From NCBI RefSeq assembly GCF_000332055.1, contig NZ_ALVZ01000218.1, positions 1 through 64,000 of the forward strand: a stretch of 64,000 nt of DNA. The letters are read 5' to 3'. Positions within the stretch are counted from its first letter, which is position 1; each line of letters begins with the position of its first letter. Below, piece after piece: positions 1-64,000 of this stretch. Position numbers and translations under genes: made by a program. Origin of the DNA: Xenococcus sp. PCC 7305. GTDB taxonomy: Bacteria; Cyanobacteriota; Cyanobacteriia; Cyanobacteriales; Xenococcaceae. The notes below the pieces were generated by a model that was not told the DNA's origin, made no database searches, and saw only the letters and a program-made list of their open reading frames with translations.

Positions 1-2
1 AT

Positions 3-117
3 TAGACCTCTTGCATAATTAATTGAGGGTATTTCTATAAACCCCTAATCATAATGTATATAGCGATTGGTCAAAATCGCTGAAACAACCAAAACTCGTA
101 TTTTTGCAAGAGGTCTA
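3..117. mobile_element. MITE-like element with 13-bp perfect terminal inverted repeats
   Basis: TAGACCTCTTGCA at 3-15 is repeated in exact inverted orientation at 105-117, bounding 115 bp with no coding capacity of its own. The size and perfect ends suggest a miniature inverted-repeat element mobilised by a transposase elsewhere. It lies across the 3' end of the minus-strand ATPase gene and supplies that gene's last 14-15 codons and its TGA stop at 71-73. Only two bases are visible outside the left end, so a target duplication cannot be judged. Confidence 0.6.
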
Positions 118-2056
118 TTTGAAAATATTTTCCCTGCTCAGCTTGGCTGACTTGAAAAACCTTACCAGCTTGAAGATAGGAAAAAGCTTTAACTTGATTA
201 AAAATATCTGAGCTAATTTGAAACTTGTTTTTGTCCAGAGAGATAAATCTTAATGTTTTTAGCGTATCCAGAGCCTCTTTTTTATTATTCAAAGCTTGAT
301 ACGCCTCAGTCTTTGAAGCAATCAAAAAGATTTGTTTCAGTTCTTTGTCGGCAATTAATTGTGACAAATTGACTTTTCTTTTAGCTTCATCTGACGCATC
401 AAAATCACCTTCCTTTCTTAATTCCCTTGCCAATAAAGATAGGATACTACTCGATATAATATTGCTCGCCTCAAGAGTTTGATTTGTTCTTCCAAGAATA
501 CCCAATTCGCCCTTAACATATTTAAAAAGACTCTCAGCATTTTCTTTTTCTTCTATCGCCACCTGCGCATCTTTCTGAAGCTTGAGAGATTCTTGAAATT
601 TCCTAGAAGCCCATACTGCTGAGATTACAGATCCTAACAAAGTTATAGTAAGAGCAATGCTTCCGATACGAATTCTACGTTGTGCTTTGCAATTCGCTTC
701 AGCCTGGATACGTTTTGCTACTTCTGCTGCTTCTCGTGCCTGTCTCTCTCTTTTGATTTGAGCTTCTTGTTCTTTCCTGGAAATTTTTTCTTCTCTTTCT
801 TGTGCTCGACTTGCTCCTAAAAAATCTCGATCTTCCCCACTTAAATTATTCCCTGATGCCCAAGCTTCAGCATCCTTTAGCGCTTGTCCTCGTAATAACC
901 GAGAAGCATCTTTTTTCCCTGATCGCAGCCAGATTCGATAATTCTCTGCATAGGGACGCAGTTTCCCCAACTCCTCATCAATCCAAAATTCACCAAAAAC
1001 TTTGGCATAAATGGGATTATAAACTTGCAGAACATTTGCCCGCTTAACCACCAAACCAGATAACTGTAACTCCCTTTCTTCAGAACTATTATTCAGAGGA
1101 ATTTGCCCTGATGTTAAAACTTTGCGGTACAGCTCCAGTAAATATCCTGCTCTTTGTTCATTACTTAAAACTCGATTTTGAATCGTTCTCAAATGTTCTT
1201 GTTCATCCTGAGTTTCCCAATGATTGATAATTTTTCGCTGCACTAAATCAGGAATATCGGGTTGAGAATTATTTTCTTGAGCAACTAAATTACAAAGCCG
1301 TTGAGTTAAAAAGGGCTGTCCTCCCGTCCAATATAAAATATCCGACATTATCGATTCAGGCGAAACCACCTTGCCCTGTAAACCAGCAATTAAAGGTTCT
1401 ACTTCTGTTAAACAAAAACCTTGAAGTGCTATTCCAGTGCCAATATTAAAAGGAGTTAGCTGCTTATTTTCAATTAAATCCGCAGGAGTTGCCACTCCCA
1501 ATAAACAGAATGTCACCTGATTAAAAATCGGATTCAGACTGCGCTCGTTATAACAAGATCGAATCGAGGCAAAAAACTCGTCAGTATTGAACCCTAAACT
1601 CTTAACGAAATCTATTTCATCAATAAAAATAACCAACTTTTGCTGCGGCAACAAAGAAGGCAACAGCAATTCTTCCAATAATTGATGCAACTTCTCCATC
1701 GGCGCAAGTTCCTGCTGCTCTTGCCAATGCGATCGCCATTGTTTCTTCACTGAAGCATCAAAACTTTTAGTCAAACGATTCGCAAAAGATTTATACCATT
1801 GCTCCTTCTCTCCTTGACCAATGCCCGACAAATCGATCGCCGCACAAACAAAATCTTCTTTTTCTAATCTTTGCTTAACTCGAACCCAAAGGCTAGACTT
1901 GCCCATTTGCCGCGAGTTTAAAACATAACAAAACTCCCCCGCTTTCAGCTTTTGATATAGCTCATCATCAGCTTTCCTCTTAACATAAGAAGGTGCATCG
2001 GGAGGTAAATTGCCGCCGACTCGATAGTAAGAAGTTTTGGTCTGTTCAGGAATCAT
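71..2056 (-). CDS. AAA-like (AAA_35) ATPase with membrane anchor, C-terminus truncated by a MITE
   Basis: The N-terminal ~360 residues are an AAA_35-type P-loop ATPase: Walker A-like NSRQMGKSS near residues 47-55 and Walker [10 protein letters not shown] near 141-149. A helical linker ([14 protein letters not shown] near 386-399), a charged coiled coil and one membrane segment (about 464-483) follow, then a second helical region. In cyanobacterial relatives this arrangement is commonly followed by WD40 repeats or another long C-terminal module. Here the frame enters the 115-bp inverted-repeat element and stops after 14-15 foreign residues, so the protein is probably shortened. Its ATG overlaps the stop of the upstream CHAT gene by 4 bp (2053-2056), implying one transcript and coupled translation. 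A role as partner or membrane effector of the CHAT protein is inferred. Confidence 0.85.
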
Positions 2057-3720
2057 GCAATGGTTAGTAATCTTTCACGAAAATAATCACGATAAATTTG
2101 ACATCTAGGTTGAACTTGGTTCCCAACTTTTGTTATTAATCCCATACTATCCAATTTATACAAATAGCTGGGAGCAAGCTCTATTGGCTCAGCAGATTCG
2201 ACAATAGTTTCTAACTGTCTCGCTAGAGTAGGCTCTTGTTCTAGAGTTGACCAATGATGTTGTAAATGATCAGCATAAATTCCCGAATCAGTATCTGCTT
2301 TTTCCACAAGCTCGCTAAAGGTCAGCTTTGCGTTCATCTTTAAGCTTTTAATCCCATGATGAACTAAATAAGGATGTTCGCCAACAAGTTCTTTCAATTG
2401 TTGAGCTTCATTGATTGACCAATCCAAATTATATCTAAGAGCTAACTCCAAAACTTGTTCCTCTTCAAAATCGGGCAATTCAATTTTTGTCCCGACATTA
2501 AATGGAGATTGATTGATATTCAACCTCGGTAAATCTTCAGTCGAATAAATAACGATTAATCTAAGCTTCTCCCAGTTACTTGCTCTATTTTCATACCAAG
2601 AACGCAGCAACCCAAAAAAATCATCAGCAATTATCTTAAATTCGGGCGCAAAAAGACGATCTATATTATCGATTCCCAAGATTAAAGGAGTATCTAAACT
2701 TTCGAGAATATATTCCTCAAAATAATCAGTACAACCTGTGTTTGCCGTAAAATCGTCAAAATAATCTTCTAAACAACTTTCTAATTTAAGTTTTCTAGTT
2801 ATTCTTTTACAAAGCCAGCGTAAAAACTGTGAAGAATCACTAAGAATTGAAGCTTCTAACAGTTGTAAATCAATCCGAACCTTCGCATAGTTTTTCTTTG
2901 AGCCTTCCTCGAAGATTTTCCCAAGCAGTAAGCTTTTGCCCATTTTCTCAGAAGCTTTGATTCTCAATAAAGCTCCAGCTTGCTCGATTTCCCAGAAACA
3001 ATTTTTTTCAACAGGAGGACGATTAATATAGTAGCCCTGACCTTGTTCTCGATAATTACTTTTAATTCGGGGAGATGAAGACTTCAATTGGACTAGTATC
3101 GGAGTCAAATTTCCCCTAATTCCTGCCGTTGCTATGGCACTACAACCCAATTTATGGGCAAATATATAATCCCTGCCAGCTCCGAGAGCATCATAAAAGC
3201 CCACTGAAAATTCTATCGCTGCTTGATCTGCGATCGCCTTGCTCATCCCGACTACATAGGGAATATGTTCTGCGATCGCTTTTGCTTGCATTTCTGAATA
3301 ACAAGCGTTCAGAACTACACATTCTAGTTGATTACTAAATAACTCAAATAAATTTGCCAAAGCTTCTGCCTCAACCAACTTTTCCTTTCCTGTTTCATCC
3401 TCAAATACTAAGCCCTCTGGTTCTGCAATATCATCGCTCAATGGACTAAGCTTTCGAGCACTATCAAGTCCTAGCTCTCGTTTCTGAGAACCCACACCAT
3501 GACCTGAGAAATGGAGAATCTGTGGCTCATAATCTAAGATGGCCCGGTGAAGATCTCTATAGCGAACAGCTTCGGCCGATTCAATAACAAATTGTTCACG
3601 TCTTTTCGCCCGTCGTAACCCTTCTTTTATTTCGCGAATCTCTTCTCCCAAGCGTAATGGAGTTGTCCCTTTGGGATTGGCTGAAAGAATCAGAATTCTC
3701 TTTGGAGGTAAATCGCTCAT
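2053..3720 (-). CDS. CHAT-domain (caspase-like) protein fused to AAA_35-type ATPase
   Basis: Residues 1 to ~210 form a CHAT peptidase-like domain with the expected catalytic pair: His74 in HFSGHG and Cys140 in LNACYS. Residues ~235-555 are an ATPase of the same AAA_35 kind as the downstream gene, with a shortened Walker A (EKMGKSLL near 258-265) and Walker [10 protein letters not shown] near 346-354, followed by winged-helix-like sequence. CHAT proteases are caspase relatives used in bacterial conflict and regulated cell-death systems. Fusion to an NTPase suggests ligand- or nucleotide-gated proteolysis. It is first in a two-gene minus-strand operon. The natural substrate cannot be read from the sequence; the coupled neighbour is a candidate. 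ATG start at 3720. Confidence 0.88.
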
Positions 3721-3935
3721 CTATGCTGATAGAACTCAATTAGATATCCTGCACTCTAATAATAAGCCTTAATGCTGATCGCTTTCAATATTATGTTGTC
3801 AAAAAATGATTCAATCGGTGCTGATATCTTTTGTGTCTTTAACAATAATCCCGTGGAGGGAAATCTTGATCATGTAGCTATTACTGTTCCATTCCATTTA
3901 TAGTTACTATTACGTTTATTCAATTGTAAAGTTTT

Positions 3936-4544
3936 ATGACAAAACCCCTAATCATTGGAGTCAGTGGTGCATCTGGCTTGATTTATGCCGTGCGGACCCT
4001 GAAATATTTACTAGAAGCCGAATATACCATTGAACTAGTAGCGTCTCGCGCAGCGGCAATGGTTTGGCAAGCCGAAGACAACATTAATATGCCAGCCGAG
4101 CCTGATTTACAGGAAGACTTTTGGCGTGAACAAGCAGGAGTAGGCAACGCCGGGAAATTGACTTGTCACCGTTGGGGGAATGTGGGCGCAAATATTGCTA
4201 GTGGTTCATTTCGGACTTTAGGAATGTTAATTATCCCCTGTAGCATGAGCACCGTTGCCAAGATTGCTGCGGGGTTAAGTTCGGATCTGCTAGAAAGAGC
4301 CGCCGATGTCCAAATTAAAGAAAGTCGTCGCCTGGTTGTTGTCCCGAGAGAAACGCCTTTTAGTTTGATTCACTTACGTAATCTGACTGCTCTGGCCGAA
4401 ACTGGAGTGAAAGTTGTCCCGGCAATTCCCGCTTGGTACCATCATCCGAAAACAGTAGAAGATTTAGTAGATTTTGTGGTGGCTCGTGCTTTAGATCAAT
4501 TAGATATTGACTGTATTCCCTTAGAACGTTGGGAAGGATTTTAG
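3936..4544 (+). CDS. ubiX: Flavin prenyltransferase UbiX
   Basis: A 202-residue flavoprotein of normal length for UbiX/Pad1. It transfers a dimethylallyl group to FMN to make the prenylated FMN used by UbiD-type decarboxylases in prenylquinone synthesis. The N-terminal GVSGASGLIYA flavin/phosphate loop, the central IIPCSMSTVAKIAAG segment and the RETPFSLIHLRNL motif near the C-terminus are diagnostic. It stands alone on the plus strand, divergent from the CHAT operon. The 215-bp gap before it must hold both promoters, but no operator was recognised. ATG start. Confidence 0.97.
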   Translation: MTKPLIIGVSGASGLIYAVRTLKYLLEAEYTIELVASRAAAMVWQAEDNINMPAEPDLQEDFWREQAGVGNAGKLTCHRWGNVGANIASGSFRTLGMLIIPCSMSTVAKIAAGLSSDLLERAADVQIKESRRLVVVPRETPFSLIHLRNLTALAETGVKVVPAIPAWYHHPKTVEDLVDFVVARALDQLDIDCIPLERWEGF

Positions 4545-4653
4545 GATTTTAGATTTTGGGTTTTAAGTGAATATACTAAGGGAAAATAAATTCAGCTCAA
4601 AAAGCAATTTATTACTAAAAAAAAGTTAACAGAATATTATTTCGGAATAGTTT

Positions 4654-4788
4654 TTATTTAAGGCCAATTTGTTTTTGTACCTTAATACCTAAAGGTTCTA
4701 AGCCCAATGTATCGTAATACTTTATGCTTGCAGCACAAAACATCGTTAAGATCAGTAAAGCGGAAAAAATTGCTGCACGTTCAAACAT
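4654..4788 (-). CDS. Small single-span membrane protein, 44 residues
   Basis: Below usual length cut-offs but well supported. An ATG at 4788 is preceded by AGGA at normal distance (CTCAGGACATAAAATT). The product begins MFERAAIFSALLILTMF, one hydrophobic helix, followed by a polar, Lys-rich tail ending in QKQIGLK. Size and layout resemble the single-span small subunits of photosynthetic and NDH-1 complexes, but I do not recognise a named family. It lies between ubiX and leuS on the opposite strand and appears monocistronic. Confidence 0.6.
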   Translation of the reverse strand: MFERAAIFSALLILTMFCAASIKYYDTLGLEPLGIKVQKQIGLK

Positions 4789-4936
4789 AATTTTATGTCC
4801 TGAGTTCAATTGGCTTTTTCTCTACTATTAATTATATTTTAAATTTCTTAGGGATCAAGCTCAGGAAAATCTTATTATTCTCCAGATATTGGTTCTTTAA
4901 AATCAGTTTCTAGTCTTTATGTTCGGGGTATTTTTA

Positions 4937-5002
4937 CCTTCTGCCTTCTGCCCTCTGCCCTCTGCCTTCTGCCCTCTGCCCTCTGCCCTCTGCCCGTAAG
5001 GG
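4937..5002. repeat. Heptanucleotide array (CTGCCYT type) with hairpin cap
   Basis: About eight imperfect copies of a 7-bp unit reading CTGCCCT or CTGCCTT run directly into the small hairpin CCC-GTAA-GGG at 4993-5002, just upstream of leuS. It is one of several such arrays in the window and resembles the short tandemly repeated repetitive (STRR) sequences known in cyanobacteria. Confidence 0.85.
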
Positions 5003-5093
5003 ACTTTTGACTTCCGCACAGTAACTAGTGGAGTTGAGGACAAAAGATGTTAGGTTAAAAATCGAGCCAAAACAAAGGAGTAATAGTATAGTC

Positions 5094-7658
5094 GTGGAGT
5101 CGAGATATAACGCAACAGAGATCGAACAAAAATGGCAGCAAGCCTGGGCAGATTCCCATCTAGATCAAACCCCCTCATCTCAAGATAAACCCAAGTTTTA
5201 TGCCCTCTCAATGTTCCCCTATCCCTCGGGAAACCTTCATATGGGTCATGTTCGTAACTATGTTATTACCGATGTGATTGCTCGTCTCAAAAGAATGCAA
5301 GGCTATCGGGTATTACATCCTATGGGTTGGGATGCCTTTGGCTTGCCTGCGGAGAATGCGGCGATCGAGCGAAATATCCCTCCGGCCAACTGGACTCAGC
5401 AAAATATTGCCCAGATGCGATCGCAACTCAAGGAATTAGGCTTATCTCTCGATTGGTCAAAAGAAGTCGCCACCTGTTTTCCCGATTATTACCGTTGGAC
5501 ACAATGGTTGTTCTTACAGTTTTTTGAGGCGGGGCTCGCTTACCAAAAAGAGGCTTCTGTCAATTGGGACCCCATTGATCAAACAGTATTAGCGAACGAA
5601 CAAGTAGATAGTGAAGGCTTTTCCTGGCGTAGTGGGGCGAAAGTCGAACGCAAATTACTCAGGCAATGGTTCCTCAAAATTACTGACTATGCCGAACAAT
5701 TATTACAAGATCTAGATCAGCTTGACGGTTGGCCAGAGCGAGTCAAAACGATGCAGGCCAACTGGATTGGGAAATCGGTCGGAGCCTATTTAGAATTTCC
5801 CATTGTAGGCATGGACGAAAAGATTGCTGTGTTTACTACGCGTCCTGACACGGTTTATGGGGTAACCTATGTAGTCCTTGCCCCAGAACATCCCCTAACA
5901 ACTCAAGTTACAACTCCAGAACAACAAGCAGCCGTAGAAGCATTTGTCACAGAAGTCGCTAGCGAAAGCGAAATCGATCGCACCGCAGAGGATAAACCCA
6001 AAAGAGGTATCTCTACTGGCGGCAAAGCGATTAATCCTTTTAATGGCGAAGAAATTCCCATTCTGATTGCTGATTATGTTCTCTATGAATATGGAACTGG
6101 TGCGGTTATGGGGGTTCCTGCCCATGATGTTCGCGATTTCAAGTTTGCAGGGGAAAATAATTTACCAATTAAAACGGTGATTATTCCTGAGAATAGTGAT
6201 TCAGAAAATATTGAAGAATTAACTGAAGCCTATACTGCTGTTGGTGTGATGGTCAATTCCGATGAATTTGATGGCATCACCTCCACAATTGGCAAAAGCA
6301 AAATTATTGAATATGCCCAGGAAAAAGGCTATGGCAAAGCACGAATTCAATATCGTTTAAGAGATTGGCTAATTTCTCGCCAAAGATATTGGGGTTGTCC
6401 GATTCCGATTATTCATTGTCCTAGTTGCGGTTCTGTTCCTGTCCCCGATCAGGATTTACCCGTGAAACTTCCTGAACAGGTTGAATTTAGTGGCAAGGGT
6501 GCTTCTCCTCTAGCGAAATTAGAAGATTGGGTAAATGTTGCTTGTCCTAGTTGTGGGGAACCTGCAAAACGAGAAACAGATACGATGGATACTTTTATCG
6601 ATTCATCCTGGTATTTCTTGCGCTACACCGATGCGAATAATCCTGAACAAGTCTTTGCGCCAGACAAAGTCAATGACTGGATGGCGGTAGACCAATATGT
6701 GGGGGGAATTGAACATGCGATTTTGCATTTGCTTTATTCTCGCTTTTTTACTAAGGTTTTGCGCGATCGCGGATTACTCAACTTCGATGAACCATTTAAG
6801 CGTCTGTTAACCCAGGGTATGGTGCAGGGTTTAACCTATCAAAACCCCACGACGAAAAAATATATTCCTGTCAGCGAAATCGATCCCAAAGATCCTAAAG
6901 ACCCTGAGACAGGAGAAAAATTGGATGTTTTCATGGTCAAAATGTCTAAATCGAAATATAACGGAGTTGACCCCAAACAAGTCTTGGAAAAATATGGTGC
7001 CGATACAGCACGGATGTTTATTCTCTTTAAAGCTCCACCAGAAAAAGACTTGGAATGGGATGATGCTGATGTGGAAGGGCAATTCCGTTTTCTGAATCGA
7101 GTTTGGACACAAGTCACAGATTTTGCGGCTACTAAATCGATCAAAGCTCAATCAGAAAAACTTACCAAAGAAGAAAAAGACCTGCGTCGGGCAATTCATA
7201 CGGCCATCAAGGAAATTTCCGAAGATTTGACAGGGGATTATCAATTTAATACCGCAGTTTCGGAATTAATGAAGCTTTCTAATGCGCTCAAAGAAAGTAA
7301 GTCTGTTGATTCTCCTGTATATCAAGAAGGAGTCTCAACTTTAGTTCTTTTACTAGCTCCATTTGCTCCCCATATTGCCGAAGAGTTATGGCAACAATTG
7401 GGTCATGACAGTTCTGTGCATAGTTATAGTTTTCCGCAAGTCGATCCGGGCGCTTTGGTGGTTGATGAAATCACTCTGGTAATTCAGATCATGGGTAAAA
7501 CTCGCGGCAAAATCCAAGTTCCGGCTAGTGCAGATAAGGCTACTTTGGAAAAACTGGCTCAAGAATCAGAAGTCGCGCAGCGTTACTTAGAGGGTAAGCA
7601 AATTAGAAAAGTGATTGTTGTTCCCAATAAGTTGGTTAATTTCGTGATTTCAAAATAA
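5094..7658 (+). CDS. leuS: Leucyl-tRNA synthetase
   Basis: Class I aminoacyl-tRNA synthetase that charges tRNA-Leu. The HIGH motif appears as HMGH ([14 protein letters not shown]) and KMSKS as MSKSKYNG. The CP1 editing domain contains TTRPDT and the [12 protein letters not shown] motif. The frame is open from a GTG at 5028 (876 aa). The GTG at 5094 is preferred because the protein then begins [14 protein letters not shown], as cyanobacterial LeuRS usually does, and AAAGGAG at 5074-5080 lies upstream, though at a long 13-nt spacing. From 5094 the product is 854 residues. A heptamer array sits immediately upstream. A strong hairpin terminator follows the stop. Confidence 0.98.
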
Positions 7659-7672
7659 TGTCTTTCACGAAA

Positions 7673-7708
7673 ACGAGGAAGCATAAAACTTCCTCGTCCG
7701 TATTTTTT
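7673..7708 (+). terminator. Rho-independent terminator of leuS
   Basis: A perfect 9-bp stem (ACGAGGAAG at 7673-7681, CTTCCTCGT at 7689-7697) with a 7-nt A-rich loop is followed by CCGTATTTTTT. It begins 14 bases after the leuS stop and separates leuS from the convergent minus-strand gene. Confidence 0.88.
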
Positions 7709-7715
7709 ACTCGAA

Positions 7716-7961
7716 TTAGAAATATAGAATATAACTGCGGCGCTTATGGTGTTGGCGATCGCGATTATGAGAGTTACTTTTATAGCGATCGCGATGATGA
7801 CTACGATCATTACGACGGTTGGTTTGATGTGTTCTCGAACTGCGATCGCGGTCGGAAGTTCTTTTTCCAGCTTCTGCTGGTGTAACGACACCTAGTAGTC
7901 CCATGATCAACATCGCTGTTGCAATACTAGTTTTACTGGTGAGTTTTTTCCCGTTTTTCAT
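7716..7961 (-). CDS. Secreted Arg/His/Asp-rich small protein built partly from HIP1 octamers
   Basis: An 81-residue product with a clear Sec signal peptide: KNGKK, a hydrophobic core, then TPAEA at the probable cleavage site. The mature part is almost entirely polar (R, H, D, S, N) with repeated RDR and HHRDR words. These come from HIP1 palindromes: GCGATCGC or close variants near 7757, 7785 and 7842 are read as RDR. AGGA lies at proper distance upstream of the ATG at 7961 (CTTAGGAATTACAAACA). Overlapping frames on both strands are rejected because they lack the signal peptide and ribosome site. No family is recognised. A periplasmic polyanion- or metal-binding role is only a guess. Confidence 0.65.
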   Translation of the reverse strand: MKNGKKLTSKTSIATAMLIMGLLGVVTPAEAGKRTSDRDRSSRTHQTNRRNDRSHHRDRYKSNSHNRDRQHHKRRSYILYF

Positions 7962-8140
7962 TGTTTGTAATTCCTAAGCTATTCTCTAGACTTCTATGTC
8001 TTAGGAAATAAGGAAATGCAGTTCCGTGAAAAATACTTGATATATTGAGTTAAACCACGTCCGATTAGAAAAACTAAGGTTTTCTAATTGTTTTTAGATA
8101 ATAGGATGTTAGATTGTAGCGGACAAAATCTATAAATAAT

Positions 8141-8830
8141 ATGGTTACTCAAGATTTTTTAGCTTTTGCCAATTTAGGCACCAAAGATTTGGTGGGATTG
8201 ATTCATCCTGCGATCGCAATCATTTTCGTATTTCCCATCATCGGCATTGTTACCAACTTTGCTTGGCAAACTCGTCAACGAAGACTAGAAATCAAAGACA
8301 GCAAAAAAAGTAAAATCCCTCCTGTTGTTGGTAGAGAACATGTGCAGTTGGGGCGATGGTTAACCGGCAGTGTAGTAGGAGTCAACTTGATTGGACTAGC
8401 TTATTCCATTGTCTATAAAAATTTTATTATTAATTTGAAAAGAGACAGTTTAGATCCAGTTCAGGCCATATTAATTTGTCTAATATTTATTGCGACGATC
8501 GCGTCTTTCGTGATGCTATTTCGAGCTAAACCTAAACTATGGCGTGGCATCTTCGCCACCTTATCGGGAATGGGTTTGATTATTCTGGGTGCTCAAGAAG
8601 GAGTCTGGCGATTAAGTGATCAATGGTACTGGTCTCATTACTATTATGGAATGGCGGTTTCTCTATTAATGATTTTTTCTCTAGCTATCATCGAAGATAT
8701 CTATAAAGACCGCACTAATCGCTGGCGCAAAGTCCATATTGCCTTGAATTGCTTTGCACTGCTGCTTTTCATTGGTCAAGGCATCACTGGTGCAAGAGAC
8801 TTATTAGAGATTTCTCCCCTTGGGAAATAA
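8141..8830 (+). CDS. DUF4079 family integral membrane protein
   Basis: A 229-residue protein with about five to six hydrophobic spans and a conserved N-terminal segment (LVGLIHPAIAIIFVFP). The short cytosolic loop contains VGREHVQLGRWLTG. This matches DUF4079, a family of cyanobacterial and plastid membrane proteins of unknown function, possibly related to cytochrome b561-type folds. Conserved His residues (HPA, EHVQ, SHYYYG) could bind haem, but that is inference. It is monocistronic, and an ATG start follows an AT-rich leader. A TTCCCTA-type repeat array follows it. Confidence 0.85.
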   Translation: MVTQDFLAFANLGTKDLVGLIHPAIAIIFVFPIIGIVTNFAWQTRQRRLEIKDSKKSKIPPVVGREHVQLGRWLTGSVVGVNLIGLAYSIVYKNFIINLKRDSLDPVQAILICLIFIATIASFVMLFRAKPKLWRGIFATLSGMGLIILGAQEGVWRLSDQWYWSHYYYGMAVSLLMIFSLAIIEDIYKDRTNRWRKVHIALNCFALLLFIGQGITGARDLLEISPLGK

Positions 8831-8862
8831 GAACAACTATTTATCAGAATCAAGCATCTAAA

Positions 8863-8932
8863 GCGGCTCCGCAAAAGTAATTGTGTCTTAAACCCTTTTA
8901 CCCTGTTCCCCGTTTCCTGTTCCCTATTCCCT
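8863..8932. repeat. TTCCCTA-type heptamer array with upstream GC hairpin
   Basis: Degenerate 7-bp units (CCCTGTT, CCCCGTTT, CCTGTTC, CCTATTC) at 8901-8932 are preceded about 30 bp upstream by the hairpin GCGG-CT-CCGC at 8863-8872. Intergenic, between DUF4079 and DUF1825. Confidence 0.7.
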
Positions 8933-8980
8933 AAAGCGAGATCTTTATGTATCTCACTAATTTTATAAGGGCTAGATGCT

Positions 8981-9298
8981 CTAGTAATCAATCTCTGATT
9001 TCATTCTTTGCAATGTCATGTTCATCTGGTCAAACATTTGCTGAGGAGTAACCCCAAATTGACCTAGTTGGGTTTTAAGCTGCTCTACGGTCATTTGCGC
9101 CATGAAGTCCTCTGATAGCTCAAAACGCTTCATGAAAATTTTATAGCGATCCATCAAGCCTTCCATTTTTTCAATAAACAGAACTTTGCCCTCGCGATCA
9201 AACTTGCCATATTCACTTCCCAGTTGCATTAAAGATTGATAATCTTCAAATAACTGCTTGGCCTCTTGCTGTACTACTTCAGAATCAAAAAATCCCAT
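8981..9298 (-). CDS. DUF1825 family protein
   Basis: A 105-residue acidic, helical cytosolic protein. The start MGFFDSEVVQQEAKQLFEDYQ and the tail LGVTPQQMF-like segment (FGVTPQQMFDQMN) match DUF1825, a short family nearly confined to cyanobacteria and without assigned function. The ATG at 9298 is chosen over an in-frame TTG at 9313 because family members begin at this Met. No operon partner: the upstream neighbour is divergent. Confidence 0.9.
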   Translation of the reverse strand: MGFFDSEVVQQEAKQLFEDYQSLMQLGSEYGKFDREGKVLFIEKMEGLMDRYKIFMKRFELSEDFMAQMTVEQLKTQLGQFGVTPQQMFDQMNMTLQRMKSEIDY

Positions 9299-9530
9299 GT
9301 CTATCCAACCCAACGAAATAAAAAATTAGTAAAGTAATAATCTTTTTTATATTGATTTATCGTATCCCATCGTAATCCATGAGGGAGTCTCGGTACAATG
9401 CGGTTTCCCGAATTGCTCCCATCGTTTTTGGTGGTGCTCACAGATCGAATTAGTTATTTTTGCCAGATCTAATAAATAAATTAAGAATTAATAGATCCGT
9501 TTTTTCCATCGGCTACCCTTGAACTTTGCA

Positions 9531-11213
9531 ATGGCTGAAAACCTTATTATGTGGATAAAACAACTTGGTAGTCCTGAAAATGATTTGTCTCAGGGAATAG
9601 CAATAGATAGCAATGGTAATGTTTTTATCTCGGGTTCTACTCGAGGAACTCTTGGTAACACCAATTTCGGAAATAGTGATACTTGGGTAGCCAAATATGA
9701 TCATCAAGGTAATTTGCTCTGGACTCAGCAATTTGGAACCTCTAACCTTGATGATTTTGAGGGATTGGCCACAGATATTAATGGCCACGTCTATATAGCA
9801 GGTTCTAGTCTCGGAACCATTGAAGGAACCTTCCAGATCGATAGTGATGCTTGGGTAAATAAGTACGATGGTCAAGGTAATTTGCTCTGGAGCCAACAAC
9901 TTGGTTTTTCCGGATTTGACAGTGCGACGGGAGTAGCTACAGACCTTGGGGGAAATGTTTATATCTCCGGCTTTACCAATGGCATATCTGATGAGGCAAA
10001 TGGCGGGGGTAGTGTTGCCTGGGTAACCAAATACGATGTTCAAGGTAATTTGCTCTGGAATCAGCAACTTGATGCTTCTGGCTCGGAAATTTCTGCGGGG
10101 GTGACAACCGATATTCATGGGAATTTCTATATTTCTGGTGACACAACTAGATCGAATTCAGAAAATACTAATGCCTGGGTCGCCAAATATGATGCAGAAG
10201 GGAATCTTCTCTGGAATCAGCAACTAGACTCTGCCGAAGCGGAATTTGATTATTCTCAAGCCGTCACAACAGATCTTAGTGGTAATGTTTATATCGCCGG
10301 CGGGACTAATGGCTCTATTGACCGAGGCAATGCCGGTCTTAATGATGCCTGGGTCGCCAAATATGACGGAGAGGGTAATTTACTCTGGACTGAACAACTA
10401 GGAACTGTCGGTAATGATGCTGCTGAGGGCATAACGACAGATAGTGAAGGTAATGTTTATATCTCTGGTTTTACTAATGAAACTCTTGGCGAGGCGAATG
10501 CCGGAGGGAGTGATGCTTGGGTCGCTAAATACGATAGCAATGGCAATTTACTTTGGACTGAACAATTTGGTTCGCCTGAAGATGACGATTCCCAGGGAGT
10601 GGCGATCGATAGCAATGGGAGTCTTTATCTCTCTGGTTCTACAGAAGGCAACTTGGATGGTGTAAATTTCGGTGGCGAGGATGCCTGGGTCGCGCAAATA
10701 AGTCAACCTATTATTCCTGATAATGGCGGTAATGGCGGAAATAACGGAAATGGTGGCGGCAGTGCCCCTCTTTTGACTACACCAATTAATCGTTTCCAAA
10801 ATAATTCTCTCCCTGGAACCTATTTATTTGCGGGTGAAGATGAAAGTCAAGGTATTCGAGCCAATTTCCCCAATTTTGTTGAGGAAGGACAAGCATTTCG
10901 AGTAGGCGTTGAACCGGGCGATAATTTAATTCGCCTCAATAGGTTTCAAAATAGCAACGTACCTGGCACTTATCTTTATGCTGGGGAAGAAGAAAGCCAA
11001 AGTATTCGGGCAAATTTCTCCAATTTTATCGAAGAAGGTATTGCTTTCTATGTTTATGCAGGGACAGCAGATATTGGAACCGATTTCTACCGCTTTCAAA
11101 ACCAAAATGTACCTGGAACTTATATTTTTGTTGGTGGCAACGAAAGACAAAATATCCTCGCTAATTTCCCCCATTTCCACGAAGAAGGTATTGCTTTTGA
11201 AGTTGGAACCTAA
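9531..11213 (+). CDS. Seven-bladed SBBP beta-propeller protein with three C-terminal RFQN repeats
   Basis: Residues 1 to ~390 contain seven consecutive ~55-residue repeats. Each has the pattern W-QQLG, D-GNVYISG, AWVAKYD-GNLL typical of SBBP propeller blades, enough for one closed seven-blade ring. A Gly/Asn linker follows, then three ~50-residue repeats sharing RFQN, VPGTY, E-Q-I-ANFP and EEGIAF. I do not know a firm name for the second repeat. No Sec signal peptide is present, so an internal location or type I export is possible; the latter would suit the Gly/Asn-rich linker. Start: ATG at 9531 preferred over TTG at 9519. Function unknown; such propellers usually bind proteins or glycans. 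Confidence 0.85.
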   Translation: MAENLIMWIKQLGSPENDLSQGIAIDSNGNVFISGSTRGTLGNTNFGNSDTWVAKYDHQGNLLWTQQFGTSNLDDFEGLATDINGHVYIAGSSLGTIEGTFQIDSDAWVNKYDGQGNLLWSQQLGFSGFDSATGVATDLGGNVYISGFTNGISDEANGGGSVAWVTKYDVQGNLLWNQQLDASGSEISAGVTTDIHGNFYISGDTTRSNSENTNAWVAKYDAEGNLLWNQQLDSAEAEFDYSQAVTTDLSGNVYIAGGTNGSIDRGNAGLNDAWVAKYDGEGNLLWTEQLGTVGNDAAEGITTDSEGNVYISGFTNETLGEANAGGSDAWVAKYDSNGNLLWTEQFGSPEDDDSQGVAIDSNGSLYLSGSTEGNLDGVNFGGEDAWVAQISQPIIPDNGGNGGNNGNGGGSAPLLTTPINRFQNNSLPGTYLFAGEDESQGIRANFPNFVEEGQAFRVGVEPGDNLIRLNRFQNSNVPGTYLYAGEEESQSIRANFSNFIEEGIAFYVYAGTADIGTDFYRFQNQNVPGTYIFVGGNERQNILANFPHFHEEGIAFEVGT

Positions 11214-11217
11214 GATG

Positions 11218-11256
11218 AGGTATTAGGCATTAGGTATTAGGTATTAGGTGTTAGGG
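11218..11256. repeat. GTATTAG heptamer array
   Basis: Five to six imperfect copies of GTATTAG follow the stop of the propeller gene, between it and convergent ispD. A complementary CCTAAAACCTACCACCTA stretch downstream (about 11269-11286) could pair with it as a weak bidirectional terminator. Confidence 0.7.
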
Positions 11257-11318
11257 AAATCTTCTCAACCTAAAACCTACCACCTATCCTGACTAGATCA
11301 TAGATCACCAAGTTGTGT

Positions 11319-12005
11319 CTATGTTTTCAATCTTTGCTGTAGGATAAATGTCGCGATCGCCAAGTCTACTCGCGTCGTTACTTTCAAATTAGTTTCTTCT
11401 CCCTCGACAATTTTCACTGGCAGTTGGCATTTTTCAAACAAAGCAGCATCATCGGTTACTGCCCAACCTGACTCTTTGCCGCGATGATGACAATCTTTTA
11501 GTAATTTGACGTCAAAACCTTGAGGAGTTTGTGCCGCCCAGAGATTACTACGATCTGGGGTAGATTCAATAATATTTTCGTTATTCACAACCTTAATCGT
11601 ATCTTTGACGGGAACAGCAGCAATCAAGCCTGGGCAAGCCTGAAGAGCTTTTGTACAACGATCAAACAATTCTGGAGTAGCTAAACATCTGGCTCCATCA
11701 TGAATTAAGACTCTAGCTGCTGAGGTGGGCAGCGCTTGTAAACCATTGTAAACAGAATCTTGCCGAGTCTCACCTCCTTCAATAAACTTAACGGGTTTCG
11801 TTAAAGCCAAGTTTTCCACGATATTTTTGAACTCAGGAAAATCTATTATTTGCCCCATAATTCCTATCCATTCAATGGTTAGAGACTTTTCGGCAGCCAA
11901 TAAAGTCCAGGCAAGCAAAGGGCGACCTAATAGTTTCAATAACAATTTATTGCGATCGCTACCCATTCTTTTGCCCATTCCCGCTGCAGGAATTAATAAA
12001 TGCAT
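11319..12005 (-). CDS. ispD: 2-C-methyl-D-erythritol 4-phosphate cytidylyltransferase IspD
   Basis: Catalyses CTP + MEP to CDP-ME in the plastid-type isoprenoid (MEP) pathway that feeds carotenoids, phytol and quinones. The N-terminal nucleotide loop LIPAAGMGKRMG, the RQDSVYNGL segment, HDGARC, and TPQGF with the following D-DDAALFE region are family hallmarks. An ATG at 12005 gives 228 residues, the usual length. The frame runs open to 12050, but that extension (DDRENGFIFWEIRQ) is not family-like. It is divergent from the GT9 gene with a ~97-bp shared upstream region. Confidence 0.97.
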   Translation of the reverse strand: MHLLIPAAGMGKRMGSDRNKLLLKLLGRPLLAWTLLAAEKSLTIEWIGIMGQIIDFPEFKNIVENLALTKPVKFIEGGETRQDSVYNGLQALPTSAARVLIHDGARCLATPELFDRCTKALQACPGLIAAVPVKDTIKVVNNENIIESTPDRSNLWAAQTPQGFDVKLLKDCHHRGKESGWAVTDDAALFEKCQLPVKIVEGEETNLKVTTRVDLAIATFILQQRLKT

Positions 12006-12102
12006 TTGCCTGATTTCCCAAAAAATAAATCCGTTTTCTCTATCATCCATTAAAATTGTGCACAGATGAAACTAGAGATAAGGTGTATATCTTCCCCATA
12101 AG

Positions 12103-13032
12103 ATGCGAATATTAGCCCTAATTCCCGGCGGAATTGACGCTCAAATCAATTTTTTCCCTACTCTGGAAACTCTTCAGAGTACCTATCCCAATGCGAAAAT
12201 CGATGTTTTAGTCGAACCCAGAGCCAAAAAGGCTTATCGGGTTTGCAAATACGTTAATGATGTCTTGTTATTTGACTATCAAGATCGCAATTCTATGGCA
12301 GACTATCTTAATCTCTTAGGGATTATACGAGACCGCGAATATGAAGCCGCCCTGAGTTTTGGAACTCCTTGGACAGTATCTTCTTTGCTGTGGCTCAATG
12401 GAATTCCGATCCGAATTGGCGATCGCAGCAGAAATCCTTGGCTATTTTCCAAAACAATTCCTTTGCAAAAAGACCAATATGCAGCGGAAATGTATCATAG
12501 TTCTCTTGCAGGATTAGATATTCAAGCTAATTGTCCCCAAGTCAAAATTAACGTGCCTCAAGAGGATATTGCCTGGGTAGAATCACGACAAAAAGGTTTG
12601 GGGATTCGTGATGGCTACATTCTCTTACATAGTACCGATGAGAGTTACCCGGCAAAGAACTGGAAATCAATCATTACAGATATTCAGGCCAAACAGTCAG
12701 AAATCCCGATTGTGTTGCTTCAAGATCAGCAGAACGGCGAATGGGTAACCCAGATGCTAGAATCCCATCCTCAGCTCAAGGTTTCAGCACCTTCTGATGT
12801 TGGTAAGTCAGCAGCTATTATTGCGGGAGCGAATCTATTTCTATCTACGGATTCAGTATCGATTTCCTTAGCAGTTGCGGTGGGAACCTATACTATTGCC
12901 CTGTTCAATTCAACTAGTGATAGCAAAAAAATGTTACCACCTGTGAGTGAAAAATACGTCAATATTCCTTCCTCTACGGGCAAAATTGCTGACATTGCCC
13001 CGAATACAGTTCTAGAAAAACTCTGGAGTTAA
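12103..13032 (+). CDS. Glycosyltransferase family 9 (heptosyltransferase-like) protein
   Basis: A 309-residue GT-B protein with the ADP-heptose:LPS heptosyltransferase pattern. It has an N-terminal LIPGGIDAQINFFPTLETL segment, the middle GDRSRNPWLFSKT region, and a C-terminal nucleotide-sugar part with LHSTDESYPAKNW and LFLSTDSVSISLAVAVGT. Cyanobacterial members are assumed to add sugars to lipopolysaccharide or other envelope glycans; the actual donor is unknown. It starts at the ATG at 12103 and is not obviously co-transcribed with cbbY, since a repeat array separates them. Confidence 0.85.
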   Translation: MRILALIPGGIDAQINFFPTLETLQSTYPNAKIDVLVEPRAKKAYRVCKYVNDVLLFDYQDRNSMADYLNLLGIIRDREYEAALSFGTPWTVSSLLWLNGIPIRIGDRSRNPWLFSKTIPLQKDQYAAEMYHSSLAGLDIQANCPQVKINVPQEDIAWVESRQKGLGIRDGYILLHSTDESYPAKNWKSIITDIQAKQSEIPIVLLQDQQNGEWVTQMLESHPQLKVSAPSDVGKSAAIIAGANLFLSTDSVSISLAVAVGTYTIALFNSTSDSKKMLPPVSEKYVNIPSSTGKIADIAPNTVLEKLWS

Positions 13033-13065
13033 TTGGCTTCGTCCTTAAGGGAACTAATGGGTGGA

Positions 13066-13140
13066 CGCGGAGCCTCACGGCTGTTCCCCGTTCCCTATTC
13101 CCTATTCCCTATTCCCTATTCCCTATTCCCCGTTCCCTAT
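13066..13140. repeat. TTCCCTA heptamer array with short cap hairpin
   Basis: About eight copies of TTCCCTA/TTCCCCG in tandem occupy 13082-13140, preceded by GCC-TCAC-GGC at 13072-13081. It is the longest TTCCCTA array in the window and lies between GT9 and cbbY. Confidence 0.85.
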
Positions 13141-13160
13141 CCTTGATTAGGAACATTTAA

Positions 13161-13877
13161 ATGAGTAATCAGTTACAAGCTTTAATTTTTGATGTTGATG
13201 GTACGTTGGCTGAAACTGAACGGGATGGTCACCGTGTGGCTTTTAATCGTGCCTTTGCTGAAATTGGTGTGGACTGGCATTGGTCGGTCGATTTGTACGG
13301 TGAGTTACTGGCGATCGCGGGAGGCAAGGAAAGACTAAAGTTTTACTTAGAAAAATATCAACCAGATTGGCAAACTGAGGATATTGCAGAATTTATTATT
13401 CAGACCCATCAGCTAAAGAATCAATATTATCGATCGCTATTAAAACAAGGTTCGATTCCTTTGCGTCCAGGAGTCAAAAGACTGATCTTAGAAGCAAGAG
13501 ATCAGAAAATTCGTTTGGCGATCGCAACAACTAGTACTTTATCCAATGCCACAGCATTACTGGAAACAACACTTGACCCTGCTTGGTTTGAAGTGATTGC
13601 CGCAGGAGATATTGTCGCCCATAAAAAACCAGCCCCAGATATTTATCTTTATGTTTTAGAACAGATGAATATTGAGCCAGAATACTGCTTGGTATTTGAA
13701 GATACGGCTCATGGTTTACAAGCTGCCACTCAAGCTAATCTGAAAACCATTGTCACAGTTAACGAATACACAAAAAATCAGGACTTTAAAGATGCGATTT
13801 TAGTTATCAACCATCTCGAAGACCCCGAATATCCTTTAAATATCAGCTACCTTCAACAGCTAAAACCTGAAACCTAA
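13161..13877 (+). CDS. cbbY: CbbY-type HAD phosphatase (xylulose-1,5-bisphosphate phosphatase family)
   Basis: HAD-IA hydrolase of 238 residues with the nucleophile motif IFDVDGTLAETERDGHRVAFN, motif II ATTS, Lys in HKKPAPDIY and motif IV FEDTAHGLQAA. The ETERDGHRVAFNRAF sequence is characteristic of CbbY. Plant and bacterial CbbY hydrolyse xylulose-1,5-bisphosphate, a misfire product that inhibits Rubisco, which fits a photoautotroph. The gene has no cbb neighbours here. Its last codons and stop lie inside an AAACCTA heptamer array (13863-13899), so the LKPET tail is partly repeat-encoded. Confidence 0.9.
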   Translation: MSNQLQALIFDVDGTLAETERDGHRVAFNRAFAEIGVDWHWSVDLYGELLAIAGGKERLKFYLEKYQPDWQTEDIAEFIIQTHQLKNQYYRSLLKQGSIPLRPGVKRLILEARDQKIRLAIATTSTLSNATALLETTLDPAWFEVIAAGDIVAHKKPAPDIYLYVLEQMNIEPEYCLVFEDTAHGLQAATQANLKTIVTVNEYTKNQDFKDAILVINHLEDPEYPLNISYLQQLKPET

Positions 13878-13899
13878 AACCTAAAACCCAAAACCTAAA
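13863..13899. repeat. AAACCTA heptamer array spanning the 3' ends of two convergent genes
   Basis: Five degenerate copies of AAACCTA/AAACCCA cover the cbbY stop codon and just reach the stop of the convergent PHP gene at 13895. Coding use of an otherwise intergenic repeat. Confidence 0.75.
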
Positions 13900-14590
13900 G
13901 TCTCAACAAAATATTCGTCCCATGAGTATCTGTCCCACAAGAAGTATAAAGGTCATACTTAAATGCTAATTCCAAACTTTCTTTTGTCTGATTGGGGCTA
14001 GCTTTCCAGGGGTTGGTTTTGTTATAGGAATAATAAGCTTCGATGCCATCAATACCTAAATAGGCAACTAACGGAATTAATTCTCCAGCAGGACGGCGAT
14101 AACGAAAAGGGTGAGCCAAAACTGCCAAGCCACCGGCTTTCTGAATACTATTTATCACTATTTCCGCATTAGCCGCATTCCCTATCGGAGCTACCGATTG
14201 AAGATAAGGTTGGATCGCAGAATGTTCTGGATCGAAAGCATAGGCCAAAATATGAACTGTGACACCTTGCAGATTGGAAGTGATCTCTGTACCTACCCAA
14301 AGAGAAAATAAATCTTTCTCAGGACTTTGCTCTTGAATCTCGTTAAGATACGCTTGAGCTTGTCGATAACCATTAATTGAATGGTGGTCTGTAATGGCTA
14401 AACCTTTAAGCCCAATTGCCAAAGCTTGATCTACTACCTCTAATGGAGTCAATCTCCCATCAGAGCAGATAGTGTGCATATGGAAATTATATACATTAGG
14501 ACAACTATTACTATGGACAGTTTGCCAGACTTTTTGTAGTTTTAGCTTTTTTTGGTCTATTGATTCCGTGGTGAGGGTTGCTACAACCAT
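13895..14590 (-). CDS. PHP-domain metal-dependent phosphoesterase
   Basis: A 231-residue PHP (polymerase and histidinol phosphatase) fold protein. Metal ligands are visible in NFHMHTICSDG, AITDHHSINGY, LAHPFRYRR and the terminal GTDTHGTN. Family members include the 3',5'-nucleotide bisphosphate/oligoribonucleotide phosphatase TrpH/YciV, and that is the likeliest activity class, although the substrate cannot be read directly. ATG at 14590. It is convergent with cbbY and divergent from the AEC transporter, with ~140 bp between the two start codons. Confidence 0.88.
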   Translation of the reverse strand: MVVATLTTESIDQKKLKLQKVWQTVHSNSCPNVYNFHMHTICSDGRLTPLEVVDQALAIGLKGLAITDHHSINGYRQAQAYLNEIQEQSPEKDLFSLWVGTEITSNLQGVTVHILAYAFDPEHSAIQPYLQSVAPIGNAANAEIVINSIQKAGGLAVLAHPFRYRRPAGELIPLVAYLGIDGIEAYYSYNKTNPWKASPNQTKESLELAFKYDLYTSCGTDTHGTNILLRL

Positions 14591-14729
14591 AAGGCTTTGG
14601 ATTTACAAGTTACTACTTAATTACTACAAACAGGGTAACAAAACCGCATGTTAAATCGCTGTGATTGAAAGACTCTTCTTATAACAGATTGTAAATTTTA
14701 TTAATGATACTAAGTTTAGCACACAGCTT

Positions 14730-15626
14730 ATGATACATTTACTCCCTGCAATATTACCTGTAGGGTTAATTATTTTAATTGGATTAATAGCCGGTCGGAG
14801 TTTATCACTACAACATCAGACTCTTTCTCAATTAATTCTTTATGTTTTATCTCCTGCCTTGGTCATTGATAGTTTATACCGTAATAATTTACCTATAGCT
14901 AGTTCTTTGGCATTACTACAAGGATTTGCAATTACTTCGGGTCTGCTTTATTTAGCAATAAGATTAATTAGTAAAATTACCGGATTTTCCCGTGCTTCAA
15001 CAACAGCTTTGGTGGCCACTTCTCTGTTTCCGAATAATGGGAATATGGGTTTATCGGTTGTTAGTTTTGCTTTGGGAACAGAAGGCTTGGCTAGAGCCGT
15101 AATTTATATGTTGGGTGCGAGCATTCTGATGTTTTGCTTTGGGCCTGCTATTCTCAAGGGACAAGGTTTTGTTTCTGGCTTGAAGTTAATTATTAAACTG
15201 CCTTTAATTTGGGCGATCGCCTTGGGAATCGCTCTTCGGGTATTTGTCGGAGATATGCCATTTCAGCTGGATGAAGCGATTCAAAAAGTAGGGGCAGCGG
15301 CTATTCCGATCGCCTTGATTTTATTGGGAATGCAACTGGCAAAAACTCGATTTTCTTTAGGCATTAGGGAATTACTAGCTGCTAGTATTCGTTTATTGCT
15401 CGCCCCGACTATTGCTTATTCCGTGGGAAACATATTGCATCTTACAGGTTTAGATCTCCAGGTATTAGTTTTGCAAAGTGCCATGCCCACGGCGGTAAGT
15501 TCTTTAGTTTTGGTACATGAATTTGGTGGGGACCAAGATTTTACAGCCCGAGTTATTGTTACTTCTACTCTACTGAGTTTTATCTCGATTCCCTTTGTAC
15601 TGTGGCTACTAACTATTTTTAGCTAG
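14730..15626 (+). CDS. AEC (auxin efflux carrier) family transporter
   Basis: A 298-residue membrane protein with about ten hydrophobic spans. Conserved AEC features include LSQLILYVLSPALVIDSLY near the start, SLFPNNGNMGLSVVSFALG and the second-half VLQSAMPTAVSS. Bacterial AEC proteins carry out proton-linked transport of malate or other small organic acids; the substrate here is unknown. ATG start at 14730; monocistronic. Confidence 0.9.
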   Translation: MIHLLPAILPVGLIILIGLIAGRSLSLQHQTLSQLILYVLSPALVIDSLYRNNLPIASSLALLQGFAITSGLLYLAIRLISKITGFSRASTTALVATSLFPNNGNMGLSVVSFALGTEGLARAVIYMLGASILMFCFGPAILKGQGFVSGLKLIIKLPLIWAIALGIALRVFVGDMPFQLDEAIQKVGAAAIPIALILLGMQLAKTRFSLGIRELLAASIRLLLAPTIAYSVGNILHLTGLDLQVLVLQSAMPTAVSSLVLVHEFGGDQDFTARVIVTSTLLSFISIPFVLWLLTIFS

Positions 15627-16006
15627 GGTATGTCGTAAATTAGAAAAGTGGAATCTGAATATAGCTCTTCTCAAATTAGTGATATACATCAAATTAGTGA
15701 TATACATAATGCTCTGCTTTCGGGAACAGGGAACAGGGAATAGGGAATAGGGGACAGAGAATAATAAGCTGTACCTTTTGAAATTGCTCTTTCATGTTCT
15801 AGTAAAAATACGGATACAATATATTTTTAATTTTTAAGAAGATGTAAATCATAGTAAATATCGATAGATTTAAAATTGATTGAAAAAAATTCTTGTCTTA
15901 AATTAATAAGAAATACCGGGTTATTCATCCATTCTTCACCAAAATAATAATTCGACTTGGCAAAATGTAATTAATTGATTTTTCTTAGTGAATTCCGATA
16001 TTTTAT
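15627..16006. other. 380-bp gap with 18-bp tandem duplication and a heptamer array
   Basis: Holds a perfect tandem duplication of CAAATTAGTGATATACAT (15672-15689 and 15690-15707), then a reverse-oriented TTCCCTA-type array (GGGAACA/GGGAATA units, 15722-15757). An AT-rich leader for the DUF1194 gene follows. No ORF or RNA gene was recognised. Confidence 0.8.
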
Positions 16007-17041
16007 ATGAAAAGCCAAGCCCCTAACTTTCAATTAATGTTGCTTTTTGTTCTGAAACAATTAAGCAATAAAAATATTTTTACCCTTATAGTAATTGCAA
16101 TTGGTTTAATATTTTCTAATCAACCTCAAAAAACTGTATTGGCACAAACAGCACCCACAACTGTAGATGTAGAGTTAGTTTTATCTGTTGATGTTTCAGG
16201 AAGTATTAGTAACAACGAATTTAACTTGCAACACCAAGGTTATGTTGATGCATTTAAAGATCCTGGATTAATCTCCGCAATTGAAAGTTTGCCGAATGGA
16301 TTAGCTGTTACCCTACAATATTGGTCCAATTCTGCTCATAGCGAAATCGGTTGGTATTTAGTGAAAGATGCAGCTAGTGCTCAAACCTTCTCTAATGCGA
16401 TCGCTGCTGCGGGAAGACCGAGTTATGGGAATACCCATCTTGCAGATGCGATTAATTCTGCCACTAATTTACTATTGACTAATAACTATGAAGGTCAGGC
16501 TTTAGTTATTGATGTTTCTGGAGATGGTCTAGATAATACAGCTTCTGTTAATAGTACAGATATTGCTTCGATCAATACTTATTTTTCTAACTATGGTTTA
16601 GATTTACCTAACTATCTTGACGGCAAAACTAGATGTGCTAATGGTTCTTACAATGCTAGAGTCTCAGGATTCCGTGGTTTGGCTAGAGTTCCCATCGGAC
16701 ATGTCATATGTCCCTCAGTTCAAGCTGCTAGAGATGCTGCTGTAGCCCAAGGAATCACCATTAATGGCCTAGCAATTTTATCTCCTAATCAAGTTGTTGA
16801 CTCTGGTCAAACCCTCAATAATTTCCATAATTTACCTTTTATTGTTGGTCGGGACCGCTTTGCGAAGAATAGAGAAGATGAAATAGACCAATATTTTGAA
16901 AACAATGTCATTGGCGGTGACAATGCTTTTGTCGAGGTAGCATATGGATTTGCTGATTTTGGCAGAGCTGCTATTGATAAGATTACACGAGAAATTGACG
17001 AGGCGGAGATTTCACAAATTCCAGCTGTTTTTGCTGATTAA
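16007..17041 (+). CDS. Secreted DUF1194 (von Willebrand A-like) protein
   Basis: A 344-residue protein with an N-terminal hydrophobic signal (about residues 20-45) ending near VLAQT. The rest is a vWA-type domain with MIDAS residues DVSGSIS at the start and DVSGDGLDN at the second metal-site strand, plus the TRCANG/VICPS cysteines typical of DUF1194. Such domains bind protein partners through a divalent metal. The next gene, 76 bp downstream on the same strand, encodes a secreted poly-Asp protein, so the pair may act together outside the cytoplasm. ATG start. Confidence 0.87.
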   Translation: MKSQAPNFQLMLLFVLKQLSNKNIFTLIVIAIGLIFSNQPQKTVLAQTAPTTVDVELVLSVDVSGSISNNEFNLQHQGYVDAFKDPGLISAIESLPNGLAVTLQYWSNSAHSEIGWYLVKDAASAQTFSNAIAAAGRPSYGNTHLADAINSATNLLLTNNYEGQALVIDVSGDGLDNTASVNSTDIASINTYFSNYGLDLPNYLDGKTRCANGSYNARVSGFRGLARVPIGHVICPSVQAARDAAVAQGITINGLAILSPNQVVDSGQTLNNFHNLPFIVGRDRFAKNREDEIDQYFENNVIGGDNAFVEVAYGFADFGRAAIDKITREIDEAEISQIPAVFAD

Positions 17042-17117
17042 TTATCCATCCAGATAATTAATTAATTATTTATTTTCTTTATTAATTTATACTCGCCCAA
17101 GCTACAGGTATATTTCC

Positions 17118-17513
17118 ATGAACAAATTAATTTTTTCTCTTGCAATCACATTAACCTTGCCTCTTTCTCAAGTCGTTGTCGCACAAGAAATTGAAATTAC
17201 AGATACTTTTAGCGATGCAGAAATTGCAGAATTAAAATCAGAGGTTTGCAATAGCTCTGAGGTTAATAGCATCCTATCATCCAATGAACCCTATAAATCA
17301 GCACTCGATGATGCTTTAAGTGCTAAATCTAATGGAGACTTCACTGTGATTGGTAGTTCTAGCGGAGATGATGATGACGATGATGACGATGACGATGATG
17401 ATGATGGTGGGTCGGTAAAAGTTATTGATTTTAATAAAGTTGATAAGACTATAATTCCAGATCCTGCCAATCCTTCTGCACAACAAGAACTAACAACTAA
17501 TATTTGTCCTTAA
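17118..17513 (+). CDS. Small secreted acidic protein with a 13-residue poly-Asp tract
   Basis: 131 residues: a signal peptide (NKLIFSLAITLTLPLS, cut after VVAQ), a moderately acidic region, then thirteen consecutive Asp encoded by mixed GAT/GAC codons at about 17367-17405, and a short tail ending TNICP. Two Cys could form a disulfide. Poly-Asp tracts chelate calcium. Mixed codon use argues against a recent pure triplet expansion. It probably belongs with the upstream vWA gene. No named family recognised. Confidence 0.75.
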   Translation: MNKLIFSLAITLTLPLSQVVVAQEIEITDTFSDAEIAELKSEVCNSSEVNSILSSNEPYKSALDDALSAKSNGDFTVIGSSSGDDDDDDDDDDDDDGGSVKVIDFNKVDKTIIPDPANPSAQQELTTNICP

Positions 17514-17538
17514 AGTTGTTAACTTTAAATTGAATGCT

Positions 17539-18333
17539 TTAAAAAGAAGGCATAGATGATTTATTTGGTCGGAAAAGATGAGAATGTTCAGGATGATACA
17601 ATCTAGAACGGGCTTCTGTAACCTCTTTGAGAGCAGGACTAATTAAATATAAAGTGGTTCTAATTAAGTTATTTTCTCTCGTAACCTGTGCCATTTCCGC
17701 TAAGGAAACCAACCAGATTTTCTCATCAGGCCATCCCACACGATAACAAACTGCCACCGGAGTATCACTCGGATAATGTTCTAAAAGTTTTTCCTGGGAT
17801 TTCTCGACATGACGAGCCGCTAAATACAGACATAAACTAGACTTGTGAGCCGCCAAAGCAGCTAAATCTTCGGCTTCAGGAACATTAGAAGCTTTACCTG
17901 AGATGCGAGTTAAGATGATCGTCTGGACAAGTTCTGGGACAGTTAATTCTGTTTGTAACTTGGCAGCCGCCGCCTGAAAAGCACTTATCCCAGGGATTAA
18001 TTCAAAAGGAATATCCGCTTCGGCGAGTAATCGCATTTGTTCTGCGATCGCACTGTACAAGGTAAGATCTCCCGAATGCAACCGCACGACCGACAAACCT
18101 TGTTGAACCCTAACAATCATGAGGGGCACAATTTCTTCTAAGGTCTTGTTTCCTGTTGCAACGAGTTCGGCATCAGCACGGGTATTTTGCAAAATCTGTT
18201 TCGGCACTAAGGAGTCGGCATACAAGATCACATCTGCTTGAGCAATAATCTTGTAGGCTTTCACCGTCAGTAATTCAGGATCTCCAGGACCAGCACCAAT
18301 AATATAAACTTTAGAATTAATTTTATTTTTCAC
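17539..18333 (-). CDS. cobM: Precorrin-4 C11-methyltransferase CobM
   Basis: A 264-residue SAM-dependent tetrapyrrole methylase of the cobalamin pathway. The N-terminal [18 protein letters not shown] loop, [13 protein letters not shown] and [14 protein letters not shown] are the standard motifs of this fold and fit the CobM/CbiF group. The GTG start at 18331-18333 overlaps the lgt stop and lies inside a TTTTGAC heptamer array. Translation may therefore be coupled to lgt, a functionally unrelated gene. No cobalamin riboswitch was seen nearby. Confidence 0.92.
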
Positions 18334-19184
18334 TTTTGACTTTTGACTTTTGACTTTTGACTTTTGACTCTCCCTGTATCGGGAAGAGGGCGTCTGAGGA
18401 CATAGAGCCAGACCAAGCTCAGGATACCAATCGCGATCGCCGTTAAACTAACTACTTGAGCAATCCGCAAAAAGCCTAACATTAGGCTATCTGTTCGCAG
18501 TCCTTCAATCCAGAAGCGACCAGCACTATAGCTTATCAGATAAACAAAAGCTAAAGTTCCTGTTTTTAAACGATCTTGGTTTTTCAATCCCCAGAAAAAT
18601 AGCCAGATAATGACCGCGAAAACACCCAAATTCCAAATAGATTCGTATAAGAAAGTGGGATGAAAATATTCGTAATTCAAATACCCAGACGGACGATTAC
18701 TCAAGGGAATATATAGTTTCCAGGGTAGATCTGTTGGTCTACCAAAGGCTTCGGAATTAAAGAAATTGCCCCATCTGCCGATCGCCTGACCCAAAATCAA
18801 AGAAGGTGCGACAAGATCTAGTAATTGCCATAAAGATATCTTATTGAGGCGAGAAAAAATCAAAGTTGCGATCGTGCCACCAATTATGGCACCGTGAATT
18901 GCAATTCCCCCTTTCCAAATAGCAATAATATCTTCCGGTCGTTGGGCATATTGTTGCCATTCAAAGAGAACATAATATATTCTGGCACCGGGAATCGCGC
19001 CGAGAACTAACCAAATAGTTAAATCTCCTAGTAAATCCGGATTGACTCCGCGACGTTGAGCAAGGTATTGAGATAAAGTAACGCCAATCAAAATCGCCGA
19101 AGCAATTAACAAACCATACCAACGGACAATGAATGGGCCAATTTCAAAGATAATCGGGCCGGGCGATTGAAAAGCCAAGAACAT
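18330..19184 (-). CDS. lgt: Prolipoprotein diacylglyceryl transferase
   Basis: Inner-membrane enzyme that attaches diacylglycerol to the lipobox Cys of prolipoproteins, the first step of lipoprotein maturation. 284 residues, about seven spans, with the signature [13 protein letters not shown] and the IHGAIIGG segment. The core ends near RRPLPDTGR. The last dozen residues ([12 protein letters not shown]) come from a heptamer repeat array and are unlikely to be functional. It forms an overlapping pair with cobM and follows serS by 29 bp, so serS-lgt-cobM may be one transcript. Confidence 0.97.
18332..18368. repeat. TTTTGAC heptamer array inside the lgt 3' end and cobM start
   Basis: Five near-perfect copies of TTTTGAC. 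On the minus strand they are read as the Lgt tail [11 protein letters not shown], and the last bases form the cobM GTG start. Confidence 0.85.
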
Positions 19185-19213
19185 AACAATTATGAATTCT
19201 GAATTATTAACAT

Positions 19214-20500
<1,287 letters not shown>

Positions 20501-20737
20501 TTAATCTTGTTACTTCCTAATTTCCCTTTGTTAGGATATCCTGTTTTCGGCATGAAATGACATTTCTAAATTGCTCTATTCTAATAACAAATTTCCAAAA
20601 TTGATATAGATGCCAAAAAAGATTAGAGAATTAAAATCAATTGTTTTTATTGACCATAAAGTCACTACAAATTAGCAATTTCATGCTTTGCCTGCGATCG
20701 CGCATCGTAATGTTTTTAGGGGCGATCGCAGACGGGA

Positions 20738-21604
20738 CTATGAAGTCCTCGGAACCATACAGACAACTCGAAACCCGATATTGTTGTCGTCGTCCTCGGG
20801 AACATTGAAGTTGCGGGCAGCTGAGCGGCAATTAATAGGAAAGTAGCTCCAAGAACCACCGCGCAATACTTTAGTGCTACTTTTATCCGATAACCAAGCA
20901 TGACCATCTTGAGGCGCATTTTTGTAACTACTATGCCAGTCATCTTCACACCATTCCCAAACATTTCCATATATATCGTATAGGCCAAAAGTATTGGCGG
21001 GGAATTTTCCTACTGCGGTGGTTTTTCCTCTATATTCACCCTTTGGCCCATCAGCATAATTTCCTGGATGGACTTGACCTTGATATTCCCAATCCGTTCC
21101 TCGATAATTTGCCAAATCCGTAGTAATTGTTTCCCCAAAATGAAATGGGGTATTCGTTCCCGCGCGACAAGCATATTCCCATTCCGCCTCACTTGGCAAT
21201 CTATATTCCTTTCCTGTCTGATTTGATAACTTTTGGCAAAAATCTACTGCATCATGCCAAGACACACATTCTACAGGAAGCTGAGCACCCTTGAAATTAG
21301 ATGGATTACTCCCCATGACTTGCCGATATTGTGCCTGAGTGATTGGATATTTCCCCATACAGAAAGATGGAACTATCACTTGATGTTGGGGTTTTTCGGT
21401 CTCTCTACCTTCTCCTTCTGGAGAACCCATCATGAATTTTCCACCAGGAATATAAATCATATCTAGATCGATGTTATTTTCCAGATTTTCGGTAAAGTAC
21501 CTAGCTCTACTAGAAGCGTGATTCAAAACTACTTTGGAACCAAATCCCAAAAATCCAGATCGCTGTACTTCTGCTTTCGCAACTCCAAATTCAAACTCAA
21601 ACAT
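20738..21604 (-). CDS. Formylglycine-generating enzyme (FGE-sulfatase/SUMF1) domain protein
   Basis: 288 residues. After a ~45-residue N-terminal region comes a full FGE-type domain: IPGGKFMMGSP, YPITQAQYRQVMG, PVECVSWHDAVDFC, RLPSEAEWEYACRAGT, GLYDIYGNVWEWC, RGGSW and NIGFRVV. True FGE oxidises a sulfatase Cys to formylglycine. Many bacterial relatives do other oxidations or only bind ligands. The active-site copper cysteine pair is not clearly present (only INCRSAARN), so formylglycine formation is doubtful. The upstream region is ~240 bp from the glycosidase gene. No sulfatase is nearby. Confidence 0.87.
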   Translation of the reverse strand: MFEFEFGVAKAEVQRSGFLGFGSKVVLNHASSRARYFTENLENNIDLDMIYIPGGKFMMGSPEGEGRETEKPQHQVIVPSFCMGKYPITQAQYRQVMGSNPSNFKGAQLPVECVSWHDAVDFCQKLSNQTGKEYRLPSEAEWEYACRAGTNTPFHFGETITTDLANYRGTDWEYQGQVHPGNYADGPKGEYRGKTTAVGKFPANTFGLYDIYGNVWEWCEDDWHSSYKNAPQDGHAWLSDKSSTKVLRGGSWSYFPINCRSAARNFNVPEDDDNNIGFRVVCMVPRTS

Positions 21605-21840
21605 CTACAAGTTTTACTCCTTAAACTATTTCTCAGCTTCCGCAATCTTTGCCAAAATCAGTATCTGTCGGTTCTCATTCCCCTAGTCTTACTAAGAAGA
21701 ATTGCAATCGAGATAATTTTAAGCTTTTGCACCGTTTATTATCAACTTTTTGACGATTACTATTTTAAAAATTCTAATTTTGATATTCTCACGATTAAAT
21801 GATACTGCTTCCCAAGTTTACATCACCACAATGCTATTCC

Positions 21841-24522
21841 TCAGCAAGTTTCTTTCTGACAATACTGCATATATTCCCCACTTTGTTGAATCAATTTAGC
21901 AACCAATCCCGTCCATCCCGTTTGATGACTAGCACCAATTCCCGCTCCATTATCCCCATGAAAATACTCATAGAAAAGGATGAGGTTTTGCCAGTGGAGA
22001 TCGCTTTGGAACTGTTCCGTTGCACCATAAACTGCTCTTTTTCCCTGACTATCTTTGAGGAAAATACGAGTTAGTCGATAGGAAATCTCCTGAGATACTT
22101 CCCATAAATTCATCCAGTTTCCCGAACCTGTGGGACATTCAACTTTAAAATCATCCCCCAGATAGTGATGGAACTTTTGCAGAGATTCGATCAGTAAATA
22201 ATTTACTGGCATCCAAACAGGACCACGCCAATTGGAATTTCCCCCAAATAAACCACTACTAGATTCTGCTGGTTCATAATCTACACGATGTTGAGTGCCA
22301 TCTACATCAAAAGTATAGGGATTATCTTTGTGGTAGCGAGATAAAGCACGAATGCCATAGGGGCCAAAAAATTCATTTTCGTCGAGCAACTTTGTTAGAA
22401 TACGGCGTAATTTATCAACCGCGACATATTCTCCGACAGTTACATAACATAAAGCCAGCATTCTTCTTGCCCCGACGCCTTTACTTTCCATGCAGGCTAC
22501 ATTATGTTTAAGCTTCGGACGATTATTAATAAACCATTCTAGTCTTCTTTTAAAATTAGGCAATTTATCAAGAACTTCTGGCTCCAGAGTGGTCACCGCA
22601 AATAAAGGAATTAAGCCTACCATTGAGCGGACTTTTAACTTAATCTTCTGTTCACCAGGAAGATGCAAAACATCATAGAAGAAGCCATCTTCATCATCCC
22701 AAAGTTCAGTCTTATCTCCACCGATATTATTCATGGCATCGGCAATATAAAGAAAATGCTCAAAAAACTTAGTTGCCATATCTTCATAGACAGGATTTTC
22801 TAGAGCTAATTCTAAGGCAATAGTTAGCATATTTAGACAGTACATTGCCATCCAACTTGTACCATCTGCTTGTTTAATATATCCTCCTGTTGGCAAAGCA
22901 GAACTGCGATCAAATACTCCTATATTATCGAGGCCCAAAAATCCACCTTCAAAAATATTATTGCCATCAGTATCTTTACGATTTACCCACCAAGTAAAGT
23001 TAAGCAATAGCTTCTGAAATACTCTTTCTAAAAAAACGCGATCTCCCTGACCTTTATACTTTCTTTCTATCTGATAAACTCGCCAAGTCGCCCAGGCGTG
23101 AACTGGGGGATTCACATCACTAAAATTCCATTCATAGGCAGGAATTTGCCCATTGGGATGCATATACCATTCCCGCGTCATGATATCCAATTGATTTTTG
23201 GCAAAGTCAGGATCGACAATGGCTAAAGGAACACAATGAAATGCCAAATCCCAAGCCGCAAACCAAGGATATTCCCATTTGTCGGGCATGGAGATAATAT
23301 CTTGATTATCGAGATGAATCCATTCTTTATTGCGACCTTTTTGTCGAGATTCTGGAGGCAATGGTTGATTATAATCGCCCTGCAACCATTCTTCTACTAC
23401 GTAATGATAATATTGCTTGCTCCAGAGTAATCCCGCAAAAGCTTGTCTTTGAATATTTTGTAAGTCTGCGGTCAAACCTGAAGTTGTAATCTGCCGATAG
23501 AATTCTGAGGTTTCTTTGATTCTACTCGTAAATATTTGCTCAAAATCAGAACCTAGAGGTTGTTTTAAATTGGCATTTTTACAGAGCCTCAGTTTAACTA
23601 CTATGCTCGATTGGGCTTCAATATTTAATATATAATGTGGCGAAAATTTGGTGCCTGTTTGCTCAGGATTTACCGCGTCTTGTTCCTGATTTATAACATA
23701 GTTGTTGATACCATCCTTGACATATTTATTGCCGTTATCATACCCAAAAATTGCTTGATAGTTAGTTTCGTTATCAGTGAACAATAATTCAGGATTTTCT
23801 TGACAATAAAAATAATAATCACCCAATTCTGAATGATGAGCTTTAATTAAAGTATTAGCATCATTGTTGCTTACTAAGTTTAGTTGGGGCTTCGATGCAT
23901 CTTTAACCCAGGACCAAGTATTGCGAAACCATAGGGTAGGGAGTAAATGCAATATTTGACTTTCTTGGCTACGATTGTAAATCGTAATTTTGATTAAAAT
24001 ATCATCGATTGTATTTTTGGCATATTCGACAAAAACATCGTAATACTTATCCTGATCAAAAACATGAGTATCTAATAATTCAAATTCTGGATCTTGTCGA
24101 GTTTTATTGCTATTTTCACTCTCCAATAAACTGTAGGGATATTCAGTTTGGGGATATTTGTATAGTCCTTTCATATAGGAATGAGTGGGACTACTATCGA
24201 GGTAAAAATAATATTCTTTGACATCTTCACCATGATTGCCCTGATTGCCCGTTAGCCCGAAAAATCTTTCTTTTAAAATCGGATCTTGGCCATTCCATAA
24301 GGCGATCGCGAAACATAAATTTTGTTGGCGATCGCTAATCCCCAGAATTCCATCTTCGCCCCAACGATAGGCCCGCGATCGCGCTTGGTCATGACTGAAA
24401 TATTCCCAAGCTTCCCCATAATCACTATAATCTTCCCTGACAGTTCCCCACTGGCGATCGCTTAAGTACGGCCCCCAATCTTGCCAACTATCTTGTTGTA
24501 ATCGTTCAGCTTCTTTGGTCAT
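21841..24522 (-). CDS. GH63-type (MGH1-like) glycoside hydrolase
   Basis: A large cytosolic (alpha/alpha)6-barrel glycosidase of 893 residues. Conserved barrel segments include [17 protein letters not shown] (probable acid), [27 protein letters not shown] and [19 protein letters not shown]-terminal ~350 residues are beta-sandwich-like. GH63 relatives act on alpha-glucosides or mannosyl/glucosyl-glycerate. In a cyanobacterium, turnover of glucosylglycerol, glucosylglycerate or glycogen-like glucans is plausible but unproven. The ATG at 24522 is preferred to the in-frame TTG at 24528. It follows the Uma2 gene by 10 bp, suggesting co-transcription. HIP1 sites are frequent in its 5' part. Confidence 0.85.
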
Positions 24523-24532
24523 TGACAATTAA

Positions 24533-25096
24533 TTAGTTCCTCATATTGAGCCAACTGAAAACCTCAGATACAGTTAAATCTAATTCAATTGAATTTAAAA
24601 CAGGTAAAGTATTGCTTCCTTGTAATAATAAGGGTTGTTGCCCTGCAAGAAAAACTAAAATACTACTATCGTTAGGGTCAATAAACCACCCCAATTGACT
24701 TCCAGAAGATAAGCAGTGAAGAATATTACCGATGACTTTGTTGGGCTTTTGTTCTGGAGAAAGGATTTCGATTGTCCAGTCGGGATGTAGGTAAAAATTG
24801 TCCTCTATTTCTCCGTTCTTATTAAAAGCAATATTCTGCCAGAGAAATACAGAGATATCGGGAATTAGCGATCTCCCACCAAAAGTACATCTTAATTCAG
24901 GAAAAGCATAGGCAATTTTTTGTGTTTCAGTAACTTCATTAATTACAGTACAAAGTTTGCCTTGTAAACGACTATGTCTTCCTTTTGGCATTGGTTTCTG
25001 AATGATTTCGCCGTTTATGTATTCTGTGGCTGGTTTGGTTTCAGGTAGCCGAAGAAATTCTTGTAAAGATATTGGTTGGGAAAGGGTACTCGTCAT
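24533..25096 (-). CDS. Uma2 (DUF820) family PD-(D/E)XK nuclease-like protein
   Basis: About 187 residues from the ATG at 25096 (a TTG at 25108 is less likely). Uma2 motifs are visible: SLQEFLRLPETKPATEYINGEIIQKPMP, the central PDISVFLW with its acidic residue, EILSPEQKPNKVIGNI with the downstream acid and Lys, and LGWFIDPNDSSILVF. The family is hugely expanded in cyanobacteria; many members show the restriction-endonuclease fold, but their role is not established. It is the first gene of a pair with the glycosidase. Confidence 0.9.
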   Translation of the reverse strand: MTSTLSQPISLQEFLRLPETKPATEYINGEIIQKPMPKGRHSRLQGKLCTVINEVTETQKIAYAFPELRCTFGGRSLIPDISVFLWQNIAFNKNGEIEDNFYLHPDWTIEILSPEQKPNKVIGNILHCLSSGSQLGWFIDPNDSSILVFLAGQQPLLLQGSNTLPVLNSIELDLTVSEVFSWLNMRN

Positions 25097-25204
25097 CTTC
25101 CATCTCAAATTTGCCAGAAGCCCTATTATATTAAAGATTTTACCGGAGTAATTGCTGAATTACCCCAGATTTTCCACATCTATCAAAGAAGTAAGCAAAA
25201 ATCA

Positions 25205-26437
25205 CTACACGGCATCAGCGACTAATCTCTTACTAGTGAGCAACTCGATCGCTTTTTGATATTGCAAATCTACTTTAGTCCCCACTTGACTAAAGGCGAT
25301 CGGTTCTTGTTCTACTACAAAATCGGGTTCAATCCCTAACTTATTAATATCTGTATGATTCGGAGTCTCATATTTGGCAACGGTAACAGCAATTCCTGAA
25401 TCATCAGGTAATTCAAATAAAGATTGAATCAATCCTTTGCCATAGGTAGTTTCTCCTACTAGAACTGCTCTTCCATTATCTTGCAGAGCCCCTGATAAAA
25501 TTTCACTGGCACTAGCTGTCCCCTGATTCACCAAAATAACTAGGGGTGCATCGGTCAGTGAGCGCGTGTTTGCTTCAAAACTACCTAAAGTTCCCTGCCG
25601 ATTGACTGTGTAAACTATAGTGCCGTCATCGAGCCATAATCTAGCTGTTTCAATTCCTGCTTGTAATAACCCACCAGGATTATTTCTTAAATCGAGAATA
25701 TAGGCTGGAGCATTCAAATCCATGATGGCATGGGCTACTTCTTGAGTGGCTTGGGCACTGAATTCACTGAGACGGATATAACCGATCGCCTTTTCGTTGC
25801 GCTCGTCCAAATTGGCATAAACAGGATTGAGAGTTATGCGATCGCGAACAATTGCCAGAGTCTGAATACTATCAGCATCGCGATCGTGGTTTTCTACAGT
25901 TAAAAATACTGTAGTGCCAACAGGCCCCCTCATCTTTTCTGCGGCAGCATCGAGAGTGAGAGTACTCGTCGCAACACCATCAATTTCTAAAATATAATCT
26001 CTAGGGTGAATTCCTGCTGATTCTGCTGGAGAACCGACGATAGGTGTAATCACTTCAACCAAGTTGTTTTGAGGATCAAGGCTGATTTGTAAACCAACAC
26101 CAAATAATTCTCCTGAAGTATTCACCTGTAGACTCTTATAGGCTTTTGGTCTCAGTAGTCTGGTAAAAGGATCGTCTAGCAGAGCTAACATTTCCTCAAT
26201 GACATCATAGGTTTCCTGGCGATCGCGCATCGGCTTTTTAATAAATTCTTCCCGAGTAAACCACCAATTCTCCCCATTGAACGACTCGTCTACATAGGAG
26301 CGATTTACAATTCGCCAAGATTGTAGGAATAATTTCTGTTCTTTGGTAAATGCTTCTGCACGGGGAGCAAAGAACCAGAGAGAGGAAATTAAACACACAA
26401 AGACCAATAAAGAGACCCAAAAAGCTTTTTTAATCAT
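25205..26437 (-). CDS. ctpA: Carboxyl-terminal processing protease (S41, CtpA-like)
   Basis: 410 residues: a signal sequence (LLVFVCLISSLWFFAPRAEA), a helical N-domain, a PDZ domain (GVGLQISLDPQ to YILEIDGVATS) and the S41 catalytic domain with Ser in GTASASEILSGAL and Lys in ETTYGKGLIQ. In cyanobacteria CtpA trims the D1 precursor PsbD1 tail in the lumen. Other paralogues (CtpB, CtpC) exist, so the letter is tentative. It is divergent from petB; the pair ctpA-petB is a familiar cyanobacterial arrangement, which supports CtpA. ATG at 26437. Confidence 0.92.
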   Translation of the reverse strand: MIKKAFWVSLLVFVCLISSLWFFAPRAEAFTKEQKLFLQSWRIVNRSYVDESFNGENWWFTREEFIKKPMRDRQETYDVIEEMLALLDDPFTRLLRPKAYKSLQVNTSGELFGVGLQISLDPQNNLVEVITPIVGSPAESAGIHPRDYILEIDGVATSTLTLDAAAEKMRGPVGTTVFLTVENHDRDADSIQTLAIVRDRITLNPVYANLDERNEKAIGYIRLSEFSAQATQEVAHAIMDLNAPAYILDLRNNPGGLLQAGIETARLWLDDGTIVYTVNRQGTLGSFEANTRSLTDAPLVILVNQGTASASEILSGALQDNGRAVLVGETTYGKGLIQSLFELPDDSGIAVTVAKYETPNHTDINKLGIEPDFVVEQEPIAFSQVGTKVDLQYQKAIELLTSKRLVADAV

Positions 26438-26747
26438 AAGTACAAAACAATAAAATTAAGAGACCTTACCTTATCTTATTAGTTTATTTTAAAAAAAACT
26501 TAATCAACTGTTACAAAAATCTGCCAAAAAACTCATCTAAGATTCCCCAGACCCAATTACTTGGTCGTTGAGTATGAGAGAATATTCTGCAATAGATTCT
26601 GCGATCGATGCGCAGAGAGTCACCGTCTTAGAACAATGGTGCTTCCTCTGACTTCGCCATCATTGTAGCTTAAAGCTATGTTACATTTTTTAAAGGTCTA
26701 AATATTCATAGCTAGCCTTTAGTCAATTAATTCAGTTAATTTAGTTC
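26438..26747. promoter_or_regulatory. 310-bp divergent promoter region of ctpA and petBD
   Basis: No ORF. It contains an imperfect hairpin, ACAATGGTG...CATCATTGT at about 26632-26668, some 80 bp before petB, and an AT-rich stretch GTTACATTTTTTAAAGG near 26680 that could hold the petB -10 region. No known operator recognised. Confidence 0.5.
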
Positions 26748-27416
26748 ATGTTTTCGAAACAAGTAACAGATTCCAAAGTTTATCAATGGTTTGATGAACG
26801 TCTAGAAGTTGGAGCAATTTCTGACGATATTTCTAGTAAATATGTACCACCCCATGTCAATATATTTTATTGTCTTGGTGGTATCACTCTAGTTTGCTTC
26901 CTAATTCAGTTTGCCACTGGATTTTGCATGACTTTCTACTACAAGCCTACTGTGGCCGATGCTTTTGCTTCAGTAGAATACATCATGAATGAAGTTAACT
27001 TTGGTTGGCTCATTCGTTCCGTTCATCGTTGGTCTGCCAGCATGATGGTTCTCATGATGATCCTACATGTTTTCCGCGTTTACTTAACTGGTGGATTTAA
27101 GAAACCTCGTGAGTTGACTTGGATTGCTGGAGTAGTAATGGCTGTGATCACAGTTAGCTTCGGTGTCACTGGATATTCTCTTCCTTGGGACCAAGTTGGT
27201 TACTGGGCGGTTAAGATTGTATCTGGAGTTCCCGCAGCAATTCCCGTTGTAGGCGACCAAATGGTTGAACTATTGCGTGGTGGTGTTAGCGTTGGTCAGT
27301 CCACTCTAACTCGCTTCTACAGTCTACATACTTTTGTCTTACCCTGGTTAATGGCAGTATTTATGTTGGCTCATTTCTTGATGATTCGGAAACAAGGTAT
27401 TTCTGGTCCTTTGTAA
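26748..27416 (+). CDS. petB: Cytochrome b6 (b6f complex)
   Basis: Core subunit of the thylakoid cytochrome b6f complex, moving electrons from plastoquinol. 222 residues with four helices; paired haem-b ligands in VHRWSASMM with [17 protein letters not shown] (helix B/D pattern) and SLHTFVLPW with [17 protein letters not shown]. The haem c' cysteine is present in NIFYCLGG (Cys42). The N-terminus is about seven residues longer than the common 215-residue form. petD follows 145 bp downstream on the same strand. Confidence 0.99.
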
Positions 27417-27561
27417 AGTGATCTTTTAGTTATTGCCTGTTTAATAACTTCATCATTTACCATGGGTTTTAGAATCCCCAGTCCAAATCTCAATCTACAA
27501 ATCAGTGTAATTCAACCCAGAGATCGCATCTGCTGATTCTGAGTCGATTAAGGAGAAACCA

Positions 27562-28044
27562 ATGTCCACTTTAAAAAAACCCGATCTTAGTGATCCCGCA
27601 TTACGCGCCAAGCTAGCTCAAGGGATGGGTCATAACTATTATGGCGAACCTGCTTGGCCAAACGACCTATTATATATTTTCCCTGTTGTGATTTTGGGAA
27701 CTATCGGTTTGGTAGTCGGTTTAGCAGTCTTAGATCCTGCTCTAATCGGTGAGCCGGCTGATCCTTTTGCAACACCTTTGGAAATTTTGCCTGAATGGTA
27801 TTTATATCCTGTCTTCCAAATCTTGCGCATTCTGCCTAACAAGCTACTCGGAATTGCTTGTCAAGGTGCAGTTCCCTTAGGTTTGATGCTAATTCCTTTC
27901 ATTGAAAGTGTTAATAAGTTTCAAAACCCTTTCCGTCGTCCTATAGCAACCACTGTATTTATTTTTGGTACTTTGGTAACTATCTGGCTAGGAATTGGTG
28001 CTGCGATGCCTATTGATGAATCTTTGACTTTAGGTTTATTCTAA
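27562..28044 (+). CDS. petD: Cytochrome b6f subunit IV
   Basis: 160-residue, three-helix partner of cytochrome b6. It begins [34 protein letters not shown] and carries the quinol-site [13 protein letters not shown] segment (PEWY motif). A strong ribosome site, AAGGAG, lies 6-7 nt before the ATG. It is the second gene of the petBD operon. Confidence 0.99.
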
Positions 28045-28308
28045 AAATCCTCTGGCAATAATTTTTGCTTAAGGTATTAAGGCGCTTGTGATTAAATTTT
28101 GTTTGGTGAATTTTCATCGGCAAATGCGATCGCAAGCGTTATTTGTTTATTGGGCTTTGCTCATTTGACTGTAACGGGACGTAGTTTTTTCTGAGTTTCA
28201 GAAATTATTGCTTCTATCGCTATTTATCAGATTTATCCAGAAGATAAGAATGAATAATGCAGATATCACATCAAGAAGCTTAAATAAAACTATAGTTAGT
28301 GTCAATCA

Positions 28309-28527
28309 TTATTTAGCTAATGCAATTGAATTAATTGGTAAAGCTTCTGACTCCAAACGAGTTAGATCAACGACCTTACTAGCATGATCTATATCTATAC
28401 CAACTAAATTACCCTTGTCATCAAAATCAAGTACGATACCAGAAGATATTTCCTGGGAATTAGTACTAGGTTTTTCTATAAGGCTAATATATAGTGAGTC
28501 TGTTTCGGGATAATAATTGAATTTCAT
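28309..28527 (-). CDS. DUF2283 family small protein (possible antitoxin)
   Basis: 72 residues: MKFNYYPETDSLYISL, EISSGIVLDFDDKGNLVGIDIDHASK, the typical DUF2283 core (a small beta-rich fold). It starts two bases after the stop of the 77-residue gene, so the two are one transcript. DUF2283 and DUF4258-like genes often sit together in cyanobacteria and look like a toxin-antitoxin pair, but that function is inferred. ATG at 28527. Confidence 0.85.
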   Translation of the reverse strand: MKFNYYPETDSLYISLIEKPSTNSQEISSGIVLDFDDKGNLVGIDIDHASKVVDLTRLESEALPINSIALAK

Positions 28528-28529
28528 AG

Positions 28530-28763
28530 TTACTGGATCTTAAAATTTCGGTCTGGAAAAGCATTATGAATTGTTTCTCCATCTTCTAGCGTAACAACCC
28601 TGAGATATTTACCAAGTTCAGCAATGTATGTCCAATGACGAATTCGCCCATTAGGTTGGATTGCTTTTTTTACAGGCTCTAGAATAGCTTTTTGACACCA
28701 TTCTCTCTTAAGATAAGGTCTTTTTAATAATACTTGTTCCTCAAAATAACGAGTTGTTTTCAA
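28530..28763 (-). CDS. DUF4258-like small basic protein (possible RelE-type toxin)
   Basis: 77 residues: KTTRYFEEQVLLKRPYLKREW, RIRHWTYIAELGKYLRVVTLEDGETIHNAFPDRNFK. The compact alpha/beta pattern, with the final LRVVTLEDG-TIHNAFPD strand pair, resembles DUF4258, a RelE/BrnT-like fold. A TTG start at 28763 is supported by AAGGA eight bases upstream (ACAAGGACAGTTATC). It is first in a two-gene unit with DUF2283. mRNA interferase activity is a hypothesis only. Confidence 0.8.
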   Translation of the reverse strand: MKTTRYFEEQVLLKRPYLKREWCQKAILEPVKKAIQPNGRIRHWTYIAELGKYLRVVTLEDGETIHNAFPDRNFKIQ

Positions 28764-28803
28764 GATAACTGTCCTTGTTCACAAAGGCGAATGATTTTAC
28801 CTT

Positions 28804-29055
28804 TCATTGTTTCATGATTGAATTATCTAAACTGATTCTCTCTTGCTGTTGAGGAGGAGAGGGTTTGAATCGCAATTTTACCCAGGAGATAGCGCTTAAT
28901 AATACAGGTGCCACAAAGGCCAAGACAATAATGACTGCCGCTACTTGAAATATCAGCGGTCTTTTTCTGCCTTGAGTTGGATGTTCACAACTAAGGCAAA
29001 TCTCTGCCTGATCGCTATTTAGTGAGCCACATACTTTACACGGAACTAATGCCAT
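28804..29055 (-). CDS. Zinc-ribbon plus single-TM small protein
   Basis: 83 residues. An N-terminal rubredoxin-like zinc knuckle (CKVCGS and CLSCEHP, two CxxC pairs) is followed by a basic patch GRKRP, one membrane helix (about 33-57) and a short polar tail. Such proteins are common but functionally unassigned. ATG at 29055. The TA-like pair lies 41 bp downstream on the same strand, so read-through is possible. Confidence 0.75.
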   Translation of the reverse strand: MALVPCKVCGSLNSDQAEICLSCEHPTQGRKRPLIFQVAAVIIVLAFVAPVLLSAISWVKLRFKPSPPQQQERISLDNSIMKQ

Positions 29056-29120
29056 TTATCTAAACTAAATTATGCTAGCAAAATATATTTTACCTTTTAC
29101 ATCTGCCCTCTGCCTTCAAA

Positions 29121-29288
29121 CTAAAATCTTGTAGTTTCCTTAATTCCCCAAGTTAACCCAGATCCTAGCGCTAGAATCAGTAACAGCAAAATGATACCTC
29201 CAGGAAGGAAGGATAATATGCCGACTCCTCGAAGAAAGTAAACCACCAGGAAGCTGATTAAAGAAAGCAGAAATAGTTTTAAGAGCAC
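29121..29288 (-). CDS. 55-residue hydrophobic membrane protein
   Basis: A short frame from GTG at 29288: residues LLKLFLLSLISFLVVYFLRG form one helix, GVGILSFLPGG a conserved-looking turn, and IILLLLILALGSG a second helix, ending KETTRF. The two-helix hairpin with a Gly/Pro turn and charged ends is not what random AT-rich sequence gives. I recall similar unnamed cyanobacterial proteins. No strong ribosome site is visible. No function can be assigned. Confidence 0.5.
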   Translation of the reverse strand: MLLKLFLLSLISFLVVYFLRGVGILSFLPGGIILLLLILALGSGLTWGIKETTRF

Positions 29289-29356
29289 CGATCGCGTTTT
29301 AAATTATCTTTATAAATACAAGCACTATCATCATAATCGATAGTAATTGAGATGTA

Positions 29357-30679
29357 TTGAATATAGTAACCGTGTTGGATATTAATTTCCCTTCATTGAA
29401 AAAACAAGCTAGTAAATGTCTTAAATTGATATGTATCTTGATATTGTGTAGCAGCTTATTCCTCAGTGGTTGTCAACCTCAGGATATGACAGATAGTCAA
29501 GTTACCAAAATTACTTTGTGGCATGGAATCAATCCGCCAGAAAATCGTGATATTTTCAATGAGTTGGTAGCAAAGTTTAACCAGGAACATGCTGATATTG
29601 AAGTCGAAGCTTTGTATATCGGGCAACCAGATGCCCAGTTACCGAAAATTTTTGCGGCCAGTGTCAGTGGAGAAGCCCCTGATATGCTTTGGTTTGTGGC
29701 TCAGTTGACAGGCGAGTTGGCCAAACTTGGGGCTTTATTACCATTAGAAAATTGGTTAGATAGTTCACCAATTAAAGCTGAAATAGATCCAACCATGTTT
29801 TCGAGCATGGAATTGAACGGACATATTTATTCGATTCCCTTTGCGACCAATAATGCAGCGATTTTTTATCGTCCTAGTCTCTTTGCCGAGGCTGGGATTG
29901 CAGAAATTCCCCAAACTTGGCAAGAGTTTAAACTTGCAGCACAAAAGCTAACTAAAGATACAAACAATGACGGCCGAATTGATCAGCATGGAATCTTTTT
30001 GTCTCTAGGTAAAGGAGAATGGACAGTATTTGTTTGGTTACCGTTTATTTATAGTGCGGGGGGAAATTTATTAGTTGATCGCCAACCCAATTTAGTAAAC
30101 GAAGGTGCGATCGCAGCTTTGCAATTAGGCGCAGATCTGGTGGCGGAAAAATGGGCGATTTTATCTGCTCCCGAAAGAGGTTATGAAATGGATGATTTTC
30201 TCTCAGGAAAAGCAGCAATGCAGGTGACAGGGCCTTGGACTTTGGGTCAATTATCGCAGCTAGATATCGACTATGGCGTTTTCCCAATTCCCGAGTTAGA
30301 AACTCCCGCAGCAGTCTTGGGCGGAGAAAATCTATTTGTTTTTAAATCTAATCCCCAAAGAGAACAAGCTAGTTTAAAGTTCCTAGAATATGTCTTGAGT
30401 GAGGATTTTCAGACAATTTGGGCTTTAAAAACTGGATATTTACCGATTAACATCAAATCTCAAGAAAGCGAGCTTTATCAAAAGTTTGTTCAGGAAAATC
30501 CCGTACTGGAGGTCTTTTTAGACCAGATGAAGTATACGCGATCGCGTCCCATTATCCCGAAATATACTCGTTTGTCGGAAAATTTAGGAAGAGCAATTGA
30601 AGCTGCTCTACTTGGTGCCCAAACTCCTGAAGAAGCTTTAACGCGATCGCAAAAACGACTAGAGCTAATTTTTGATTAG
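29357..30679 (+). CDS. ABC transporter sugar-binding lipoprotein (extracellular family 1)
   Basis: 440 residues with a lipoprotein signal (LKLICILILCSSLFLSGC, lipobox LSGC) and a UgpB/MalE-type fold: ITLWHGINPPENRD, PDMLWFVAQ, YSIPFATNNAAIFYRPSLFAEAGI, MQVTGPW. This would be the periplasmic receptor of a carbohydrate ABC importer. The permease and ATPase genes are not adjacent, so the uptake system is either split across the genome or this is an orphan receptor. The start is a weak TTG at 29357; a GTG at 29372 is an alternative and keeps the signal peptide. Confidence 0.88.
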   Translation: MNIVTVLDINFPSLKKQASKCLKLICILILCSSLFLSGCQPQDMTDSQVTKITLWHGINPPENRDIFNELVAKFNQEHADIEVEALYIGQPDAQLPKIFAASVSGEAPDMLWFVAQLTGELAKLGALLPLENWLDSSPIKAEIDPTMFSSMELNGHIYSIPFATNNAAIFYRPSLFAEAGIAEIPQTWQEFKLAAQKLTKDTNNDGRIDQHGIFLSLGKGEWTVFVWLPFIYSAGGNLLVDRQPNLVNEGAIAALQLGADLVAEKWAILSAPERGYEMDDFLSGKAAMQVTGPWTLGQLSQLDIDYGVFPIPELETPAAVLGGENLFVFKSNPQREQASLKFLEYVLSEDFQTIWALKTGYLPINIKSQESELYQKFVQENPVLEVFLDQMKYTRSRPIIPKYTRLSENLGRAIEAALLGAQTPEEALTRSQKRLELIFD

Positions 30680-30885
30680 TGGTAAAGCTTGTGTGCAAAC
30701 AATTATCAATTATTGCCGATTCTTCTTAATTGTAAAAAAAACTAACCTTGTAAGAACTACCCTCTGCCCTCGTTACATTTCTTAAACTTCAGCTCCTAAC
30801 GGTTTCGCTATAGTTTAAGTGTGCGTAATTTTACGGTTACAAAATAAATTCAAATTTTACGAATAAGCAAACTTTATCAGGACTG

Positions 30886-30911
30886 CCTATTCCCTGTTCC
30901 CTGTTCCCTAT
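30886..30911. repeat. Short TTCCCTR heptamer array
   Basis: Three to four copies of TTCCCTG/TTCCCTA in the 257-bp gap before the 151-residue secreted protein. The rest of the gap shows no gene. Confidence 0.65.
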
Positions 30912-30936
30912 CTAAAAATAAGCCCTCTGAGTCCTC

Positions 30937-31392
30937 ATGAAAAAACTAAATATTTTATTAATCTCCTTAGCCAGTATTGGTTTTATCGGGTCTTTGCTTC
31001 CCAATCTTGTCAACCCAGAAAAAGCTGTTGCACAGTCCGACTGCTATATGGTTGGAGTAAATGGGGAATACACTGATTTATCTTCAATCTGCGACGCTCC
31101 CAGACCAGTTCGTTCCAGTCGCTCTAGAAGAGCCAGTGAAGGAGGAAATATATCCAACGCTAATGTAATTGACAATCTGCCACCAATTCAAATCATTAAT
31201 AATAATTCTCCTCGTAGATATGTAACTCTGACGAGGAAAAATACCACAATCATCCGCCATCGGGGAACCATCAGACATAACTTTCTCGATTCGATAAGCG
31301 GTCGCTACAATAACACTGGAAACCGAATCCTAACTATTAGCGATCCCTATTTCAGTGGCAGCGAACCTATTATTTATCGCTATCGAAGATAA
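30937..31392 (+). CDS. Secreted basic protein of unknown function
   Basis: 151 residues with a signal peptide (KKLNILLISLASIGFIGS, cleavage after AVAQ), then SDCYMVGVNGEYTDLSSICD (two Cys, probably a disulfide loop), an Arg/Ser patch (RSSRSRRAS) and an Arg-rich C-terminus ending YRYRR. I do not recognise a family, though the DCYMVG-G-YTDLSSIC start resembles short cyanobacterial exported proteins. ATG start. It precedes the pentapeptide gene on the same strand by ~100 bp. Confidence 0.75.
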   Translation: MKKLNILLISLASIGFIGSLLPNLVNPEKAVAQSDCYMVGVNGEYTDLSSICDAPRPVRSSRSRRASEGGNISNANVIDNLPPIQIINNNSPRRYVTLTRKNTTIIRHRGTIRHNFLDSISGRYNNTGNRILTISDPYFSGSEPIIYRYRR

Positions 31393-31489
31393 CTGATTAC
31401 TGTTGACTAATAACTGTTTACTGAAAATGACGTTCTTCGTGAGCAAAGCTAGAATAGCGGAATCTTCTCCTAGACTGGATTTTAGCCCT

Positions 31490-32272
31490 ATGAAAAATAC
31501 TATAGTCGGAACTCTAGCTCTGCTTAGCGCGATCGCGATCGCTAATCCTATTCAAGCGGAAAATCTCAACCATCTCAACCAACTATTAGGCAGCAAAAAA
31601 TGTAGTCAATGCGACCTCAGCAGTGCAGGCTTGGTGCTCGCTAATTTGGCTGGTGCGGATTTGACTGGTGCGAACTTGGTTAATGCTAATCTCTCGCAAG
31701 CTAATCTGACGGGCGCAAATCTGACTGGAGCTAATCTTACAGGAGCTTCTTTATTCGGAGCCAACCTCAGTGGAGCAATTTTGACAGATGCTACCTTGAC
31801 CGGAACTGATTTAAGGAATGCTTATTTGTTAAATGCTCAGATAGAAGGAGTAGATCTTAATAGTGCCAATCTCAATGGGGTTAAAGGGATTTCTCTCGAA
31901 GCAGGAACCGCAGAACAGTTCCATCGTTGGGGAGTTAGGGAGAATGAGCGTGGGAACTACCGAGCTGCGATCGCCCATTACCATCGGGCAATTAATCTCG
32001 ACCCCGAATTTGCTCCTGCTTATTTGGGGTTAGGAGTCATCTACTACAAACATGATGAGCATTCCAAGGCGATCGCAAATACCGAACTTGCAGTACAACT
32101 CTTTGAAGAACAGGAAAATCAACTAGGGCATCAAAGCTCGTCCCAATTCCTTGAAAATATGGAATTAGCTCTTCAAATAGAAGCAGATATTGAGAAAAGA
32201 GAACGCGGTGCTGCGAATGTTGGTAAGTTTATGGGGGGAGTTGGCTCTTTATTATTACAATTATTGTTGTAG
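31490..32272 (+). CDS. Secreted pentapeptide-repeat and TPR protein
   Basis: 260 residues from the ATG at 31490, which begins a proper signal peptide (KNTIVGTLALLSAIAIANPIQA). An in-frame ATG-less extension to 31403 is rejected. After a KKCSQCDLSSAG lead come about fifteen A(D/N)LxG-type pentapeptides (LAGADLTGANLVNANLS...) giving a right-handed beta-helix, then at least one to two TPRs (NYRAAIAHYHRAINLDPEFAPAYLGLGVIYYKHDEHSKAI). The CSQCDLS lead is shared by many cyanobacterial pentapeptide proteins. Likely a periplasmic or lumenal scaffold. Confidence 0.87.
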   Translation: MKNTIVGTLALLSAIAIANPIQAENLNHLNQLLGSKKCSQCDLSSAGLVLANLAGADLTGANLVNANLSQANLTGANLTGANLTGASLFGANLSGAILTDATLTGTDLRNAYLLNAQIEGVDLNSANLNGVKGISLEAGTAEQFHRWGVRENERGNYRAAIAHYHRAINLDPEFAPAYLGLGVIYYKHDEHSKAIANTELAVQLFEEQENQLGHQSSSQFLENMELALQIEADIEKRERGAANVGKFMGGVGSLLLQLLL

Positions 32273-32308
32273 ATCAAGCCTTGCTAGATAACGAGACTAA
32301 GGAAAAAT

Positions 32309-33826
32309 TTGCTCACTCCCAAACGTATCACTTTTTATCTCTGCTTATTTGTCGTCACTTTGGTTGGGGTTTTATCTTTTCATCCCCTAGCTAGAGCCCA
32401 AACTATTAACTCCCTCGAAGCTGATTATATTAATCTTGTCTGGCTGATTATTGCTGGTGCATTAGTGTTTTTTATGAATGCTGGTTTTGCGATGCTCGAA
32501 GCTGGTATTTGTCAGACCAGAAATGCCGTCAATGTTCTAGCCAAAAATCTCATTGTCTTTTGTGTTTCCATCCTAGCCTTTTGGTGGTTGGGTTTTGGAC
32601 TTATGTTTGGTGATGGCAATGGGATTTTGGGGCAGGAAGGCTTCTTTTTTCAAACATTTGCTACTCCTCTAAATAATTATTTCCCTGCTGGATTTGAACA
32701 GATAGCCCAATTGAATCCGGGCAGATCTTTTCTGGGCATCTTCTTTTTCCAACTGGTCTTTGCTGGAACTTCTGCAACTATCGTTTCTGGTGCTGTTGCT
32801 GAGCGCATTAAGTTTTGGGCTTTTTTTTGGTTTAGTTTTTGTTTGGTAGGCATTGCCTATCCCATCGCTGGTCGTTGGGTTTGGGGCCCTGATGGTTGGT
32901 TAGCTAGTAATCTTAATTTTCTCGATTTTGCTGGTTCAACGGTAGTTCATTCAGTTGGCGGGACAGCCGGTTTGTTAGGCACAATGCTTTTGGGGCCAAG
33001 AATAGGCTGGCAAGGATACGAATCAAATCAGAAGGATAAAGAGCAATTTTCTGGTGCAACTAAGGAGTTTGCGCCCTACAACCTGACTTTTTCCACTTTG
33101 GGTTGTTTGATTCTCTGGCTCGGTTGGTTAGGCTTCAATGGCGGTTCTGTTAAATCGATAGCTCATATTCCCCATGTAATTGTCACAACTATGATTGCGG
33201 CGGCTTCTGGTGGGGTTTTTATTTTACTGTTGCGAGGTCTGCGCCGCGATAAACCACCATTACCTTTAGTGATTAACGGTATTCTGGGTGGTTTGGTAGG
33301 GATTACGGCATCTTCAGCCTATGTAACTCTTGGCGTGGCAATGTTTATCGGTGCGGTAAGTGGTTTATGTGTGATTTTGGCCGACGCTTTATTAGAATAT
33401 TATCGGATTGATGATCCTGTAGGAGTTGTTCCTGTCCATCTTGGTTGTGGAGTTTGGGGTACTTTTGCTGTCGGTTTATTTGTCAATCAATTACCACCTT
33501 ATATTGAGCAAGAAGTAAATCGAGCTGAACAGATTTTGGGTCAATTGGTTGGCATACTTTCGGTTCAAGCTTTAACCATTGTCTTGTGTTTACTTTTTTG
33601 GCTGGGTATTGGGATGATTCTCTATCTTGTTGAATTGTTCAATGAAAAACTTAAGCGATCTCAGAATAATCAAGTTCCCCCCAGCAGAAATAAATATCAA
33701 TCGGAAAGTTTAATTCCCGAGTCTCCTTTGCAAAGGGTAATCAAATATTTCAATATTGCCAGAGAAGCTTTGAGAGTTTCCGCCGCAGAAGAAAAAACTG
33801 GTAGTGATGGGACTTTCCAAGCATGA
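32309..33826 (+). CDS. amt: Ammonium transporter (Amt)
   Basis: 505 residues with an N-terminal signal-like helix and eleven spans. Amt signatures: GFAMLEAGICQTRNAVNVLAKN, FAGTSATIVSGAVAER, DFAGSTVVHSVGG (pore His region) and GVWGTFAVGLF. It imports ammonium/ammonia; a ~55-residue cytosolic tail follows the last helix. The start is TTG at 32309 with AAGGA seven bases upstream; no ATG gives a complete protein. No GTA-N8-TAC NtcA site was found in the short 36-bp leader, so the promoter may lie within the upstream gene. Confidence 0.96.
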   Translation: MLTPKRITFYLCLFVVTLVGVLSFHPLARAQTINSLEADYINLVWLIIAGALVFFMNAGFAMLEAGICQTRNAVNVLAKNLIVFCVSILAFWWLGFGLMFGDGNGILGQEGFFFQTFATPLNNYFPAGFEQIAQLNPGRSFLGIFFFQLVFAGTSATIVSGAVAERIKFWAFFWFSFCLVGIAYPIAGRWVWGPDGWLASNLNFLDFAGSTVVHSVGGTAGLLGTMLLGPRIGWQGYESNQKDKEQFSGATKEFAPYNLTFSTLGCLILWLGWLGFNGGSVKSIAHIPHVIVTTMIAAASGGVFILLLRGLRRDKPPLPLVINGILGGLVGITASSAYVTLGVAMFIGAVSGLCVILADALLEYYRIDDPVGVVPVHLGCGVWGTFAVGLFVNQLPPYIEQEVNRAEQILGQLVGILSVQALTIVLCLLFWLGIGMILYLVELFNEKLKRSQNNQVPPSRNKYQSESLIPESPLQRVIKYFNIAREALRVSAAEEKTGSDGTFQA

Positions 33827-33977
33827 GGAGTAATCTGAACTTATTACGGTTGTAATAACTGATATTTTACTAGATTGAGATCAGTCAATAAACTCAATAC
33901 AAAAATTCACAAAAATTGCTGATAATTACCAATTCCCTGTAGACTCTAGCCTTAAGTAAAAAACTAGGGTTTTTTGT

Positions 33978-34286
33978 ATGTCAAATTCAGGACAAGAGTC
34001 TTCTAACGAAGAAAATCTCTCCCCAGAAACCAAAGAAGAAAGAGCAAGAGAGCAAAGATACTGGAATGCTAATGTGCGATTAATTCGCAATTTATTAATT
34101 ATTTGGGTGTTTGTTTCCCTCGGTTGTGGCATTCTCTTGGTGCCGCTATTAAATAATCTCGCCATCGGAAATCTGCCTTTCGGTTTTTGGATGGCACAAC
34201 AAGGTTCAATTTTTATCTTTGTGATTCTCATTTTTGTCTATGCCATCAGAATGGACAAACTCGATCGCCGATATCGCAGAAAATAG
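33978..34286 (+). CDS. DUF4212 small subunit of sodium/solute symporter
   Basis: 102 residues. An acidic N-tail is followed by the DUF4212 core, REQRYWNANVRLIRNLLIIWVFVSLGCGI, and a second helix, then KLDRRYRRK. DUF4212 proteins are the small partner of SSS-family symporters (annotated sodium/substrate symporter small subunit), and the expected large subunit follows 203 bp downstream. The spacer holds hairpins and a heptamer array. Confidence 0.92.
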   Translation: MSNSGQESSNEENLSPETKEERAREQRYWNANVRLIRNLLIIWVFVSLGCGILLVPLLNNLAIGNLPFGFWMAQQGSIFIFVILIFVYAIRMDKLDRRYRRK

Positions 34287-34327
34287 CAATTAAATCGAAG
34301 GCAGAAGAATGAAGGCAGAAGGTAACT

Positions 34328-34385
34328 GGCATAGTGGCTGAGTCTAATTCTCCCACTATGCCCTGTTCCACTTAAAGAAGTGGAG
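34328..34385 (+). other. Intercistronic hairpins between DUF4212 and the symporter
   Basis: A 10-bp perfect stem GGCATAGTGG (34328-34337) / CCACTATGCC (34353-34362) is followed at once by CCACTT-AAAG-AAGTGG (34368-34383). Neither ends in a T-run, so they look more like RNA-processing or stabilising elements than a terminator. Confidence 0.55.
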
Positions 34386-34424
34386 GAATTCAACCTAAAG
34401 GGATAAGTTAGAAGTAGTTTTATC

Positions 34425-34462
34425 CTTCTGCCCTCTGCCCTCTGCCTTCAAGGGCGAAGCCC
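34425..34462. repeat. CTGCCYT heptamer array capped by GGGC-GAA-GCCC
   Basis: Three to four CTGCCCT/CTGCCTT units run into the hairpin at 34452-34462, 27 bases before the symporter ATG. A shorter inverted copy (GAAGGCAGAAG) lies at about 34299-34320. Confidence 0.75.
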
Positions 34463-34489
34463 CGTTAAAAACTAATTTAAAAATATATT

Positions 34490-36181
34490 ATGACAGTCGA
34501 AACTTGGACTACAATTTTTGTCATTATCTCTTTTATCGTTTATCTCTATATTGGTTGGAAATCGCGAGTTCGAGATAGCAAAGGCTTTTTTGTTGCTGAT
34601 CGTGGAGTTCCCGCGATCGCCAATGGTGCCGCAACTGCTGCTGATTGGATGTCTGCTGCTTCTTTTATTTCGATGGCCGGGCTCATTTCCTTTTTGGGGT
34701 ACGATGGCTCGATGTATTTAATGGGTTGGACAGGCGGCTTTGTCTTGCTTGCTTTGTTACTTGCTCCCTATTTACGGAAATTTGGCAAATATACCGTTCC
34801 TGATTTTGTCGGCGATCGCTATTATTCAGTTTGGGCTAGGTTAGTTGCCGTGGTCGCGGCGATTTTCGTGTCTCTAACCTATGTAGCAGGCCAAATGCGT
34901 GGGGTGGGGATTGTTTTCAGTCGTTTTCTCCAGGTAGATATCAATACTGGGGTGATTATTGGGATGATAATCGTCGCTTTTTTTGCCGTACTAGGAGGCA
35001 TGAAAGGGATTACCTGGACGCAAGTAGCACAATATGGAGTGTTGATTGTTGCCTATTTGATACCGGCGATCGCGATCGCCTTTATTCTCACAGGAAATCC
35101 CATCCCCCAATTAGCTTTTGGCTTTAGTGATATTGTCGAGAAATTAAATCAGGTTCAAGTCGATTTAGGATTTGCCGAATATACGCAACCCTTTGTCAAT
35201 AAATCCATGTTGGATGTGCTGTTTATCACAATCGCTCTCATGGTGGGCACAGCAGGTTTACCCCATGTAATCGTGCGTTTTTACACTGTCCCCTCAGCCC
35301 GTGCCGCCCGCTATTCGGCAGGTTGGGCCTTGCTTTTTATTGCCATTCTCTACACAACTGCCCCTGCGGTATCGGCCTTTGCGCGATATAACCTGATTGA
35401 TAGTCTACACGATAAAACCATTGCCCAAGTTCAGGAGTTGGATTGGGCAACTAAATGGTCTAATACAGGTTTACTTGGTTTTGAAGATAAAAATAATAAC
35501 GGCAAAATTGAATTGACCCCAGACAAAGCGACCAGTGAGATTACCATCGATCGCGATATTATTGTGCTCTCGACTCCAGAAGTGGCCAAACTTGCTCCTT
35601 GGGTGATTGCCCTAGTGGCCGCAGGTGGGCTGGCTGCTGCTCTATCTACCGCTTCAGGTTTATTATTGGTGATTTCTAGTTCGATCGCCCATGATGTTTA
35701 CTATCGCATTATTAATCCCCAAGCTACAGAAAATCAGCGGGTGATGGTGGGTCGGATTATGGTGATCTTTGCGATCGCGATCGCCGGCTATGTGGGCATC
35801 AATCCTCCCGGTTTTGTCGCTCAGGTTGTGGCCTTTGCCTTTGGTTTAGCTGCTGCTAGTTTTTTCCCTGTAATTCTCCTGGGCATTTTTGATCGTCGCA
35901 CCAATCGAGAAGGGGCAATTTCCGGGATGATTATTGGCTTGCTATTTACGATTTTCTACATCATTGGCGTGAAATTCTATGGCATGTCAACTTGGTTTTT
36001 CGGAATCTCTCCCGAAGGCATTGGCACAGTGGGGATGCTTCTCAACTTTGTCGTGACCTATACTGTTTCTCGCTTAACGCCTCCACCACCATTAGAAGTT
36101 CAAGCAATGGTTGCGAGGTTACGTTCTCCTGAAGGAAATGGAGTAGGTCTTAGTGATCTAGGGGAAGAACAGTTAGATTGA
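34490..36181 (+). CDS. Sodium:solute symporter (SSS family, ActP-like large subunit)
   Basis: 563 residues, about thirteen spans: GWKSRVRDSKGFFVADRGVP, GAATAADWMSAASFISMAGLI, MGWTGGFVLLALLLAPYLRKFGKYTVPDFVGDRYYS, and TASGLLLVISSSIAHDVYYRIINP near the C-terminal half. An insert around residues 300-360 (DKNNNGKIELTPDKATSEI) looks like an extramembrane EF-hand-like loop with Asp/Asn ligands. Together with DUF4212 it should import acetate, pyruvate or a similar monocarboxylate with sodium; the substrate is not certain. Confidence 0.93.
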   Translation: MTVETWTTIFVIISFIVYLYIGWKSRVRDSKGFFVADRGVPAIANGAATAADWMSAASFISMAGLISFLGYDGSMYLMGWTGGFVLLALLLAPYLRKFGKYTVPDFVGDRYYSVWARLVAVVAAIFVSLTYVAGQMRGVGIVFSRFLQVDINTGVIIGMIIVAFFAVLGGMKGITWTQVAQYGVLIVAYLIPAIAIAFILTGNPIPQLAFGFSDIVEKLNQVQVDLGFAEYTQPFVNKSMLDVLFITIALMVGTAGLPHVIVRFYTVPSARAARYSAGWALLFIAILYTTAPAVSAFARYNLIDSLHDKTIAQVQELDWATKWSNTGLLGFEDKNNNGKIELTPDKATSEITIDRDIIVLSTPEVAKLAPWVIALVAAGGLAAALSTASGLLLVISSSIAHDVYYRIINPQATENQRVMVGRIMVIFAIAIAGYVGINPPGFVAQVVAFAFGLAAASFFPVILLGIFDRRTNREGAISGMIIGLLFTIFYIIGVKFYGMSTWFFGISPEGIGTVGMLLNFVVTYTVSRLTPPPPLEVQAMVARLRSPEGNGVGLSDLGEEQLD

Positions 36182-36206
36182 GGTAACGTAGGTTAAGAGT
36201 CAAGAG

Positions 36207-36360
36207 CCCCTGACGGGGTGAAGGCAGAGGGCAGAGGGCAGAGGGCAGAAGGAAAAAATACCTCGAAAATAAAGGGCTAGAAACCAATGATAGCAAGACT
36301 TTTAGTGAATTTTGTTGATTTTTTAGCTTCTGAAGAGTCAAGAGTCAAGAGTCAAAAGTC
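36207..36360. repeat. Two heptamer arrays (inverted CTGCCYT and inverted TTTTGAC) with cap hairpin
   Basis: CCCC-TGAC-GGGG (36207-36218) is followed by four to five GGCAGAG units (36220-36252). After ~80 bp come three to four GAGTCAA units (36334-36360). They lie in the 266-bp gap before dnaE-C, which otherwise shows no gene. Confidence 0.8.
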
Positions 36361-36447
36361 TTTTAGAATAGAGATCTCAATATTTTTGAATAGGTGTTGT
36401 ATTTACGCCCACATTCACTAGTGTAGATTAGACAATTTACGAAATAT

Positions 36448-36555
36448 ATGGTTAAAATCGTTAGTCGCAAATCTTTAGGAACTCAAACTGTATATGATCT
36501 TGGAGTTGCCAGAGATCATAATTTTTTATTGGCTAATGGTACTGTTGCTTCTAAT
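36448..36555 (+). other. DnaE split intein, C-terminal fragment (36 residues)
   Basis: Residues [19 protein letters not shown], then [10 protein letters not shown] (block F) and the terminal ASN with Cys+1. The penultimate residue is Ser instead of the usual His, as known for DnaE split inteins. All residues expected for trans-splicing are present. Confidence 0.97.
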
Positions 36556-37800
36556 TGTTTTAATAAATCTCACTCCACTGCCTATGCCTATGTTACCTAT
36601 CAGACTGCCTATCTGAAAGCTAATTATCCGACGGAATATATGACAGCACTACTGACTGCTAGTAGTGGCAATCAGGACAAAATTGATAAATATCGGGAAA
36701 ACTGCCAAAGAATGGGCATTGATGTCCTGGCACCGGATATTAATCGCTCTCAAAACGATTTTGTCCCCTTCTCGGAAGAACAGCAAATACTTTTTGGTCT
36801 ATCGGCAGTAAAAAATTTGGGACAGGCTGCAATTGAAAATATCCTCGAAGCCAGAGAAGAAGCCGGCGGAACCTTCGAGTCCTTAGCGGATTTTTGCGAT
36901 CGCGTAGATCTGCGGGTTGTCAATAGTCGGGCCCTCGAAACCCTAATTTATTCTGCTGCTTTTGATGGGATTAATACTAATCGCAGACAGTTAGTCAATG
37001 ATCTCGAATTACTTGTTCCCTGGGCACAAAAAAAGACCAAAGAACGAGCTAGTGGTCAACTGAATATATTTGACATGATGAGTGGCACAGAAACTGAGCA
37101 ATCTGATGATAGTTTTCAAGAAGCCCCCAGCGCGCCCCCAGTAGAAGATTATCCTCTGCAAGAAAAGCTCAAATTAGAGAAGGAATATTTAGGATTTTAT
37201 ATTACGGATCATCCTCTCAAAGCGGCAACTCAAGCAGCCCAAATTCTTTCTCCGATTAACCTTAGTCAACTTGCTGAGCAGAATTCTCGTCAAAAAGTCA
37301 GTGCAGTGGTGATGTTAACGGCCGTTAAAAGAATTATCACCAAAAAAGGCACTCCCATGGCATTCCTTTCCCTAGAAGATATCACCACAGGAGATGTTGA
37401 AGGAACAGTCTTTCCTAGCACCTATGAAAAAATCGACCCTTTATTACAGGAAAATGCGCGCCTGATTATTTGGGGTAAGGTTCAAAAAAGAGATGACAAA
37501 TATCAGTTAATTATTGACGATGCTGAGCCGATTGAAAAAGTCAAAATGCTCATGCTCGAAATTGAACCCGAACATATCTTAGATCCCTCTCGGCAATATC
37601 ATCTCAAAACGATTTTGCAGGAACAAGCGGGGGAGAAAAAACAAGGAAGAATTCCGGTCGTAGCGATCATCCAACAAGGACAATACCGCCAATTTATTCG
37701 TCTAGGCCCGCAATATTGGGTGCAAGATGAAACTATTGCAATTAACAGATTAACGCGATCGGGTTTTGCGGTACGCACCGAGCCCCTAGTTTCCCTGTGA
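36448..37800 (+). CDS. dnaE: DNA polymerase III alpha subunit, C-terminal half with split intein
   Basis: A 450-residue product of the split dnaE gene. Residues 1-36 are the C-intein of the DnaE trans-splicing intein; Cys37 begins the extein with [25 protein letters not shown]. The remainder holds the alpha-subunit C-terminal part: helix-hairpin-helix ([21 protein letters not shown]), [24 protein letters not shown] and an OB-fold ([28 protein letters not shown]). The N-terminal half with the N-intein must be encoded elsewhere; protein splicing joins the two into replicative DnaE. Its 3' end overlaps the convergent aroQ by 15 bp. Confidence 0.98.
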
Positions 37801-38238
37801 TTTTAGGTGGGTCACTAAAGCTTGTAAGCCTAAAAGATAGCTATTGGCACCAAAACCACTAATTTGGCCAATCGCGATCGCAGCAATATAAGAATGGTGG
37901 CGAAACTCTTCTCGACGATATATATTACTGAGATGAACTTCTACAGTTGGAATAGCCACCCCAGCAAGAGCATCACGAATTGCTACACTTGTATGAGTAT
38001 AAGCCCCTGCGTTAATGATGATTCCCTGGTGCTTCCCTTGAGCTTGGTGAATGGCATCTACCAAGGCACCCTCATGATTCGACTGCAAGCAAGACAAACC
38101 TACCTGCAATCTTTGAGCTTCTTGTTGCAGACTCTCGTTTACTTGAGCCAGGGTCGTCGAGCCATAGGTTTGAGGTTCTCTAATGCCCAAAAGATTGAGA
38201 TTCGGCCCATGAATGGCTAAAATGCTTATTTGATCCAA
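37786..38238 (-). CDS. aroQ: Type II 3-dehydroquinate dehydratase
   Basis: Third step of the shikimate pathway. 150 residues: [21 protein letters not shown] (with the catalytic Tyr region), [33 protein letters not shown] and the [18 protein letters not shown] active-site His segment. The start is a TTG at 38238 without an obvious ribosome site. Translation may be coupled to the 47-residue gene ending 19 bp upstream. The 3' end overlaps dnaE-C by 15 bp in convergent orientation. Confidence 0.96.
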
Positions 38239-38257
38239 AATTAATAGCTATATACAA

Positions 38258-38401
38258 TCAGCGATAGTTACGAGATCTGCGATCGTTAACAGGAATTGGA
38301 ATCAGCTCTGGTTCTGTTTCTACTTCAGGACCGGCAAGCACATCCATAACTTTTCGTGCTAATTCTCGTAATTTTCCTAGTAGTTCTTCTAAATAGTCCA
38401 T
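38258..38401 (-). CDS. 47-residue acidic/basic small protein upstream of aroQ
   Basis: ATG at 38401 preceded by AGGAG at good spacing (CAGGAGCCGTCTGATTG). Sequence: MDYLEELLGKLRELARKV, an amphipathic helix, then an acidic Pro/Glu linker and a basic end (NDRRSRNYR). I recall similar unnamed short proteins in cyanobacteria. The stop lies 19 bp before the aroQ TTG, so both probably share a transcript and this leader ORF may drive aroQ translation. Confidence 0.65.
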   Translation of the reverse strand: MDYLEELLGKLRELARKVMDVLAGPEVETEPELIPIPVNDRRSRNYR

Positions 38402-38885
38402 CAATCAGACGGCTCCTGTAAAATTTTTTTACTATTTAATAAACATGCAACCAAGGGTAAAGATAATCCCAAACTCACTTAAACCTTAGTTATTTAAGTT
38501 AGGTTTTCGTTCTAGTCTCGATTGCACAACTAATGATTACGGCTATTGCCCCAAGCTTAGTTTATCAGACTAATATCAATTAGGTTAACACATGTTAAGT
38601 ATAGATATCTAGTATCTGCTTCCTTGGGTAAACATTGCTGATCAGTGAAAACCTCGATTTTTCGAGATTTTAGAGCAAAGCCGGGAACAAAGCTTTATTT
38701 AGAATTAAGATTTGCCGCTATCCTTATGGGATTCCTGATTGAGCAAATTAAAGATATCGGAGAAAAATGCTAGATTAATAAAAGTTAATATTTTGTAGAT
38801 AAATTTTATAATTCTTGTCTTTGAGCTTTTATCTTGCACTAAAGAATCGGGATTGAATCACAAGACGAGATCATCTAGCCAACCT
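38402..38885. promoter_or_regulatory. 484-bp divergent upstream region (carotenoid oxygenase / small ORF-aroQ)
   Basis: No ORF. Contains a perfect 6-2-6 palindrome TTAACA-CA-TGTTAA (38585-38598), a possible dimeric regulator site, and a small hairpin CTCGA-TTTT-TCGAG (38653-38666) followed by ATTTTAG. It lies ~290 bp upstream of the oxygenase ATG. Confidence 0.45.
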
Positions 38886-40361
38886 ATGAATCAAACATTA
38901 AGCACCAACAAAAAATCCTATTATCTGGACGAGTGGAAACGAGGCTATGATTCCCAACCCAACGAATATGACTATGAAATAGATAATGTAGTAGGGAAGA
39001 TCCCCCTAGAACTTGAGGGGACATTATTCCGCAATGGCCCTGGTTTGCTAGATATCGCAGGAACCCCAATTCATCATCCTTTTGATGGCGACGGCATGAT
39101 TAGCGCTTTTTATTTCCAGCATGGCAAAGCCTATTTTCGGAATCGGTTTGTTGGCACAAAAGCTTATTTGCAAGAAAAAGCAGCGGGCAAGATATTATAC
39201 CGAGGGGTCTTTGGTACGCAGAAGCCTGGAGGCTTACTAAACAATATTTTTGATCTTAAATTAAAAAACATTGCCAATACTAACGTTATCTACTGGGGCG
39301 GTAAATTACTTGCATTATGGGAAGCAGCCGAACCTTATCAGTTGAACCCCCAAACATTGGCAACGCTTGGCATCGATTATTTAGATGGGGTCTTGCAACC
39401 GGGAGAATCTTGGGCGGCTCATCCTTGGGTAGATCCTCATTCTGTAATGGATAATGGTCAACCTTGCCTGGTGAATTTTTCCATTAAACCGGGACTTTCC
39501 AGCAAAATCACTTTATTTGAATTTGCCCCCGATGGAAAAATATTACGTCGTCATTCCCATGTGATTCCCGGATTTTCGTTTATCCATGATTTCGCGATTA
39601 CGCCTCATTACTGCATCTTCTTTCAAAATTCGGTGAACTTTAATCCTTTGCCATTTCTGTTTGGTTTAAAAGGAGCAGGAGAATGTGTGGAGTTTCAACC
39701 GAAAAACCCGACTCGTGTGGTTTTGATTCCTCGTGATCCTGAGAATAAACAGGTTAAGACTTTTATGGTTGATTCTGGCTTTGTTTTTCACCATGCCAAT
39801 GCGTTTGAAACAGGAAATCAAGTTTGTATCGACTCCATTGCCTATGCCACATTGCCCCAAGTACAACCCAATTCAGATTATAAAGAAGTTAACTTTGATG
39901 ATTTAGATCCAGGAAAGTTATGGCGATTCTCTCTGAATCTAGAAGATGGAATTGTCGATCGCCAATTAATAGAGAATAGTTGTTGTGAATTCCCCACAAT
40001 CAATCCTGAAAAAGTGGGGAGAGATTACCGTTATTTGTTTATCGGTGCTGCCCATGAAGATACTGGCCGAAATTCTCCTTTGCAAGCCATTCTAAAATTA
40101 GACATGGAAACAGGAGAACGTCAGTTATATTCTTTTGCCCCCCATGGTTATGTTGGAGAACCGATTTTTGTTTCTAAACCCAATGCCGTAGCAGAAGATG
40201 AGGGTTGGATTTTGACTCTTGTCTATGATGGTGAGCATCATCGCTCTAGTCTGGCAATTTTAGATGGGCAAAATATCGAAGGGGAGCCTGTGGCTTTATT
40301 GCATTTGAAACATCATATTCCCTATGGGTTGCATGGCAGTTGGACTAATGAAGTGTTTTAA
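38886..40361 (+). CDS. Apocarotenoid 15,15'-oxygenase (carotenoid cleavage dioxygenase family)
   Basis: 491 residues from the ATG at 38886 (an in-frame TTG lies at 38853). Seven-blade propeller dioxygenase with a four-His non-haem iron site: SAHPWVDP-type AHPWVD, FSFIHDFAITPHY, VFHHANAFE and the C-terminal PYGLHGSW. It closely resembles the Synechocystis apocarotenoid oxygenase (Diox1/ACO) in RNGPGLLDI, HPFDGDGMI, RGVFGTQKPGG and LKNIANTNV, which makes retinal from apocarotenals. No retinal protein gene is seen in this window. Cytosolic or membrane-associated. Confidence 0.93.
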   Translation: MNQTLSTNKKSYYLDEWKRGYDSQPNEYDYEIDNVVGKIPLELEGTLFRNGPGLLDIAGTPIHHPFDGDGMISAFYFQHGKAYFRNRFVGTKAYLQEKAAGKILYRGVFGTQKPGGLLNNIFDLKLKNIANTNVIYWGGKLLALWEAAEPYQLNPQTLATLGIDYLDGVLQPGESWAAHPWVDPHSVMDNGQPCLVNFSIKPGLSSKITLFEFAPDGKILRRHSHVIPGFSFIHDFAITPHYCIFFQNSVNFNPLPFLFGLKGAGECVEFQPKNPTRVVLIPRDPENKQVKTFMVDSGFVFHHANAFETGNQVCIDSIAYATLPQVQPNSDYKEVNFDDLDPGKLWRFSLNLEDGIVDRQLIENSCCEFPTINPEKVGRDYRYLFIGAAHEDTGRNSPLQAILKLDMETGERQLYSFAPHGYVGEPIFVSKPNAVAEDEGWILTLVYDGEHHRSSLAILDGQNIEGEPVALLHLKHHIPYGLHGSWTNEVF

Positions 40362-40462
40362 TCTGAATTTCATCTTTCATTTTGCTGAGGACACGACATC
40401 GTTTAACTAACAATTCTTCTTATCCAAGAACCAATGAAAGCTTACACTGGTAATAATTAGAA

Positions 40463-40633
40463 TTAGCCTTCGGTTGCGAGTAGAATTTGCTTGTGGAGGG
40501 AACGGGTAGCGCGATCGCCTACACTCTCGGTTTGAGAAGTTTGATGACAATTCAAAATGCTATTATCTTCAGCGGTAAAACAATTTGGAGAGATTTGACT
40601 TTTGGTAAACAGCCATCGAAAAGTTTCCTGCAT
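40463..40633 (-). CDS. 56-residue small protein of unknown function
   Basis: ATG at 40633 with an AGGAG ribosome site nine bases upstream (TTTAGGAGATAATTTTA). The product starts MQETFRWLFTKSQISPNCF, contains two Cys and a HIP1-derived GDR, and ends LHKQILLATEG. No family recognised. The strong ribosome site and three TGTCTC palindromes upstream argue that it is expressed and regulated. Confidence 0.6.
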   Translation of the reverse strand: MQETFRWLFTKSQISPNCFTAEDNSILNCHQTSQTESVGDRATRSLHKQILLATEG

Positions 40634-40657
40634 TAAAATTATCTCCTAAATCGGTTG

Positions 40658-40733
40658 AGAGACATTAGTGTCTCTTAATGCGATGAAAATGATTTAAGAG
40701 ACAGTGTCTCAAGGACGTTTTGGAGTGTCTCCA
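40658..40733 (-). promoter_or_regulatory. Three tandem TGTCTC palindromes, putative operator cluster
   Basis: AGAGACA-TTAG-TGTCTCT (40658-40675), GAGACA-G-TGTCTC (40698-40710) and TGGAG-TGT-CTCCA (40721-40733) share a GAGACA/TGTCTC core within 76 bp. They are directly upstream of the 56-residue gene on the minus strand and just outside the IS1634 insertion. Confidence 0.55.
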
Positions 40734-40738
40734 AATTT

Positions 40739-40750
40739 ATAAATTAAGAT
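40739..40750. repeat. Left direct repeat flanking the IS1634-family element
   Basis: ATAAATTAAGAT, repeated exactly at 42468-42479; probable target duplication. Confidence 0.6.
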
Positions 40751-42467
40751 ACACCTTGTAACCGACATTTCGCAGGTTACTCAACAAAGTAAATAATATT
40801 TTTGACAAGCATTGCCGAGAAAGCGCAAAATCAACAAACGCTCATCAGTAAGATTAGAAACTTGCTTCTGATAATTGACAGTAACAATGTGGACAGCCTG
40901 AAAACATTGAAAAACCCAACGCAAAGTAGGAGATGCTGTCGGTTTACCAAGTTGATTAGGAATAGTTGATTGCTCTTGAGCCAAAGCTTGACGGAGCTGC
41001 CGTTGACCCAAAGTATAAACTAGTAAGCATAAACCCATAACCATTGCTAAAGCAGCAACTCGTTGAGGAGTGTTTAAAAAGACACTAGAAGTAAAAAACA
41101 AAGGATCTTTGAGGAAACGAAAGCCTCTCTCCGAACTTTGCTGACCTTTGTATTCTTTGAGAACCTTCTCGTTAGAGAGAATTTCCACATCAAGAACATT
41201 GGTCGCTAAAATAAATTTGCCAGCTCGTCGTCGGTCAATCTTAACTGCTTCCGAGTCCTCAATAATAGATGCCGTAACACGATAGGTAATCTGCTCAGGT
41301 TGCTGGTTTTTTGCTCGGTCTTCCTGCCTGAGAATAATGAAGATTAGTCTCAATTTCCAAGGATTCTAAACAGTGATATTTCCATTCTTGACTCAATTTT
41401 TGAGCAGCAATTTCCGCATCCATAGCACAAGCAAAATCTTGTTTCATTAAGCGATTCAGTTTTCCTTGAGCTAAGATTAGTTTCTTTTGGATTCTCTTGT
41501 CTAATTGTTCCAGCTGACGAGCACGACGTGATTCACTTTCAATCACTAACCAACGCTGGTGAACTCCTCCATAATCACTACAACAGGATGCAATTCGATA
41601 ACCAGAAACTTCACTCGCTTCAAATGTTTCCTCTCCTAGCGATTCTACTAGTATCTTCACTGCTTTGATACTTGCGGGAACTAGAGTAATCCAACGCAAT
41701 TGTCCCATTTTTTGGAGATTATTGGCACTATAGAGAGCGCTGTCAGCAACATAAATACTATCAAGATCCCATTCTTCACGAAATTCTCTCATTAATCTAG
41801 CAAATACAGCTTTATCCGCTTCATTGCCATCTGCAATTCTCAGAAACAAGGGAATATCTCCATCTCCCGTACAAATTACATCCATCATAAATTGTTTTAA
41901 ATCTGGTCTATGGTCTTTGGAGTATCCATAAGTAATCCGAACGCCTTCTATTGATTCACTGTTTTCTCTTTCATATTTACCCTCTACACTGAAACTGCTG
42001 GAATCGAGATGTAGACTCTCAACCCCAATCTTCACTTGACGCTGCGCTAGCATTGCAATGTTAGTGAACATTGGAGTTAATCCATAATCCCATAAACTAT
42101 CCAATGCCCTTCCGATTCGGTCATCGTTGAGATGTTCTGGAAGGATGCCTTCTCCTAGGAGATGTTCTGTTGCCTTGCCTACGAAAAACTCTTTAAACAA
42201 GTATAGTGGTGCACTTACAAAGCCCAATCCATTGAGAATCATTGCCTTGAGCACTTGACCTGTACTTATTATTTGTTGTGGATGCTTCTTTATGTGCCGA
42301 TCTATTTCTTCTACTATTCCAATTTGGTCAACTATTCCTGCTACTATTCCTAAGTGATCTATATTTTTAACTTGGATATCCAAAATATATTATTCTGAAC
42401 TCTTCATAAAATACCTTACCTCTATTCCTTCACCTGCGAAATCCAGGTTGTAATCATAATGGTGATG
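40751..42467 (-). mobile_element. IS1634-family insertion sequence
   Basis: About 1.7 kb holding one frameshifted transposase. Both ends share ATTTCGCAGGT in inverted orientation (within 40765-40777 and 42432-42442), and each end can fold on itself: GTAACC...GGTTAC at left, ACCTG...CAGGT at right. The 12-bp direct repeat ATAAATTAAGAT lies outside both. IS1634 from Mycoplasma is known for long target duplications of variable length, so 12 bp is acceptable. The exact outer tips remain uncertain, because the sequence between the direct repeats and the shared 11-mer differs in length on the two sides. Confidence 0.8.
40781..42383 (-). pseudogene. IS1634-family transposase, split by a 1-nt frameshift
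   Basis: The N-terminal part (41295-42383, 362 aa) begins DIQVKNIDHLGIVAGIVDQIG, a DUF4277-type start, and holds catalytic Asp in LDSSSFSVEG and YVADSALYS. The remainder (40781-41353, 190 aa) is in the +1 frame: AEQITYRV-like entry, RRRAGKFILATNVLD and the helical C-terminus. The break falls at a run of six T (41307-41312). With five, the frame would read GRPSKNQQPEQITY and give one 533-residue transposase. A homopolymer indel (mutation or sequencing error) is the simplest cause. Confidence 0.88.
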
Positions 42468-42479
42468 ATAAATTAAGAT
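42468..42479. repeat. Right direct repeat flanking the IS1634-family element
   Basis: ATAAATTAAGAT, identical to 40739-40750. It lies 57 bp downstream of the STAND NTPase stop, so the element inserted just outside that operon. Confidence 0.6.
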
Positions 42480-42536
42480 TAGTGATTGCAGAAAGGAGTA
42501 GTCGATCTGGATTGATAATTCAATTAATGTTAAGTA

Positions 42537-44651
42537 TCAATAATCTGATTTCCTACTTTTTAGGAATACTATTTCTCTTTCTACATCGACAGGAATTTTC
42601 AAAATACTAATTAGTCTTTGTCGTACTTTAAAGTTAATATCGTGCATATAACAATGCTTAATAACAATCTGCTTTAGCATACGTATGAAAATATAATTTT
42701 TTATATATTTACGATACAATTTTGAAATATTATCTACATCCAAATCTTTCTTGAATTGAAGATCTATTATTAGCTTGATTAAGTAAGCTGCAGGAGTATT
42801 AATATTTTTAGTGACTTTACTATAAATATCTTCTCCTTTATTAGAACCTAAAGCATGAGCAATCTTAGTAAGTATTGACAAAATCAAATCGTAATTTATA
42901 TCCCAAAAAAAAGTTTCTACAACTTTGACTATCTTAGAATTAGAATACTCAGGATTATTTTCTATAAAATATTCAATTTTTCTAATAGTTTGCTCTCTAG
43001 CATAATCATTGATTTGCATAAAAATGCTTAACAAGCGCAATGATGACATCAAAGATTCTTCATAGATTAATTCTAAAGAATCTCTATCCAAAGACCCCAT
43101 TCTATTTCTGAATATTTGTCCGCATACTTCTGTTGCGCCAAAAACTTGCCGAATGTCATTAAACAACTTAAATTCAGGAGTCGCTTCAATATTTAGTTGT
43201 GGCTCTTCGTCGCTTGAATTATTTTTTTCAATTTCGTCTTTTAGCTCGTCTTCTCTACGACGCTCTTGGCGAGTATCTCGATTCTCTAAGACTAAATCAG
43301 GAATTTGACTGGCAAAACTCTGCAAAAAAGGAAGCGAATTTTTTTCTAGAGTTATTGCTATATTATTTGAGAATAACTCCATGACAGAGTAAAGAATTTC
43401 ATCTAGAATTCGAGGATCTTTAGTATGATGAGTGAGGAATAGAATGATATTTCGTATACCTTCTAAATGTATTTTGCTTATAAGGTACTTGATTTTTTCT
43501 TCTGATTTTATATTTTGGTAAAGATTATCAGCTAAGTTTTTAGCTGCAAAAAAATAAAATGAATATTGATAGCGAAATCGAATTCCTCCTTCCAAGTTGT
43601 TTAATATGTTTGCTTCTGTAAGCTTATTGATTACTATACTCCGATCTACAGATAAATATTTTTGCGAATAATTATCAAAAAAATCATCTAATTCAAGCTC
43701 GCTTAGTGTATATTGTTTACCATCAAGTAAAGTACCAGCAAGCTCGGATAATACATTAAAATATTTTTCTATTTCATCTGGCTTAACTCTGCCTCTTTCA
43801 AGCTGTTGATAAATTAGATATTGATAACAATGACCGTATGAAGTCAACTCAATTTTCTTAGTATTGACAACTTCAAAAGAAGATATAAACATCAAGACAT
43901 ATAAAGGTTTAGCAGGTACTATAGTTGTGCTAACTAAACTATTGACATGACGTTTTAGAGTATCGATACGCTGCCAATAATGATTGTTTTGGTAATCCTC
44001 TTCGGATTCGAGTCCAACCCATTTTTCAATCAATTGCGTTCTTTTAACATTATTTAAAGGTAATAACTTTAATACTTGGTATTCATCTAATTCCTTATAA
44101 TGGGGAATATCATAACGGAATATATCCTCAGCCAGAATAATTATTCTATCAAAATTTTTATCTAGCTTTTTCAAAAGCTCTTTTCTAGCTCTTTCACTTA
44201 TATTTGTGCTTGAAAAGTTATCAACAAAGCAAATTCTCTGAGAATAATTAATAAAATATTTATAAGAAATGTTTTCATAGGTATTAGATACTATTTTGTC
44301 CAAGCACTTATCAAATTCAAAAAATTTAAAACAATTAGCATCAATAATTATTGGTAAATAGTTGTGTCTTAGTGAAAATACAAATAATTGTTTGATTAAT
44401 GCCGTTTTTCCTGATTCTGGTTCGCCTAAAATAACAATTTTTGATTCTAATTCTAGAAATCGTTCGCTATTAATTATTGAATTTACATCCTCTGAGTAGT
44501 TGGATTTCACTTCTAAATCTGGGTATATAAACAGATTATTGAGCTTTAGTTTTTCTACGCGAGGATGGCTAAATTGAATATCTATTTCTTGGATATATTC
44601 ATAATATTTAGCGTGACATCTTGGCTTGATTTCTGAATTTATCTCGCTCAT
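42537..44651 (-). CDS. STAND (NACHT-like) NTPase, probable NLR-type sensor
   Basis: A 704-residue cytosolic protein. A ~70-residue N-terminal part contains SHPRVEKLKLNNLFIYPDLE, a segment I associate with bacterial STAND proteins. Next comes a P-loop NTPase (Walker A GEPESGKT, 76-83; Walker B ICFVDNF, about 140-146; a sensor-like RIIILAEDIF) and a winged-helix region ending near residue 370. From there on the protein is alpha-helical repeat without a named domain, plus a charged insert DTRQERRREDELKDEIEKNN. This is sensor-type architecture: nucleotide switch plus ligand-binding helical array, with no effector domain of its own. The upstream hydrolase, 44 bp away, is the likely effector. AT-rich even for this genome; flanked by transposons. 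Confidence 0.8.
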   Translation of the reverse strand: MSEINSEIKPRCHAKYYEYIQEIDIQFSHPRVEKLKLNNLFIYPDLEVKSNYSEDVNSIINSERFLELESKIVILGEPESGKTALIKQLFVFSLRHNYLPIIIDANCFKFFEFDKCLDKIVSNTYENISYKYFINYSQRICFVDNFSSTNISERARKELLKKLDKNFDRIIILAEDIFRYDIPHYKELDEYQVLKLLPLNNVKRTQLIEKWVGLESEEDYQNNHYWQRIDTLKRHVNSLVSTTIVPAKPLYVLMFISSFEVVNTKKIELTSYGHCYQYLIYQQLERGRVKPDEIEKYFNVLSELAGTLLDGKQYTLSELELDDFFDNYSQKYLSVDRSIVINKLTEANILNNLEGGIRFRYQYSFYFFAAKNLADNLYQNIKSEEKIKYLISKIHLEGIRNIILFLTHHTKDPRILDEILYSVMELFSNNIAITLEKNSLPFLQSFASQIPDLVLENRDTRQERRREDELKDEIEKNNSSDEEPQLNIEATPEFKLFNDIRQVFGATEVCGQIFRNRMGSLDRDSLELIYEESLMSSLRLLSIFMQINDYAREQTIRKIEYFIENNPEYSNSKIVKVVETFFWDINYDLILSILTKIAHALGSNKGEDIYSKVTKNINTPAAYLIKLIIDLQFKKDLDVDNISKLYRKYIKNYIFIRMLKQIVIKHCYMHDINFKVRQRLISILKIPVDVEREIVFLKSRKSDY

Positions 44652-44695
44652 TGAAATAATATTGTTATCAATTTTATTTTGCTGCTGATTTTCAG

Positions 44696-45589
44696 TTAAC
44701 TCTTTTTTTTTAAGTCAGTCGCCTCTAAATGATGCTGGGAATTCAAAAAATGACTTTCTAAAGTTGGTAATAATATTCCTCGCTCTGTATTGTTGTTAAT
44801 CTCGAAATTCTTTTGAATAAATTTTCTTACTGATAAGTAGGGCCGATCTTCTCTTGCAGTTGGTTTTGCAATATCAATATGATCTTTATTTAATGGTATA
44901 GGAGTAACGCCAGAAATTCCTGGGTTTGCACTATCTTTATCAACTACAATTAGTTCTAATGGTATCTGCTTTACTTTTCTGGTTGGTAGTGATTCACAAA
45001 AAGCTTTAATTGGAATTTGCGATAATTGCTCTTGATTACGATATACTTCGTTTAGCTCTCTCAAACGAGAATTATGTGCTTCTAACTCCTTTACATTAAT
45101 GCTACTTCCCAAAATGCATTTAATGTACTTAGACCACGTTGCTAAATTTGAACCCATATGAGGAGTAGATAAATAGATTATTCCTCTAGTAGACTTTAAA
45201 ATTCTTTTCCAAGATTCATTTCCAAAGTCATTGCTATGCCTTAAAATTTGCTTAACGACTAATCCTCCCATACTATGAGCAATGAAAATAATCGGTCGGT
45301 CGCCAATTTCATGATCTTCTAATAAAGCAACAATATTAGTAGCTAAATCTACTAAGGGCATTCCATTTTCACGACCAAAAGGCTTGGCGAGATACGATAC
45401 TGTCCAAATTCCAACTGATTTAATATCTTGACCTAGCCATTGCAACCAAGAATTTTGAGATTCCTCTTTACCTTGAGGATGCCAAGTAGAAAAAGCATTA
45501 CCACCTAAACCATGAATAAAAACTACATCTCCATAGCGAAATTCATTATTAGTTCCCTCAAGTGGATGTAATTTATTCGTAATATTCAT
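44696..45589 (-). CDS. SERAC1/SesB-like alpha/beta hydrolase, putative effector
   Basis: 297 residues. Oxyanion-hole motif FIHGLGG near 24-30; nucleophile elbow AHSMGG with Ser106; GIIYLSTPHMGSNLA, typical of lipase-like PGAP1/SERAC1 proteins; probable Asp in VVDKDSAN and His in NKDHIDIAKP. No signal peptide or membrane span, so it acts inside the cell. In fungi and bacteria this hydrolase type is a recurrent effector attached to NLR/STAND proteins. Here it is the first gene of a two-gene unit with a free-standing STAND NTPase. Lipid or ester hydrolysis on activation is inferred. ATG at 45589. Confidence 0.85.
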   Translation of the reverse strand: MNITNKLHPLEGTNNEFRYGDVVFIHGLGGNAFSTWHPQGKEESQNSWLQWLGQDIKSVGIWTVSYLAKPFGRENGMPLVDLATNIVALLEDHEIGDRPIIFIAHSMGGLVVKQILRHSNDFGNESWKRILKSTRGIIYLSTPHMGSNLATWSKYIKCILGSSINVKELEAHNSRLRELNEVYRNQEQLSQIPIKAFCESLPTRKVKQIPLELIVVDKDSANPGISGVTPIPLNKDHIDIAKPTAREDRPYLSVRKFIQKNFEINNNTERGILLPTLESHFLNSQHHLEATDLKKKS

Positions 45590-46110
45590 TTAATAAAGCA
45601 TATTTACTATACTATTTCTAACCAGAGTCCGGAATAAGCTAAAACCCTTATTATCTCGTTGTCTGAAAGTACTGGTACTTTGTCCAATAATGGATAAGAA
45701 TGTTTGACTCAAGCTAATGTTTTCCTAAGATAGCATAGATATTTAAAAACATCAGTTTTTTTGGAAATTTGACTATTATTCACATAATAGGGAATGAGTC
45801 TTTTAAGTTCCAATAATTTTGTCTGTTGGAAAAATTGATTTCCGAAATAACTTTTCTTTGGCCTTTGTATAGCAGCGGAGAAATTTTGGTCGCTAAGCAA
45901 TTTTCTGGTCAAAACTGTCCCACTTACGATTATTGAGTATTGAATTTATTATTGTTTGTAATCACCATTTAGCAATAGTTTCAGAAAATAACTGTCCCAG
46001 TAAAAAACATAAGCGGGACAGTAGCCTAATATACTGACTTGCCTCCATAAATAGTTTCAATGCATTTTGATTTTAAAAATTAAAGCCCTTGATTCATAAG
46101 GATTTCAGCC
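45590..46110. other. 520-bp scrambled gap upstream of the hydrolase-NTPase pair
   Basis: No convincing gene. It holds one arm of a 38-bp inverted repeat (45860-45897) and three TGTCCC motifs: ACTGTCCCACTTACG (45914-45928), ACTGTCCCAG (45991-46000) and the inverted CATAAGCGGGACAGT (46008-46022). The outer two match at 13 of 15 positions in inverted orientation and bound 109 bp, like the ends of a small dead transposon. The promoter of the hydrolase gene must lie near 45600-45700. Confidence 0.6.
45860..45897 (-). repeat. Left arm of 38-bp inverted repeat
   Basis: The reverse complement reads CTTAGCGACCAAAATTTCTC and continues to AAAGGCC. It matches 46122-46159 with three mismatches. Confidence 0.85.
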
Positions 46111-46275
46111 ATTAAATTTTCCTTAGCGACCAAAATTTCTCCGTTGCTATCAAAAGGCCTATTAGCAACTCTTGCTATTACTATTATTGCAACAACTAGC
46201 TTAATCGGTTTTACAGCAGGCACTAGCACAGCAGAACCTGACTGGAATCCTCCTTGCTCTGGATGTCATCGATAA
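46111..46275 (+). CDS. 54-residue exported CxxCH micro-protein or gene remnant
   Basis: An open frame from ATT at 46111, with AAGGA eight bases upstream, encodes a basic start (KFSLATK), a long hydrophobic segment (LLATLAITIIATTSLIGF), an ATSTAE-like cleavage region and a tail ending DWNPPCSGCHR. CSGCH is a c-type haem motif. The only near-N-terminal start codon is ATT, so it may be a decayed gene, or a rare ATT start as in infC. The left-arm inverted copy of its first codons (45860-45897) shows the locus was duplicated and inverted. Confidence 0.35.
   Translation: MKFSLATKISPLLSKGLLATLAITIIATTSLIGFTAGTSTAEPDWNPPCSGCHR
46122..46159 (+). repeat. Right arm of 38-bp inverted repeat
   Basis: 35 of 38 bases match the reverse complement of 45860-45897; it lies inside the CxxCH micro-ORF (LATKISPLL codons). 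Confidence 0.85.
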
Positions 46276-46350
46276 CCTTGGTAATAGTTAATTATCGGTA
46301 AATTTTATGCTTAAAGGAAGCTATCTTAGGATTAAGGATTACTATTAATT

Positions 46351-46358
46351 AAATTTTG
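46351..46358. repeat. IS1 target duplication, left copy
   Basis: AAATTTTG, identical to 47133-47140, abutting the element end. Confidence 0.9.
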
Positions 46359-47132
46359 GGTAGTCATGTAGAAGTAATGATATAAAATAATCGTTGAAAT
46401 TAAGAAACTTCTACTGATGCCAACTTGTCCCAATTGTTCTTCTGGAAAAACTGTCAAAAATGGGCATATTCACAACGGCAAACAAAGATTTAAATGTCAT
46501 GATTGTGGACGTCAATTTATTGAAAATCCCACCAAGATCTTGATTGACCAAGAGAAACGAGAACTGATTGACAGATTACTTTTAGAGCGGATTTCATTGG
46601 CAGGAATTTCCCGTGCGGTACAGGTTTCTCAAAGATGGTTGCAAACCTACGTTAACGAAAAATATGCTCTAGTACCGCGAGAAATCTCAGTAGCGGCAAA
46701 AAAAAGGAAAGTTAACGATTTAATGTGATGAATTATGGTCATTTGTTGATAACAAAGGTAATAAACAGTGGGTTTGGCTGGCATTAGACGCTGATCCCAG
46801 AGAAATTGTCGGGGTTCATATTGGCGATCGCGACGAGTCAGCAGCTAGAAAATTATGGAATTGTTTACCCCCAATCTATCGTCAATGTGCTGTTGCCTAC
46901 ACAGACTTTTGGGCAGCTTATGGAGCAGTATTTCCGAGCAAACGACATCGCGCAGTTGGCAAAGAAACAGGCAAGACTAGCTATATAGAAAGATTTAATA
47001 ACACTCTTAGACAAAGAGTCTCCCGTTTAGCAAGGAAAACTTTGTCTTTCTCCAAATCCTTAAAGAACCATATCGGCGCTATTTGATATTTCGTTCACCA
47101 CTACAATGGATCATTACTTATTTAGCACTACC
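46359..47132 (+). mobile_element. IS1-family insertion sequence, 774 bp
   Basis: Starts GGTAGTCATG and ends GCACTACC, so the ends are inverted repeats with a GGTAGT tip. Exact 8-bp duplications of AAATTTTG lie on both sides. Length and duplication size are as expected for IS1 (about 768 bp, 8-9 bp). The transposase carries two lesions, so this copy should be immobile by itself. Confidence 0.93.
46417..47125 (+). pseudogene. IS1 transposase (InsA/InsB) with frameshift and nonsense mutation
   Basis: The first part (46417-46728, 103 aa) is InsA-like: zinc finger CPNCSSGKTVKNG and CHDCGRQF, then a helix-turn-helix. InsB continues in the +1 frame with CDELWSFV, AYTDFWAAY and SYIERFNNTLRQR, the DDE catalytic core. 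Removing one A at about 46722-46723 would restore KVNDLCDELW. A second lesion turns the conserved Trp of GAIWYF into TGA at 47084-47086; the natural stop is at 47123-47125. The repaired protein would be 235 residues, the normal InsAB length. Confidence 0.9.
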
Positions 47133-47269
47133 AAATTTTGCTGACAATTACTTAACTCTTTCCGAGTAGATTGTAATTCTGCTCGGAATTTCTCAATTTC
47201 ATCCTTACTCAGGGAAGGTGAAATTGATTCTGAAGTGCCGATAATTCCGTTTTTAGGAAATTGAGACAT
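47114..47269 (-). CDS. 51-residue small protein with C-terminus altered by the IS1 insertion
   Basis: ATG at 47269: MSQFPKNGIIGTSESISPS, then a charged helix KDEIEKFRAELQSTRKELSN and CQQN. The frame crosses the IS1 boundary at 47132/47133 and ends with the IS-derived VVLNK at 47114. Joining the flanks across one AAATTTTG copy gives NLINSNP and a stop, so the pre-insertion protein was also about 51 residues. Unknown function; only a weak GGA ribosome site. Confidence 0.45.
   Translation of the reverse strand: MSQFPKNGIIGTSESISPSLSKDEIEKFRAELQSTRKELSNCQQNLVVLNK
47133..47140. repeat. IS1 target duplication, right copy
   Basis: AAATTTTG, identical to 46351-46358. Confidence 0.9.
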
Positions 47270-47501
47270 TGTATAAAGTCCGATCACAAGCTACTCTGAG
47301 ATCGCAAGTTTTTAAATACTAAAACTTGAAACCTCTTTACTTTTTCAGCTAATTAAGCAGCGATCGCATCAAAATAGTAAGAAAAAGTTAAAACTGAGAC
47401 AAAATTAGACTTTGCAGATGAAAAGTCGAGGCACAATGTTGATAGATAGCTTATTTACGTCCACTTCTGCTAGCAATAAACAGCATTAGCAAGAATCAAG
47501 C

Positions 47502-48167
47502 TTACCAAGGCAAAATTTCCCCATTAGCATGCCAAAACGTTCCTGTATTTTCAAGATTTAGTTCCTCAATACGGGCGAGTAATCCTTTAACAGATTGTTC
47601 TGGGGTAATGCCTGAATCAGTAAAACCAGTCATCCGAGTTTTGACCAATCCTGGATGAAGAATCGCAACCGAGATGCCTTGGGGTTTGAGGTCCACAGAT
47701 AGGGATTTCCCAGCCATGGATAAAGCCACCTTAGACATACGATAGCCATAGGAACCACCTGAAGTATTATCATCGATTGATCCCATACGACTAGTCATCA
47801 TAATGACTTTTGAGCCTTGTTTGAGATTGGGAAGCAAAGCTTTAGTTAGTCGTAGAGCTCCAATGGCATTAACTTCAAATTGTCGGCGAATACTGTCGAA
47901 ATCGAGACTATTAAGACTAATGCGCTCTACAATAGCAGCATTGTTAATCAAAACATCAATTGATTGGTTCTTAAGTCTTCTGGCCAAATCACCAACCTGC
48001 TCCTCGTCCGTAATATCGACACCAGTTTCGATGGTAATGCCCAAATTCTCTAACTTTGATGATGCAGAACGACAGACCGCAATAACGCGATCGCCTCGCT
48101 GCTGAAGTTGACGGCAATATTCTAAACCAATGCCGCGATTTGCTCCTGTTACTAAATAAGTACTCAT
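47502..48167 (-). CDS. SDR family oxidoreductase (C-factor-like)
   Basis: 221 residues of a classical short-chain dehydrogenase: cofactor loop TGANRGIGLEY, INNAA, a catalytic Ser/Tyr/Lys set around TSRMGSIDDN and YGYRMSK, and HPGLVKTRM. Closest in style to the CsgA/C-factor subgroup, whose substrates are mostly unknown. It starts four bases downstream of the lipoprotein gene stop (48172), so the two form an operon. ATG at 48167. Confidence 0.9.
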   Translation of the reverse strand: MSTYLVTGANRGIGLEYCRQLQQRGDRVIAVCRSASSKLENLGITIETGVDITDEEQVGDLARRLKNQSIDVLINNAAIVERISLNSLDFDSIRRQFEVNAIGALRLTKALLPNLKQGSKVIMMTSRMGSIDDNTSGGSYGYRMSKVALSMAGKSLSVDLKPQGISVAILHPGLVKTRMTGFTDSGITPEQSVKGLLARIEELNLENTGTFWHANGEILPW

Positions 48168-48171
48168 TAAT

Positions 48172-48723
48172 TCAATTATTAATAGGTGTTGCTTTTTCTA
48201 CAGAACCATTATTAATGCCCATCGTTAACTGCAAAGGAATGTTCTTGGGGTAAGCCTTCACGACTTGTCGATATACAGCATGGTTAGTTGGCAAAGTAAT
48301 ATTTTGGCCATCTTGCTGATAGGTAATATGATACTTAACTTGTCTCAAAAGTTCCGGCTTGCCTGGTTTTTCGTAGGCTCTTTTTTGTCGGGCTTCAATT
48401 TCATCTAAACTGGGCTTGGGCGGTATTTTTGCCCACCATAACCCCTGATCATCGGGGCCAAAAGCTGCATTTTCTGGCCTTTCCCCATTGATATTCAGCA
48501 AAGAAACCGAGGCGAACTCTTCAAACCGTCCTAGTTTCCCTTCCGTGGAGGTATTAGCGTAATTTGCCTGCCAAGTCAAAATAGTTAAAGCCGCAGCTTC
48601 GTATTGAGTGGCGTTTTGAGTTCCACAACCAGCAAACATTACGACTAAGCTGCAACTCAAAATCGCTAATAGAAATTGACGAAATTTTTTCCAAGATTTG
48701 TGAAAAGCGTTTCTCATATTCAT
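48172..48723 (-). CDS. Putative lipoprotein of unknown function
   Basis: 183 residues with a basic N-terminus, a hydrophobic stretch and lipobox FAGC (Cys about residue 33), so a membrane-anchored lipoprotein. The mature part has ALTILTWQANYANTSTEGKLGRFEEFASVSLLNING and a Trp-rich LWWAKIPPKPS-DEIEARQKRAYE segment. Not a family I can name. Upstream partner of the SDR gene. ATG at 48723; a TTCCCTA array precedes it. Confidence 0.78.
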   Translation of the reverse strand: MNMRNAFHKSWKKFRQFLLAILSCSLVVMFAGCGTQNATQYEAAALTILTWQANYANTSTEGKLGRFEEFASVSLLNINGERPENAAFGPDDQGLWWAKIPPKPSLDEIEARQKRAYEKPGKPELLRQVKYHITYQQDGQNITLPTNHAVYRQVVKAYPKNIPLQLTMGINNGSVEKATPINN

Positions 48724-48739
48724 AAGATACAGTTTGCTG

Positions 48740-48769
48740 TTCCCTATTCCCTATTCCCTATTCCCTATT
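48740..48769. repeat. TTCCCTA heptamer array
   Basis: Four perfect copies of TTCCCTA in the divergent gap between the lipoprotein and the M23 peptidase genes. Confidence 0.8.
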
Positions 48770-48895
48770 GATGATAACGGTTAACTGAATATAGCTCTTT
48801 TCTTCTAGAAGATAATATGTAAAGATACGTTAAGTTTTAAAGATTAAGATTTCTATATTTTAAGTTGCTGTAATATTTTTCGGGAGAATTTGTTA

Positions 48896-49783
48896 GTGAA
48901 GAATTTGCTTTTGAGTGTATTTGTACTAGTCGGAGCCATTGGCAGTAACCAGGTTTTAGCAACAGTAAAAATACCAGAAGTAGATTTGATGACCAGAATT
49001 CTCCAGGATAATATTCTGTCAAATGAGGTTACTAGGCGATCACCACAGCAGACCAGCAAGATACCAAATTCACTGATCCCTAACGATTCTGCATCTTACC
49101 CAGACAATCTTGTCACAGCTCAAACGGTGGGTCAAATAAAATTAAAATTTCACTTATTAGAAAAGATCAATAGTTTATTGCTGGTCGAATTTCCCATGGC
49201 GACAACAGAAATTGCGACGACTAATATTGAACAGGCAAAACCACCATTAGAATCAACCAGCTCCTTAACAAAAAATAATAATTCACCTCGTTATCCGAAG
49301 ATTGCGCGCAGTAGTTTAATTGTTAATCTTCCAGAGAATAAAGCATTTTCGACGCAATTAAGTTTGGTCAATCCAGCACCGGAAATGAAGAATATTACTA
49401 GTGGTTTTGGTTGGCGAATTAGACCCTATAGTGGTCAAAGACAATTTCATAAAGGTATTGATTATGGAGCTCCGTTGGGTTCTCCTGTGGTGGCAGCGGG
49501 CAATGGCATTGTGACCAAAGTGGTATCGGGATGTGCCGATTTTCGCAATCTTTCCTGTGGTCAACAGTTTGGCAATAGAATTGAAATCGATCATGGCAAT
49601 GGCGCGATCGCAACCTATGGTCATCTATTGCATAATTCGATCAAGATTACCGAAGGGACCAAGGTTTGGCAAAACCAAGAAATTGCCCAAGTTGGCAGTT
49701 CGGGCTGGTCTTCGGGAGCCCATCTTGATTTTAGGATCGAGGTTAATGGAGAATTTCAAGATCCGAATAAATATGTGAAATAA
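48896..49783 (+). CDS. M23 (LytM-type) peptidoglycan endopeptidase-like protein
   Basis: About 295 residues: signal peptide (NLLLSVFVLVGAIGSNQVLA), a variable linker, then an M23 domain with SGFGWRIRPYSGQRQFHKGIDYGAPLGSPVVA (HxxxD zinc ligands), IEIDHGNGAIATYGHL and SGWSSGAHLDFRIEVNGE (HxD/H). All zinc ligands appear present, so it may cleave peptide cross-links in the wall. GTG at 48896 is preferred: GGGAG lies ~9 nt upstream. A TTG at 48890 is too close to that site. Confidence 0.92.
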   Translation: MKNLLLSVFVLVGAIGSNQVLATVKIPEVDLMTRILQDNILSNEVTRRSPQQTSKIPNSLIPNDSASYPDNLVTAQTVGQIKLKFHLLEKINSLLLVEFPMATTEIATTNIEQAKPPLESTSSLTKNNNSPRYPKIARSSLIVNLPENKAFSTQLSLVNPAPEMKNITSGFGWRIRPYSGQRQFHKGIDYGAPLGSPVVAAGNGIVTKVVSGCADFRNLSCGQQFGNRIEIDHGNGAIATYGHLLHNSIKITEGTKVWQNQEIAQVGSSGWSSGAHLDFRIEVNGEFQDPNKYVK

Positions 49784-49863
49784 TTGCAGACCCCAACAGT
49801 TGCGGAGATTGACGTTTTTCGGCAATATGAAAGCGGAATCCCCACCCTATAAGGTAAATAATT

Positions 49864-52800
49864 GTGTCTTCATTGTCTTATCTTTTGAATGTTGAGCAAT
49901 TTCTCAGCCATTGCAGCCAATCTAGCGGACATACCTTTAATGCTTTTACCGAACTGTTAGCCAATTTGCGATCGCCTGAGACGAGAATCAGTACTCGAAA
50001 ATTCTTGTCATCATTGCACCAAGCTTGGTTGAAAAGGGAGCATCAAGAGCAATTTTATTTTTCCTTTGTTACTCAAGCGGTCAAAACGGCTAATGGCGAT
50101 CGCCAAGAATTATTATTACTATTATTTCCGAGTATCTTTGCCCCAGAAGAATGGTCATTTACCTTTTATGAAGGGTTACTCCGTTATCCTGCGGAAGAAT
50201 TTTATGATCGCCTGGTTGTGGAACTCGGTTGTGGCTGTGGTTGGATTACCCTCGCGATCGCCTTACATTCTTTGCCGAAGAAAATTTACGGCGTCGATAT
50301 AAATCCCCGAGCGATTATTTGTTCCCAGTTAAATCTTTATCTCAATGCCCTGGACAAAGAAGGCGAACCAATTCTAGACCAAGAAGAGTTCACTTTATTA
50401 GAGCGAGTTGAATTTGCCGAATCCAATCTACTAGAATATTTTTTCGTCCATCCCAAACCCTTGGATCGCATCATTGGTTGTATTCCCCAAGTGCTAAACC
50501 CTGAACTGGAAGTAATGCGAAATTTAGTGAAACAGGAAGCTAATGACGAATTTCTCCATTCTTTGAGTAATTATTGTGAAAAACAAGGCTATGTGGAGGA
50601 TCAATTTGGGTTAGGGTTATTAGCCAAAGCCGTAGAGCAAACCATCAAACTGCTACGACCGACAGGCAAGATTATCCTCAATTTTGGCGGACGACCGGGA
50701 GCAACGGTTCTCGAACGTTTGTTGACAAGAAGAGGCTTGGAAATTCGCCGGATTTGGGAAACTAGAGTGCGACAAGATCCTGATACCGATATCTCGGGGC
50801 TAGTGGCTATTGAAAAAGCGACCGGGCATCGCTTTGAATTTTTTATGACACCACGGGGCAATCAACCAATTTCTGCGGCGACAGCTCAGGTTTATAGCGA
50901 ACATGGTGGCGAAATTTTTCATTCTGTTGCAGTTTATGAAGGGATTCTAGCCTATCCGAACTGGCTCAAACAGATTTTTGCTGTCCTAGAAAAACCTCAG
51001 TTTCAGCAGGTTAAAAATGCCTTGGATCTGACGGAAAATGATTCTAAGGTAGCAGAAGAGAGATTTTACTGGCTGGCATCTTTGTTTACCTATCTCGATA
51101 ATTGTTCCCATTTCCCCTATGGGCTGATCGAAGGTGATTTTGGATTAAGAGAGAGAATTGTAGCCTATTTCCGTAATTATCATTCCATTCCCTGGAATAA
51201 TAACAATTTAGTAATCACACCATCACGGATCGAGATTATTAATAATTTATTGGCTATTTATGAACCCCAGTTGGTGACGGTGGATAAGAGTTTGCGATCG
51301 CTAATTCCCCACCATTGGCAGGCTAATCACGAATCACAACTGATTGAAACTCCCAGAACAACCAAGCTATTGCGTCAATTAATGGGCCAACTGAAACCAT
51401 CTCTGGTAATTACTGGTTTGACTCCATTTGAGATGCTTACCGAAGAGCCTTTGGCGTCTTTGGTTGAAATGGCAGAAAAGATCGGAGCTTTGCTAGTAGT
51501 AGATATTTCCGATAATTTAAACCTTTCGAGTCATCCAGCTAATAATGGGCTGTTTGAATATTTAGCAAGTAGAACATTACCAAGCAATGTAATTTTACTG
51601 GCAGATTTGATCAAGAACCGCTTGTACCCTGACATTTCGCTCTGTATCGGGGTTACCAGCCATGGTGAGCTGAGGCAAGATTTGATGAGAGCAGCGGAAC
51701 TAACCTATAGTCGCTGTTCCTGGATTGCCCAATTTTTCTATCAACAACTTCTCGAACAATTACTATATTTTCAGACTCCCAGATTTGGACAAACTACTAT
51801 TGAGGTGACTGAACCAGCTAATGCGGCTGATTTTTGCCGATTATCGCGATCGCCTGCGGTGACTCAAGCCTTTAAGCATCCTGCAATTCAAGAAAGTGAA
51901 TTACCTTTTACCGCCGCAACAATTCGGCTTGATAATGCCGATAACTGTCTAGCAAGTCCTGTAGTATTGAAAGAGGCGATCGCAGAAGCCTTTGCTCGCC
52001 AAGAAATTACCAAAGAGGACACAGCAATTGACATTCCTTTGGCTTCTGTGTTTGCCCAAAGATATCAAATCAAATTTTTGGATCAAAATCATTTGCTCTG
52101 TGGTGCAGGGGTCTCATCCCTTTTTACGGCGATCATAGAGAAATGTCGTCAAACTCAAGGTACTTTTATCTTTCCCCAAGGAGCCTATGGTGTTTTTCGC
52201 GCTGCATTAGATTTCCAGGGAGTCCCGGTTAAAACCATAACAGGTCGAGAATCAGAAAATTTCAAAATTAATCTAGAGATTTTAGAAAAAACTTTGCAAA
52301 GCACCAAGCAACCTTGGTTGTATCTCAATGCGCCTTTGGCTAATCCTACAGGCACTTACTATTCTTCAGCAGAATTACAGGCAATTATTGAGTTGGCTGA
52401 TCAATATGATACTTGGGTCGTGTTGGATCTTATTTTCTCTGGTTTAGAATTTGCGGCGGCGAAAACGGCGATCGACTTATCTTGGTTACAAGAAAGACGC
52501 CAAAGAAGCTCAGGTCCAATTCTTATGGGCGGAATTTCCAAAGAATTTGCGGCGGCAGGACTACGTTTTGGTTATTTATATTCTCCTGATATGGCGATCG
52601 TTAAGCAAATTAAGGAATTAATGCGCACTAAACTTCCGCAAAGCACTATGTATGCAATGGTAAGATTTTATGAAAAACTGGCCAGTAGAGATGCGGGCTT
52701 ACAGTTGCATCTAGAAAACCAGCGCAGATATTTGCAACAACGGGCCCAATTATTAACTACTACTCTCCAGGAATCTGGTTGGACAGTGATTTTTCCTGAA

Positions 52801-53061
52801 GGGGGATTGTTTCTAGTCGCCAAACCCTCAGCTTTTCTTGGCAAAACTTTATCTTATGAGGAGGATGGCAAGCAATACAAAACTGTAATTGATGGAGATA
52901 CCATTACCAGGGTTTTATTTTCTAAAGTTGGATTAAATATTAATAGTGCAACCTGGACCAATCTGCCCAACTATTGTCGCTTCGTTTTATCTGGCTCGGA
53001 AACCGAATTTCAAGGGGCATTGCCAAGAATCAGAGAATTTTATCAAAAATTTGCTCACTAA
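49864..53061 (+). CDS. Plant-type methionine S-methyltransferase (S-methylmethionine synthase)
   Basis: 1065 residues with the two-part layout of plant MMT. The N-terminal SAM methyltransferase (to ~330) has FPSIFAPEEWSFTFYEGL, VELGCGCGWIT (119-129), YGVDINPRAI, DRIIGCIPQVLNP, HSLSNYC, VEDQFGLGL and the DTDIS-LV-IEK stretch, all nearly as I recall them in Arabidopsis MMT. The C-terminal half is aminotransferase-like: NAPLANPTGTYY (823-834), VVLDLIFSG and GGISKEFAAAGLRFGY with Lys893 at the PLP position. A middle region (about 400-650) also resembles a degenerate aminotransferase. Product: S-methylmethionine from Met and SAM, a precursor of DMSP in plants. GTG start with AAGGT upstream. Followed 19 bp later by a sulfotransferase-like gene. 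Confidence 0.85.
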   Translation: MSSLSYLLNVEQFLSHCSQSSGHTFNAFTELLANLRSPETRISTRKFLSSLHQAWLKREHQEQFYFSFVTQAVKTANGDRQELLLLLFPSIFAPEEWSFTFYEGLLRYPAEEFYDRLVVELGCGCGWITLAIALHSLPKKIYGVDINPRAIICSQLNLYLNALDKEGEPILDQEEFTLLERVEFAESNLLEYFFVHPKPLDRIIGCIPQVLNPELEVMRNLVKQEANDEFLHSLSNYCEKQGYVEDQFGLGLLAKAVEQTIKLLRPTGKIILNFGGRPGATVLERLLTRRGLEIRRIWETRVRQDPDTDISGLVAIEKATGHRFEFFMTPRGNQPISAATAQVYSEHGGEIFHSVAVYEGILAYPNWLKQIFAVLEKPQFQQVKNALDLTENDSKVAEERFYWLASLFTYLDNCSHFPYGLIEGDFGLRERIVAYFRNYHSIPWNNNNLVITPSRIEIINNLLAIYEPQLVTVDKSLRSLIPHHWQANHESQLIETPRTTKLLRQLMGQLKPSLVITGLTPFEMLTEEPLASLVEMAEKIGALLVVDISDNLNLSSHPANNGLFEYLASRTLPSNVILLADLIKNRLYPDISLCIGVTSHGELRQDLMRAAELTYSRCSWIAQFFYQQLLEQLLYFQTPRFGQTTIEVTEPANAADFCRLSRSPAVTQAFKHPAIQESELPFTAATIRLDNADNCLASPVVLKEAIAEAFARQEITKEDTAIDIPLASVFAQRYQIKFLDQNHLLCGAGVSSLFTAIIEKCRQTQGTFIFPQGAYGVFRAALDFQGVPVKTITGRESENFKINLEILEKTLQSTKQPWLYLNAPLANPTGTYYSSAELQAIIELADQYDTWVVLDLIFSGLEFAAAKTAIDLSWLQERRQRSSGPILMGGISKEFAAAGLRFGYLYSPDMAIVKQIKELMRTKLPQSTMYAMVRFYEKLASRDAGLQLHLENQRRYLQQRAQLLTTTLQESGWTVIFPEGGLFLVAKPSAFLGKTLSYEEDGKQYKTVIDGDTITRVLFSKVGLNINSATWTNLPNYCRFVLSGSETEFQGALPRIREFYQKFAH

Positions 53062-53080
53062 ACCTAACAGGAAAGCAACA

Positions 53081-53866
53081 ATGAACATTGACAACAATTT
53101 AAAAAAAAACAACGAAGATTTACAGAAAAAGACACCCTCAATCTTGGCACTCTGGGCGGTGCCTCGCTCTGTCTCCACAGCTTTTGTCCGCATGATGATA
53201 GAAAGAGATGATTTTCATGTTTTTAATTCATCCTTCTCGGTTTATTATTATTTCAGTCACGACCGTGTTTTTGACCGTTATGGGGTAGAAGCAGATGATT
53301 CTTATGATTATCAAGCAGTACTCTCTTCCTTGGAAAATACTTCTACCAAAAAACCTCTTTTTTTAAAAGATATAGCTTATTACGTCAAGGAATGTATGAG
53401 CAAGGAATTTCTTAGTCATTTTCGTAATACCTTTATCATTCGAGATCCTAAATATGCACTGCCTTCGCTTTACAAAATAATGCCTGATTTTACTTTAGAA
53501 GAAACAGGATATGAACAGCAATATAGAATGTTGCAAATGGTACGAGAAAGCACGGGAAAAGTTCCTGTTGTTATTGATGGCAGCGAATTGAGGGCAAATC
53601 CAGAGGCGGTGGTGAAAGCTTATTGCCAGGCTGTCGATATTCCCTTTATCCCTCAGGCACTCAAATGGCAGCCCGGAAAAAAGTTTGCTCAAATGGAATT
53701 GTGGAAAGATTGGTACGACAATGTGATGAACAGTTCGAGGTTCTTGCCGTCCCAAGAGAATAAAGATGATGAGATTATCTTAAATAATAAAGTTGTTCAA
53801 GATGCCTATAAACATTGTTTACCTTTTTATCAGGAAATGTCTAAATATCGGATTCAGGTAAAATAA
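53081..53866 (+). CDS. Sulfotransferase-like P-loop protein
   Basis: 261 residues from the ATG at 53081, which has AGGAAAG upstream (an open extension to 52946 overlaps the methyltransferase and is rejected). ILALWAVPRSVSTAFVRMM gives the 5'-phosphosulfate-binding loop of PAPS sulfotransferases; FIIRDPKYALPSLY supplies the 3'-phosphate Arg/Ser motif; SELRANPEAVVKAYCQAVDIPF is the usual C-terminal helix. It would transfer sulfate from PAPS to an alcohol or amine. The tight 19-bp spacing to the methionine methyltransferase suggests a shared pathway, perhaps a sulfonium-sulfate metabolite, but the substrate is unknown. Confidence 0.82.
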   Translation: MNIDNNLKKNNEDLQKKTPSILALWAVPRSVSTAFVRMMIERDDFHVFNSSFSVYYYFSHDRVFDRYGVEADDSYDYQAVLSSLENTSTKKPLFLKDIAYYVKECMSKEFLSHFRNTFIIRDPKYALPSLYKIMPDFTLEETGYEQQYRMLQMVRESTGKVPVVIDGSELRANPEAVVKAYCQAVDIPFIPQALKWQPGKKFAQMELWKDWYDNVMNSSRFLPSQENKDDEIILNNKVVQDAYKHCLPFYQEMSKYRIQVK

Positions 53867-53928
53867 TCTAGTGGACGCGGGCGTAAATAAGACAACCATC
53901 AACGAAGAGCAAAAAGCTGATATATCAA

Positions 53929-53966
53929 GACTCATTACTCATTACTTCCGCGCAGCGGCACTAGTC
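53929..53966 (-). repeat. Dispersed 38-bp repeat, inverted copy
   Basis: The reverse complement matches 58823-58859 with three mismatches. It contains the hairpin CCGC-GCA-GCGG (53948-53958) and ATTACTC heptamers. The rest of the 154-bp gap shows no gene. Confidence 0.8.
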
Positions 53967-54020
53967 CCGCTATGGGTAAATACGCCAAAAGAACATACTT
54001 GATAATTTTGAGCTAAATGC

Positions 54021-56564
54021 TTATGTGAGCAATCTCCAAGCTTTAACAAAATTTCCTCGCATGATTGCTGCCACGCCACTTAAAGTTTTAACTTCGGGAA
54101 TGTCAGGATTAATTTTCAATGCAATATTCAATTCCTTAGTTGCCAATCTTGGCTTCCAATCATAAAGATAAACAAAAGCAAGATAAGCATAATTATAGGG
54201 ATTATTACTATCGAGTTCAGTAAGACTTTTAAAAGATGCGATCGCACCTCCCACATCCTGTTGCAATACTTGAGCTAAACCCACCGCATAAGTCCAATCC
54301 AATCTCTGTTGCAGAGTAATATCATCTTGTGCCAGGCGATAAGACAAAGCCAATTCTGTTTGTGCTAAATAATCTTGTTTACCATCATATTGATTAATGC
54401 GAGCAGTTTGAGCAAATATTGGGTCTAATCCTGTTATGTCTTGTCCCATATTCGGGGCAATAGTTCGTAATTGAGTAACTAAATCCAACTCTGGTGCGGG
54501 GATGTTTGCTGCATTAGGGTCAACAGTAATCTTGGTGTCGGGAATAGCTATGGGATACGTTTCTTTGGTTTGGCGATCGAGATAAGTCGCAGTTAATTTA
54601 TAGTCCCCTGTAATTATATTTTCAGGAGCTAACATTGCTGTGGTTTCTGTTACTTGAAATAATGATTGTTGATCATGTTTACTATCAGCTAACATTCCCA
54701 TGCCAATTCCATGATCGTGTAACCAGGAAGAATCTTTAACTTTATCTGTTTGATTTAGATTAGAAACTAGATTTTGATCTAACTGCCAAGTTAGCAAAAC
54801 AATCCCTTGTTGCAACTGCTTCCAAGTTCCTTGCCATTGGTAAGTAACAGGAATAGGAATACCTGGGGCAGCAGTGTCAGGAAAAATAATTTCACTTAGT
54901 TTGATTGTTTCATTAATCTTATTTTCTTCGGAATTATTAACAAAAGCTTCTAGTTTTTCTACTGTAACTAATGGTTGACTACGATGATATAACTTTAACG
55001 TACTATTATCCGGAAGTGTCCAATCTTTCTGTAGTTTGAAATCGCCACCTGTTTCTATCAACTTAGTAATTGCTTGTTGCGCTTCGGGAATCGAGCCTTG
55101 GTCACCAGTTTTAGTTAGAAACCAGTCTAGAGAATTAGCATCTTGGTTAATTTCCTCAAGTCTAATTCCGACCTGTCTCCCAACCACTTGAAAGTTATTT
55201 TGTCCGCCATAAAAAGAGAAATTATGTTGATTAATCGCAGGAGTAGAAGGCAAAACTCCCAAAGTCGATCGCAAATAGGGAGATGTTCTCATAATTTCTT
55301 GGACAACCTCGGCGTTAGGATATTTAGTTCCCGAATAGGGATAATGCTCCACGCGAGGACTTAGACTATGAGCAATAAAGTTTAAGCCTAAGGGAAACAT
55401 ATTCAATAACATCAAGCCAATCGATAAACCAATAGTTACCCAAAGGATTCTCTGTTGCCATCTGATTCGCCAAGACAATAAAGCGATCGCAATCATCAAA
55501 GATAGAACAGGCAATAAAGGTAAAATATATCGAGCATCTTTATTAATATTGACAGAAGATAATAAATAGCCTCCTATCAAATAAATTACTAGCCATTTTA
55601 GATTATTTTTATTATGGGGAAATCGAGAAATGGAGGCATGGGGAAGAAAACGATAAATTAGATATAGGAAAAATACGACAAGGGGAATAATCAGAATATG
55701 CCAGGATAATAGATAAGGTAGTATTTTAATGTAGTATGTCCAGGCATCAAGACTATTAAGTGCGGGATCTCCCTCCGCGATCGCAGAATCTAAGGTAGCT
55801 CTTTTGCCTGAAGTTAAAATCAATAGCCAGTTGGTACGGTACCAAGGATAAAAGACAACCAAGCTAGCAAAAAATGCTGTGATTAACTGGGAAACTCTTA
55901 ACCATTGCCGATCTTTAATGCAAGCAGATAATACCCAAACAATTGGCACAAACAAAAAGAATAATGCTGTTTGTTTGAGCAGCAGAGCAAAGCCAAAACT
56001 CAGTCCAAAGGCGATCGCGAGTAGCCAGGATTTTTTCTTGCCAATTTTCCAGAGAGTTAATAAATAGAAACTAAAAGCAACAATCGCAGTTAAAGGATAA
56101 TCCAATAAAAATTCGAGACGATAATAATATAATCCTGGTAAAACTTGGCATAATCCGGCTGCCCATAAGCCGATATTGGCATTAAACAAAGCTGTCCCCA
56201 GACCATAGATAGAGATTAGCAATAAAGCATTATAAAAAATCATCACCAAACTAGCAGCATCGGCACTAGTTCCCCAAAGATTAATCAAAGGTGTCGTGAG
56301 AATATAATGCAATGGCGGAATTTTACTCGAAATTAGCCAAAAACTACGCCACCAATCGCCATCAAACAATTGAGGATTTTGTAGAGCATGCCAATAGTTT
56401 AGAGCCCCATTAAGATAGTCAGCCTGATCCCAAGCAGGAACAGAATGATCGAGAAAAAACCAAAGGCGATCGCAGGCTGTGACTATTAACCAAATTACTA
56501 CCAAAATAATTAGGCTTTGTTTCCTATTAATTTGTTTTTGTCTCACTTGTTTCTTAATTATCAC
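54021..56564 (-). CDS. GT39-like membrane glycosyltransferase with C-terminal TPRs
   Basis: 847 residues. About a dozen spans in the first ~400 residues, with the acidic loop VPAWDQADYLNGALNYW after helix 1 and YYRLEFLLDYPLTAIVAF, as in GT39/GT83 (ArnT/PMT-like) enzymes that use polyprenyl-phosphate sugars at the outer face of the membrane. A large extracytoplasmic domain follows (beta-rich, 430-690), then TPRs at the C-terminus (YLAQTELALSYRLAQDD, PYNYAYLAFVYLYDWKPRLATKELNIALKINPD). GTG start at 56564; a GTG at 56546 is an alternative. Acceptor unknown. Confidence 0.85.
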   Translation of the reverse strand: MIIKKQVRQKQINRKQSLIILVVIWLIVTACDRLWFFLDHSVPAWDQADYLNGALNYWHALQNPQLFDGDWWRSFWLISSKIPPLHYILTTPLINLWGTSADAASLVMIFYNALLLISIYGLGTALFNANIGLWAAGLCQVLPGLYYYRLEFLLDYPLTAIVAFSFYLLTLWKIGKKKSWLLAIAFGLSFGFALLLKQTALFFLFVPIVWVLSACIKDRQWLRVSQLITAFFASLVVFYPWYRTNWLLILTSGKRATLDSAIAEGDPALNSLDAWTYYIKILPYLLSWHILIIPLVVFFLYLIYRFLPHASISRFPHNKNNLKWLVIYLIGGYLLSSVNINKDARYILPLLPVLSLMIAIALLSWRIRWQQRILWVTIGLSIGLMLLNMFPLGLNFIAHSLSPRVEHYPYSGTKYPNAEVVQEIMRTSPYLRSTLGVLPSTPAINQHNFSFYGGQNNFQVVGRQVGIRLEEINQDANSLDWFLTKTGDQGSIPEAQQAITKLIETGGDFKLQKDWTLPDNSTLKLYHRSQPLVTVEKLEAFVNNSEENKINETIKLSEIIFPDTAAPGIPIPVTYQWQGTWKQLQQGIVLLTWQLDQNLVSNLNQTDKVKDSSWLHDHGIGMGMLADSKHDQQSLFQVTETTAMLAPENIITGDYKLTATYLDRQTKETYPIAIPDTKITVDPNAANIPAPELDLVTQLRTIAPNMGQDITGLDPIFAQTARINQYDGKQDYLAQTELALSYRLAQDDITLQQRLDWTYAVGLAQVLQQDVGGAIASFKSLTELDSNNPYNYAYLAFVYLYDWKPRLATKELNIALKINPDIPEVKTLSGVAAIMRGNFVKAWRLLT

Positions 56565-56969
56565 TTCCCACTAATAACAGATTAAAGTTGCTTCGTTATC
56601 ATTTATAAGCTATGAGCGACAATTCTTTCGTTTCCTTAACCTGTCACCAATAAAATCACAATCATCGAAACATATTAGTCCTACTATGACCTAACTACTG
56701 TTTAATCAGGCAAAACCCTACTCAATTATTCCTGAGCAGTAGTATCGAAATATACTGGCCTGAAAATTTCCTGAGAAAATCCTGAGAAATATACAGTTTA
56801 CTACATTGATTAACATTGTTATACTTAAATCGAACTGGCAGTTTGAAAAAAAACTCAAAATTTGATAACCCAAAAAAAACTGGGGATTGGTTGCAAATAT
56901 AAAGTAATATCGATAAGAATCAATCAGAAAATCTGAAAATAAAAATAGTAGTTAAATGATTAGGATTGA
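56565..56969. promoter_or_regulatory. 405-bp divergent upstream region (GT39 / GNAT)
   Basis: AT-rich; no ORF with a ribosome site and no RNA gene seen. A short CCC-A8-CTGGGG hairpin-like stretch lies near 56871-56886. Promoters of both genes must be here. Confidence 0.45.
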
Positions 56970-57506
56970 ATGCTTACCTTAAACCTTTTTTGGAGAAAGT
57001 TGTTTAGTACTTCGGAATCGCTAGCCACCTCAGAAACTGAGGAGTTTCCTGGTGAAATATTTAGTACGGGTAGGGAATCAATTACTCAGTCCCAAATCAT
57101 GTTTAGCACAGAACGAGATATTGATATCTATGAGCTTGAGGAGTTATGCGATCGCGTTGGTTGGGCGCGTCGTCCTCTAAGAAAAGTTCGCAAGGCCATA
57201 CAGAATAGTTTCCTTGTCGTTTCAATGTGGGAAATCAAAGGAAAAAGACGACGTCTAATTGGTTTTGCTAGAGCCACTTCCGATTGTGCATTTAATGCCA
57301 CTATTTGGGATGTGGTAGTCGATCCTGGGTTCCAAAATCAAGGTTTGGGAAAGGCAATGATGAAATATACCATCAAAAAATTGCGAACGGCCGACATAAG
57401 CAATATTACTCTGTTTGCCGATCCTCAAGTAGTCAACTTCTATCGGAGACTAGGCTTTTTAGTAGATCCAGAAGGCATTAAAGGAATGTTTTGGTATCCC
57501 AATTAG
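56970..57506 (+). CDS. GNAT N-acetyltransferase (Ycf52/NSI-like)
   Basis: 178 residues. After a ~45-residue variable N-terminus come [51 protein letters not shown] and the acetyl-CoA loop [12 protein letters not shown], then [16 protein letters not shown]. This matches the cyanobacterial and plastid Ycf52 group, relatives of the chloroplast NSI/GNAT enzymes that acetylate lysines or protein N-termini, including photosynthetic proteins. ATG start. Confidence 0.9.
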
Positions 57507-57729
57507 AATCACTAATTACGAAGTTTAGATTTAACATCTCAAGGATTAGCACTTAAATGAACGTATACTTGATGTGCTTCGCAAAGAATTAGGTTGTTTT
57601 TTATTGATTTAGATCACTACGTTCCTGAAAATATTCGGCGAAAATAAATAGTGAAGTCTGCATCATCTGCTTGACTTTAAATAATAAAAGTATTTCTGGT
57701 GGTCAAAATTAGGCCCCCTATCTCAAAAA

Positions 57730-58191
57730 ATGAATAATCTGATAAAAAGCCGCTGGAATCCCTTTCTTCCGACGGCGAAAGATTTGGCAAGAACGGAAGA
57801 ACTTGCCAGCAAAAATGTAGTGACGGCAGGAGCACTCAGCTTTGTTTTTTTTCCTGCTGGACTCATTTACTTGAATAGAGGGATAAATGGTCTCAAAATA
57901 TTAGGTTATATTTGTGCTGTGTCTTTTCTATTAGGTTTCATCGTAAAAACAAAAGAAAAATCCCATGATTTAGTTGCTTATATTGGTTTGGGACTCTTTA
58001 CTACTGAACAGATTATTACTGTCAAAAGAGCTCAGAATAGACTACAAGGGAAATCGACATGGACTGCTGACACATTTAAGACAAATGACAAATACGAACA
58101 GCTAAAAGAGCTAAAACGTAAACACGAAAACAATGAAATTTCTACAGAAGAGTTTCAAATAGAAAAACAAAAACTTCTTGATTCTATCTGA
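57730..58191 (+). CDS. Membrane protein with C-terminal SHOCT-like segment
   Basis: 153 residues: polar N-terminus, two to three hydrophobic spans (VVTAGALSFVFFPAGLIYL, ILGYICAVSFLLGFIV, LVAYIGLGLF) and a cytosolic tail YEQLKELKRKHENNEISTEEFQIEKQKLLDSI, the SHOCT pattern (short C-terminal helical hairpin). The next gene, on the same strand, also ends in a SHOCT-like hairpin, so the two products may interact. Function unknown. ATG start. Confidence 0.75.
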   Translation: MNNLIKSRWNPFLPTAKDLARTEELASKNVVTAGALSFVFFPAGLIYLNRGINGLKILGYICAVSFLLGFIVKTKEKSHDLVAYIGLGLFTTEQIITVKRAQNRLQGKSTWTADTFKTNDKYEQLKELKRKHENNEISTEEFQIEKQKLLDSI

Positions 58192-58240
58192 ATTTAGGCA
58201 TGAGTCAGTAATAAATTTTTATATATCGGGGAAAATAGCA

Positions 58241-58828
58241 ATGTCAAAATTTTTTAGTAATATTGGGAATATTAGTCGTGCAATTGGAGAGGGCTTTTCC
58301 GAAGCCGCAACTACGGGTTTAGCAACATCTCAAAGGCAAGACGAGATGTCAAAACTAGAAGTTCAAAAAAGAGAAGTCGAACTCAAACTTGAAAAAAACT
58401 ATACTTTGATAGGTCAGCAAGTTGCAGATACATTGCGTAGAGCAGAAACTGTTGATCAAAATTTGCTTCAATCTCTATTCAGTCCGATCGCCAAACTAGA
58501 TCGAGAAAAAGAGGAAATTCTGGCAAAAATTAAGGAAATAAAAGCTAAACAAGCCGATCAATTAAAAGCACAAGCTTTAATTCGGGTGAAAAAAGAAGTC
58601 GAAAATGAAATTGCCAAACTAAAAGAACTTAGGGATCTAGATGTTATAGATCAAACTGAATTTGAAGTTACGCAAGCAAAGTTAAATAAGCCTGTGGTTA
58701 ATTTCGAGAGGCTTTATAATTTGAAAATTGCTTTTGAGCGAAATTTAATTACTCAAGAAGAGTATATCGAGAGAAAGGAAGTACTCGATGGATCAGAAAA
58801 AACTGACAAAAAAATTGGTTTTGACTAG
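58241..58828 (+). CDS. Soluble coiled-coil protein with SHOCT-like tail
   Basis: 195 residues from the ATG at 58241 (GGGGAAAAT ribosome site; the frame is open back to 58178 but that start overlaps the previous gene). N-terminal FFSNIGNISRAIGEGFSEAATTG could lie on a membrane as an amphipathic helix. The middle (about 30-130) is a long coiled coil rich in K/E/Q. Two short helical hairpins follow: ELRDLDVIDQTEFEVTQAKL and KIAFERNLITQEEYIERKEVL, both SHOCT-like. Its stop codon lies in a dispersed 38-bp repeat. Probable partner of the preceding membrane protein. Confidence 0.72.
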   Translation: MSKFFSNIGNISRAIGEGFSEAATTGLATSQRQDEMSKLEVQKREVELKLEKNYTLIGQQVADTLRRAETVDQNLLQSLFSPIAKLDREKEEILAKIKEIKAKQADQLKAQALIRVKKEVENEIAKLKELRDLDVIDQTEFEVTQAKLNKPVVNFERLYNLKIAFERNLITQEEYIERKEVLDGSEKTDKKIGFD

Positions 58829-58859
58829 TGCCGCTTCGCGGAAGTAATAAGTAATAAGT
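58823..58859 (+). repeat. Dispersed 38-bp repeat, direct copy
   Basis: Begins GACTAGTGCCGC, contains CCGC-TTC-GCGG (58831-58841) and TAATAAG heptamers, and matches the complement of 53929-53966. It supplies the last codon and stop of the coiled-coil gene. Confidence 0.8.
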
Positions 58860-59012
58860 AATCATCCAAAATGATTTTAATATTTTTTATGAGTTGGTTG
58901 CATATCTTGAAGTAGTATATGCGATTGTCATGCGGTATAATCCCATTATTGTAAAGCCTTGTCGAAGCAGGCTTATTCTGACCTGTCCATCTGGGTAAAT
59001 TTGAAAATTTCT

Positions 59013-60950
59013 ATGATTAGGAAAACTATTAGGATTCTAGTATTTCTGATCTCTGTAGTAATGCTGGCCTTAAGCCTAAACCTAATCTGGGAATTCCCCT
59101 TAGCAGCCCAAGCTATACCAGATTTGAACTGGTCTAAAGACGATATCAGACCGGAGTCCTATATTCCTGTCTTTAACATTGGAAACTTGGAAATTTCTCC
59201 AGTGTTTCTTGATGGGACAATGATCGGAACTATTGAATCATTCATCCAATTAGGAACAAATAAAGAGGATGGTCAAGCTAATAACTATAGTTCGGCAGTT
59301 CGCTCCCACATAATTCACAGTAAGCTGCAAAAAATCCTCGACAATATGAACCGCTACTCTCGTGAGGTTCTTCCTCAGCGTGGGATTTCTGGGCTAGAAG
59401 AACAAGCAAGAGAACTGAAAAAACAGCTGATAACTGATGTCTCTGAACAAAAAGGGGCTGCGGTTGTTTTGATAGCGTTTCCTAAAAATGAGGTGCCAGA
59501 AATAATTTACACAGTTACCCAAGCAACAGTTGCTAGACCTCGATTTGGAGGTTCACAATCATTAAAAATTGCAGAAAGAGCAGCCAAGGTGGCTTACAAT
59601 TCCTTGATTCAAGCTTGGAAAGAACGCCAGCCTCCCCATCTACGATCTCAAGCGAAAAAAGCACTGCATCTCTTTCTTGCCCTGACTGTTACCAGCCTTA
59701 CTGTTGCATGGATACAGAAACTTCTAGTCTCCAAAAAAAGAAAGCTTAGTAATAGCTTACATAAAAATAATACTATTCAAACCAAAAATAATTCGATTTC
59801 TGATTCATCGCCAGTTGTCACCAAATCAGGAGGGATTGCTCAACCGCTCCAGGATATACTCTTAGAGCGAAATCTCTTTCTGAGGCAACGCTACAGTCTC
59901 AATGCTTTTTATAGAACTATATTATTTTGGCTACAATGGCTGATTTGGATGGTTGGAATTGGCTATCTAAGTAGCTTATTTTACCTTACTCGCCCCTTGA
60001 GTAATTGGATAATTGGCGTGACCATTCGCGGAGCTTGGAGTACAGCGACAATTAATCACTGGCCTCCGGTCGATTGGGTTCTCACTTTCGGACAGAAAGC
60101 TAATCTTGGAACACCATTATTTGTATTAGTGCTCTTGATGGTGACTCGTTTGATGCTCAAAGGAGGAGATGCCCTTAGTGACTTTCTCACTCGGTATTGG
60201 ATGAGCCAAAAGCGATCGCCGCATCGTCAAACTTTGCGTTCTCCTACCATAGTCCCAATCATCAAAAGCTCTCTGAGAGTTTTAGTTTTCCTATTGTTGG
60301 GGTTGGCAATTTTCCATCGCTTGCATCAATCAGGGGCAATTACTCAAGCGTTAGCAGTGGTCCTCGGATTTACTAGTTTTGCTCTATCCTTAGCTTCTCA
60401 GAACTTGCTCAAAGATTTACTCTCTGGTTTGTTTATTTTATGGGAGGACCAATATGCGGTGGGCGATGTAATCCTGGTTGGTGACCAAGGGGGTTTGGTG
60501 GAGAAGATCACCTTGCGGATTACTCAATTGCGGAATCTTGATGGGGAGTTAATCACCATTCCCAATGGGTCAATAGAAATGGTACGAAATCTCTCTAGTG
60601 ATTGGTCAAGGGTCAATTATGCGATTGAGATCGGCTATGATGCCGATGTGGATCGGGCTTTGGAAGTAATTGAAGCAGTTGCCCAGCAATTATATGGCGA
60701 TTCTCAATGGCAGGAGAAAATTTTAGAAGCGCCCGAAATCTTGGGTATTGATAATATTTCCCATACGGGAGTTTTGATTCGATTAATTATCAAAACAAAA
60801 CCCCTAGAACAATGGTCGGTGGCAAGAGAATTTCGTCGCCGTCTGAAGAAAGCCTTGGACGAACAGGGTATAAAGGTGGGAATTCCGCAACAATTGATGT
60901 ATTTTAGCGATAATTTTGCTAAATCAAAGATTTATCGAGAAAATAACTGA
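59013..60950 (+). CDS. MscS-family mechanosensitive channel
   Basis: 645 residues from the ATG at 59013, which starts a signal peptide (RILVFLISVVMLALSLNLIWEFPLAAQA); an in-frame TTG lies at 58959. A ~200-residue periplasmic domain comes first, then transmembrane helices. The MscS core follows: pore-helix ALSLASQNLLKDLLSGLFILWEDQYAVGDVI, the beta domain ITLRITQLRNLDGELITIPNGSI and the C-terminal VGIPQQLMYF. It releases solutes on hypo-osmotic shock. First of a same-strand run with the Popeye-like, DUF481 and DUF389 genes. Confidence 0.93.
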   Translation: MIRKTIRILVFLISVVMLALSLNLIWEFPLAAQAIPDLNWSKDDIRPESYIPVFNIGNLEISPVFLDGTMIGTIESFIQLGTNKEDGQANNYSSAVRSHIIHSKLQKILDNMNRYSREVLPQRGISGLEEQARELKKQLITDVSEQKGAAVVLIAFPKNEVPEIIYTVTQATVARPRFGGSQSLKIAERAAKVAYNSLIQAWKERQPPHLRSQAKKALHLFLALTVTSLTVAWIQKLLVSKKRKLSNSLHKNNTIQTKNNSISDSSPVVTKSGGIAQPLQDILLERNLFLRQRYSLNAFYRTILFWLQWLIWMVGIGYLSSLFYLTRPLSNWIIGVTIRGAWSTATINHWPPVDWVLTFGQKANLGTPLFVLVLLMVTRLMLKGGDALSDFLTRYWMSQKRSPHRQTLRSPTIVPIIKSSLRVLVFLLLGLAIFHRLHQSGAITQALAVVLGFTSFALSLASQNLLKDLLSGLFILWEDQYAVGDVILVGDQGGLVEKITLRITQLRNLDGELITIPNGSIEMVRNLSSDWSRVNYAIEIGYDADVDRALEVIEAVAQQLYGDSQWQEKILEAPEILGIDNISHTGVLIRLIIKTKPLEQWSVAREFRRRLKKALDEQGIKVGIPQQLMYFSDNFAKSKIYRENN

Positions 60951-61027
60951 TTATTACTTTTGACCCATCGGAGCAATTTGCGATCGCGCCAAGTAAAAAA
61001 ATATTCTCTATTACCTAATTAAGTTCA

Positions 61028-61801
61028 ATGACTAAAAAAAAATTTGGGATTTTTGGCGGTTTAATTATTTTCAGTTTGGCGATCGCGATCGCTCTATCGC
61101 AACTGCCACCAAACTGGTTTAAGCCAGATTATTTGGTCAATCTATCCAGTATTCTTACTCTAATCTCTTTTTCTGTACGGAGCATACTTACCTTAAGAAT
61201 CCTCGCGATCGGTGCTCAGTTGACTTTTATTCCCTACTGCTTCTTCCAACCTACTCCTCTCTGGACACCCATTGCCTGGAACCTTCTGTTTATGGGGGTG
61301 AATATCTTTAACGTTATCAAGCTGCTACTGGAAAAACGTCCAGTTATTTTGAGCTCTGATGAAGAGAAATTATACAATTTAGCATTCCAGACCCTAAGTC
61401 CTCGCGAATTTCTGGCTCTACTGACAGTTGGTGAGTGGCGAGATGGCGAGCCAGGAGAACAAATCATTATCCCAGGCCAGCAAAGTTCTAATGTTTCAAT
61501 TTTATGTCGTGGGGAGGCAATAGCATTTTTGGAAAATCAAGAGCTGATAAAAATTCCTGAAGGTAAGCTTCTTGGTCCTACAAGTATTTTGGTAGGAGAA
61601 CCCACAAATATTGAAATTAAACTCAGCACTCCTTCACGCTACATACGCTGGTCAGTTGTCCAACTGCGACAGTTTACTGACAAACGACCCGCGATAAGGG
61701 AAAAGCTACAATCAATCGTCAGTCGTGACTTGGCGAATTCTGTAAGGACGCTGCAAGAATTGAAACTGAAGGAATGGAACAGGTCTGATGATGCGCCATA
61801 A
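61028..61801 (+). CDS. Popeye-domain-like membrane protein
   Basis: 257 residues: three N-terminal spans (FGIFGGLIIFSLAIAIAL, LTLISFSVRSILTLRILAIGAQLTFIPYC, WNLLFMGVNIFNVIKLLL), then a cyclic-nucleotide-binding-like fold. YNLAFQTLSPREFLALL, ISILCRGEAIAFLE-like VSILCRGEA, RYIRWSVVQLRQF and LQSIVSRDLANSV line up with animal POPDC proteins. The cAMP-contacting DSPEW motif of POPDC is replaced by GPTSIL, so ligand binding is uncertain. The stop overlaps the next start by 14 bp, indicating coupled translation. Confidence 0.78.
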   Translation: MTKKKFGIFGGLIIFSLAIAIALSQLPPNWFKPDYLVNLSSILTLISFSVRSILTLRILAIGAQLTFIPYCFFQPTPLWTPIAWNLLFMGVNIFNVIKLLLEKRPVILSSDEEKLYNLAFQTLSPREFLALLTVGEWRDGEPGEQIIIPGQQSSNVSILCRGEAIAFLENQELIKIPEGKLLGPTSILVGEPTNIEIKLSTPSRYIRWSVVQLRQFTDKRPAIREKLQSIVSRDLANSVRTLQELKLKEWNRSDDAP

Positions 61802-63116
61802 CAATTTTTTATTTAAATTAATGGTTCTATTGCTATTTAGAGCGAAAATTATTTGGATATTTTTTCTCATTCAATTGCTGTTGTTAAGCTGGGATAGTTT
61901 GGCGATCGCCAGTTCAGACTCCAATCAAAGCAGCCATGTTCAACTTATTTCTTCATCCCAAAAGCAAGATTCCGCAGCAAAATCCCGACTTGACCAAAGT
62001 TTAGAATTGATTAACGAGATGGATGAATCTCAACATAAAATTAATCTGCTAAACAATCACGCTCTATCCTATGCTGAATTAGGCTATCTTGACATAGCCA
62101 ACAAAATTTTAGAACAATGTTTAGCGATCGCCAGAGGCTTTGAGGATCTGGAGTTAAAAGTAACTAGCTTAACTAATATTGCCAAGTCTTACGACCAAAT
62201 AGATCAAAAATCCCAAGCATTTGAGATTCTCAACGATGTTGTCGAGCTGGCAACTACTGTTATTGATAAATCTCTCCAAGGACAGTTGTTGTTCGAGATT
62301 TCCCTCAAATATGACGAAATTGGACAAGAAGAACTAGCCCAAACTCTCTTGACCCAAAGTCAGACTGTCATTGCCGCAAGCAATCAACCCCCAACAGAGT
62401 TCCCGTTTTCCGCAACTCCTCCTACTTTCAGCTTAGGAGTTGTCGGGAATTTGCATAGTTTTCGAGATACGGCTGCTTTGCTGGGGTTTAATTTTGATTA
62501 TTCTCAACAATGGACAGAAAATGATTTGTTTGTTGATAGTAGCTTGAGTCTTGATTATGATAGCAGCCGTAGCGTCAATCAACTGCGTCCCATCACCTAT
62601 GTTGTGAGTGTTTACCGTCGTCATTTGAACGCAAAATGGAATTTTTTTACCGAATTTTTTAACAGTACTAACCAAGACTTATATTCCTCAAAAAATGATG
62701 ATGAGGATTTGACTATTATTACTGGAGTTTATGCTGGTGGGGGACTAAATTTGTGGCGGGGAGATTCTCCGAGTAATTTTCTAGATTTTCAACTAGGCTT
62801 TGGTCCTCGTTATGAGTTTGATTACATCGATTTTAAACGCAGGCGTAATCAAGTAGATCCCACTCTTATTTTTGGTTTTTTGGGGAGAAATGTGCCTCTA
62901 GGCAAGGTCAAGCTAAATCAAACTTTTGCCATTCTCCCCTCTCTAAGTAGTTTAGAAAATTTCTTCATTGTTTCTGATAGTGATCTTTCTATTCCTTTAA
63001 GTGCAAAATGGTCATTTAGTAATCGTTTATTTATGCGCTATCGTAATGAGAAAATCTTTGATAACAACCCTAATCTGGAGTTTGTATTTTCCACAGGAGT
63101 AGATTATCAGTTTTAA
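61788..63116 (+). CDS. TPR plus DUF481-type outer-membrane barrel protein
   Basis: 442 residues: a long N-terminal hydrophobic signal (to LAIASS), helical repeats with TPR character (KINLLNNHALSYAELGYLDIANKILEQCLAIA; LTNIAKSYDQIDQKSQAFEIL), then a ~230-residue beta-rich domain with alternating aromatic strands ending FVFSTGVDYQF, C-terminal Phe as in outer-membrane proteins. The barrel part fits DUF481 (YdiY-like, salt-induced outer-membrane protein). The ATG overlaps the Popeye-like gene. It may connect envelope stress sensing with the MscS channel upstream; inference only. Confidence 0.8.
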   Translation: MMRHNNFLFKLMVLLLFRAKIIWIFFLIQLLLLSWDSLAIASSDSNQSSHVQLISSSQKQDSAAKSRLDQSLELINEMDESQHKINLLNNHALSYAELGYLDIANKILEQCLAIARGFEDLELKVTSLTNIAKSYDQIDQKSQAFEILNDVVELATTVIDKSLQGQLLFEISLKYDEIGQEELAQTLLTQSQTVIAASNQPPTEFPFSATPPTFSLGVVGNLHSFRDTAALLGFNFDYSQQWTENDLFVDSSLSLDYDSSRSVNQLRPITYVVSVYRRHLNAKWNFFTEFFNSTNQDLYSSKNDDEDLTIITGVYAGGGLNLWRGDSPSNFLDFQLGFGPRYEFDYIDFKRRRNQVDPTLIFGFLGRNVPLGKVKLNQTFAILPSLSSLENFFIVSDSDLSIPLSAKWSFSNRLFMRYRNEKIFDNNPNLEFVFSTGVDYQF

Positions 63117-63136
63117 AAATATCTATTAAACTTTTA

Positions 63137-64000
63137 ATGAATCAAATTAGACAAGTATTTAAATTATTGTTTCGCATTCCACCATTTCGTCAACTTTTTG
63201 TTCTATGGAAAGCAATTACAGCTAGTTGGCGCATTCATCTGGAACAACCTGTTCCGATAGAGGAATTAGCCAAATCTCGCGAGGCCGCTTCTATTCCTTC
63301 TTTTGGGTTCTTTTTTTTGTTGATCAGCGCGACAGTTATCGCTACTTTGGGACTCTATGCCAATAGTACGGCAGTGATTATTGGCGCAATGATTGTAGCA
63401 CCTTTAATGAACCCTATTTTGAGTATGTCCTTTGGTATCGTTACTGCTAATTGGCGATTGTATAAGCGATCGCTTGCAACTGTAGCTCTTGGGTCTTTTG
63501 TCGCTATCTTCACCGCTTGCCTAATAAGCGTTGTCCTGCCAGTTGAGGTGGTTCGCTCAGAGATTATGGCCCGAACTGCTCCTAATTTAATTGACCTAGG
63601 TATTGCGATCGCGGCTGGGGCTGCTGGTTCATTTTCTTTAACTCGCAAAAGCATCGCAAGTTCGATCGCTGGTGTTGCCATTGCAGTGGCTCTAGTCCCT
63701 CCTTTATGTGTAGTGGGGATCGGGTTGGGAATCGGCGAAGGAATTATTACAGAGATTGGACAAACTACATTCACTGATATTAATGTATCAGAAGGAGCTT
63801 TTTTATTATTCTTGGCTAACTTAGCTGGAATTACCTTTACCGCCTGTGTTGTGTTTCTTTCTCAAGCCTATGGCAGTATTGCCAAGGCATTTCAAGCGCT
63901 GCTGATTTGGTTATTGATTATTGTTATCTTGATTTTTCCTTTGAATAATTCACTAAGGGAATTTTTTCTTTCTAACCAAATCAACCAAGAAATTAATAAA
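63137..64000 (+). CDS. DUF389 family membrane protein (partial, runs off the window)
   Basis: 288 codons visible without a stop. Basic N-tail with FRIPPFRQLFVLWKAITASWRIHLEQ, then DUF389 motifs: SATVIATLGLYANSTAVIIGAMIVAPLMNPILSMSFG, TAPNLIDLGIAIAAGAAGSFSLTRKSIASSIAGVAIAVALVPPLCVVGIG. About seven spans so far. The family has no established role (proposed TIGR00341-type transporters). It begins 20 bp after the DUF481 gene, so it continues the operon. The C-terminus is missing only because the window ends. Confidence 0.88.
   Translation, partial: MNQIRQVFKLLFRIPPFRQLFVLWKAITASWRIHLEQPVPIEELAKSREAASIPSFGFFFLLISATVIATLGLYANSTAVIIGAMIVAPLMNPILSMSFGIVTANWRLYKRSLATVALGSFVAIFTACLISVVLPVEVVRSEIMARTAPNLIDLGIAIAAGAAGSFSLTRKSIASSIAGVAIAVALVPPLCVVGIGLGIGEGIITEIGQTTFTDINVSEGAFLLFLANLAGITFTACVVFLSQAYGSIAKAFQALLIWLLIIVILIFPLNNSLREFFLSNQINQEINK

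Follow-up and report, generated by a model that had tools for sequence, protein, structure and literature searches.

On its sequence, a 1,065-residue protein of the rock-dwelling cyanobacterium Xenococcus sp. PCC 7305 is a plant-type (Group III) methionine S-methyltransferase (MMT), and its C-terminal half carries a complete set of pyridoxal phosphate (PLP) site residues that looks intact in bacterial MMTs and decayed in their plant counterparts. We propose, with a probability of roughly 0.55, that bacterial Group III MMTs make S-methylmethionine (SMM) and then perform PLP chemistry, likely on the SMM produced by the same chain. If the PLP domain does use SMM, this one enzyme would lead a phototroph from methionine to dimethyl sulfide (DMS) or to a precursor of dimethylsulfoniopropionate (DMSP), a route that has not been described before. 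The role of the large aminotransferase-like half of MMT becomes a testable question.

The MMT gene encodes a three-part protein

The gene lies in a 64,000-nucleotide stretch of genomic DNA, hereafter the window, and its features are listed in Table 1. The full-length frame and three-part layout described in the initial annotation are borne out, and the size of the protein and its aminotransferase-like C-terminus fit the roughly 115 kDa and domain make-up of Group III MMTs. The sequence AAGG precedes the GTG start codon by 9 nucleotides, and the homologues in L007 and L009 also begin with GTG. Uninterrupted full-length homologues occur in three related genomes (63-81% identity) and in other bacterial phyla (36-41% identity), and all three domains are under purifying selection, with dN/dS values of 0.075, 0.124 and 0.139 in the comparison of the window with its congener. 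An open reading frame with such uninterrupted, full-length homologues is far beyond chance.

Table 1. Features of the MMT locus in the window.
Feature	Coordinates	Strand	Basis
MMT, Group III (plant-type), 1065 aa, GTG start	49864..53061	+	ORF, Pfam, homologues, MmtN profile
N-terminal SAM-dependent methyltransferase domain, residues 1-365	49864..50958	+	MmtN profile match
Middle domain, residues 366-655, degenerate and related to the large domain of aminotransferases	50959..51828	+	HHalign
C-terminal domain of class I aminotransferase fold, residues 656-1065, PLP site intact	51829..53058	+	PF00155, AlphaFold2 model
Lys893 codon, predicted PLP Schiff-base lysine (GGISKEFAAAGLRFG)	52540..52542	+	alignment with the PLP lysine of aminotransferases
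Sulfotransferase (PF19798), 261 aa, ATG at 53081; not counted as part of the MMT system	53081..53866	+	Pfam

The middle region, which had been called degenerate, has no Pfam match, and HHalign relates it to the C-terminal domain of the same protein (probability 82%, E 1.1e-5) in an alignment that pairs K584 with K893. Residue 584 occupies the position of the PLP lysine and varies among K, R, H and Y across the MMT family. PLP binding by this domain was considered because the first 10 sequences compared all have Lys584, and was rejected because members from the phylum of Pseudobacteriovorax have R, H or Y there. The middle domain is an aminotransferase-like module that has degenerated and probably has a structural role.

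The methyltransferase domain is predicted to produce SMM

Pfam methyltransferase motifs map to residues 115-182 of the protein, and a GxGxG motif is found at residues 122-126 (G122-G124-G126). When the profile of the methyltransferase domain was compared with all PDB chains, the top match was MmtN (7vvv; E 4.1e-18, next-best chain E 1.6e-7), a proven methionine S-methyltransferase (PMC9135737), with residues 95-361 of MMT aligned to residues 20-293 of MmtN. Asp69, Cys121, Glu127, Arg132 and Glu250 of MmtN participate in SAM or methionine binding (PMC9135737). The SAM-binding residues Asp69 and Cys121 correspond to D145 and C206, which are invariant across all bacterial members. Among the residues that bind methionine, Glu127 aligns with N212, Arg132 aligns with a variable residue, and Glu250 falls in an unaligned insertion of MMT; single substitutions leave MmtN with more than 50% of its activity. 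N212 is also present in plant MMT (provisional sequences), and the mismatch at Glu127 therefore does not discriminate.

The plant side of this comparison consists of two provisional MMT sequences. Against the provisional Arabidopsis sequence, the window protein is co-linear over its full length (37-38% identity), and the methyltransferase domain alone shows about 50% identity to plant MMT. Of the 78 methyltransferase columns that are invariant across bacterial MMTs, 74-75 are kept in the provisional plant sequences. SMM is very probably the product of the window protein because of its full-length co-linearity with MMTs and its MmtN-related methyltransferase domain. It is improbable that the domain acts on another thioether or amino acid and that the MMT-like layout misleads; two methionine-contacting residues of MmtN are indeed not conserved at the aligned positions, but the invariants in common with plant MMT (provisional sequences), an SMM synthase, argue against this reading, as does the standing of MmtN as the nearest solved relative by far.

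Other methyltransferases of sulfonium metabolism differ in architecture. MmtN (Groups I and II) has a homologous methyltransferase domain with common SAM-binding residues, but is only about 305 residues long and lacks aminotransferase domains. BurB likewise methylates methionine to SMM (PMC12542666), but it is a SET-domain enzyme of an unrelated fold class. DsyGD, a bifunctional DMSP synthase that certain filamentous cyanobacteria possess (PMC11306096), also fuses an S-methyltransferase to a second catalytic domain, but its substrate is MTHB rather than methionine, its second domain is a decarboxylase, and it belongs to another pathway.

The C-terminal domain of bacterial MMTs retains a PLP site

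The aminotransferase-like character ascribed to the C-terminal half was upheld by its PF00155 match (115 bits) and by structural modeling. An AlphaFold2 model built from 23 diverse sequences reached a pLDDT of 86.5 and a pTM of 0.86 (an input of four close sequences gave a pLDDT of 42), and superimposes on the solved aminotransferase structure 6f77 with a Z score of 42.0 and an rmsd of 2.6 over 384 residues. The model also resembles ACS7 (Z 38.9) and PatB-type C-S lyases (Z about 37). The domain has the fold of ACC synthase, PatB C-S lyases and GntC, all fold-type I PLP enzymes, although these stand alone and the domain is only 14-19% identical to solved ones.

The initial annotation read the layout correctly but overlooked that the PLP site in this domain is intact. 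Among 24 bacterial MMTs drawn from lineages of Cyanobacteria, Acidobacteriota and Bdellovibrionota, K893, R901, Y775, D855 and R1039 are kept in every member and N827 in 23. The Schiff-base lysine, the contacts to the PLP phosphate and ring, the aspartate and the carboxylate arginine (R1039) are accordingly all present. The domain is conserved among cyanobacterial MMTs with a dN/dS of 0.13-0.14. In the provisional plant sequences, K893 is replaced by L or F, Y775 by N and R901 by K or D, and only 23-25 of the 34 bacterial invariants of this domain are kept. Plant MMT shares the length, three-part layout, co-linearity and methyltransferase similarity of the bacterial protein but, in these provisional sequences, no longer has the PLP lysine and further residues of the PLP site.

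This pattern of residues suggests that the C-terminal domains of bacterial MMTs probably catalyze a PLP-dependent reaction, although a PLP-binding domain may also be retained for regulation. As to the type of reaction, nearly all members carry Phe858 where aspartate aminotransferase has Tyr225, unlike ordinary transaminases. The only NCBIfam model that all 23 members match is GntC, a PLP enzyme that expels a gamma leaving group, and GntC is also the top match of the window protein. However, this similarity is weak, at 82.6 bits where the cut-off is 415 and where a generic aminotransferase model scores 75.5 bits, and the reaction type is therefore not decided by it.

Distribution of MMT and origin of the plant gene

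Used as a lone query against the genome contigs, the window protein gave no matches; an alignment that included a provisional plant sequence reached other phyla. Within the Xenococcaceae-type family, 4 of 27 genomes carry MMT, and no cyanobacterium sampled outside this family does. Searches of plasmid records returned only generic aminotransferases, and searches of viral contigs returned no MMT. The window protein is co-linear with 20 bacterial MMTs from outside the Cyanobacteria. The initial annotation, which set the protein against the short MmtN, implied that its layout was new to bacteria, but plant-like dual-domain MMTs are already known from Deltaproteobacteria and Oligoflexia (PMC9135737). 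The window protein resembles these in layout, sequence (36-41% identity), intact PLP residues and the lack of a group-wide partner gene, and differs in being cyanobacterial and in falling within a cyanobacterial clade of its own, which has full support in the tree. The novelty is a new phylum for the known bacterial Group III MMT, namely Cyanobacteria (one family), along with Acidobacteriota, and it widens the range of plant-type MMT beyond the plants, Deltaproteobacteria and Oligoflexia named in the literature consulted.

The phylogeny was also relevant to the suggestion that the protein is an ancestor or transfer relative of the plant gene. Its full-length grouping with MMTs stood, whereas a single clade of plants and the cyanobacterium is neither supported nor rejected (p-AU 0.27). 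Joining plants to the L030/L028/L033/L036 group is weakly disfavoured (p-AU 0.037), and joining them to seven L029-like members is not rejected (p-AU 0.10). A bacterial donor of plant MMT is plausible because algae lack MMT, which arose with land plants (PMC6284425); the present tree does not name the donor. It is conceivable, though we hold it only tentatively, that bacterial MMTs are single-chain, two-step enzymes that make SMM and then, at an active PLP site, release DMS by gamma-elimination/replacement or transaminate SMM towards DMSP, and that the protein passed to plants, where its second activity disappeared.

Possible fates of SMM

In the proposed mechanism, the methyltransferase domain would convert methionine and SAM to SMM, and the C-terminal PLP site would then act on SMM from the same chain. 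The chance that SMM is the substrate of the PLP site appears about even. Two reactions can be envisaged. DMS could be lost or replaced at the gamma carbon, yielding DMS together with vinylglycine/2-oxobutyrate or a substituted amino acid, or SMM could be transaminated to 4-dimethylsulfonio-2-oxobutyrate. Gamma-elimination is a tentative first choice, slightly ahead of transamination; taken singly, each is less likely than not.

A simpler explanation is that the protein is an ordinary plant-like SMM synthase whose C-terminal region stabilises the enzyme or senses SAM/SMM, with SMM serving as a methyl store or osmolyte, or being excreted. Plant MMT, a proven SMM synthase, has the same layout (PMC9135737, PMC11464771), and the cyanobacterial gene has no dedicated downstream gene alongside. 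We nevertheless judge this explanation unlikely, as the full PLP catalytic set, beyond the fold alone, persists in all 24 bacterial MMTs, and as the four MMT-containing cyanobacteria have no stand-alone homocysteine S-methyltransferase (HMT). In these genomes, PF02574 matches only long frames of 1067-1200 residues, as in MetH, while six relatives that lack MMT have a PF02574 frame of 313-354 residues. In the SMM cycle of plants, MMT works alongside HMT; the four cyanobacteria lack this partner, and SMM is therefore probably not recycled there in the plant manner.

It is similarly unlikely that the enzyme serves DMSP synthesis, with the PLP site forming 4-dimethylsulfonio-2-oxobutyrate, from which decarboxylation would give DMSP-aldehyde and a subsequent oxidation DMSP. 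The nearest solved folds are aminotransferases, and an 'unusual transamination' of SMM was reportedly proposed by Rhodes et al. in 1997 (cited in PMC11464771) for the DMSP-rich sea daisy. Against this, Phe takes the place of the Tyr225 equivalent, and no conserved decarboxylase or aldehyde dehydrogenase gene lies beside the cyanobacterial MMT. None of the four MMT genomes has an intact gene for a DOX-class copper amine oxidase (PF01179), as in the Spartina-type DMSP pathway; PF01179 is absent from G000, G001 and G012, and the copy in G013 has two internal stops. Gene content does not support DMSP production or a plant SMM cycle. Of four bacteria with Group III MMT that were tested previously, Pseudobacteriovorax antillogorgiicola produced DMSP, which favours the DMSP route, but three did not (PMC9135737). 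DMSP production by P. antillogorgiicola would fit transamination at least equally well.

The adjacent sulfotransferase gene

A sulfotransferase gene was correctly placed directly downstream of MMT on the same strand, at a distance of 19 bp (53062-53080). Its ATG is preceded at 8 nucleotides by AGGA, and its PF19798 match scores 50.6 bits (cut-off 23.2). The short gap and shared strand could point to a common operon for the synthesis of a sulfated sulfonium compound, and in the congener the two genes are again near each other on one strand. However, the congener pair is split by two genes, one of them encoding a PemK-like toxin, and the linkage did not hold up as that of a conserved partner. 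Specifically, a close copy is present only in the window genome and its congener among the four MMT-containing cyanobacteria; the whole genomes of the other two have none, nor do the neighbours that were read beside other bacterial MMTs. Such an operon is highly improbable, and the sulfotransferase lies outside the MMT system, being either unrelated to it or specific to the genus.

A cyanobacterial member of the Group III methionine S-methyltransferases

The initial annotation described a plant-type methionine S-methyltransferase (MMT) with a methyltransferase domain, a degenerate middle region and an aminotransferase-like C-terminal half, a layout that is borne out by Pfam, HHalign and model superposition. 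The gene lies in a genome of 5,929,641 bases (234 contigs). Pfam places a SAM methyltransferase signature at approximately residues 115-182 and Aminotran_1_2 at residues 727-1053 (115 bits), and the middle region (366-655) matches neither a Pfam family nor a PDB sequence. The middle region is probably a decayed copy of an aminotransferase large domain, because HHalign finds it related to these proteins' own C-terminal domain (probability 82%, E 1.1e-5), with K584 aligned to K893. In an AlphaFold2 model built from 23 sequences (pLDDT 86.5, pTM 0.86), residues 660-1064 superimpose on prephenate and aspartate aminotransferases (Z 40-42), ACC synthase (Z 38.9) and PatB-type C-S lyases (Z ~37). All three domains have low dN/dS. 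The MMT of the congener, Xenococcus sp. MO_188.B8, contains two in-frame insertions; its 33-residue insertion sits in the linker after the methyltransferase domain and matches a dispersed repeat, of which that genome has dozens of copies and the window genome some.

Features discussed in the text
Feature	Location	Strand	Remarks
MMT ORF, 1065 aa	49864-53061	+	GTG start; ORF reading
Sulfotransferase ORF, 261 aa	53081-53866	+	19 bp after MMT ORF; Sulfotransfer_5 match
DNADN stretch, MMT residues 690-694	51931-51945
P-loop NTPase-like (704 aa) and alpha/beta-hydrolase-like (297 aa) genes	42537-45589	-	adjacent
Insertion in congener MMT	L009:10019-10117	-	in frame
Insertion in congener MMT	L009:11048-11074	-	in frame
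Copper amine oxidase gene	G013:C1:4180145-4181338		two internal stop codons

Protein searches found MMT in the window genome and, of the 60 genomes nearest to it, in three (the congener, G012 and G013); an evenly drawn set of 386 genomes of the phylum added no further carrier, and a profile search returned the same four among 391 genomes of the order. One other member of the family is named 'uncultured Xenococcaceae cyanobacterium'. Outside the cyanobacteria, MMT occurs in Thermoanaerobaculia (Acidobacteriota), Bdellovibrionota, Bacteriovoracaceae, Pseudobacteriovorax, an Oligoflexia MAG and Halobacteriovoraceae, including 13 of 58 genomes of the Pseudobacteriovorax phylum, 6 of 291 in one Bdellovibrionota phylum and 1 of 297 Acidobacteriota. 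Group III MMTs were earlier known in Deltaproteobacteria and Oligoflexia, with a function 'difficult to predict' (PMC9135737). The window gene is a genuine new cyanobacterial member of this known but uncharacterised bacterial enzyme group.

The C-terminal PLP site and its putative substrate

Five residues of the C-terminal domain are identical in 24/24 aligned bacterial MMTs, and from the alignment with solved aminotransferases we take them to be the Schiff-base lysine (K893), the phosphate-binding arginine (R901), the ring-stacking aromatic residue (Y775), the pyridine-nitrogen aspartate (D855) and the carboxylate-binding arginine (R1039); N827, presumably the O3' asparagine, is kept in all but one. 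The O3' tyrosine position is occupied by Phe858, a Phe in nearly all members. As judged from sequence, this intact PLP site is an unremarked feature of the bacterial group, and the full set of residues is retained across three phylum-level lineages, which speaks for a catalytic C-terminal domain. Position 584 is K, R, H or Y across the family, so the middle domain is not a PLP enzyme. Where the PLP domain begins, the window protein has DNADN in place of the D(Y/H/F)GEN of nearly all bacterial members; this local drift could make its PLP site weaker.

The methyltransferase domain is predicted to convert Met to S-methylmethionine (SMM). Its profile (n=13) matches residues 20-293 of the short bacterial enzyme MmtN (7vvv) with E 4.1e-18, the next chain scoring 1.6e-7. 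In the profile alignment, D145 and C206 take the places of the MmtN SAM ligands Asp69 and Cys121; the Met contacts Glu127 and Arg132 are without equivalent at the aligned positions. MmtN forms SMM via a proximity/desolvation mechanism (PMC9135737). SMM formation by the window MMT is likely.

SMM would be the obvious substrate of the PLP domain, because the same polypeptide would produce it and because it is similar to SAM. SAM is the substrate of ACC synthase, an enzyme that also uses SMM as a substrate and is inactivated by it. The only NCBIfam model matched by all 23 members, with weak scores, is GntC, which expels a gamma leaving group, much as the MMT PLP domain would expel DMS from SMM. 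The main alternative is that the PLP domain transaminates SMM, which fits the one DMSP-producing strain with a Group III MMT, Pseudobacteriovorax antillogorgiicola (PMC9135737).

Comparison with plant MMT

The Arabidopsis and barley probes are approximate sequences, in which single residues may be wrong. The Arabidopsis probe cannot be badly wrong overall, because it helped the search reach genuine bacterial homologues (35-41% identity). Both plant probes align with bacterial MMT end to end (Arabidopsis at 37-38% identity), and both lack the PLP lysine, with L/F at 893. They keep 74-75 of 78 bacterial-invariant columns in the methyltransferase domain, 17-18 of 19 in the middle and 23-25 of 34 in the C-terminal domain; in a leave-one-out control, divergent bacterial members keep 94-100% of the C-terminal invariants, except L016 (79%).

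The tree fully supports the cyanobacterial clade (100/100) but leaves the plant probe loosely placed, at the end of a long branch. A plant-cyanobacteria grouping is not rejected (p-AU 0.27), nor are several alternative placements, so descent of the plant gene from such an ancestor is no more than a possibility.

Pathway context and gene neighbours

In the four MMT cyanobacteria, PF02574 matches solely long frames of the length expected of MetH (1067-1200 aa); an extra stand-alone frame of 313-354 aa is present in six relatives that lack MMT (G002, G003, G009, G011, G016 and G024). Stand-alone homocysteine S-methyltransferase and MMT never co-occur in the Xenococcaceae-type family (0/4 MMT genomes, 6/23 others). 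In the other MMT-bearing genomes, PF02574 falls mostly in frames as long as MetH; G428 has a frame of 359 aa and G430 one of 636 aa. Copper amine oxidase, the DOX class of the Spartina DMSP route (PMC11464771), is absent from three of the four cyanobacteria and broken in the fourth, G013. By family search, which leaves room for analogous enzymes, a complete SMM cycle is thus not visible in them, nor is a complete Spartina route, and the suggested role as a DMSP source is not supported.

The sulfotransferase-like gene reported downstream of MMT is present (Sulfotransfer_5, 50.6 bits against a cut-off of 23.2), but the linkage survey speaks against it as a partner. Among 60 relatives, only the window genome and the congener have close copies; one further genome has a 30% match, and the genomes of MMT-bearing G012 and G013 have none anywhere. 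In the congener, two genes separate the pair, one for a PemK-like toxin and one of 274 aa. Around MMT, the four cyanobacteria have nothing else in common. The pairing is therefore incidental or genus-specific.

Elsewhere in the window, the adjacent P-loop NTPase-like and alpha/beta-hydrolase-like genes recall, by eye, a NACHT-type immune pair. At loci L028, L033 and L036, the gene immediately downstream of MMT is cytidylate-kinase-like (identified in L028). At seven loci of the Pseudobacteriovorax phylum (L029, L031, L032, L034, L035, L037 and L038), an acetyl-CoA-synthetase-like gene (ACAS_N and AMP-binding, identified in L029) starts directly downstream of MMT and might be its functional partner there.
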